IMG/VR virus record: IMGVR_UViG_3300047276_000331
Location: 1 to 25,845 of that record
Direction: 5' to 3' (one strand)
DNA length: 25,845 nucleotides
DNA from: a virus
Position 1 is the stretch's first letter. The number at the start of each line of letters is the position of its first letter. Under the pieces are notes generated by a model. It was not told where the DNA came from and did not search any database. It was given only the letters and a program-made list of their open reading frames with translations. A program made the translations under genes and the position numbers. This document shows positions 1 to 25,845 of this stretch, in pieces.

Positions 1-498
1 CTCACCCTCGCCGGTGAGCATGACGCCGCGCAGCGAGCAGTTTACGCGACGGCCCCACTTGTTGTCCTGCGCCCAGATCTCGATCGAGGCGTTGACAACG
101 GCACCGCTGAAGGCCTGACGCTCGATGTCGCCCTTGCCGCTGACTTCCTCTCCGTACTGGTTAAATACGGTCGGCTGGGTCTTGGCGTTGCGGGCAGACA
201 GGTAGTGCTTCCCGTCGAAGCCCTGATAGGCCTCGCCGGTCTTCTTCGAGCGGTAGATCTTCTTGGTGAAGCAGAGCTTGTTGTCCTCCGCCAGCATCTT
301 CAGAACGCTGTCCGCCTTGTCCTTCCACTGCTCCTTGGCTTCGGCCAGCATAGCAGCTTCGATCTGCTTCTGCTGTTCGCTGTCGGGGGTAATGGGGAAC
401 TTGGCACCGTAGGCGGGTTCGCCCTCACCGAAGGACTGGGGTTCGGCCAGAGCCGGGAAAGCCAGAACGACGTTCTTGAGCATAATACGAGTAGCCAT
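1..498 (-). CDS. DUF2815-like single-stranded DNA-binding protein (partial, runs off the left edge)
   Basis: The reading frame opens at an ATG complementary to 496-498 and stays open for 166 codons to the left edge, so the C-terminus lies outside the window. It begins MATRIMLKNVVLAFPAL and contains KYLSARNAK-like and VVNASIEIWAQ-like segments (seen as HYLSARNAKTQPTVF and AVVNASIEIW), which I recognise as the DUF2815 family. That family has an OB-like fold and Enc34-type members bind single-stranded DNA. The likely role is coating ssDNA during phage replication or recombination in the cytoplasm. It lies 17 nt downstream of the DUF2800 gene, a pairing common in phage replication modules. The ribosome site is weak (GTGGAC), so translation may depend partly on coupling. 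The family call rests on recalled sequence pattern. Confidence 0.85.
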   Translation of the reverse strand, partial: MATRIMLKNVVLAFPALAEPQSFGEGEPAYGAKFPITPDSEQQKQIEAAMLAEAKEQWKDKADSVLKMLAEDNKLCFTKKIYRSKKTGEAYQGFDGKHYLSARNAKTQPTVFNQYGEEVSGKGDIERQAFSGAVVNASIEIWAQDNKWGRRVNCSLRGVMLTGEGE

Positions 499-515
499 TT
501 TCAGTTGTCCACTTC

Positions 516-1757
516 TCAGTTTTCAGTTTGCAGAATGTCACGGAAGTCATCCGCGACGGATTGAACGGCAATCTCTTGCCGCTTGTCGGTGGCCGGAGCC
601 ACGGACGGCTTGCCCGTGCTCTGGGTGATCAGGTCTTGGACCTTTGCCCAGCGCTTGGGGTTTTCCTTGAACAGCTTCTCCGCCTTTGTCGGCGAGATCA
701 AGCTGAAATCGTACATCTCGTCCTGCCGCAGGCGGAAGGACTTGAACAGGGCCTCGACGTCGGCTTCGCTGCCCCACTTACGGTTGCCGCGCTTGCCTTC
801 GACCAGCTTGAAGCCGTCGACCTTCTGTCCAGCCAGCAGGCGGCGCTCGACCTCGGCGCGAACGCCCTTGCACCACTGCTCGACCAGCTCGACCTTGGAC
901 ATGGCGATCGGCAGGTAGTTGTCGCCTGTCTCCATATCGACCGTCTCCGGCGTGAACTCAGCAAAGTCAGCCAGCGTCGCTGCCGAGGATCCGCCGACCA
1001 CTTCGGTGATCTCGGCGCGCAGGGCCGGGCACGTCGCCTTGGCCTTACAGAACTTGCACTGCTTCTCGCCGGGGTTGAGGTACATCCAGTCAAGCTTGCC
1101 GTTCTTCGACAGTACGTCCTCGGCATCGCGGGTGATGTTCGCAGCCGCAGTGGCTGAGAGGCCGAACTCGTGCAAGTCCTGCACCGGGATAGACCACTCG
1201 CTGACGTAATTCAGGCGAGGCTGATGGATCACCATGGTAACGGTGTGGAAGTCACCCAGCATGTCGAACTCGTTCAGCGCGCCCAGCGCGTAGAGCTGAA
1301 GCTGCGGGTTGTCCTGCGCGTCGACCTTGACGCCCATGCCGAACTTCAGGTCCATGACGATAAGCTCGCCGCCGCGCACGATCACGACGTCGCTGGTGCC
1401 CTTGGCCCCTTCCTCGCCGGTGATGTGCCCGATGCCGAGGCGCTGCTCGACCATGAGCGTGCCGCCCTCGGCGTACTCACGAACGAGCTTGACATAGTCA
1501 TCGACGTGGTCGGCCATGCTTTGCGTGATCGGCCACAAGACCTCTTCGTCACCGTCGTAGAACTGGACCTGCTTGCCGACGTAGGGCTGCGCGCTGTCCT
1601 CTTTGTTCTCAAGGACGAGGGCGGCCAGCTCGTGAGCAGCACTGCCCTCACGGGCGTAGGTGCTGCTCTCGTCGGGGTACTCGGCTTCGAGCACCACGCT
1701 GCCCGGGCAGCGCATCCAGCGATGCGCGCCTGATGGGCTGAGCTTAGCGTGAGCCAT
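516..1757 (-). CDS. DUF2800 family protein, Cas4/RecB-like PD-(D/E)XK nuclease fold
   Basis: A 413-aa protein starting MAHAKLSPSGAHRWMRCPGS, the hallmark N-terminus of DUF2800 phage proteins. Nuclease-fold residues are visible: H42 in GSAAHEL, D123 in GTSDVV, the D136-x-K138 pair in VMDLKFG, and Q152 in PQLQLYAL. Four cysteines (C17, and C234, C237 and C243 in CKFCKAKATC) match the Fe-S pattern of Cas4/AddB-type nucleases. This suggests a 5' or end-processing exonuclease working with the adjacent ssDNA-binding protein in recombination or replication. The start is supported by AAGGA upstream and a 14-nt overlap with the preceding gene. The nuclease assignment is by motif; biochemical activity of this family is not known to me. 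Confidence 0.88.
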   Translation of the reverse strand: MAHAKLSPSGAHRWMRCPGSVVLEAEYPDESSTYAREGSAAHELAALVLENKEDSAQPYVGKQVQFYDGDEEVLWPITQSMADHVDDYVKLVREYAEGGTLMVEQRLGIGHITGEEGAKGTSDVVIVRGGELIVMDLKFGMGVKVDAQDNPQLQLYALGALNEFDMLGDFHTVTMVIHQPRLNYVSEWSIPVQDLHEFGLSATAAANITRDAEDVLSKNGKLDWMYLNPGEKQCKFCKAKATCPALRAEITEVVGGSSAATLADFAEFTPETVDMETGDNYLPIAMSKVELVEQWCKGVRAEVERRLLAGQKVDGFKLVEGKRGNRKWGSEADVEALFKSFRLRQDEMYDFSLISPTKAEKLFKENPKRWAKVQDLITQSTGKPSVAPATDKRQEIAVQSVADDFRDILQTEN

Positions 1758-2205
1758 TGATCGCGTCCTTCAGCATGTCGACCAGCTCCGGCCACTGCGC
1801 CGGATCCAGCAGCGATGCCTTCTCGACACCGAACTGGCTCAGGATCTCCTGCGCCACCGGCTTGCCCTTTTCCTTGACGACCTGCAGCACGTACGGCGCG
1901 ACGTCGGTTTCGAAGTTCAGTTCCGGAACTTCAATCTCAATATGCGTCAGAGCATCAGGGTTGAGGTCTTGCGGAACTTCGACTGCAGCGTCCGTAGGGT
2001 GAGGAGCGGCTACTAGCGCAGCGCCATCGCTTGCTGCCATCTCGGCCACCTCCGGCATGATCGGGTCGATCTCGGCTTCCCCGGCCAACGGCCCCGTGTA
2101 ACGGGGTGCCTCGGTAGCGGTGCCGGTATGCAGCTTGGCCGCCAGCGTCATGACCTTGCCGGACAGTTCCGCCAGCGTGTCTGCGGTGATCTCAATCTTG
2201 TACAC
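1744..2205 (-). CDS. Hypothetical protein, acidic, alongside DUF2800
   Basis: A 153-aa acidic protein with a GTG start. AAAGGAAA sits about 6-9 nt upstream and no closer ATG exists. It has an N-terminal segment (MYKIEITADTLAELSGKV) that looks like a short helix-forming module, a Pro/Ala/Glu-rich linker (about residues 35-85), and a C-terminal helical module (about 105-150) with the pattern EILSQFGVEKASLLDPAQWPEL. Similar C-terminal pieces occur in phage proteins next to ssDNA-binding proteins, from memory, but I cannot name a family. It overlaps the DUF2800 start by 14 nt, so the two are translationally coupled. Its position suggests a recombination accessory role; that is inference. Confidence 0.75.
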   Translation of the reverse strand: MYKIEITADTLAELSGKVMTLAAKLHTGTATEAPRYTGPLAGEAEIDPIMPEVAEMAASDGAALVAAPHPTDAAVEVPQDLNPDALTHIEIEVPELNFETDVAPYVLQVVKEKGKPVAQEILSQFGVEKASLLDPAQWPELVDMLKDAINGSR

Positions 2206-2207
2206 TC

Positions 2208-2507
2208 TCAGTTTCCTTTCTTCAGTCGGGCTTCGAGTTCGGCGATGCGCGCATCGCGCTGGTCAAGCATCATATCCAGCTTGTCGATCTCGACGCGCAG
2301 CTCGTAGACCTTGTCGTCGAGCTTGTTGGCGTCGCGCTCGAAATCTGCGGCGCGGTCCTTCTGCTCGCCGATCTTCTCGTCCATCTCGGCCAGCACGTCC
2401 TCCAGACGCTCGCCCAGAGCGATGGCCAGCTCGCGGTTGGGGTTATACTTCGCCTCTTCGATCAGGCGCGTGTCGCTTTCGTGGCGGTAGTAGCTGCGGT
2501 CAGCCAT
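2208..2507 (-). CDS. Small coiled-coil protein
   Basis: A 99-aa protein beginning MADRSYYRHESDTRLIEEAK. The start at 2507 was preferred over an upstream one at 2531 because GAGGAG lies at the right distance only for 2507. Residues about 35-95 are heptad-rich and highly charged (ERLEDVLAEMDEKI and VYELRVEIDKLDMML), so a long coiled coil is expected. No catalytic motif is visible. It ends 2 nt before the next gene's GTG. Function unknown; a structural or adaptor role in the replication block is only a guess. Confidence 0.8.
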   Translation of the reverse strand: MADRSYYRHESDTRLIEEAKYNPNRELAIALGERLEDVLAEMDEKIGEQKDRAADFERDANKLDDKVYELRVEIDKLDMMLDQRDARIAELEARLKKGN

Positions 2508-2518
2508 GGGTTGTCTCC

Positions 2519-2698
2519 TCAGAAGTTCCAAGGCTGCGCCCGGTAGGACGCTGCGAGGCTGCGCGCCTCGGCCTTGTTCTTGACGTTGAAGCCGATCACC
2601 TTGGTGCGGTGCCCGTCGATGATGCGGTTGATGATCAGGGTGGCCGAGGCCCGCGCGGTGCGCGGGTAGTATTCGGCGGCGAGGACGTTGCAGATCAT
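2519..2698 (-). CDS. Small hypothetical protein, 59 aa
   Basis: A short frame starting MICNVLAAEYYPRTARA and ending YRAQPWNF. GGAAGG lies just upstream of the ATG, 3 nt separate it from the preceding gene, and its stop lies 11 nt before the next start, inside the latter's leader. It is rich in Arg, Ile and Ala, with a central TLIINRIIDGHRTKVIGF segment that could form beta strands followed by a helix (KNKAEARSLAASYRAQ). Tight packing between two well-supported genes with its own ribosome site supports it being real. Function unknown. Confidence 0.75.
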   Translation of the reverse strand: MICNVLAAEYYPRTARASATLIINRIIDGHRTKVIGFNVKNKAEARSLAASYRAQPWNF

Positions 2699-2701
2699 GG
2701 C

Positions 2702-3013
2702 TCAGGCCTTCCGTGCAACGACCTTGACGGTCGTGTAGCCCTTGGTGACCTTCTGGTTCTTGCTGAACCAGCGGCCATCGACGCCCAGTTCGCGGAGCTT
2801 GGCCTCGGCGGCCTTGACGTCGAGCGACTGGCGCTCGGCGACTTGGCTCACCGTGGCGCGGAAGAGGTTGCCCTCGTAAGCGTCGTGGCCGCTCTCGGCG
2901 ATCAGGGAAGCCAGACGGGCTTCTTCGGCCTTGAGTTCTGCGATGCGAGCCTTGATCGAACCGAGCTGGTCGATAGCGGCGGCGATGAAATCGGTAACGG
3001 GCGCGGTGGCCAT
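2702..3013 (-). CDS. Conserved small phage protein, helix plus beta module; first gene of block A
   Basis: A 103-aa protein. Residues about 8-43 form an amphipathic helix (IKARIAELKAEEARLASLI). A compact module follows (AYEGNLFRATVSQVAERQSLDVKAAEAKL, then RWFSKNQKVTKGYTTVKV). I recognise this arrangement from small phage proteins of unknown role ('YEG-LFRATV...LD-KA'). It is the first gene after leader A, with AGGAG in that leader. It probably opens the block that ends in DUF2815. No enzymatic motif is seen. Confidence 0.8.
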   Translation of the reverse strand: MATAPVTDFIAAAIDQLGSIKARIAELKAEEARLASLIAESGHDAYEGNLFRATVSQVAERQSLDVKAAEAKLRELGVDGRWFSKNQKVTKGYTTVKVVARKA

Positions 3014-3077
3014 GTCAGATACTCCTGTATGCGTTGCTGATAGGGTGCATATAGGCGTCTCAATCTAGGATTGCAAT
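3014..3077 (-). promoter_or_regulatory. Leader A: dyad operator, promoter candidate and conserved 5' leader
   Basis: On the plus strand 3058-3076 reads TCTCAAT-CTAGG-ATTGCAA, an imperfect dyad matching those at 8132, 12496 and 13306. On the minus strand TTGCAA (-35-like) is followed after 17 nt by TATATG (-10-like). The conserved ATCAGCAACGCATAC box begins 35 nt after the start of TTGCAA, then comes AGGAG and the ATG at 3013. The likely role is a regulated leftward promoter for the six genes ending in DUF2815. The promoter role is inference from repeated architecture. Confidence 0.65.
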
Positions 3078-3080
3078 AGC

Positions 3081-3551
3081 CTATTCGTGATTTTTTACAA
3101 ATCCGTTGTGAAATTGTTCTTTTGCAGACAGATACGCGGCATGTGCTTCCTCTGCTGTCGGAAAAAGACCAAGGCTTTTGTTGCGCCCGTCCACAAAAAT
3201 CTGAGCGTTGTATTTGCCTGACGCGCTGTGAAAAGAAACACCAAGAAAGCCAGTCGCACCTGCGCTCTTTGTGCGGTTTTGCAGATTGTCATTGCGGCTG
3301 GCGTCACGCAAATTGCCGAAGGAATTGTTGGCCCGATCGCCATCTATGTGGTCTATTTGACCTTCTGGCCATGCTCCTGTTTTCAGAAGCCACGCGACGC
3401 GGTGGGCGTACAACTTTTTCCCTTGAACCTGTACAGTGATGTAACCTGCTTTAGTTTTGCCGGAGGCCACGCGACCTGTCTTCCTGTTGGTCAGATGGCC
3501 GGTGCGTTCGTTGTACGTGTACAAATCCACTAGCTGTTCAAAGTCACTCAT
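3081..3551 (-). CDS. HNH endonuclease with C-terminal AP2 domain (probable homing endonuclease)
   Basis: A 156-aa protein. The HNH core is visible as YAHRVAW (H50), then IDHIDGDRANN (66-76) and N80 in NLRDAS, followed by N90-x2-R. From about residue 99 to 150 there is an AP2-type DNA-binding domain (GVSFHSASGKYNAQI and GLFPTAEEAHAAY). Such HNH-AP2 genes are selfish elements in phages that nick or cut DNA and promote their own inheritance. It overlaps the stop of the primase-helicase by 8 nt and ends just before leader A, so it sits at the tail of block B. By eye it is more AT-rich than its neighbours, fitting later acquisition. GGAAGG lies upstream of the start. Confidence 0.9.
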   Translation of the reverse strand: MSDFEQLVDLYTYNERTGHLTNRKTGRVASGKTKAGYITVQVQGKKLYAHRVAWLLKTGAWPEGQIDHIDGDRANNSFGNLRDASRNDNLQNRTKSAGATGFLGVSFHSASGKYNAQIFVDGRNKSLGLFPTAEEAHAAYLSAKEQFHNGFVKNHE

Positions 3552-5589
3552 AGAAGATCACCCTTCCGCCTTCTATTTTTAGTGGACCGTCCTTTTCCTT
3601 GCTTAAGTTATTGATTGCACGTACCACAGACTGGCGGCGCGTATCGCGCTTTCCTTCCTCTGGCGCAGGCAGATCTGCCACTGCACGGTCGATCAGCTCC
3701 ATCGCGCTGACGATGCTGTCAGGGCCGAATACGGTCATGACTTCGAGGATGTGGTTTTCAACACGTCCGCGACGCTTCAGGCCCTTGCGATCTTCGTTGT
3801 CATTGGCTGGGGCAGACAGCTCACACGGAACCGCGACGCAGCTCGTGATCGGGTCACCGTCCATGTCGATGCCCAGATCGACCACTTCAAGCTTGAAGCC
3901 CCAGCGGATCCCGTCCTCGCCGTCCTTCATCTTTTCGATCACGATTTCGCGATCGCCGCTGTCATGGCGGATAACTTCGATCTGGACGTCGGCTGCGGCC
4001 TTCAGGCCTGACCAGCCACGCGAGCCTTTGCTCAGATCCTTACCGGCATGGTGGACAAGCAGGATCATTGCGCCGGTTGCTTCCTGCAGCAGGCGGATGC
4101 TGGCCAGCACGCGGCCCATGTCCTCGGACGTGTTCTCGTTCGCGCCGGGCGACACCTGCGCCAGTGTGTCGATCACGATGACTGACGCGTCGCCGATGTT
4201 CTTGATCTCGGCAATCACTTCGGAGATGTCATCGTTGTCGAGGAAGTTTGGCGCTGCGGTGATCACCTGCATGTTGCTTACGCCGCGCAGGTCGAAGCCG
4301 TGGTGCTGCGCATAGGCCTCGCCGCGCTTGCCGATGCCGCTTCCGCCTTCTGCGGAGATCGTCACGACCAGACCCTGCTTGGTGCGGCGCTCACGCCATG
4401 GTGTGCCGCGTGCGATCGCGAAGGCCAGATCCAGAGCGACAAAAGTCTTGCCGCTGCCCGACGCACCGAATAGAATGCCCAGTTGCGCTTTGGGCAGCAC
4501 GCCCTTGATCAGCCAGCTCATTGGCTCGCGCTGCGTCAGGTCGTAGATCGGCACCGGGCCGAAGCGGCCAACACTCTTCTTCGGCAGCTCAGCCATGATT
4601 GCCTCGGCCTTGGCAAGCACCTCTTCCTTGCTGGCTGCCTCACTGGGGCGGTAGCCCGCCTCGTTGGCCATCTTGATCACACTGGCCATGGTGACCTGAC
4701 GCTTACCCGGTGCAGGCTTCAGGCTCTCCCACTGATAGCGCAAGGCCTCGGTGCCGGGGTACGTGTCACCCTCTGATGACCATTCGTCCCACAGCTCGAA
4801 GCCGGTGTCGTCACCCTCTGTCTCGTGGTGCAGGGCCATGCCCACGCGCAGCCACGGCTCGCGGCCCATGCTTGGGTCGAGGTAGCTAAGGTAGTGCTCG
4901 ATCTCGCTGACGCTCAGGCCCAGCTTGGGCTCACGTCCAGCCATGAAGTCGTCCGGGTCGATGGATGGCCCGGCTGTCGCGCCGAAGCAGCTCTGGCAAA
5001 AGTCGCGGGTGTAGCTGTCAACCTCGGCGACGCGGTCCTCGTAGCCGAGCACCTCGCAGCTCGGCAGGATGTTGCCGGTGAAGGTCACAAAGCCGGTAGA
5101 GCTGAACGTCTCCGTGCCGAACTGGTCAGGCGTGGCGTGCTTCTTGTGGTTGCCGAGATCGCCCCTCAGCACGGCGCGAATGCCCTTACCGCTCGGCGAA
5201 TACTCGGCGTAGGTCCGACTGACGATCTTCTCGACTTCAGGAGGGATGTTGCCATGCACGTCGACGCAGTGGTCGAAGTCGAGGAACGTGTAGCCGCAGC
5301 CCGGCAGCGGGGCGAAGCCCACGCCATCGAAGCCCATGCGCACCGCAGCGTCACGCGCTGCCACGAAGGTGGTCAGGCGGTTGCGGTCCTGCGGCCCTCC
5401 CTGCGTGCCGTGGCGGCGGGTGCCGTCAGCCCAGTATGGTATCTTGCGCGGCTTGGCCTCGCCGACAAACTGCTCAAAGCGCCAGACCAGCCACCCCGGA
5501 ATGTCGCGCAGCGGCTCCGGCACGCGCACCGCATGAAGGGCGGGCGCGATCGCCGGAACGGCAGGTCCGATTGAACGGACGTTATCCAT
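3544..5589 (-). CDS. Primase-helicase: prim-pol-like N-terminus, PriCT domain and RepA/AAA_25 ATPase
   Basis: A 681-aa replication protein. The N-terminal part (about 30-200) resembles the bifunctional primase/polymerase fold, with the acidic FLDFDHCVD at 102-110 and SPSGKGIRAVLRG at 131-143. Residues about 224-310 match a PriCT-type linker (YLDPSMGREPWLRVGMALH). The C-terminal AAA_25/RepA-like ATPase has Walker A GASGSGKT (375-382), Walker B VIVIDTL (470-476) and LLVHHAGKD (510-518). It should make primers and unwind DNA at the phage fork. The ATG at 5589 has GAGGA 8 nt upstream and is preferred; a GTG at 5607 overlapping the methyltransferase stop is an alternative. A second, stand-alone ATPase of this class lies at 13468-14574. 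Confidence 0.9.
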   Translation of the reverse strand: MDNVRSIGPAVPAIAPALHAVRVPEPLRDIPGWLVWRFEQFVGEAKPRKIPYWADGTRRHGTQGGPQDRNRLTTFVAARDAAVRMGFDGVGFAPLPGCGYTFLDFDHCVDVHGNIPPEVEKIVSRTYAEYSPSGKGIRAVLRGDLGNHKKHATPDQFGTETFSSTGFVTFTGNILPSCEVLGYEDRVAEVDSYTRDFCQSCFGATAGPSIDPDDFMAGREPKLGLSVSEIEHYLSYLDPSMGREPWLRVGMALHHETEGDDTGFELWDEWSSEGDTYPGTEALRYQWESLKPAPGKRQVTMASVIKMANEAGYRPSEAASKEEVLAKAEAIMAELPKKSVGRFGPVPIYDLTQREPMSWLIKGVLPKAQLGILFGASGSGKTFVALDLAFAIARGTPWRERRTKQGLVVTISAEGGSGIGKRGEAYAQHHGFDLRGVSNMQVITAAPNFLDNDDISEVIAEIKNIGDASVIVIDTLAQVSPGANENTSEDMGRVLASIRLLQEATGAMILLVHHAGKDLSKGSRGWSGLKAAADVQIEVIRHDSGDREIVIEKMKDGEDGIRWGFKLEVVDLGIDMDGDPITSCVAVPCELSAPANDNEDRKGLKRRGRVENHILEVMTVFGPDSIVSAMELIDRAVADLPAPEEGKRDTRRQSVVRAINNLSKEKDGPLKIEGGRVIFYE

Positions 5590-5603
5590 ATCGTTGTCCT
5601 CTG

Positions 5604-7142
5604 TCACAGCAGCGAGATCAGGTCATCGACCATCTGGATGCGCTCGCCAATCCAGCGCATGACTGGAACGGCCATCGAATTGCCAAGCGCCTTGTAGCGC
5701 GGGCCGTCCGGGCACGCCTCTGGTCCCTTTTTCTTCCACGGGATGGCGGTGAAGTTGTCAGGAAAGCCTTGCAGCCGTTCGCACTCCACTGGTGTAAGGC
5801 GGCGGACGGTGGAGCCTATAGCTGTTTTGGTGTAATGCGCTGCGTTGTTGTTGTTGCCCCCCGGTAGCGTGTTCAAGATGCCATTTTCGCTATGCAAGGT
5901 GTCTTGCTGATGCTCGCCGTAGCGGACGGCCACGGCTAATGAAGCAACGTAGGTGGAACTTTCATGCTTATCTGCGCGGCTGGCACCAGAGCGAAGGCAA
6001 TGCGCCACGTCTGGGCTTTCCCCAACACCGAACGCCACTACGTCTGGGCCGCGATCCACACAGGGGCTACTATCGCAACGGGCGGTAAGCGTCGGCGCGG
6101 TGAACGCCACCGCTGGCATCACGCCGCCGTTCTGGTGGCTGTTGGTGGAGCCACCTGCGCGCAGCGTAGGGCTACAGTCCTCGGTGGCATCCGCGCCGTA
6201 GTCCTTGCTGCTGAAGGCGAACAGCGAGCCATTGATGTAGCGCACCTCATCGCGCGTGTTCTGCGTAAACGCCACCACATCCGGCCCGCGGTCGTGGCAC
6301 GGGCTACTATCGTACCGGCGCGTAAGCGTTCTAGCAGTCTCAGCGCCGTCAAACGTAGCGATAAAGGTGTCGGTGCCGGTGTCGAACCGCTGGCCTGTAC
6401 CCGCTGTCAAGCATTTTGCGTGCGCAGGAACGAAATTAGGGCAGCCGCCGTTGACGTGCTGGCCGAACTTGCTAGCGTCGATCCCTTGGCACTCGTATGT
6501 CTCTACAGCAGATCGCTCCCGTCCGCATCCACCACGCTCTTCAACGCCCGATGCAGCGCCTCCGGGAGCGTCTTGCCGCGCTTTGCGGCTCGGCGCAGCA
6601 TGCCCTGACATGCTGTGGCGCTCAAAAAGAACCGCTGCGGCACAGCGCCAGTCTCCAAGGTATCCGACAACGAACACACGGCGGCGTCGCTGGGCCACTC
6701 CGAAGTACTGAGCGTCAAGCACTCGGTAGGCGAGGCCATACCCGAGGTCTTCCAACGCCCCGAGGATGGAACCAAAGTCCCGTCCTCCGCTCGATGACAA
6801 GACACCGGGGACGTTTTCCCAGACGATCCAACGAGGCCGTTCGCGCTGAGCAAGTCGGCAAAACTCAAGGGCGAGGTTACCACGGTCGTCATCCAATCCA
6901 CCTCGGAGACCTGCGACACTGAAGGATTGGCAAGGGGTTCCGCCGACGAGGAGATCGATTTTTCCATACTGGTTCTGCTCAATGGTTGTGAAGTCGCCGT
7001 GCAGCGGGACTTCGGGATAGTGGTGCTCAAGCACAGCCCGGGGGAACTTCTCAATCTCAGAAAAGAAGGCAGGCTCCCAACCCATGTGATGCCAAGCGGC
7101 GGTGGCGGCCTCGATGCCGCTGCATACGGATCCGTAGCGCAC
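5604..7142 (-). CDS. dcm: DNA (cytosine-5) methyltransferase with repeat-rich target recognition region
   Basis: A 512-aa C5-MTase. Motif I is GSVCSGIEAATAAWHHMG at the N-terminus. Motif IV carries the catalytic Cys in TPCQSFS (C71), motif VI is ENVPG (109-113), motif VIII is QRRRRVF (151-157), motif IX is RRLTPVECERLQGFPDNF (447-464) and motif X lies around RYKALGNSMAVPV (482-494). It transfers a methyl group from SAM to cytosine C5, likely protecting phage DNA from host restriction. Residues about 175-445 form an unusually long target recognition region with internal repeats. The GTG start has AGGAAAG upstream. It sits between a small HTH gene (stop 2 nt upstream of its start) and the primase. 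Confidence 0.95.
   Translation of the reverse strand: MRYGSVCSGIEAATAAWHHMGWEPAFFSEIEKFPRAVLEHHYPEVPLHGDFTTIEQNQYGKIDLLVGGTPCQSFSVAGLRGGLDDDRGNLALEFCRLAQRERPRWIVWENVPGVLSSSGGRDFGSILGALEDLGYGLAYRVLDAQYFGVAQRRRRVFVVGYLGDWRCAAAVLFERHSMSGHAAPSRKARQDAPGGAASGVEERGGCGRERSAVETYECQGIDASKFGQHVNGGCPNFVPAHAKCLTAGTGQRFDTGTDTFIATFDGAETARTLTRRYDSSPCHDRGPDVVAFTQNTRDEVRYINGSLFAFSSKDYGADATEDCSPTLRAGGSTNSHQNGGVMPAVAFTAPTLTARCDSSPCVDRGPDVVAFGVGESPDVAHCLRSGASRADKHESSTYVASLAVAVRYGEHQQDTLHSENGILNTLPGGNNNNAAHYTKTAIGSTVRRLTPVECERLQGFPDNFTAIPWKKKGPEACPDGPRYKALGNSMAVPVMRWIGERIQMVDDLISLL
6031..6333. repeat. Diverged direct repeat inside the methyltransferase target recognition region
   Basis: Two copies of about 66 bp at roughly 6031-6096 and 6268-6333 are offset by 237 bp (79 codons). 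They encode near-identical peptides: TLTARCDSSPCVDRGPDVVAF and TLTRRYDSSPCHDRGPDVVAF (differing at three positions). The DNA is more diverged than the protein, so selection has kept the peptide. Between and around them are weaker units with a TL or CL core followed by a Gly/Ser/Asn-rich turn. Confidence 0.8.
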
Positions 7143-7144
7143 GT

Positions 7145-7381
7145 CTACTTTCCTGCAGGTGCGCTGAAAGCACGCACGATGTCAGGGTTCATAAGTTGGG
7201 TGCGGTCGATACCAAAGACGGCCTCGATCGCCACTGCGCGCTCAGGCGGCACCCAGCCGCGCTTGCGCCATGCGTAGATTGCTTGGTGCGTAACGCCCAT
7301 TGCCTTGGTGAAGCGGACGATGCCGCCCCCTCGCTCGATGGCGAGGTCAAGGGCGGCGATACGTTCTTCTTTCGTGCTCAT
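7145..7381 (-). CDS. YdaS/Cro-like helix-turn-helix DNA-binding protein
   Basis: A 78-aa protein. The segment AIERGGGIVRFTKAMGVTHQ followed by AIYAWRKRGWVPPERAVAIEAVFGI is typical of YdaS-type (Cro-like) proteins. The helix-turn-helix spans about residues 19-42, then comes the W-x-R-G-x-VPPERA turn. These bind operator DNA as small phage or antitoxin-like regulators. It is the fourth gene in the block started by leader B, its start overlaps the preceding stop by 4 nt (ATGA), and it lies just upstream of the methyltransferase. It is the only classical small repressor-like protein in the window, so it is a candidate reader of the leader dyads; that link is inference. Confidence 0.85.
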   Translation of the reverse strand: MSTKEERIAALDLAIERGGGIVRFTKAMGVTHQAIYAWRKRGWVPPERAVAIEAVFGIDRTQLMNPDIVRAFSAPAGK

Positions 7382-7572
7382 GCTGCTACCTTAATCTGGT
7401 GTACTGCGTTGCGGAACCGGACCATGTCGTTGACGAACACCTTCGTCTCGACGCGGTACTCGGCGCGTGCCTTGATCAGTTCCGCATCAATCTCGCGGAT
7501 CTGCTTTTCTAACTTCTCGCGCTTGGCAAACAACCTGCGTGCGCGTGCGCTGATCTTTTCTTCACGGCTCAT
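7378..7572 (-). CDS. Small coiled-coil protein, 64 aa
   Basis: A basic, highly charged helix-forming protein (ARRLFAKREKLEKQIREIDA and so on) predicted to be one long coiled coil over residues 5-45. The ATG overlaps the previous stop and the stop overlaps the next ATG (both ATGA), so the gene is embedded in a translationally coupled chain. No function is recognisable. Confidence 0.75.
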   Translation of the reverse strand: MSREEKISARARRLFAKREKLEKQIREIDAELIKARAEYRVETKVFVNDMVRFRNAVHQIKVAA

Positions 7573-7811
7573 TTGAAACGCTCCCCCTTGCGGCCCAGAC
7601 GGCCAGTCTTCGGATTGCGGAAGTGCGCGCTGGCCAAAGTGATCAACAGCTCCTTGCGGTTGGCGTCGGCCAAACGGAAGCGCAGCTCCAGCTCGCTGAT
7701 GGTGCGGCGCAGATTGCTCTCGGTCTCGTCGCGTTCGGCAAGGATGTCACGCAGACGGGCAACTTCCTGCTCTGCGATGCGCGCGGCTTTCCACGGGTTG
7801 AAAATGCTCAT
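7569..7811 (-). CDS. Small coiled-coil protein, 80 aa
   Basis: It starts MSIFNPWKAARIAEQEV at 7811; GGGAG lies upstream. An extension of the open frame to 7976 was rejected because it lacks a ribosome site and runs antisense-like through the preceding gene. Residues 8-60 are helical with repeated RLRDIL / LRRTISELELRF heptads. The tail HFRNPKTGRLGRKGERF is a basic, phage-typical C-terminus ('RNPKTGRxGRKG'). Function unknown; a DNA- or complex-binding role is possible from the basic tail. Confidence 0.8.
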   Translation of the reverse strand: MSIFNPWKAARIAEQEVARLRDILAERDETESNLRRTISELELRFRLADANRKELLITLASAHFRNPKTGRLGRKGERFK

Positions 7812-7825
7812 GTGTCTTCTCCCTG

Positions 7826-8095
7826 TTAGCTGACAGTTTCGATAAGCTTGTCGGCGATGCCCTCGTACGTCTTGGCCGTGGTGCGGGAAACGAACGAGCG
7901 GCCAGCGTCCTCGACGATTTCGAAGCCGGTCGCATCCTCCCACACGTAGAGGTTGGTGTCGTCGCCGTCTGCACACACGTAGTACGCGACGCTGCCGTCA
8001 TCACCGTCATCATACCAACCCACGACGATGTCGCGGTCAGTCCGGGCCTTGATGGCGTGATTGATCTGGCGGACGGTGTTTTCAGGGTTGATCAT
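7826..8095 (-). CDS. Hypothetical protein, 89 aa; first gene of block B
   Basis: It begins MINPENTVRQINHAIKART, directly after leader B, whose GGAGACCCAAC supplies the ribosome site. A possible earlier start at 8137 falls inside the leader dyad and was rejected. The middle is a beta-rich, acidic stretch (IVVGWYDDGDDGSVAYYVCADGDDTNLYVWEDA), and the end is helical. It looks like a compact alpha/beta protein with no known motif. Function unknown. Confidence 0.78.
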   Translation of the reverse strand: MINPENTVRQINHAIKARTDRDIVVGWYDDGDDGSVAYYVCADGDDTNLYVWEDATGFEIVEDAGRSFVSRTTAKTYEGIADKLIETVS

Positions 8096-8151
8096 GTTGG
8101 GTCTCCGTTGCTGATGGATGTCCCTTAGATCATGCAATGCAGCATTGCAAT
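8096..8151 (-). promoter_or_regulatory. Leader B: dyad operator and conserved 5' leader
   Basis: The dyad at 8132-8150 reads ATGCAAT-GCAGC-ATTGCAA. On the minus strand the conserved ATCAGCAACG box begins 35 nt after the start of TTGCAA, the same spacing as in the other leaders. GGAG follows immediately and then the ATG at 8095. No good -10 hexamer is seen at 17 nt (TAAGGG), so if this is a promoter it is weak or activator-dependent. It would drive the block containing the HTH protein, methyltransferase and primase-helicase. Confidence 0.62.
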
Positions 8152-8170
8152 AGGTAAAATGAAGATAGGC

Positions 8171-8422
8171 TCAGGCGTTGCCCTGCGTGTCGAATATGGC
8201 GCTATCCTGCTCTGCGCGGGCCAGCACCAGTTCGGTCATGGCATAGACTACGTCTCCTACATCCTCGACGTCATCCATGGCCATGAGTTCTTCCGACAGC
8301 AGGTTGATCAGGACGTCGGCGCGGCAGCTACGTCGGCCAGAGCTGAAGGTCGTGCGCAGGATCTGGCCTATCTCGAACTCTGCGTTCGCGTGTGCCTCGG
8401 CATGCAGTTCTTCCTCTGTCAT
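8171..8422 (-). CDS. Hypothetical acidic protein, 83 aa
   Basis: A mostly helical acidic protein (MTEEELHAEAHANAEFEIGQ, then LLSEELMAMDDVEDVGDVVYAMTELV). GGAAGGGG lies upstream and the start overlaps the previous stop (ATGA). It is the last gene before leader B. No family recognised. Confidence 0.72.
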   Translation of the reverse strand: MTEEELHAEAHANAEFEIGQILRTTFSSGRRSCRADVLINLLSEELMAMDDVEDVGDVVYAMTELVLARAEQDSAIFDTQGNA

Positions 8423-8589
8423 ACGCTTTCCCCTTCCTTCAAGTAGTCAGCCACCTCGGCAGCTTGCTCGGCGCGGACGGCTTCACGGTCGGCTTCGATT
8501 ACACGCTCTGCGAATGTTGGTCCGTATTCCTCCATTTCTTCGCAGACCTCATGCGCTACCAAGGCCGCAGGGCGTAGTTCACTGGTCAT
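8419..8589 (-). CDS. Small acidic protein, 56 aa
   Basis: Starts MTSELRPAALVAHEVCEEME and ends YLKEGESV. Nearly all helix-forming and strongly acidic. Its stop overlaps the next ATG by 4 nt, which supports it. The 15-nt start context is repeated at the next upstream gene (8917), so both proteins begin MTSE. GGAG is present upstream. Function unknown. Confidence 0.7.
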   Translation of the reverse strand: MTSELRPAALVAHEVCEEMEEYGPTFAERVIEADREAVRAEQAAEVADYLKEGESV

Positions 8590-8917
8590 GGCTGTCTCCA
8601 GAATTAAGGGTTATCTTCGGAGGCTCACGTAGCTTTCCACCTGTCTCGCGCTCAAACGCTTCAAACTGTTCTGGCTTAAGGCGAACGGCTGCCATTACTG
8701 CTGACAGCCGATAAGAGGGCTGAAAGGCGTTAACGCTTCCAATCTCGACGTTACGTGTCAGGCAGAACTTCATGAACCGCGCTAGGCTGGCGTTACTCAT
8801 GTTCAACCCTTCCTCGCAGTGCATCCATACGCGACCAAACGGATCGGGTTTCGACTGTTGCTTGGCCCAGTGCTGGCAATACCCTTCGGGCCAAGAGCAA
8901 GTGACTTCACTGGTCAT
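8579..8917 (-). CDS. Hypothetical protein, 112 aa
   Basis: Begins MTSEVTCSWPEGYCQHWAKQ and has a short Cys/Trp/His-rich N-terminus, then a segment with SNASLARFMKFCLTRNVEIG that reads like a small helix-turn-helix or helical bundle. It ends 10 nt inside the next gene. AAGG lies upstream of the start, which overlaps the preceding stop (ATGA). No family recognised. Confidence 0.72.
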   Translation of the reverse strand: MTSEVTCSWPEGYCQHWAKQQSKPDPFGRVWMHCEEGLNMSNASLARFMKFCLTRNVEIGSVNAFQPSYRLSAVMAAVRLKPEQFEAFERETGGKLREPPKITLNSGDSHDQ

Positions 8918-9147
8918 GGCTTAACGGCCTTCACAATTTGATCGGTAATGTATTCAAGTTCCCAAGTTGGGTGATACGGTTGCGAAAAGCTGTCACCATC
9001 CATGCGGATGCGCAGATGCGCCCCTTCGGCTGCGGTGATCGTGCCCTCGCGTGGCTGGGCCTTTGGCCCCTTGTCGCCAGTATAGCGGACCCGCTGACCA
9101 CGCTTCGCTGGGACACCGTAGGCTTTAGCGATATAGGACAGGCTCAT
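8914..9147 (-). CDS. Conserved small phage beta-barrel-like protein, 77 aa
   Basis: The start at 9147 (MSLSYIAKAYGVPAKRGQRV) is fixed by a strong GGAGGTGA; the open frame extends further but without a ribosome site. The pattern 'YGVPAKRGxRVRYTG...GTI...GAHLRIRMDG...YHPTWELEY' is one I recognise from many small phage accessory proteins. It looks like a small SH3-like or OB-like barrel with an HPTW motif. Function unknown. Confidence 0.82.
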   Translation of the reverse strand: MSLSYIAKAYGVPAKRGQRVRYTGDKGPKAQPREGTITAAEGAHLRIRMDGDSFSQPYHPTWELEYITDQIVKAVKP

Positions 9148-9151
9148 AGCT

Positions 9152-9391
9152 TCACCTCCGGCAGCGCGTAGAGGGGGGGGCACATTCGGCATATGGCGGA
9201 ACCTCTTTGTCATCACTCACGATGTAGCTTGTGACAGGGCCATCCTCTTCCTTCACGACATAGAACACCGGCTCCAGCGTATCACGCAGGGCTTTGAGCG
9301 CGGCGGTGGCTAGAAACTCACTGCCAATCAGACTTTCACCTATGGCGTTTTCCATCGCCCGCGCCATCGCTTCGATCAGCTTGTCACTCAT
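9152..9391 (-). CDS. Hypothetical protein, 79 aa
   Basis: Helical N-terminus (MSDKLIEAMARAMENAIG), then a beta-forming middle (FYVVKEEDGPVTSYIVSDD) and a Pro/Cys/Arg tail. GGAG upstream; the start overlaps the previous stop. A run of eight C (minus strand) near the 3' end could be frameshift-prone, but the stop falls neatly within the next gene's ribosome site, so the frame is probably correct. The 'LIEAMARAM' opening is common in small phage accessory proteins. Function unknown. Confidence 0.7.
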   Translation of the reverse strand: MSDKLIEAMARAMENAIGESLIGSEFLATAALKALRDTLEPVFYVVKEEDGPVTSYIVSDDKEVPPYAECAPPSTRCRR

Positions 9392-9633
9392 GGCTGTTCT
9401 CCAAAGACTGTGCGGGCAACGCGCATACGAATAGCATCAACCACGCCGGGTTCGGTATATCCCATCCAGTCCAACGCCTTCCGTAGCCGCTCGATCTCGC
9501 GGGCTTGGGTTTCGATTAGGTCTGCGGCTTCAAGTGGGGCTTCACTGGTGTATGATGTGTTTTTACCGGCATCCTCGTAATACCAGTGGCTCCACCGCAG
9601 CCGCTCCACCAGCGCCTTTGCTTCGTCAGTCAT
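9388..9633 (-). CDS. Small phage accessory protein with ALVERLR / EIERLRKAL motifs, 81 aa
   Basis: Starts MTDEAKALVERLRWSHWYYE at 9633 with GAGGTGGG upstream. It has the familiar arrangement of a short N-terminal helix, an EAADLIETQAREIERLRKAL coiled-coil segment, and a short C-terminal helix. Similar proteins are common in phages of Proteobacteria, always without a known role. It overlaps the repeat-protein gene by 8 nt. Confidence 0.78.
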   Translation of the reverse strand: MTDEAKALVERLRWSHWYYEDAGKNTSYTSEAPLEAADLIETQAREIERLRKALDWMGYTEPGVVDAIRMRVARTVFGEQP

Positions 9634-9931
9634 GGCCCACCTCGACAATCTGCGACCCACGGGCTGCACCGACAAGCCCTAGCGAATTGCTAACTGTGCC
9701 GTCGCCGTAGCCGTAGCCGTAGCCGTAGCCGTAGCCGTAGCCGTCGCCGTTGCCGTCGCCGTAGCCGTTGCCGTAGCCGTAGCCGTAGCCGTAGCCGTTG
9801 CCGTAGCCGTCGCCGTAGCCGTTGCCGTTGCCGTAGCCGTTGCCGTAGCCGTAGCCGTAGCCGTCGCCGTCGCCGTTGCCGTAGCCGTTGCCGTAGCCGT
9901 AGCCCACAGGCACAAAGATAGTGGGGACCAT
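9626..9931 (-). CDS. Low-complexity Gly-X repeat protein (X = Tyr, Asn or Asp)
   Basis: A 101-aa protein. After a short hydrophobic start (MVPTIFVPV) come 34 consecutive Gly-X dipeptides with X = Tyr 20 times, Asn 8 times and Asp 6 times. A 23-residue tail (TVSNSLGLVGAARGSQIVE...) follows. There is no signal peptide cleavage motif and no transmembrane segment. The ATG at 9931 overlaps the previous stop as TGATG. The composition resembles aromatic-Gly low-complexity segments that self-associate, or glycine-rich polyglycine-II-type folds; both are only possibilities. I recall Gly-X ORFs of this sort in other phages, sometimes beside a protein like the next one upstream. Function unknown. Confidence 0.75.
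   Translation of the reverse strand: MVPTIFVPVGYGYGNGYGNGDGDGYGYGYGNGYGNGNGYGDGYGNGYGYGYGYGNGYGDGNGDGYGYGYGYGYGYGDGTVSNSLGLVGAARGSQIVEVGHD
9698..9901. repeat. Hexanucleotide repeat, 34 units of GCCGTN (plus strand)
   Basis: Thirty-four perfect 6-bp units with no indels. The first five bases never change. The sixth is A (20), T (8) or C (6), never G. In the minus-strand gene this base is the first position of the X codon, giving TAC, AAC or GAC. Confidence 0.97.
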
Positions 9932-10233
9932 CACAGACCCCACTTGTCGTCTACCGGGACACAGAACACTTCTGCACCTACTGGCATATCAACGTCAGCG
10001 ATTTTGCGCAGGTCGGCCTTCGCCTTCTTCGGGTCAGCAATCATGCCCGCGAAGCCGATACTCTCCCACTTGAATACGTGCAGTGCGTTCGACAGGCGGA
10101 TGCGCCCATTCTCGCGGGTCACGTCACCAGCGAAAATCCAGCCACGATCCACCACGACAACGGCGCGGGTTCCTGTCGGGCGGTTAGCGATAGGCGCGTA
10201 ATCAACGCCGTTGATGGTCACAATGTCAGTCAT
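9931..10233 (-). CDS. Conserved phage protein of unknown function (DUF6948-like)
   Basis: A 100-aa protein with a compact beta-rich N-terminal half: INGVDYAPI, then RAVVVVDRGWIFAGDVT, then RIRLSNALHVFKWESIGFAG. A C-terminal strand/turn (EVFCVPVDDKWGL) follows. I recognise the 'VVVDRGWIFAGDV...W(E)SIGF' pattern from small phage proteins which I believe are filed as DUF6948; treat the number as unchecked. AAGGAG upstream. It immediately precedes the Gly-X repeat gene with a 1-nt overlap, so the two are likely made together. Confidence 0.72.
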   Translation of the reverse strand: MTDIVTINGVDYAPIANRPTGTRAVVVVDRGWIFAGDVTRENGRIRLSNALHVFKWESIGFAGMIADPKKAKADLRKIADVDMPVGAEVFCVPVDDKWGL

Positions 10234-10239
10234 TAGCTT

Positions 10240-10494
10240 TTACTCCTTGGTTTCAGTGATGGTTAGCCCACGGGCTGCGAGGGCTGCACGGAGTAGGTCC
10301 GATGCCTTCTCTGGCGCACACCAGTCTAGTTCCTTTAGCGCCTCCCGCAGCCTAGCCACCTCGGCAGTCAGGGCTTCGATGCGGGAGATTAGCTGGATCA
10401 ATAGAACGCCATCTTCGTCTGATCCCCATGCAGAACTAAGGTTCAGCAGTGCGGCGCGCGCGCTGGCAAACTCAAGCAGCTTATCCTCGGTCAT
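10240..10494 (-). CDS. Small phage accessory protein with coiled coil, 84 aa
   Basis: MTEDKLLEFASARAALLNLS opening, then LIQLISRIEALTAEVARLRE (coiled coil, about residues 30-52), then a short helix. The build resembles the 9388-9633 gene and others in this block, suggesting gene family expansion. Start overlaps the previous stop (ATGA) with AAGGA upstream. Function unknown. Confidence 0.72.
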   Translation of the reverse strand: MTEDKLLEFASARAALLNLSSAWGSDEDGVLLIQLISRIEALTAEVARLREALKELDWCAPEKASDLLRAALAARGLTITETKE

Positions 10495-10811
10495 GGCTTA
10501 TCCTTCTCTGCGCGGATTAGATCGACCATGCGCTCTATAGGAGCGGTCTTGTAATCATCCCAAGCGCCGCAAGCGCATTCGCCTTCCGCACGGGCAAAAC
10601 AGTCGCATAGCTTGGCATCTTCTTCGAGTATCACCGCCGCACGTTCCAGCCCTGCGGCGTAGGCGGCTTGGCGGGTGTCGGCTATAAAGTCAGCGATTAC
10701 CCTTGCAGCGCGTTCTTCACCTTCGCCGGGTATGCTCTGACCGCCATAGTCGAACGCAGCCTGTATCCAAACAGCTCGCGCCGCCTTCCGATCCTCGTCA
10801 GTCACGGTCAT
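10491..10811 (-). CDS. Small phage accessory protein with Cys cluster, 106 aa
   Basis: Helical protein with TRQAAYAAGLERAAVIL, then a Cys-rich insertion (LCDCFARAEGECACGAW, four Cys) that could bind a metal, then a helix (APIERMVDLIRAEKD). Proteins with 'AAYAAGLERAA' are common in phage early blocks and have no known function. GGAGG upstream; start overlaps the previous stop (ATGA). Confidence 0.75.
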   Translation of the reverse strand: MTVTDEDRKAARAVWIQAAFDYGGQSIPGEGEERAARVIADFIADTRQAAYAAGLERAAVILEEDAKLCDCFARAEGECACGAWDDYKTAPIERMVDLIRAEKDKP

Positions 10812-11029
10812 GGCTTAGCCTCCGGTGGTGAGGGGAGGGGCATCCAGTGGGTTGGCTTGAGTAGCATGTTATGCCCCGGTGCGTGTGTTAGCCAACTCCT
10901 ACTGGTTTCATCGAAGAATGCTGAAAACACACCGCCACAGTTGAACCCCTCATGCTCTGGCGAAAAAACCAGAACGTCTGTCCAATCCTTCGGCGCTGTC
11001 TTAATCGGTTGCCAGTCAGTCACGGTCAT
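10808..11029 (-). CDS. DUF551 family protein
   Basis: A 73-aa protein with the DUF551 signature: WQPIKTAPKDWTDVLVF at the N-terminus, a Trp-rich middle (SRSWLTHAPGHN), and PTHWMPLPSPP near the C-terminus. DUF551 is widespread in phages and prophages of Proteobacteria and has no established function. AAAGGAG upstream; 14-nt overlap with the preceding gene and ATGA overlap with the following one. Confidence 0.9.
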   Translation of the reverse strand: MTVTDWQPIKTAPKDWTDVLVFSPEHEGFNCGGVFSAFFDETSRSWLTHAPGHNMLLKPTHWMPLPSPPEAKP

Positions 11030-11342
11030 GGCCTGCTCCTTTCACGATGGCGGCGGGGTCTAGGGCGCGGATACGGCAATCAAATATAGTCCAGCTATCA
11101 GTCCATTCTTCCCGTGCCGCCTCCAGTGCCAGCCTAGCGCCTTCCTCCATCAGCGCGATGGCTGCGGCCTCATGCGCCTCAACGATACGGCAGGCCAACC
11201 AACTAGCGCACTGGTTCATAGGTTCGTCCAGTATGGTGTTTGCCTCGATCCAAAGGGCAATGTGGTCTGCGTTAGTTATGTCCAGTTCTCGGCGCAAGCG
11301 GGCTACGTCTCTCGCAGCGGCCTCTATCGCTTCGTTGGTCAT
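11016..11342 (-). CDS. Small phage accessory protein, helical, 108 aa
   Basis: Start at MTNEAIEAAARDVARLRREL (11342), with AAGGAA upstream. Composed of helices, with RIVEAHEAAAIALMEEGARL and LEAAREEWTDSWTIFDCRIR toward the end. The same open frame continues upstream without a stop, but the intervening residues look non-coding. An ATGA junction with a stop in another frame at 11339 argues that a separate gene ends here. Function unknown. Confidence 0.7.
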   Translation of the reverse strand: MTNEAIEAAARDVARLRRELDITNADHIALWIEANTILDEPMNQCASWLACRIVEAHEAAAIALMEEGARLALEAAREEWTDSWTIFDCRIRALDPAAIVKGAGHDRD

Positions 11343-11612
11343 GGGGTGGGTTCCTTCTTCTTGCGGTAGGCATAGACCGCGAGGTTGACTGCATACGCTT
11401 GGATGCAATCCCAAAAGGCATGGTGCAGCCTGTGCTTGGACCTGAGCCACCAGTTCGTGTATTCGTCGCTGCGACTTGTCGAAGTATTCTCTATGGCTTT
11501 TCGCTTCACGAACCTGATTGGCGTGTTTATTCCGCCACGCACGAGCCAGCCGCTCGTTCTCGGCTTCCAGTTCCTTGACCCGTTCGGCCAGCAGTTCTTC
11601 GGGGTATTTCAT
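11339..11612 (-). pseudogene. Small coiled-coil accessory gene with apparent frameshift
   Basis: From the ATG at 11612 (AAGGAT upstream, overlapping the preceding stop) the frame gives a good coiled coil, MKYPEELLAERVKELEAENE to ELVAQVQAQA. It then turns into an unprotein-like Pro/Cys/Leu stretch. In the +1 frame the same DNA reads LHHAFWDCIQAYAVNLAVYA, then YRKKKEPTP and a TGA overlapping the next ATG as ATGA, the junction type used throughout this block. The simplest reading is one gene split by a single-base change near 11410-11440. It may be a real mutation, a sequencing error or a decoded shift; the direction does not fit a classic -1 site. Confidence 0.5.
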
Positions 11613-11902
11613 TGGCCGTATCCTTGTTCCCAGAGTTCGATGGCGCGGATGCAGTTGTGGACGTCTGGTATTACGCCGCCCCAATTGGCCACTTCAGACG
11701 CCTCTCTCAACGCCTCCCGCGCACACAGCAGCTTGCGATCCTGCGGCGGTTGCTCGTAGCGTTCGATCATGTCGCAGAGGGCGCTGATGGCGCGGCGCTC
11801 AGGGTTATCGACGGCCATAGAACGGACGTGGTGTGGTTTGCGCCCAACCCAGCTACAAGCCCGCTCAAAAGCCCAGTCGGGCGGTGTTTGCTTGTCAGTC
11901 AT
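11609..11902 (-). CDS. Hypothetical protein, 97 aa
   Basis: Begins MTDKQTPPDWAFERACSWVG; AAGGAGG upstream. Contains an alpha-helical core with RRAISALCDMIERYEQPP and CAREALREASEVANWGGVIP. The 'PPDWAFERA' opening is familiar from small phage accessory proteins. ATGA overlap with the following gene. Function unknown. Confidence 0.75.
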   Translation of the reverse strand: MTDKQTPPDWAFERACSWVGRKPHHVRSMAVDNPERRAISALCDMIERYEQPPQDRKLLCAREALREASEVANWGGVIPDVHNCIRAIELWEQGYGQ

Positions 11903-11905
11903 CGC

Positions 11906-12196
11906 TCAGTCCTCCTTCGTCCAGTCGTACGCGATCAGGGCGTCGACCTTGGCCTTGTACGCCTTGTCCTTAGCCATCAGCTCGCGCGCCTGATGCAGGC
12001 CATTGCGGATGGTGGTGTGGTCTCGCTTCAGCCAGCGCCCCACTTGGCTCAGACTGTTGCCGCGCTCGTGCAGGGCCGCGTAGACGGCGAAGCGTGCGGG
12101 CAGGATGTAGCGGTTCTTGTACTTGCCTGCGATCTCATGGGGCAGGATCTTGAAGACCCGCGCAGCCTCCTTGATGACTTCTGTGTAGCTGCTCAC
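11906..12196 (-). CDS. Stand-alone DnaA domain IV-like DNA-binding protein
   Basis: A 96-aa protein with a GTG start (GAGGAG upstream). Residues about 12-72 match the C-terminal DNA-binding domain of DnaA: ARFAVYAALHERGNSLSQVG followed by the signature W-L-K-RDHTTI (RDHTTI at 58-63) and NGLHQAREL. It lacks the AAA+ and N-terminal domains of true DnaA. It probably binds DnaA-box-like sites as a regulator of phage transcription or replication, or competes with host DnaA at the host origin; both are inference. It is the second gene after leader C, 2 nt from its neighbour. I found no convincing DnaA box cluster in the window. Confidence 0.88.
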   Translation of the reverse strand: MSSYTEVIKEAARVFKILPHEIAGKYKNRYILPARFAVYAALHERGNSLSQVGRWLKRDHTTIRNGLHQARELMAKDKAYKAKVDALIAYDWTKED

Positions 12197-12198
12197 GC

Positions 12199-12453
12199 TT
12201 AATGCTCCTCGTAGTAGGCGCGGTCGCCCAGAACCTTCTTAAGGTGGTCGAGGACGTACTCTGCCTGATCGACCCACTCGGACACCGAGTAGGCATTGGC
12301 GTAGGGGACGTAGATCGACACCGTTTCGTAGATGTTGTCTGCCGGTACGTCGTAGATGAAGTAATGGTAGCCGTCGCCACGCACCAGCTCCAGCGGGATG
12401 CGCGCTTCGTTGATTGCGCGCTGGGCCTGCTTGATGGTGGTTTTGTTGGTCAT
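12199..12453 (-). CDS. Hypothetical protein, 84 aa; first gene after leader C
   Basis: Starts MTNKTTIKQAQRAINEARIP directly after leader C (GGAGTACCTGAT then ATG). Has a beta-rich middle (DGYHYFIYDVPADNIYETVS) and a helical end (EYVLDHLKKVLGDRAYYEE). The same frame is open for another 131 codons upstream through the leader, so a longer form is also possible (see the entry 12199-12846). Leader conservation makes 12453 the best-supported start. Function unknown. Confidence 0.75.
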   Translation of the reverse strand: MTNKTTIKQAQRAINEARIPLELVRGDGYHYFIYDVPADNIYETVSIYVPYANAYSVSEWVDQAEYVLDHLKKVLGDRAYYEEH

Positions 12454-12846
12454 ATCAGGTACTCCGTATGCGTTGCTGATGACGCCTTCTCGCATATGCA
12501 ACGCAGCATTGCAATACCCTATTTCTTCCGTTCGTCCATCATAGCGTCGGCGTACAGTTCTTGTTGGGTCATGTTCTTGCTCTCCTTGCATCTGGCGGTG
12601 GAGGGCGAGGGCCTCCTTGGTCAGGTCGTCGTGCAGGGTGCGCAGCGCGCCCAGCCTGCGGAAGTGGACGGCACGGTCGTGCTCAAGGCGATCAGTGTCG
12701 CCGGGGTAGTCCCTGCCGTTGGGCGCGATGCGCTGCAGCTCGAAGATCAGGTTCTCAAGCAGGACGCGTGCGTTCATGCGGTGGTCGATCAGATCGCTGC
12801 CGGGCGTGCCGTTGATGTTGAGCACTGGATTGACAAGGTCGTTCAT
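12199..12846 (-). CDS. Small phage protein (N-terminal part) open in frame through leader C into the downstream gene
   Basis: The ATG at 12846 (GAGGAGGA upstream) starts MNDLVNPVLNINGTPGSDLI. Over about 85 residues it follows a common small phage protein ('INGT...DLI...L...LQRIAPNGRDY...LEHDRAVHFRRLGALRTLHDDLTKEALAL'). Such proteins normally stop about there. Here no stop occurs: the frame runs through 45 residues of leader-like sequence and into the 84-aa gene, giving 215 aa in all. Either a fusion protein is made alongside the short form, or a stop has been lost. A 17-aa frame with strong AAGGAG begins exactly where the stop would be expected. Confidence 0.55.
   Translation of the reverse strand: MNDLVNPVLNINGTPGSDLIDHRMNARVLLENLIFELQRIAPNGRDYPGDTDRLEHDRAVHFRRLGALRTLHDDLTKEALALHRQMQGEQEHDPTRTVRRRYDGRTEEIGYCNAALHMREGVISNAYGVPDMTNKTTIKQAQRAINEARIPLELVRGDGYHYFIYDVPADNIYETVSIYVPYANAYSVSEWVDQAEYVLDHLKKVLGDRAYYEEH
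12454..12515 (-). promoter_or_regulatory. Leader C: dyad operator and conserved 5' leader
   Basis: The dyad at 12496-12514 reads ATGCAAC-GCAGC-ATTGCAA. On the minus strand ATCAGCAACGCATACGGAGT begins 34 nt after the start of TTGCAA, nearly identical to leader A over the same stretch. No clear -10 hexamer. It would control the longest early block (DnaA-domain protein through 8171). Unusually, the whole leader is inside an open reading frame. Confidence 0.65.
12519..12572 (-). CDS. Possible 17-aa leader peptide ahead of leader C
   Basis: A tiny frame, MTQQELYADAMMDERKK, with an excellent AAGGAG 8 nt upstream. Its TAG stop ends just 5 nt before the dyad of leader C. It lies in a different frame from the long ORF that spans the region. 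Its translation could influence read-through into the next block or end the upstream operon. It may be chance; size gives little statistical support. Confidence 0.35.
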   Translation of the reverse strand: MTQQELYADAMMDERKK

Positions 12847-12850
12847 GGTC

Positions 12851-13102
12851 TCAGTCCTCCTCGTGGCGGCGGCGCTCGTGCTCCGCGTCACCGGCGCAGT
12901 CGGCCTGATACTCGGCCTCCTCCCGGATCCGATCGTCGATCTCGGCATAGGCCTGCTCCAGCGTGTCGACGGTGAAGCGGTCGCCGTCCAGCCAGCCGTC
13001 CTCCTTGCCGAGCCAGACCGGCTCGTAGTTGGGCGAGACGGCCTCGTAGCCGCCCTGATAGGGGCACCATTCGATGGTCCAGTCGCGGTAGGTGATGGTC
13101 AT
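12851..13102 (-). CDS. Hypothetical protein, 83 aa
   Basis: Opens MTITYRDWTIEWCPYQGGYE, with a Trp-rich beta-like segment (YEPVWLGKEDGWLDGDRF), then an acidic helix ending in a charged tail (EHERRRHEED). GGGAGG upstream. It is 3 nt from the previous gene and in the same block. The pattern 'W...YQGGYEAVSPNYEPVW' is known from small phage proteins without function. Confidence 0.78.
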   Translation of the reverse strand: MTITYRDWTIEWCPYQGGYEAVSPNYEPVWLGKEDGWLDGDRFTVDTLEQAYAEIDDRIREEAEYQADCAGDAEHERRRHEED

Positions 13103-13105
13103 GGC

Positions 13106-13261
13106 TCAGGCCTCCCTCGCGGTCGAGAAGAACGGGGTGTGCGCCTTGCAGTTGGCGGCCAGCGCGTGGGCCTGCGCCTCTGCTTCGGTGGTGAAGGTGC
13201 GGTCGAGGTGGGCGACGTGCTCGCCGGTGTCGATGCGGTAGGTGCGGACGATGTAGGTCAT
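13106..13261 (-). CDS. Small hypothetical protein, 51 aa; first gene after leader D
   Basis: Starts MTYIVRTYRIDTGEHVAHLD at 13261, placed by leader D (GGAGTAACTGAC then ATG). A further upstream start at 13348 lies beyond the dyad and is rejected. It consists of two strands and a helix (TFTTEAEAQAHALAANCKAH). Function unknown. Confidence 0.75.
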   Translation of the reverse strand: MTYIVRTYRIDTGEHVAHLDRTFTTEAEAQAHALAANCKAHTPFFSTAREA

Positions 13262-13325
13262 GTCAGTTACTCCGTAAGTGCGTTGTTGATGACCTCTACA
13301 TAGCATTGCAATCAGGCATTGCAAC
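13262..13325 (-). promoter_or_regulatory. Leader D: dyad operator, promoter candidate and conserved 5' leader
   Basis: The dyad at 13306-13324 is the most symmetrical of the four: TTGCAAT-CAGGC-ATTGCAA with perfect 7-bp arms. On the minus strand TTGCAA is followed after 16 nt by TATGTA (-10-like), and ATCAACAACG starts 34 nt after TTGCAA. GGAGTAACTGAC then precedes the ATG at 13261. It lies in the divergent region shared with the rightward ATPase gene. Confidence 0.7.
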
Positions 13326-13412
13326 CCCCTAAATGCAAAAAAGCGCATGTGGTGTGGGGAAAGACAGACAAGGCATTTCTGACAACCCCTGATGTCTATC
13401 CAAACCTGCTAC

Positions 13413-13450
13413 TTGCGGTGGACAGACACTTCCTATATAGGCTGTCTGTC
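13413..13450 (+). promoter_or_regulatory. Rightward promoter candidate with flanking inverted repeat
   Basis: TTGCGG (13413-13418), 17 nt, TATAGG (13436-13441) make a sigma70-like promoter for the ATPase gene. The -10 lies in a CCTATATAGG palindrome and between inverted arms GACAGAC (13421-13427) and GTCTGTC (13444-13450). An additional GACAGAC is at 13363. The arrangement suggests an operator over the promoter; inferred. Confidence 0.5.
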
Positions 13451-13467
13451 AAATGAGGAGAATTGGC

Positions 13468-14574
13468 ATGTGGACAGGTAGTAAGGTTTGGCTCAACCCC
13501 GCAGAAGTGCTGGCCTCGGCGCATGAGAGGTACGACATCGTGGAGGGTTTGATCCCGGATCGCGGCGTGACGTGGATGTACGGCGCTTCGATGAGTTTCA
13601 AGACATTCGTGGCGATGTCAATCGCGGCTGCGGCGTCTACTGGCTCGGACTGGATGGGCCGCAAGACTGAGCAATGTATGGTGGTGTATGTTGGAGCGGA
13701 AGGTGGCATGTCGCTGCACGCGCGACGTGCGGGGGCTGAAATGACTGCAGGCAAGGCGGGCGCGCTGTGTGTTGCGACCGAGCGGCCTATGCTCGACACA
13801 CGTCTGGGGCAGATACGTCTGAGGGGCATCCTTCAGGGCCTTGTGGGTAACATTTTCGGGGATGCTGAGTACGGCGATGTGGAGGAGGACGCCGTGTTCA
13901 CAGGCGCCTTCTCGGCTTACACGCCAGACGATAGCTTCGATGACGGCGGGGCGCAGGCGGTACTGGTGGTTGTCGATACTTACTCACAGACGTCCGGGGG
14001 CGACGACAAGGCCAATGTCAGCGCGTACATCAAAGGGCTTAGAGACATGATCGAGGACGCGCAAGCGAGCAGCGACTGGCGCTTGTCTTTTCTGGTTGTG
14101 GACCACGCCACGAAGGCGGGAGGGAGCTACATGGGCAGCGTTGCCAAACTAAACGATGTGGACAGCCAGATTGAGGTGGTCCGCAATGCTTCAACGAACC
14201 GTGCCACGGTTTATCACCGCAAAGTGAAGGACGGGATCGAGAGCGAGCCGCTCACGATTGAGCTGACCCCAAAGGTGCTGGGTGATTACGTTGACGCGTA
14301 CGGCAAGCCTATCACTACGCTGGTCGCCAAGGACGGGACCAAGGCCGCGAAGATCGCTGAGCTGGCGGAGGGCAAGGCTGGTGTGCTTTTGACCCTACTG
14401 GAGGATGAGGGCGGTCGCTGTGAAGACGAGACGCTCCGCAAGATGTTCGCGGCGCACAATTCGAATGAGGGCATAAAGCCAGAGAGCGTAGCGCGGGCGT
14501 ACAAGCGGGCGAAAGAAAACTTACAGGAGGCTGCGGTCATCGCGGTGGAGGGAGACACGCTCCTCGCGCTGTAG
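13468..14574 (+). CDS. RepA-type (AAA_25-like) ATPase, stand-alone
   Basis: A 368-aa P-loop ATPase. Start at 13468 is set by AGGAG 7 nt upstream; an ATG at 13453 overlaps that site. The Walker A is atypical, GASMSFKT (39-46), with Phe where Gly normally precedes Lys; SFKS/SFKT loops do occur in phage RepA-like proteins. Walker B is AVLVVVDTYSQ (from 164), followed by VVDHATKAG (210-218), parallel to VHHAGKD of the primase-helicase. The C-terminal 80 residues look like a winged-helix region. It has no primase domain. It is the only early-type gene pointing right and is flanked by GGACA/TGTCTGTC repeats. Likely a helicase loader, replication initiator or DNA-remodelling ATPase; the exact role is unknown. 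Confidence 0.85.
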   Translation: MWTGSKVWLNPAEVLASAHERYDIVEGLIPDRGVTWMYGASMSFKTFVAMSIAAAASTGSDWMGRKTEQCMVVYVGAEGGMSLHARRAGAEMTAGKAGALCVATERPMLDTRLGQIRLRGILQGLVGNIFGDAEYGDVEEDAVFTGAFSAYTPDDSFDDGGAQAVLVVVDTYSQTSGGDDKANVSAYIKGLRDMIEDAQASSDWRLSFLVVDHATKAGGSYMGSVAKLNDVDSQIEVVRNASTNRATVYHRKVKDGIESEPLTIELTPKVLGDYVDAYGKPITTLVAKDGTKAAKIAELAEGKAGVLLTLLEDEGGRCEDETLRKMFAAHNSNEGIKPESVARAYKRAKENLQEAAVIAVEGDTLLAL

Positions 14575-14576
14575 TC

Positions 14577-14643
14577 GGACAAGGACATGGACACCACCCC
14601 CCTCCCCCTAAAGGGGAGGGGTGGTTGTCTGTCCGGCTGTCTG
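14577..14643. other. GGACA repeats and large GC-rich hairpin after the ATPase gene
   Basis: Right after the stop, GGACA occurs three times at 6-nt spacing (14577-14592). Then CCACCCC...TCCCC pairs with GGGGAGGGGTGG around a short AU loop (about 14594-14623) with a two-C bulge. TGTCTGTCC follows at 14626-14634 and a TGTCTGG further on. No U-tract follows, so it is not a standard intrinsic terminator; it may block transcription by structure or be a protein-binding site. Confidence 0.6.
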
Positions 14644-14711
14644 GTCGGTATCAGGAGGTATTTGTAAAAAATTGCAAGTTGCTTGTTGGAACCCCCTCGA
14701 ACCGGATGCCC

Positions 14712-14768
14712 TTGCGCTTCGCCCCGATCGAGCGTATCTTGTCTCGTGACACTGGAAGCCCTGTCACG
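14712..14768 (+). promoter_or_regulatory. Candidate late promoter plus 7-bp inverted repeat
   Basis: TTGCGC (14712-14717), 17 nt, TATCTT (14735-14740) is a plausible sigma70-type promoter for the packaging and head genes. Overlapping the expected start is CGTGACA (14745-14751), 10 nt, TGTCACG (14762-14768), a perfect inverted repeat that could be an operator or a 5' hairpin. The small terminase begins 19 nt further on. Confidence 0.5.
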
Positions 14769-14786
14769 TTTACGGAGCAAGCAGCC

Positions 14787-15263
14787 ATGGCCCGAAGGGC
14801 TACGAAGAGAACCCCAGAGATCATCGAAGAGATCATCGACGGCGTTGCCAACGGCGTGCCTCTGCGCGAGGTGTGCAGGCGTGATGGCATGCCGAATTGG
14901 CGCACTGTGTATGATTGGTTGGAGGCCGACGAGGAGTTCGCTGCACGGTTCGCGCGTGCGCGCGACATTGGCTTCGACGCCATCGCCGAGGACATTTTGC
15001 AAAATGTCGACAGCGTGCCTGCGCAGGGCGAATACATCCAGCGCAGCAAGTTGCAGGTCGAGACACGCTTGAAGCTCCTCGCCAAGTGGTCGCCGAAGAA
15101 GTACGGCGACAAGCAGACGGTCGACGTCGGCAACAAAGAGGGCGAGACGCTCAAGGTCGACAGCAACGTCGACAAGGTCGCCCTGACGCTGGCCCTCGCC
15201 AAGGCCATACGCGGCGAGGAGGTCGAGCTGCCTCCGATCGACGACGCAAAGGACATCCTGTGA
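14787..15263 (+). CDS. terS: Terminase small subunit
   Basis: A 158-aa protein starting MARRATKRTPEIIEEIIDGV (GGAG upstream). The N-terminal helix-turn-helix is visible as GVPLREVCRRDGMPNWRTVY followed by DWLEADEEFAARFARAR, the typical terminase small subunit DNA-binding module ('SL..iCr..gmP...tvy.Wl'). The centre (QRSKLQVETRLKLLAKWSPKKYGDK) is the usual oligomerisation/second segment. It recognises the phage packaging site and hands DNA to the large subunit. Earlier possible starts in the same frame lack a good ribosome site. First gene of the late operon. Confidence 0.9.
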   Translation: MARRATKRTPEIIEEIIDGVANGVPLREVCRRDGMPNWRTVYDWLEADEEFAARFARARDIGFDAIAEDILQNVDSVPAQGEYIQRSKLQVETRLKLLAKWSPKKYGDKQTVDVGNKEGETLKVDSNVDKVALTLALAKAIRGEEVELPPIDDAKDIL

Positions 15264-15586
15264 TCTATCGCCGCAAAGAAGCGGAGCTGGTTCGCACCGG
15301 GCTCAACGTCATGTGGGAGCCGAAGGCTAAGGGCGCGATCCTGCGCACGCCGTGGTTCAGTTGGTACATAAGCTGGAACAGGCACACGCGCCGCGTGCAC
15401 TTCTCCCTGCCGCACGGCGTCAACTGGCGCGCACCGCTCGGCCCATGGCGTCGGATCCACGAGCTGGAACGCGAAGTGCGTGCGCTCGATCGCGCGCTGC
15501 ACGACGCGAACGATCGCTACGACAAGATCCGCGAGACCAATCTGCAACTGCGCGACGCGCTTAGCCTCTACAGGAAGGGTGGATGA
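15260..15586 (+). CDS. Hypothetical protein, 108 aa, between terminase subunits
   Basis: A GTG start overlaps the small terminase stop (GTGA) with AAGGA upstream; the stop overlaps the next ATG (ATGA). The N-terminal half is basic and Trp-rich (VMWEPKAKGAILRTPWFSWY then ISWNRHTRRVHFSLPHGVNW). The C-terminal half is a coiled coil (RIHELEREVRALDRALHDAN). Perhaps a packaging accessory or DNA-binding protein; no family recognised. Confidence 0.75.
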   Translation: MIYRRKEAELVRTGLNVMWEPKAKGAILRTPWFSWYISWNRHTRRVHFSLPHGVNWRAPLGPWRRIHELEREVRALDRALHDANDRYDKIRETNLQLRDALSLYRKGG

Positions 15587-15837
15587 CGGCAGACCTGAAA
15601 GTTGTCGGCGAGATCAACCCGCCAGCCTACAAGGATCCGGTCAAGATGCTGCGCAATCTGGCCGACGCGATCGAGGCAGGCGAGTACGGCGAGATCGACG
15701 CCATCGCCGTCGTCAGCGCGTCAGAGTACGGCATCGATACCTTCTCGGGCGGCAAGCAGTGCGGCATGCACGCGACCGCCTTCCTCTTCGGCGCGGCGCA
15801 CCAAGCCCTTCTGCAGTTGCCCTTCGACAGCATATGA
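15583..15837 (+). CDS. Small conserved phage protein, 84 aa
   Basis: MTADLKVVGEINPPAYKDPV opening, then MLRNLADAIEAGEYGEIDAI followed by AVVSASEYGIDTFSGGKQCG and a helix AFLFGAAHQALLQL. The 'LADxIEAGEYG...' pattern is known from small proteins in phage late or accessory clusters, without function. AGGAAGGGTGG upstream; stop overlaps the large terminase start (ATGA). Confidence 0.78.
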   Translation: MTADLKVVGEINPPAYKDPVKMLRNLADAIEAGEYGEIDAIAVVSASEYGIDTFSGGKQCGMHATAFLFGAAHQALLQLPFDSI

Positions 15838-17285
15838 CCGAAGCCGCTGCCCTCCTTGAACGTCTCACGCCTGAGCAGCGCGTCCATCTGGACTGGCAGC
15901 GGCGCTGGCGTGACACGGCGCGCAAGACGCAGAAGATACCCAAGGGTGACTGGACAGAGTGTGGCATCCTCGCCGGTCGCGGCTTCGGCAAGACGCGCGT
16001 CGGTGCCGAGTGGATCTGCCGCGAAGTGTACGAGGATCCGAGCGGCTTCGATAGCTGCGTCATCGCCCCGACCTATCAGGACGTCAAGTTCACCTGCTTC
16101 GAGGGCGAGAGCGGCATCCTGTCCGTCCTGCCGCCCGAGCTACTGGTAGAATACAACAAGTCAGACATCCTCATCCGCATGCGCAACGTCGCGGGCGGTG
16201 TCAGCACGATACGCGGCTTCACCGCAGAGAAGCCAGAGCGTCTGCGCGGGCCGCAGCACTGCCGTGGCTGGTTCGACGAGCTGGCCGCGTGGCAGTATGA
16301 TCAGGACACTTGGGACATGGCGATGTTCGGCATGCGTCTGGGCGACAAGCCGCAGGTGCTGTGGACGACGACGCCCAAGCCGAAGGAGATGATCCGCAAG
16401 CTCAGTGTCCCCGCGCCGGGGCGCATCATCGTGCGCGGCTCGACCTTCGACAACAAGGCCAACCTGCCGGACAGCTTCTTCAAGCAGCTTGAGCAATACG
16501 AGGGCACGACGCTGGGCAGGCAGGAGCTGTATGGCGAACTGATCGACCCGGAAGAAAGCGGCATCATCAGGCGGAGCTGGTTCAGGCTCTGGCCCGCGAA
16601 GAACCCGCTGCCCAAGTTCGACTGGATCATCATGTCACTCGACACGGCCTACACCGAGAAGTCGATCGACAAGAAGGGCGACCCGGATCCGACGGCGTGC
16701 GGCGTATGGGGCGTATTCACGCACGAGAAGCGCAGCAACGTCATGCTGCTCGACTGCTGGGAAGACCACCTCGGCTTGCCCGAGCTCATGCGTCGCGTGA
16801 AACGCGAGCTGAACACGCCATACGGCGAGGACGACGACACCGCCCTGATCAAGCCGCTCTTCGGCAGCGCCAAGCCGATGACCAGCGGACGTAAGCCCGA
16901 CATCCTGCTGATCGAGGACAAGGGCAGCGGCATCAGCCTGCGCCAGATGCTGGCCGAGAGCGGCATCGAGGCATACGCCTACAACCCGGGCCGGGCGGAC
17001 AAGCTGAGCCGCCTGCACATCGTCAGCCCGATCTTCGCGCAGAAGCGCGTCTGGCTCCCCGAGAGCGAGAAAAATGCAGGCAGGCCGCGCACTTGGTGCG
17101 ACCCCGTCGTGACGCAGCTCTGCTCGTTTACGGGCGAGGGAAGCATCAAGCACGACGACCACGTCGACCAGACGACACAGGCGATGAGGCTGTGCATGGA
17201 CAAAGGCCTCATCAAGCTGATAAAAGACACACCGATCATCGCACCGCCGCCTAAGTTCGGCGGGGCCAACCCGTACGCCGCGTGA
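15834..17285 (+). CDS. terL: Terminase large subunit (packaging ATPase and nuclease)
   Basis: A 483-aa protein. ATPase domain: Walker A AGRGFGKTR (47-55), Walker B GWFDELAAW (D148, catalytic E149), coupling motif TTTPKP (178-183). Nuclease domain (RNase H-like): D270 in IMSLDTAYT, E361 region in ILLIEDKGSG, and the D441/D442 pair in HDDHVDQ. It pumps DNA into the prohead at the portal and cuts concatemers. Length is normal for the family. The ATG at 15834 overlaps the previous stop; a longer open frame upstream is out of context. 11 nt separate it from the portal gene. Confidence 0.96.
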   Translation: MTEAAALLERLTPEQRVHLDWQRRWRDTARKTQKIPKGDWTECGILAGRGFGKTRVGAEWICREVYEDPSGFDSCVIAPTYQDVKFTCFEGESGILSVLPPELLVEYNKSDILIRMRNVAGGVSTIRGFTAEKPERLRGPQHCRGWFDELAAWQYDQDTWDMAMFGMRLGDKPQVLWTTTPKPKEMIRKLSVPAPGRIIVRGSTFDNKANLPDSFFKQLEQYEGTTLGRQELYGELIDPEESGIIRRSWFRLWPAKNPLPKFDWIIMSLDTAYTEKSIDKKGDPDPTACGVWGVFTHEKRSNVMLLDCWEDHLGLPELMRRVKRELNTPYGEDDDTALIKPLFGSAKPMTSGRKPDILLIEDKGSGISLRQMLAESGIEAYAYNPGRADKLSRLHIVSPIFAQKRVWLPESEKNAGRPRTWCDPVVTQLCSFTGEGSIKHDDHVDQTTQAMRLCMDKGLIKLIKDTPIIAPPPKFGGANPYAA

Positions 17286-17296
17286 AGGACGGACCC

Positions 17297-19873
17297 ATGG
17301 ACGAAGACGAGATGCCAGAAGGCGAATACATCGAGGTCGACGCGGCCAGCGATGACGTTGAGGACACCGAGGACGGCGGCGCGATCGTCCGCTTCGAGGA
17401 CGAGGAGCAGCCTGAAGGGCAGGGCGAGTTCTACGCCAACCTCGCCGAGACGATGACCGAGCCGGAACTGTCCACCATCTCCAGCCGCTTCCTCGACATG
17501 GTCAGCAAGGACAAGGAAGCGCGCAAGAAGCGCGACGAGCAATACGAGGAAGGCCTGCGTCGCACTGGTCTGGGCGATGACGCACCGGGCGGTGCGCAGT
17601 TCAGCGGCGCGAGCAAGGTCGTGCACCCGATGCTGACCGAGGCGTGCGTCGACTTCGCGGCGCGTGCGATGAAGGAAATCTTCCCCGCAGGCGGCCCGGC
17701 CAAGGACTTCATCCCGGGCAACAACCCCGACGCAAAGAAGATCGCCAAGGCCAAGCGCAAGACCAACCTGCTCAACTGGCAGATGACGGTGCAGTGCCCC
17801 GAGGTCCGCGCTGAGCTGGAGCAGCTCATGACGCAGGTGCCGCTGGGCGGCGCGCAATACCTCAAGCTGGGCTGGGACGAGCGACGCAACCGCCCGAACT
17901 TCCTGTTCGTCGCGATCGACGACATGTACCTGCCCTACGCGGCCACCAACTTCTACACGGCGCAGCGCAAGACGCACGTCCAGTACCTGACGCAGCTCGA
18001 CTACGAGGAGCGCGTAAAGTCTGGCATGTATCGCGACGTCGACCTTGCCCCCGTGGGCATGGAGCCCGAGCTGTCCGGTGCGGGCAAGGCGAACGACAAG
18101 ATCGAGGGGCGCGACCAGTCTTCGTACAACGAGGACGGCCTGCGCACGGTCTACGAGATCTACGCCATCGCCGACATCGGCGAGGAAGTGGGCGCGGCTC
18201 CATACATCATCACGATCGACAAGCCGACCGGCAAGGTGCTTGCGATTTATCGCAACTGGGACGAGGACGACGACACGCAGGAAGAGCTGCAGTGGTTCGT
18301 CGAATACCCCTTCATCCCGTGGCGCGGCGCATACCCGATCGGCCTGCCGCACATGATTGGCGGCCTGAGCGCTGCTGCCACCGGCTCGCTGCGCGCACTG
18401 CTCGACGCTGCGCACATCAGCAACACGCCCGCAGGCCTCAAGCTCAAGGGCGCGAAGATCGGCGGCCAGTCTGAAGCCCCGGTGCCGGGCGAGATCCGCG
18501 AGATCGAGGGCGGCCTGAACGTCGACGACATCCGCAAGATCTTCATGCCGATGCCTTACAACCCGCCCAACCCGGTGCTGTTCCAGCTCCTCGGCTTCTT
18601 GGTCGACGCGGGTAAGCAGGTCGTGCGCACGTCGATGGACAACATCGCCGATCAGAACCCGAACGCTCCGGTGGGCACGACGCTCGCCAACATCGAGCAG
18701 GGTCTGGTCGTCTACTCATCGATCCATGGCCGCCTGCACGACGCCATGGCGCGCATGCTGCGCATCCTGCATCGCCTGAACGCGATGAACCTCGACGACG
18801 AGCGTCTAGAGAAGGAAGCGGGCGAGGAACTGGCGACGCGCGAGGACTTCGAAGGCCCGCTCGACGTGGTGCCGGTCAGCGACCCGAACATCTTCAGCGA
18901 GGCGCAGCGCTTCGCCCAGATCCAAGCCGTGTCGCAGCGCTCTGCGGCGATGCCGCAGATATACAACCAGCGCAAGGTCGAGGAGCGCATCCTCGAAACG
19001 CTGAAGATCCCCGACTGGGAAGAGCTGCTCAACCCGGCAGTGGAGCCGGAAGAGCAGAACGCCGTCAGCGAGAACGTAGCAGCAGCTCTGGGCCGCCCCA
19101 TCGTGGCCTTCCCCAAGCAGGACCACATCGCGCACCTGAAGACGCACCTCGGCTTCCTGCTCAACCCGATGCTGGGTGGCGGGCCGCTCTTTGCGCAGAC
19201 GTTCATGCCGGGCATCATCAACCACCTCAAGGAGCACGTCGCCTTGTGGTACATGCGCGCCACCATGGATCTGGCTGAGAGCAACGCCGACGTGGACGTC
19301 GACTTCGACGAGCTGGGCAAGGAAGAGCACAGCGACGCCGACCTGCGTGCATTTGACCGCATGTTGGCCGAGGCATCGACCGTGGTCAGCGAGGCGGCTG
19401 GTGACGTCTTCGCCGATTTGCCCCCGATCATTGCGCAGGTGCAGCAGTTCATCGCCCAGAACCAGCCTCCCGCTCCGATGGATCCGAGCCAAGTCGCGGC
19501 CCAGACCGCGCAGCAGCGTATGCAGATCGACAGCCAGCGTATGCAACTCGAAGGCCAGAAGTTGCAGCAGTCTGCAGCGATGGAGCAGGCACGCATGCAG
19601 CAGCAGGCAGCGCTTGAGCAGCAGAAGATCGAGCTGCAGCAGCAGATGGCACAGCTCGACATGCAACTTGAGCAGTTCAAGGCGCAGCAGGACATGGTCA
19701 AGATCGCCATGCAGCAGGACCGCGAGGACGAGCGCACCGCCGCTGAGATCCAAGCCAAGATGGCGATGAACCAAGCAGACAACGAGACCGCCATGACGCT
19801 TGCCGAGATGGAAGCGCTGAGCGGCGAGAAGTTCGCGGTGTCCACGGGCACCGGGATCAATCCGCAGCCGTAA
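17297..19873 (+). CDS. Portal protein with long Gln/Met-rich C-terminal coiled coil
   Basis: An 858-aa portal, longer than most. AAGGA precedes the ATG at 17297; a GTG at 17282 overlapping the terminase stop lacks a ribosome site. Residues 1-50 are highly acidic. The core (about 55-640) carries portal-like segments (GASKVVHPMLTEACVDFAAR; YPFIPWRGAYPIGLPHMIGG; VRTSMDNIADQNPNAPVGTT). The last 170 residues form a Gln-, Met- and Ala-rich helix (QQRMQIDSQRMQLEGQKLQQ and so on) that may build a tall C-terminal barrel, as in P22-type portals. Twelve copies form the DNA channel at one capsid vertex. Family call is by sequence pattern and gene order. Confidence 0.88.
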   Translation: MDEDEMPEGEYIEVDAASDDVEDTEDGGAIVRFEDEEQPEGQGEFYANLAETMTEPELSTISSRFLDMVSKDKEARKKRDEQYEEGLRRTGLGDDAPGGAQFSGASKVVHPMLTEACVDFAARAMKEIFPAGGPAKDFIPGNNPDAKKIAKAKRKTNLLNWQMTVQCPEVRAELEQLMTQVPLGGAQYLKLGWDERRNRPNFLFVAIDDMYLPYAATNFYTAQRKTHVQYLTQLDYEERVKSGMYRDVDLAPVGMEPELSGAGKANDKIEGRDQSSYNEDGLRTVYEIYAIADIGEEVGAAPYIITIDKPTGKVLAIYRNWDEDDDTQEELQWFVEYPFIPWRGAYPIGLPHMIGGLSAAATGSLRALLDAAHISNTPAGLKLKGAKIGGQSEAPVPGEIREIEGGLNVDDIRKIFMPMPYNPPNPVLFQLLGFLVDAGKQVVRTSMDNIADQNPNAPVGTTLANIEQGLVVYSSIHGRLHDAMARMLRILHRLNAMNLDDERLEKEAGEELATREDFEGPLDVVPVSDPNIFSEAQRFAQIQAVSQRSAAMPQIYNQRKVEERILETLKIPDWEELLNPAVEPEEQNAVSENVAAALGRPIVAFPKQDHIAHLKTHLGFLLNPMLGGGPLFAQTFMPGIINHLKEHVALWYMRATMDLAESNADVDVDFDELGKEEHSDADLRAFDRMLAEASTVVSEAAGDVFADLPPIIAQVQQFIAQNQPPAPMDPSQVAAQTAQQRMQIDSQRMQLEGQKLQQSAAMEQARMQQQAALEQQKIELQQQMAQLDMQLEQFKAQQDMVKIAMQQDREDERTAAEIQAKMAMNQADNETAMTLAEMEALSGEKFAVSTGTGINPQP

Positions 19874-19883
19874 GGAATTACAC

Positions 19884-20060
19884 ATGGCAAAAGCACCAAA
19901 GAAAACGCAGCCCGCCGCTGACAAACCAGCAGCCCAGATCATCACGATCACGGAAGACGCGGTGCTCACCCTAACCCCGGTCATCGAGGCCGTGGTCAAC
20001 AAAGCCCCTGCCACCAGCGAGCGCGCACGCCTGCTGACCATGGGCCAGAAGAAGGACTGA
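19884..20060 (+). CDS. Tiny protein after the portal, 58 aa
   Basis: MAKAPKKTQPAADKPAAQII opening (Lys/Pro/Ala-rich, likely disordered), then a short helix-like VLTLTPVIEAVVNKAP and the tail ARLLTMGQKKD. TAAGGA upstream. It shares the C-terminal LLxMGQ motif with the next gene. Function unknown; position suggests a head-assembly part. Confidence 0.72.
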   Translation: MAKAPKKTQPAADKPAAQIITITEDAVLTLTPVIEAVVNKAPATSERARLLTMGQKKD

Positions 20061-20065
20061 TCGAC

Positions 20066-20206
20066 ATGGCCAAGAACGACGCGTCCCTGAGCAAGGGCAA
20101 AGAAACCGGCAGCATCAATGCAGACAACACCAACCTGCACAAGCTTCTGAAGATGGGCCAGTCGCCCAAGTTCGAAGTGTCAGGCAGCAAGAAGACGCCT
20201 GCATGA
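20066..20206 (+). CDS. Tiny protein with LLKMGQ motif, 46 aa
   Basis: MAKNDASLSKGKETGSINAD opening, then NTNLHKLLKMGQSPKFEVSG. Polar and probably disordered outside the short helix. AAGGA upstream; the stop overlaps the next ATG (ATGA). It resembles the previous gene at the LLxMGQ segment. Function unknown. Confidence 0.7.
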   Translation: MAKNDASLSKGKETGSINADNTNLHKLLKMGQSPKFEVSGSKKTPA

Positions 20207-20394
20207 GAATAACTGACTTCCTGCAGCGTCTCGACGTCGAGCAGAACAAGCTCGCGCATGAGGCGCTGCAGAAGCCACAGCAAGGCGAGTTCCACTACGG
20301 GAAGGCAGTTGGGATGTACGCCGGACTTGAACTAGCGAAGACCGCGTTGCTTGAACTCATCGACGAGAAAGAGCGGCGCGACTTCGACCTCTAA
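20203..20394 (+). CDS. Small helical protein, 63 aa
   Basis: MRITDFLQRLDVEQNKLAHE through KAVGMYAGLELAKTALLELI; a two-helix protein with a 'GxxxGMYAGLExAKxxLLEL' hairpin. It follows the previous gene with a 4-nt overlap and lies 19 nt before the GroES-like gene. Related small helical proteins are common after phage portals. Function unknown. Confidence 0.75.
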   Translation: MRITDFLQRLDVEQNKLAHEALQKPQQGEFHYGKAVGMYAGLELAKTALLELIDEKERRDFDL

Positions 20395-20413
20395 CCTGCA
20401 GAAAGGAGCGAAT

Positions 20414-20842
20414 ATGCAGGCCTATGAACTAAACAAGGTAGAGTTCCAGTACGAGGGCGAGGCTGACGCCTTCCCCGTAGTGGACCCGGGCATACAGCCC
20501 TTTGGCAGCCGCGTGCTGATCCAGATCCGCCGCGCCAAGAGCAAGACGAAGGGTGGCATCATCCTCGCTGGCGAGACGCGCGACACGGAGATGTGGAACA
20601 CGCAGGTTGCCAAGGTCATTGCCATGGGACCGCTCGCCTTCCACAACCGCAACACGATGGAGCCGTGGCCCGAAGGTAACTGGGTCAACATCGGCGACTA
20701 CGTGCGCGCACCCAAGTACGGTGGGGACCGCTGGTCCGTCCGTATCGAGGACGGAGAGGAGATCCTCTTCTGTCTGTTCAACGACCTCGATCTACTAGGC
20801 AAGATCACCGGCGACCCGCTGGCGATGAAGGCCTTCCTGTAA
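20414..20842 (+). CDS. GroES-like co-chaperonin
   Basis: A 142-aa protein; AAAGGAG precedes the ATG. Residues 29-60 read PFGSRVLIQIRRAKSKTKGG then IILAGETRDTEMWN. This is the GroES arrangement of the 'P.G.RVL(I/V)' strand followed by the flexible mobile loop whose GGIIL tip docks on GroEL. A further beta core follows (AKVIAMG; GNWVNIGDYVRAPKYGGDRW; EDGEEILFCLFNDLDLLGKI). It likely replaces or modifies host GroES so that GroEL folds the capsid protein, as T4 gp31 does; that parallel is knowledge of T4, not proof here. It lies among head genes. It is longer than bacterial GroES (about 97 aa) by an N-terminal extension and C-terminal tail. Confidence 0.85.
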   Translation: MQAYELNKVEFQYEGEADAFPVVDPGIQPFGSRVLIQIRRAKSKTKGGIILAGETRDTEMWNTQVAKVIAMGPLAFHNRNTMEPWPEGNWVNIGDYVRAPKYGGDRWSVRIEDGEEILFCLFNDLDLLGKITGDPLAMKAFL

Positions 20843-20869
20843 ATCGATAAGGCTAGAAAGGAGCCGGTC

Positions 20870-21817
20870 ATGGCTGACAATTTGATGACTGAACAAGACG
20901 ATGACGACGAGTTGATCCCCGTCGAGACCCCACCTGAAGAGAATGAAGACGAAGATCAGTCGCAGCAGGTTGCTGACGACGACAGCGACGATGACGAAGA
21001 GGACGCCCGCCTTGCCGAAAGCGAGGACGACAGCGAAGACGACATTGTCAACAAGAACCACGATCGCCGGGCCAAGCGCCGCGAGCGGCAGAAGCGGGCA
21101 CGCGATGCGGCGCAGCGCGAGCTGCAGATGCTGCGCGAGACCGTTGCCGCGCTGTCGCAGCGCGTGTCGGCCACGGAGAACTACGCCGCCAATACCAATG
21201 CCCAGACCCTGCAGCAGAAGCTCGATCAGGCTATTGCTGAAGTGCGACAGGCTGAGACGATCATCGCCAAGGCCACCGAGGCTGGTAACGGCGACGACGT
21301 CGTGGCGGCCATGCGTATCCGCGACGCGGCGATCGCACAGGCCCAGCAGCTCAACGCAGCGCGTGAGCAGTTCGAGCAGGTGCGCCAGCAGGTTGGCACG
21401 CCGCAGGCAGACCCTGCGGTCCTGAACTACTCGCGTGAGTGGATGCAGGCCAATCCGTGGTACGATCCGACTGGCCGGGACCGCGACAGCGCCCTGACCA
21501 ACGCGATCGACAATGAGCTTACGAGCGAGGGCTACAACCCTGCGACCCGTGAGTACTGGGAAGAGCTGACAGCCCGCGTGGCCGACGCAATTAACGGTGG
21601 CGACGACAGCGCGGCACCGGCCCAGAGCAAGCCCCGCCGGAAGGGTCCGCCCACCGGCAACACCCGTGAACATGCCCCGGTAAGCACCAAGAAAGAAATC
21701 TACGTGACACCGGAGCGTAAAGCAGCTATGATCGAGGCTGGCGTATGGGACGATCCTGTCCAGCGCCAACGCTATTTGAAAGCGTATCAGGCCTACGACA
21801 ATGGTTCGGCTCGCTAA
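20870..21817 (+). CDS. Scaffold-like protein (capsid assembly)
   Basis: A 315-aa protein. N-terminal 55 residues are strongly acidic (DDDDELIPVE... DDDSDDDEED). A basic stretch (DRRAKRRERQKRARD) and a Gln/Ala-rich coiled coil follow (about 75-180). The C-terminal region ends in a basic/helical tail (KPRRKGPPTG; EIYVTPERKAAMIEAGVWDD). This build and its place just upstream of the capsid proteins fit internal scaffolding proteins, which bind the capsid protein by a C-terminal helix. AAAGGAG upstream. No protease motif is visible. Confidence 0.8.
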   Translation: MADNLMTEQDDDDELIPVETPPEENEDEDQSQQVADDDSDDDEEDARLAESEDDSEDDIVNKNHDRRAKRRERQKRARDAAQRELQMLRETVAALSQRVSATENYAANTNAQTLQQKLDQAIAEVRQAETIIAKATEAGNGDDVVAAMRIRDAAIAQAQQLNAAREQFEQVRQQVGTPQADPAVLNYSREWMQANPWYDPTGRDRDSALTNAIDNELTSEGYNPATREYWEELTARVADAINGGDDSAAPAQSKPRRKGPPTGNTREHAPVSTKKEIYVTPERKAAMIEAGVWDDPVQRQRYLKAYQAYDNGSAR

Positions 21818-21834
21818 AAGAGGAGTGAGACAAC

Positions 21835-22386
21835 ATGACGCAAGGTACTGAAGACGCACGGTTGAAGAAGGACTTCGATGTAGTTGGTCGCCGTGAAAAT
21901 ACGCGCCACGCTCAGGACCGTCAGGTCACCGAGAACCGCGAATTGAACGAAGACGATCGACTGGAGATGTTCCGTAATCAACTGTTTAACGACGCACTTC
22001 CTGATTTGCCGGAGATCCCGGGCTATCATATGTGCTGGCTGACCACTACAAACCCGCGAGATCCCATCTACCGCCGCATGCAGCTCGGTTACGAGCCAGT
22101 CAAAGCGGAGGAAGTTCCCGGGATGGAGCATGCCTCAATCAAGACCGGCGAGTATGCCGGTATGATCGGGGTCAACGAGATGATCGCGTTTAAGCTGCCC
22201 ATGAGCCTCTATCTGAAGTTCATGCAGGAAGCTCACCACGATGCACCGTTGAGGGAAGAAGACAAACTCGCCGAAGTCGCGGAGATGATGCGCGAACAGG
22301 CAGAGCGGTCAGGCAGTACGATGTACGAGGGTGACGGTCTATCGGAGATGCGTGAAAACGGTTCCCGCCGAGGCATTTTTAGCTGA
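21835..22386 (+). CDS. Conserved phage head-region protein, 183 aa
   Basis: MTQGTEDARLKKDFDVVGRR start with GAGGAGTGAG upstream. The core MFRNQLFNDALPDLPEIPGY then HMCWLTTTNPRDPIYRRMQL and EYAGMIGVNEMIAFKLPMSL is familiar from phages with this head-gene order, where it sits between scaffold and capsid genes. Ends in helices. No catalytic motif; probably a structural or assembly factor. Confidence 0.78.
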   Translation: MTQGTEDARLKKDFDVVGRRENTRHAQDRQVTENRELNEDDRLEMFRNQLFNDALPDLPEIPGYHMCWLTTTNPRDPIYRRMQLGYEPVKAEEVPGMEHASIKTGEYAGMIGVNEMIAFKLPMSLYLKFMQEAHHDAPLREEDKLAEVAEMMREQAERSGSTMYEGDGLSEMRENGSRRGIFS

Positions 22387-22422
22387 GCGGGAATTAACGC
22401 AACCCTTTACGGAGTATAGCCC

Positions 22423-22971
22423 ATGTCTTCGACTTCGGCTCCCTTCGGTCTTCGTCCGGTCTACTCGCCGAGTGGCGTGGTTCGTCCCACTGCCTACTCG
22501 ATCGATCCGACCTACTCGTCGACCATCTACCAAAACCAGCCCGTCAAGCTTGTTGACGGCAACCTTGAAGCCGCTGGCGCAGGTGACCGTTTCATCGGTA
22601 CCTTCCAAGGCGTTGAATGGACTGACAGCGACGGTCGTCGTCGCGTAAGCAACAAGTGGGTCGCTCAGGCGAACGCCACTGAAATCGTTGCCTACGCTAC
22701 GCTGGATCCGAGCATCGTCTACGAAATCCAGTCAAACGCTGCCATGACTGCTGCCGACATCGGTGGTCAGTATGACTTCACGGCTGCCTCGGGCAACACC
22801 ACCACCGGCCTCTCCTCGCAGATGCTGGGTGTTTCCACCCTCGCCAACAACGCAGGCCTTCGCGTCATCGGTATCACGCCGGGTGCGAACAATGCTTGGG
22901 GCGACAACTACGTGATCGTTCAGGTTCAGATCTCTGAACACCAGAACGTCGCTGACGTAGCTGACTACTAA
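22423..22971 (+). CDS. Probable capsid decoration/structural protein
   Basis: A 182-aa, beta-rich, Ser/Thr/Ala/Gly-rich protein (MSSTSAPFGLRPVYSPSGVV; GDRFIGTFQGVEWTDSDGRR; ATLDPSIVYEIQSNAAMTAA). It directly precedes the major capsid gene. The opening 'APFGLRPVYSPSG' is typical of phage proteins found next to the capsid gene and generally taken as head structural proteins. ACGGAG upstream. Decoration is inferred from position and fold. Confidence 0.8.
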   Translation: MSSTSAPFGLRPVYSPSGVVRPTAYSIDPTYSSTIYQNQPVKLVDGNLEAAGAGDRFIGTFQGVEWTDSDGRRRVSNKWVAQANATEIVAYATLDPSIVYEIQSNAAMTAADIGGQYDFTAASGNTTTGLSSQMLGVSTLANNAGLRVIGITPGANNAWGDNYVIVQVQISEHQNVADVADY

Positions 22972-22984
22972 GGAGGGCTGACCA

Positions 22985-23899
22985 ATGGCTACCCCAATGC
23001 GGAGTACTGATTTCCGCTCCATCGTCGAGCCGATCCTGAACGAAGAGTTCAACGGCATCTATGACCAGCGTGCAGACGAATGGTCGCAGGTCTTCAAGGA
23101 GTTCAAGGGTATTCCCCGGAACTACCACGAAGAGCCTGTGCTGTACGGCTTTGGCGCTGCACCGGAACTGCCCGACGGCATGCCGGTCACCTATCAATCA
23201 GGCGGCGTGCTGTTCATTCAGCGCTACGTCTACCGCGTCTATGGTCTGGCTTTCGCCCTGACCAAGGTGCTGGTTGAAGACGGTGACCACATCCGCATCG
23301 GTCAGACCTATGCACGTCACCTTGCTCAGTCGCTGATCGAAACCAAGGAAACCCTTGGTGCGAACATTCTGAACCGCGCTTTCAACGCTTCGTACGTTGG
23401 CGGCGACGGCAAGGAACTGGTCGCAACCGATCACCCGATTGCCAATGGCACCTTCTCGAACAAGCTGTCCACCGCTGCGAACCTTTCGCAGACCTCGCTG
23501 GAACAGCTTCTCATCCAGATCCGTAACGCTGTTGACAACAACGGCAAGCGCATCCGTCTGACGCCGAAGAAGATCGTAACTGGTCCTTCGAACGTGTTTC
23601 AGGCTGAAGTGCTGCTGAAGTCGGCACTGCGCGCCGGTACGGCCAACAACGACATCAACCCGGTGCGTTCGATGGGCCTTCTGGACGACGGACAGGCCAA
23701 CCTCTCGCGTATCACCTCGACCACCGCTTGGTGGGTACAGACCGATGCGCCGGAAGGCCTCAAGCTCGCGATGCGTCGCGGCCTTGAAAAGTCCATGGAA
23801 GGTGACTTCGAGACCGACAGCATGCGCTACAAGGCCACCGAGCGTTACGCGTTCGGCTGGACCGACCCGCGCGGCGTGTTCGGTACCCCGGGTATCTAA
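22985..23899 (+). CDS. Major capsid protein
   Basis: A 304-aa protein with segments I associate with a HK97-fold capsid subunit: EPVLYGFGAAPELPDGMPVT, then FALTKVLVEDGDHIRIGQTY and ARHLAQSLIETKETLGANIL, then ADHPIANGTFSN-type (seen as TDHPIANGTFSN). Near the C-terminus it reads RRGLEKSMEGDFETDSMRYK. The 'DHP...NGT' segment resembles Mu gpT-like capsid proteins. AAGGAGG upstream; 13 nt after the decoration gene and followed by a strong terminator, as is usual for a highly expressed capsid gene. Confidence 0.9.
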   Translation: MATPMRSTDFRSIVEPILNEEFNGIYDQRADEWSQVFKEFKGIPRNYHEEPVLYGFGAAPELPDGMPVTYQSGGVLFIQRYVYRVYGLAFALTKVLVEDGDHIRIGQTYARHLAQSLIETKETLGANILNRAFNASYVGGDGKELVATDHPIANGTFSNKLSTAANLSQTSLEQLLIQIRNAVDNNGKRIRLTPKKIVTGPSNVFQAEVLLKSALRAGTANNDINPVRSMGLLDDGQANLSRITSTTAWWVQTDAPEGLKLAMRRGLEKSMEGDFETDSMRYKATERYAFGWTDPRGVFGTPGI

Positions 23900-23902
23900 T
23901 CG

Positions 23903-23952
23903 GACTGGGGGTAGCATCCGTAATCTGGATGTTACCCCCAGTCTTCCTTTCT
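23903..23952 (+). terminator. Strong intrinsic terminator after the capsid gene
   Basis: A 17-bp stem (23903-23919 with 23927-23943, one G-U pair, rest perfect) carries a GGGGG/CCCCC core and a 7-nt loop. The pyrimidine stretch TTCCTTTCT follows. It lies 4 nt after the capsid stop. Confidence 0.88.
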
Positions 23953-23963
23953 AGGAGGACACC

Positions 23964-24662
23964 ATGGGTAATCTCGTAACTCGCTTTCCGAACGGTGTGA
24001 CCAACGTCAATGACGTGAACCTGTTTGCGGATCTGGGGCAACTCGACGCAACCAAGTTCCACACCTTTTTCGACGACTTCGACACGTACACGGCTGGCGA
24101 TTGGACTGTCACCGAAACCAACAGCGGTGCCACTCAGGCCCTGACTGCTGGTGACGGTGGTCTGCTTCTTGTCACCAACACGGCTGCTGACGACGACCTC
24201 GTTGCTCTGCAGAAGAACCCGGCTGCCTTTACCTTCACTGCAGGTAAGAAGCTGTTCTTCCGCGCTCGCTTCAAGGTCTCGGACGCTACCCAGTCGGATC
24301 TGGTCTTCGGCCTTCAGGTCGTTGACACCAGCCCGCTGGACGTGACGGACGGTGTGTACTTCCTCAAGGCTGATGGCTCGACCGCTGTGTCGGTTATCTG
24401 CCGGAAGAACGCAACGACCGGGTCGACCTCGGCTTCGTCGATTGCCACCCTTGCTAACGACACGTTCATCACCCTCGGCTTTGCCTATGACGGCGAAGGC
24501 AACGTGGCGTACGAAGTCAATGGCGCTGTCGTGGGCTCCCTCGACGCTTCATCGGCCTACCTGCCCGACACCACCTGCACTGTCAGCTTCGCGCTGCAGA
24601 ACGGTGAGGCAGTAGCCAAGACGATGACCGTCGATTTCATCTACGTCGCGAAGGAAAGGTAG
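23964..24662 (+). CDS. Structural protein with a jelly-roll/lectin-like build
   Basis: A 232-aa protein starting MGNLVTRFPNGVTNVNDVNL right after the terminator (AGGAGGACACC upstream). Residues about 34-230 alternate strands and turns: FFDDFDTYTAGDWTVTET, then GGLLLVTNTAADDDLVALQ, FFRARFKVSDATQSDLVFGL, and GFAYDGEGNVAYEVNGAVVG. This resembles concanavalin/LamG-like sandwiches seen in phage head or fibre-associated proteins. It may decorate the capsid. No known catalytic residues. Gene order supports a virion role. Confidence 0.75.
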   Translation: MGNLVTRFPNGVTNVNDVNLFADLGQLDATKFHTFFDDFDTYTAGDWTVTETNSGATQALTAGDGGLLLVTNTAADDDLVALQKNPAAFTFTAGKKLFFRARFKVSDATQSDLVFGLQVVDTSPLDVTDGVYFLKADGSTAVSVICRKNATTGSTSASSIATLANDTFITLGFAYDGEGNVAYEVNGAVVGSLDASSAYLPDTTCTVSFALQNGEAVAKTMTVDFIYVAKER

Positions 24663-24663
24663 G

Positions 24664-25299
24664 CTAAGGCCTGCCGTTTGGTGGGCGTGTGAGCGCATCT
24701 TCTATCGACCAACCAGAAGCTATTCGCTTCCACAGGGTTCCCGGTTTAAGGCCAAGCTCATACGCCCACTCAAATAAAGTCATTGTTCGGCCTTCATGAG
24801 TAAGCATCCGGTTTCTTCGGGTGTTTCGACTTTGCGTTTCAGCAGAAGCCCACCTAACATTTTCAGGGCTGTAAGGGCCGTTATTATCTATGCGGTCGAG
24901 GGACATACGTTCCTGATAACTCGGCTCTAAGTCTTTTATAAAAGCCCGCACGTCGTGCCACCGCTCGGTTACAAATATACCTCTCCCTCCATAACGAGGA
25001 AACGCTGGGCTTGCGGGAGAATAGCAGCGGTGCATCATGGCGTTCCACGTAGAGAACAATCTGTGTTTGCTTAGGCCGTGGGTCGTGCAAGCTTCGGCGG
25101 TCTTTTCTCGCCGCAAACAGCCGCAGGATTTGCTGTTTCCGTTTTTAAGCCTTGCAGCGGTGACTACACGCTCCGTTCCGCAATCACAGCGACATAAAAA
25201 TTGAGCATGCCCATTGCTAAGGACGCCGTTAAAAGCTAAAACTGTCCAGCGGTTAAACCGCTGCCCAGTTAAGTCTATGTGGTATCTTCCTTTACGCAT
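24664..25299 (-). CDS. HNH endonuclease (DLTGQRF family), reverse-oriented insertion
   Basis: A 211-aa protein. N-terminal DLTGQRFNRWTVL and CRCDCG (C36, C38, C40) with SCGCL (C59, C61) form a probable zinc-binding region. The HNH-type core is THGLSKHRLFSTWNAMMHRC, then YGGRGIFVTERW and SLDRIDNNGPYSPENVRWA (133-151). The end (TLFEWAYELGLKPGTLWKRI, GWSIEDAL) is a helix-turn-helix. This is a common phage homing-type endonuclease. It points against the late operon, and by eye is more AT-rich than its neighbours. It sits 1 nt past the previous stop, fitting insertion. It probably has its own promoter upstream; I could not fix one. Confidence 0.9.
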   Translation of the reverse strand: MRKGRYHIDLTGQRFNRWTVLAFNGVLSNGHAQFLCRCDCGTERVVTAARLKNGNSKSCGCLRREKTAEACTTHGLSKHRLFSTWNAMMHRCYSPASPAFPRYGGRGIFVTERWHDVRAFIKDLEPSYQERMSLDRIDNNGPYSPENVRWASAETQSRNTRRNRMLTHEGRTMTLFEWAYELGLKPGTLWKRIASGWSIEDALTRPPNGRP

Positions 25300-25328
25300 A
25301 ATAGGAACGGTAACACTAAGATGCCATC

Positions 25329-25414
25329 TTGGCAACACCGTTGCCAAAGAACGCTAAAGCGTGGTAATGAGGGGGTGAGCTTTTGGTCCGGGGGCATCTC
25401 GGGCGGCTCACCCC
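25329..25414. other. Three stem-loops between the HNH gene and the last gene
   Basis: TTGGCAAC-ACC-GTTGCCAA (25329-25347) has perfect 8-bp arms. ACGCTAAAGCGT (25351-25362) has 5-bp arms with two unpaired bases. GGGGTGAGC (25372-25380) pairs with GCTCACCCC (25406-25414) across 25 nt. No U-tract. They lie in the leader of the gene at 25436 and upstream of the minus-strand HNH gene, so could regulate either or mark the insertion site. Confidence 0.6.
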
Positions 25415-25435
25415 TGATTGCAAGAGGACAGTGCA

Positions 25436-25840
25436 ATGGCGGACGCCGTAACATCCCAGACCATTTTCGACGGTGAACGCGAAGCCGTTATGAAGTTCAC
25501 CAACGTGTCCGACGGCACCGGCGAAACCGCTGTGCTGAAGGTCGACGTTTCGGCACTCAACCCGAGCCAGTTCGGCAAGGCTTGCGACGGCGTGACGCTG
25601 GACCGCATCCATGCCTCGATCAACGGCATGTCCGTGTCGCTCCTCTGGGACGCAGACACCGACGTTCCGGCTGTGATCCTTGCCCCGGGAATGTACACCT
25701 TCGACCACGGCAAGCGGATCCAGATCCCCAACAACGCGGGCGCTGGCAAGACTGGCGACATCCTCTTCACGACCATCGGCGCGAGCGCTGGCGACACGTA
25801 CAGCATCGTGCTCGAAATGGTTAAGTCTTACGCCGACTGA
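25436..25840 (+). CDS. Small structural protein, 134 aa
   Basis: Starts MADAVTSQTIFDGEREAVMK (GAGG upstream). Beta-rich: AVMKFTNVSDGTGETAVLKV, SLLWDADTDVPAVILAPGMY then TFDHGKRIQIPNNAGAGKTG, and DILFTTIGASAGDTYSIVLE. The order of strands suggests a small beta-sandwich, as seen in phage head-completion or decoration proteins; that is inferred. It resumes the rightward head operon after the HNH insertion. The gene ends within 5 nt of the right window edge. Confidence 0.78.
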   Translation: MADAVTSQTIFDGEREAVMKFTNVSDGTGETAVLKVDVSALNPSQFGKACDGVTLDRIHASINGMSVSLLWDADTDVPAVILAPGMYTFDHGKRIQIPNNAGAGKTGDILFTTIGASAGDTYSIVLEMVKSYAD

Positions 25841-25845
25841 TAGGA

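Follow-up and report, generated by a model that had tools for sequence, protein, structure and literature searches.

The window, as we call the whole 25,845-base virus record analysed here, is a genome fragment, and its region from about 13357 to 14706 is best read, at a probability that we put at about 0.55, as an acquired replication-initiator cassette that occupies a resident origin-like slot and is probably regulated by its own product. The cassette consists of one gene, encoding a stand-alone RepA-type ATPase, and of GACA-containing words on both sides of it (Table 1). The exchange of the slot content, the foreign codon usage, the RepA-type core, the GACA enrichment and the recurrence of the layout all emerge from comparison with other sequences.

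The slot lies where the two transcription directions of the fragment part. Leftward genes start at about 13261, terS opens the rightward structural genes at 14787, and the ATPase gene is the single rightward gene between the leftward early genes and terS. By its structural genes and primase-helicase (HEL), the window is a relative of Caulobacter phage RW. Relatives were collected by terS and terL, and the closest of them, L010 (TerL 95%, portal 96%) and L090 (TerL 85%), keep both flanks and miss the ATPase gene and the GACA words alike, the DNA between the shared flanks being unrelated to that of the window. In blastn comparisons, the left-flank homology stops at 13337 (versus L010) or 13356 (versus L090), and the right-flank homology resumes at 14707 and 14726, respectively. 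The codon fit of the ATPase gene is 0.061 versus 0.19-0.40 for most other window genes, which marks it as foreign to the core genome. The preliminary description had raised the possibility of an acquired cassette with the repeats as its ends; the joint absence of gene and words from relatives and the foreign codon usage bear out the cassette, whereas the words lie inside the homology boundaries, with no recombinase seen, and do not qualify as its ends.

Table 1 Positions of the cassette, its flanks and other relevant features in the window
Feature	Position	Strand	Content or basis
Resident primase-helicase HEL	3544..5607	-	PriCT_2, AAA_25 and C-terminal domain with helix KRDTRRQSVVRAINNLSKE
Stand-alone DnaA domain IV-like protein	11906-12196	-	PF08299 above cut-off
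Left flank, common to relatives	13253..13356	-	Leader and promoter-like element GCAATCAGGCATTGC of the leftward operon; blastn
Upstream GACA word set	13363..13450	.	GACAGACA at 13363-13370 and 13421-13428, TGTCTGTC at 13443-13450; lesser GACA/TGTC between
Weak promoter-like element	13413..13439	+	TTGCGG at 13413, 15-nt spacer, TATATA at 13434; inferred from reading the sequence
Stand-alone RepA-type (AAA_25) ATPase, 368 aa	13468..14574	+	Pfam PF13481, E 1.3e-16; alignment; RecA-like fold
Predicted C-terminal winged helix, aa 303-367	14374..14568	+	AlphaFold2, pLDDT mostly 84-95
Downstream array	14577..14644	.	GGACA x3, CCACCCCCCTCCCC-loop-GGGGAGGGGTGG palindrome, TGTCTGTCC at 14626-14634, TGTCTGG at 14638-14644
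Right flank, common to relatives, with small terminase gene terS (14787-15263)	14707..15263	+	

Several observations concern the surroundings of the slot. The terS gene is apparently mosaic, its first part being almost identical to L010 and its second part nearest to L028-type phages (80% DNA identity, 14958-15164). A leader with a promoter-like GCAAT-n5-ATTGC is repeated at 12445-12524 and 13253-13337, before leftward genes, and resembling leaders precede many leftward genes in the relatives. Elsewhere in the window, a strong tandem repeat (CCGTAGCC, a GYGNGYG protein repeat) lies inside the gene 9626-9943 (-). In Caulobacter phage RW (L153:2720-3218), a 2,940-base direct terminal repeat ends within the slot-equivalent intergenic region, so that the array region may have a connection with packaging. 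An Rfam scan of 13200-14800 returned no match, and GC skew was uninformative as an origin mark, the T-A skew merely tracking gene direction.

In most relatives, the slot DNA is dense in a short word found in both orientations, which varies by lineage and is often TGCANCA; among the words encountered are TGCAACACG, TGCAGCACG, TGCAGCAT, TGCACCA, TGCAACAA and ACGTGACAC. In long contigs, these words are nearly confined to the slot (7/7 in G014, 5/5 in G029 and 6/7 in G005), and the arrays surround a central hairpin, for instance at L010:1146-1506, L012:5528-5900 and L090:6560-6870 (the slots of L010-L152 lie upstream of terS). At homologous positions the words switch in concert while the intervening sequence stays alike, as seen for L010 versus L012/L029/L039 and for L090 versus L140/L018. 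Since the spacers are stable and the word change is concerted, the slot behaves like a group of sites recognised by a reader of changing specificity. TGCANCA is absent from the slot of the window, and the whole fragment contains no TGCAACA; as the TGCANCA array is also missing from the slot in the RW-group contigs G023 and G027, this absence is not unique to the window. No clear GACA excess was found in the RW-group slots. Some relatives have a slot gene whose product terminates in a duplicate of the C-terminal domain of HEL (hhalign 99.8%). Genes in the slots of L016, L017, L025, L090, L096, L097, L104, L126, L129, L131 and L142 are exchangeable and encode the HEL-type C-terminal domain, either by itself or joined to small domains of zinc-ribbon-like, AP2-like or other kinds, and in L017 the helix of the slot protein almost equals that of L017's own HEL.

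As for the reader of the resident words, the C-terminal domain of HEL, a protein that matches RSF1010 RepA by sequence (E 1.2e-5), fits this role as a strong lead rather than as proof. The domain had initially been dropped, because its helix seemed constant despite different words, and was reinstated upon a covariation between a helix residue and base 5 of TGCANCA (T going with A or C, and I with G), which was spotted post hoc among contigs that are partly related and not independent. The helix RDIRRQ occurs in eight contigs with TGCAGCA words and RDTRRQ in five with TGCANCA words that are mainly TGCAACA or TGCACCA, two of these five (G004, G018) having few words; G031 and G030 have quite different words and different HEL helices. 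This covariation supports C-terminal domains as word readers. TerS was rejected for this role, since its first 58 residues, up to the helix region, are identical between the window and L010 (58/58) and the words differ. A small YdaS/Cro-like HTH protein (7145-7381, -), present in 16/16 related contigs compared, is disfavoured, as the window and G013 combine an identical helix with different words, and the DnaA domain IV-like protein, encoded in just 6/20 related records, was set aside as a general reader. A scan for a gene whose presence tracks the word gave nothing clear.

Around the ATPase gene, the repeats were found exactly where the preliminary description had placed them, with GACAGAC at 13363 and 13421, GTCTGTC at 13444 and 14627, and GGACA at 14577, 14583 and 14589. 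The corresponding 8-mers, GACAGACA (13363, 13421) and TGTCTGTC (13443, 14626), have only four copies in the 25,845 bases, all of them around this gene. None of 400 Markov simulations reached the top 8-mer score of the 1.5-kb slot; outside the slot, a small number of repeats in coding or leader sequence of the window score equally or higher, so that the word count by itself is only moderately special. Counting the GACA core, as defined from other phages, gave eight occurrences upstream of the gene versus 1.14 expected (Poisson P 2.5e-5) and six downstream versus 0.85 expected (P 2.6e-4), the density within the gene being that of the background. The word copies are few compared with the 7-15 of intact arrays. 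The downstream array begins 2 nt past the stop codon, and its GGACA triplet and the GTCTGTC at 14627, described earlier as separate sites, are instead the two arms of one hairpin (14577-14644), in which the triplet pairs with TGTCTGTCC...TGTCTGG across CCACCCCCCTCCCC-CTAAA-GGGGAGGGGTGG. For 14560-14680, the fold amounts to -57.8 kcal/mol, with a z of -5.3.

This arrangement recurs beyond the relatives of the window. A pattern search for the inverted pair of GACAGACA led to several unrelated phages in which the pair is found a short way downstream of a gene for a RepA-type helicase. These loci were selected by the word, and two further sets were collected without using words. In the first, the strongest repeat of the locus lies directly 3' of the RepA-type gene in 9/16 loci, including the isolates Rhizobium phage 16-3 (GCGTGACA, 13 copies), Roseobacter phage CRP-823 (ACTACAAA, 10 copies), Idiomarinaceae phage 1N2-2 (TGTACCG, eight copies) and Alteromonas phage PB15 (TGAACCA, eight copies). 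In the second, found by the RepA protein alone, the strongest repeat directly follows the gene in 23/43 loci, and 20 of these 23 top words contain GACA; at the other 20/43 loci, no array ranked first at the 3' end of the gene. GACA/TGTC was counted 303 times in the 300 nt after the stop versus 101.7 expected. One anatomy is common to L300, L312, L314, L321, L327 and the window: direct GACA words run from the stop codon, followed by a palindrome (for example acacccttaagggTGTC) and by words in inverted orientation. The origin suggested in the preliminary description is hence retained in part, as a putative origin-type iteron module that is backed by this layout after RepA-type helicase genes in unrelated phages and by the type of the C-terminal domain. 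The word arrays after RepA-type genes in L279-L286 and L287-L341 are candidate replication origins; a literature search, which was not exhaustive, found no paper that describes such arrays as a general feature of AAA_25 RepA phages.

That the window encodes a second RepA-type ATPase besides HEL was confirmed by Pfam (PF13481, E 1.3e-16), HEL also containing an AAA_25 domain. Its Walker A motif is GASMSFKT (13582-13605), the Walker A lysine (K45) and D170-T171 of Walker B are invariant in an alignment of 21 sequences, and the histidine and KDG motifs are retained. The phenylalanine in Walker A had been pointed out as an oddity, which it is not, as relatives have GPGGSFKS and GxPGSYKS. The deviating position is the column of the RG-motif arginine, which holds Met222 (14131-14133) in the window ATPase and arginine in the other 20 of the 21 aligned sequences; by analogy with RSF1010 RepA, we take this arginine to be the likely arginine finger. 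AAA_25 was the only domain found in the 368 aa, a primase domain being absent. Since the RG arginine is lost and there is no primase, the protein is perhaps not a helicase but an initiator or regulator, more likely starting or controlling replication than driving forks. Matches of the whole model by fold were RecA/Rad51 proteins, with no sequence match in the PDB, and no close homologue of the whole protein or of the cassette was found in phages, plasmids, viral contigs or genomes. A profile built from the C-termini of GACA-array RepA proteins, selected according to their array rank and word, placed the ATPase first among 354 window frames (E 3.6e-4, versus 0.18 for the next), with no match to the HEL C-terminus, and comparison gave no support to the ATPase C-terminus being a copy of that of HEL. 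The profile-profile value against a larger GACA set was modest (27%). Thus, the C-terminal tie of the ATPase to the GACA-array RepA proteins is supportive, not conclusive.

The most likely start codon of the protein is ATG 13468, behind GAGGAG at 13455, rather than a start at 13453. The gene had been credited with a rightward promoter of its own between the two arms of the repeat; only the -10 element of the promoter-like sequence lies between the arms, and this putative promoter is weak, the scanner having found none. The inverted pair at 13421-13450 spans 30 bp with a 14-nt centre, its left arm falling within the promoter spacer and its right arm after the -10, at the expected start site. 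This position of the pair across the -10 makes autoregulation plausible.

Under the reading as an acquired initiator, a slot that in relatives usually holds a word array matching their own primase-helicase would have been entered by a RepA-type ATPase together with its GACA word set, which replaced or displaced the TGCANCA array expected from the HEL helix. The C-terminal domain of the ATPase would bind the GACA words; at 13421-13450, binding would repress the promoter of the gene itself, and at 14577-14644, perhaps also at 13363-13450, the ATPase would nucleate an initiation complex at the palindrome. The resident HEL would then be recruited to this complex and left to drive the fork. DNA binding by this protein, autoregulation, origin activity and the hand-over to HEL are inferred. 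In a bolder form, which we regard as tentative and on the improbable side, the phage would have undergone an origin swap, having lost the array that matches its own HEL (helix RDTRRQS) and starting from a foreign GACA-iteron initiator that is unable to unwind alone and loads HEL; more generally, the lineage-specific iteron words of RepA-type phages would be predictable from the C-terminal recognition helix.

The main rival to the initiator reading makes the ATPase a regulator. It would bind the GACA words of its own promoter, and its effect on HEL, or on a competing element that uses such words, would be that of a dominant-negative or copy-control partner, as with Cnr and the P4 alpha protein. 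Its loss of the RG arginine, alone among 21, its lack of a primase and the inverted pair over the -10 would all suit such a role, and small slot proteins in L090 and L097, consisting mainly of the HEL-type C-terminal domain, resemble partners of this kind. However, Walker A and B are retained, and the downstream array of words and palindrome is the one that follows full RepA helicase genes, which a pure autoregulator would not need, so that we consider this role somewhat unlikely. The lost arginine and the foreign codon usage, together with the low number of word copies against intact arrays, might also indicate a decaying remnant of an acquired replication module that no longer has a function; with a frame still open over 368 codons, intact Walker motifs and ribosome-binding site, a confidently predicted winged helix and words that are still exact, decay seems unlikely.

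Two further explanations deal with the repeats rather than with the protein. The repeats could serve transcription alone, as a promoter operator and as a terminator hairpin downstream of the gene, given that the inverted pair overlaps the -10 and that a strong GC-rich hairpin lies past the stop. Yet no T run follows the hairpin, the terminator scan found none, one and the same GACA word occurs on both sides of the gene, and RepA loci with many direct words share the layout, which makes a purely transcriptional function quite unlikely. The repeats could also mark the termini of a mobile element that brought in the ATPase gene, in line with their flanking a sporadic gene on both sides; this is very improbable, as even the outermost words are located within the interval between the ends of homology (13356, 14707), the insert has the ATPase as its only large gene and none for a transposase or nuclease, and an iteron role explains the words sufficiently.

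Known systems offer partial parallels to the initiator reading. SaPI Rep and SCCmec Cch2 recognise, by their C-terminal domains, iterons directly downstream of their own genes (PMC7581432). As in these mobile elements, the helicase-type ATPase gene of the window is followed at once by short repeats and inverted repeats, and where their reader is a C-terminal DNA-binding domain, the window ATPase has its predicted winged helix. However, SaPI Rep and Cch2 are helicase-active initiator helicases of another type (PMC7581432), whereas the window motor is RecA-like (AAA_25) without the RG arginine, and unlike them the window phage already owns a primase-helicase. The motor domain of their family is absent from the window ATPase, in which only AAA_25 was matched and the fold is that of RecA/Rad51. 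In phage P4, a C-terminal winged helix of the alpha protein binds the ori/crr repeats at the origin, with Cnr as a regulator (PMC4234260); Cnr, a small winged-helix partner, is a possible parallel to the slot proteins of the relatives, but alpha carries a TOPRIM-type primase in the same chain and the window ATPase has no primase domain. Plasmid pRN1 (ORF904) and phage BIP-1 have an origin-like stem-loop downstream of the replication-protein gene and a C-terminal winged helix (PMC4234260), features that the window shares, the winged helix as a prediction; their motor, in contrast, is a superfamily-3 helicase with an archaeo-eukaryotic primase, and pRN1 is without iterons. RSF1010 RepA (PDB 1g8y, 1nlf, 1olo) has a RepA-type ring ATPase core likewise, but in RSF1010 a separate RepC binds the iterons, whereas the window ATPase carries its own predicted winged helix. 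The window cassette is therefore not a member of the SaPI Rep/Cch2 family by its motor type, nor of the P4 alpha or pRN1 types by its domain content.

Few environmental phages have a known replication origin, and the DNA next to RepA-type genes carries lineage-specific word arrays across unrelated phages. If confirmed, such arrays, together with the covariation between one helix residue and one word base in one group, would provide a computable, testable rule for locating the origins of phages and the proteins that read them. From the window it seems that an initiator and its origin are exchangeable as a unit into a resident origin-like slot, and phages may thus be able to swap a replication start along with its reader protein.
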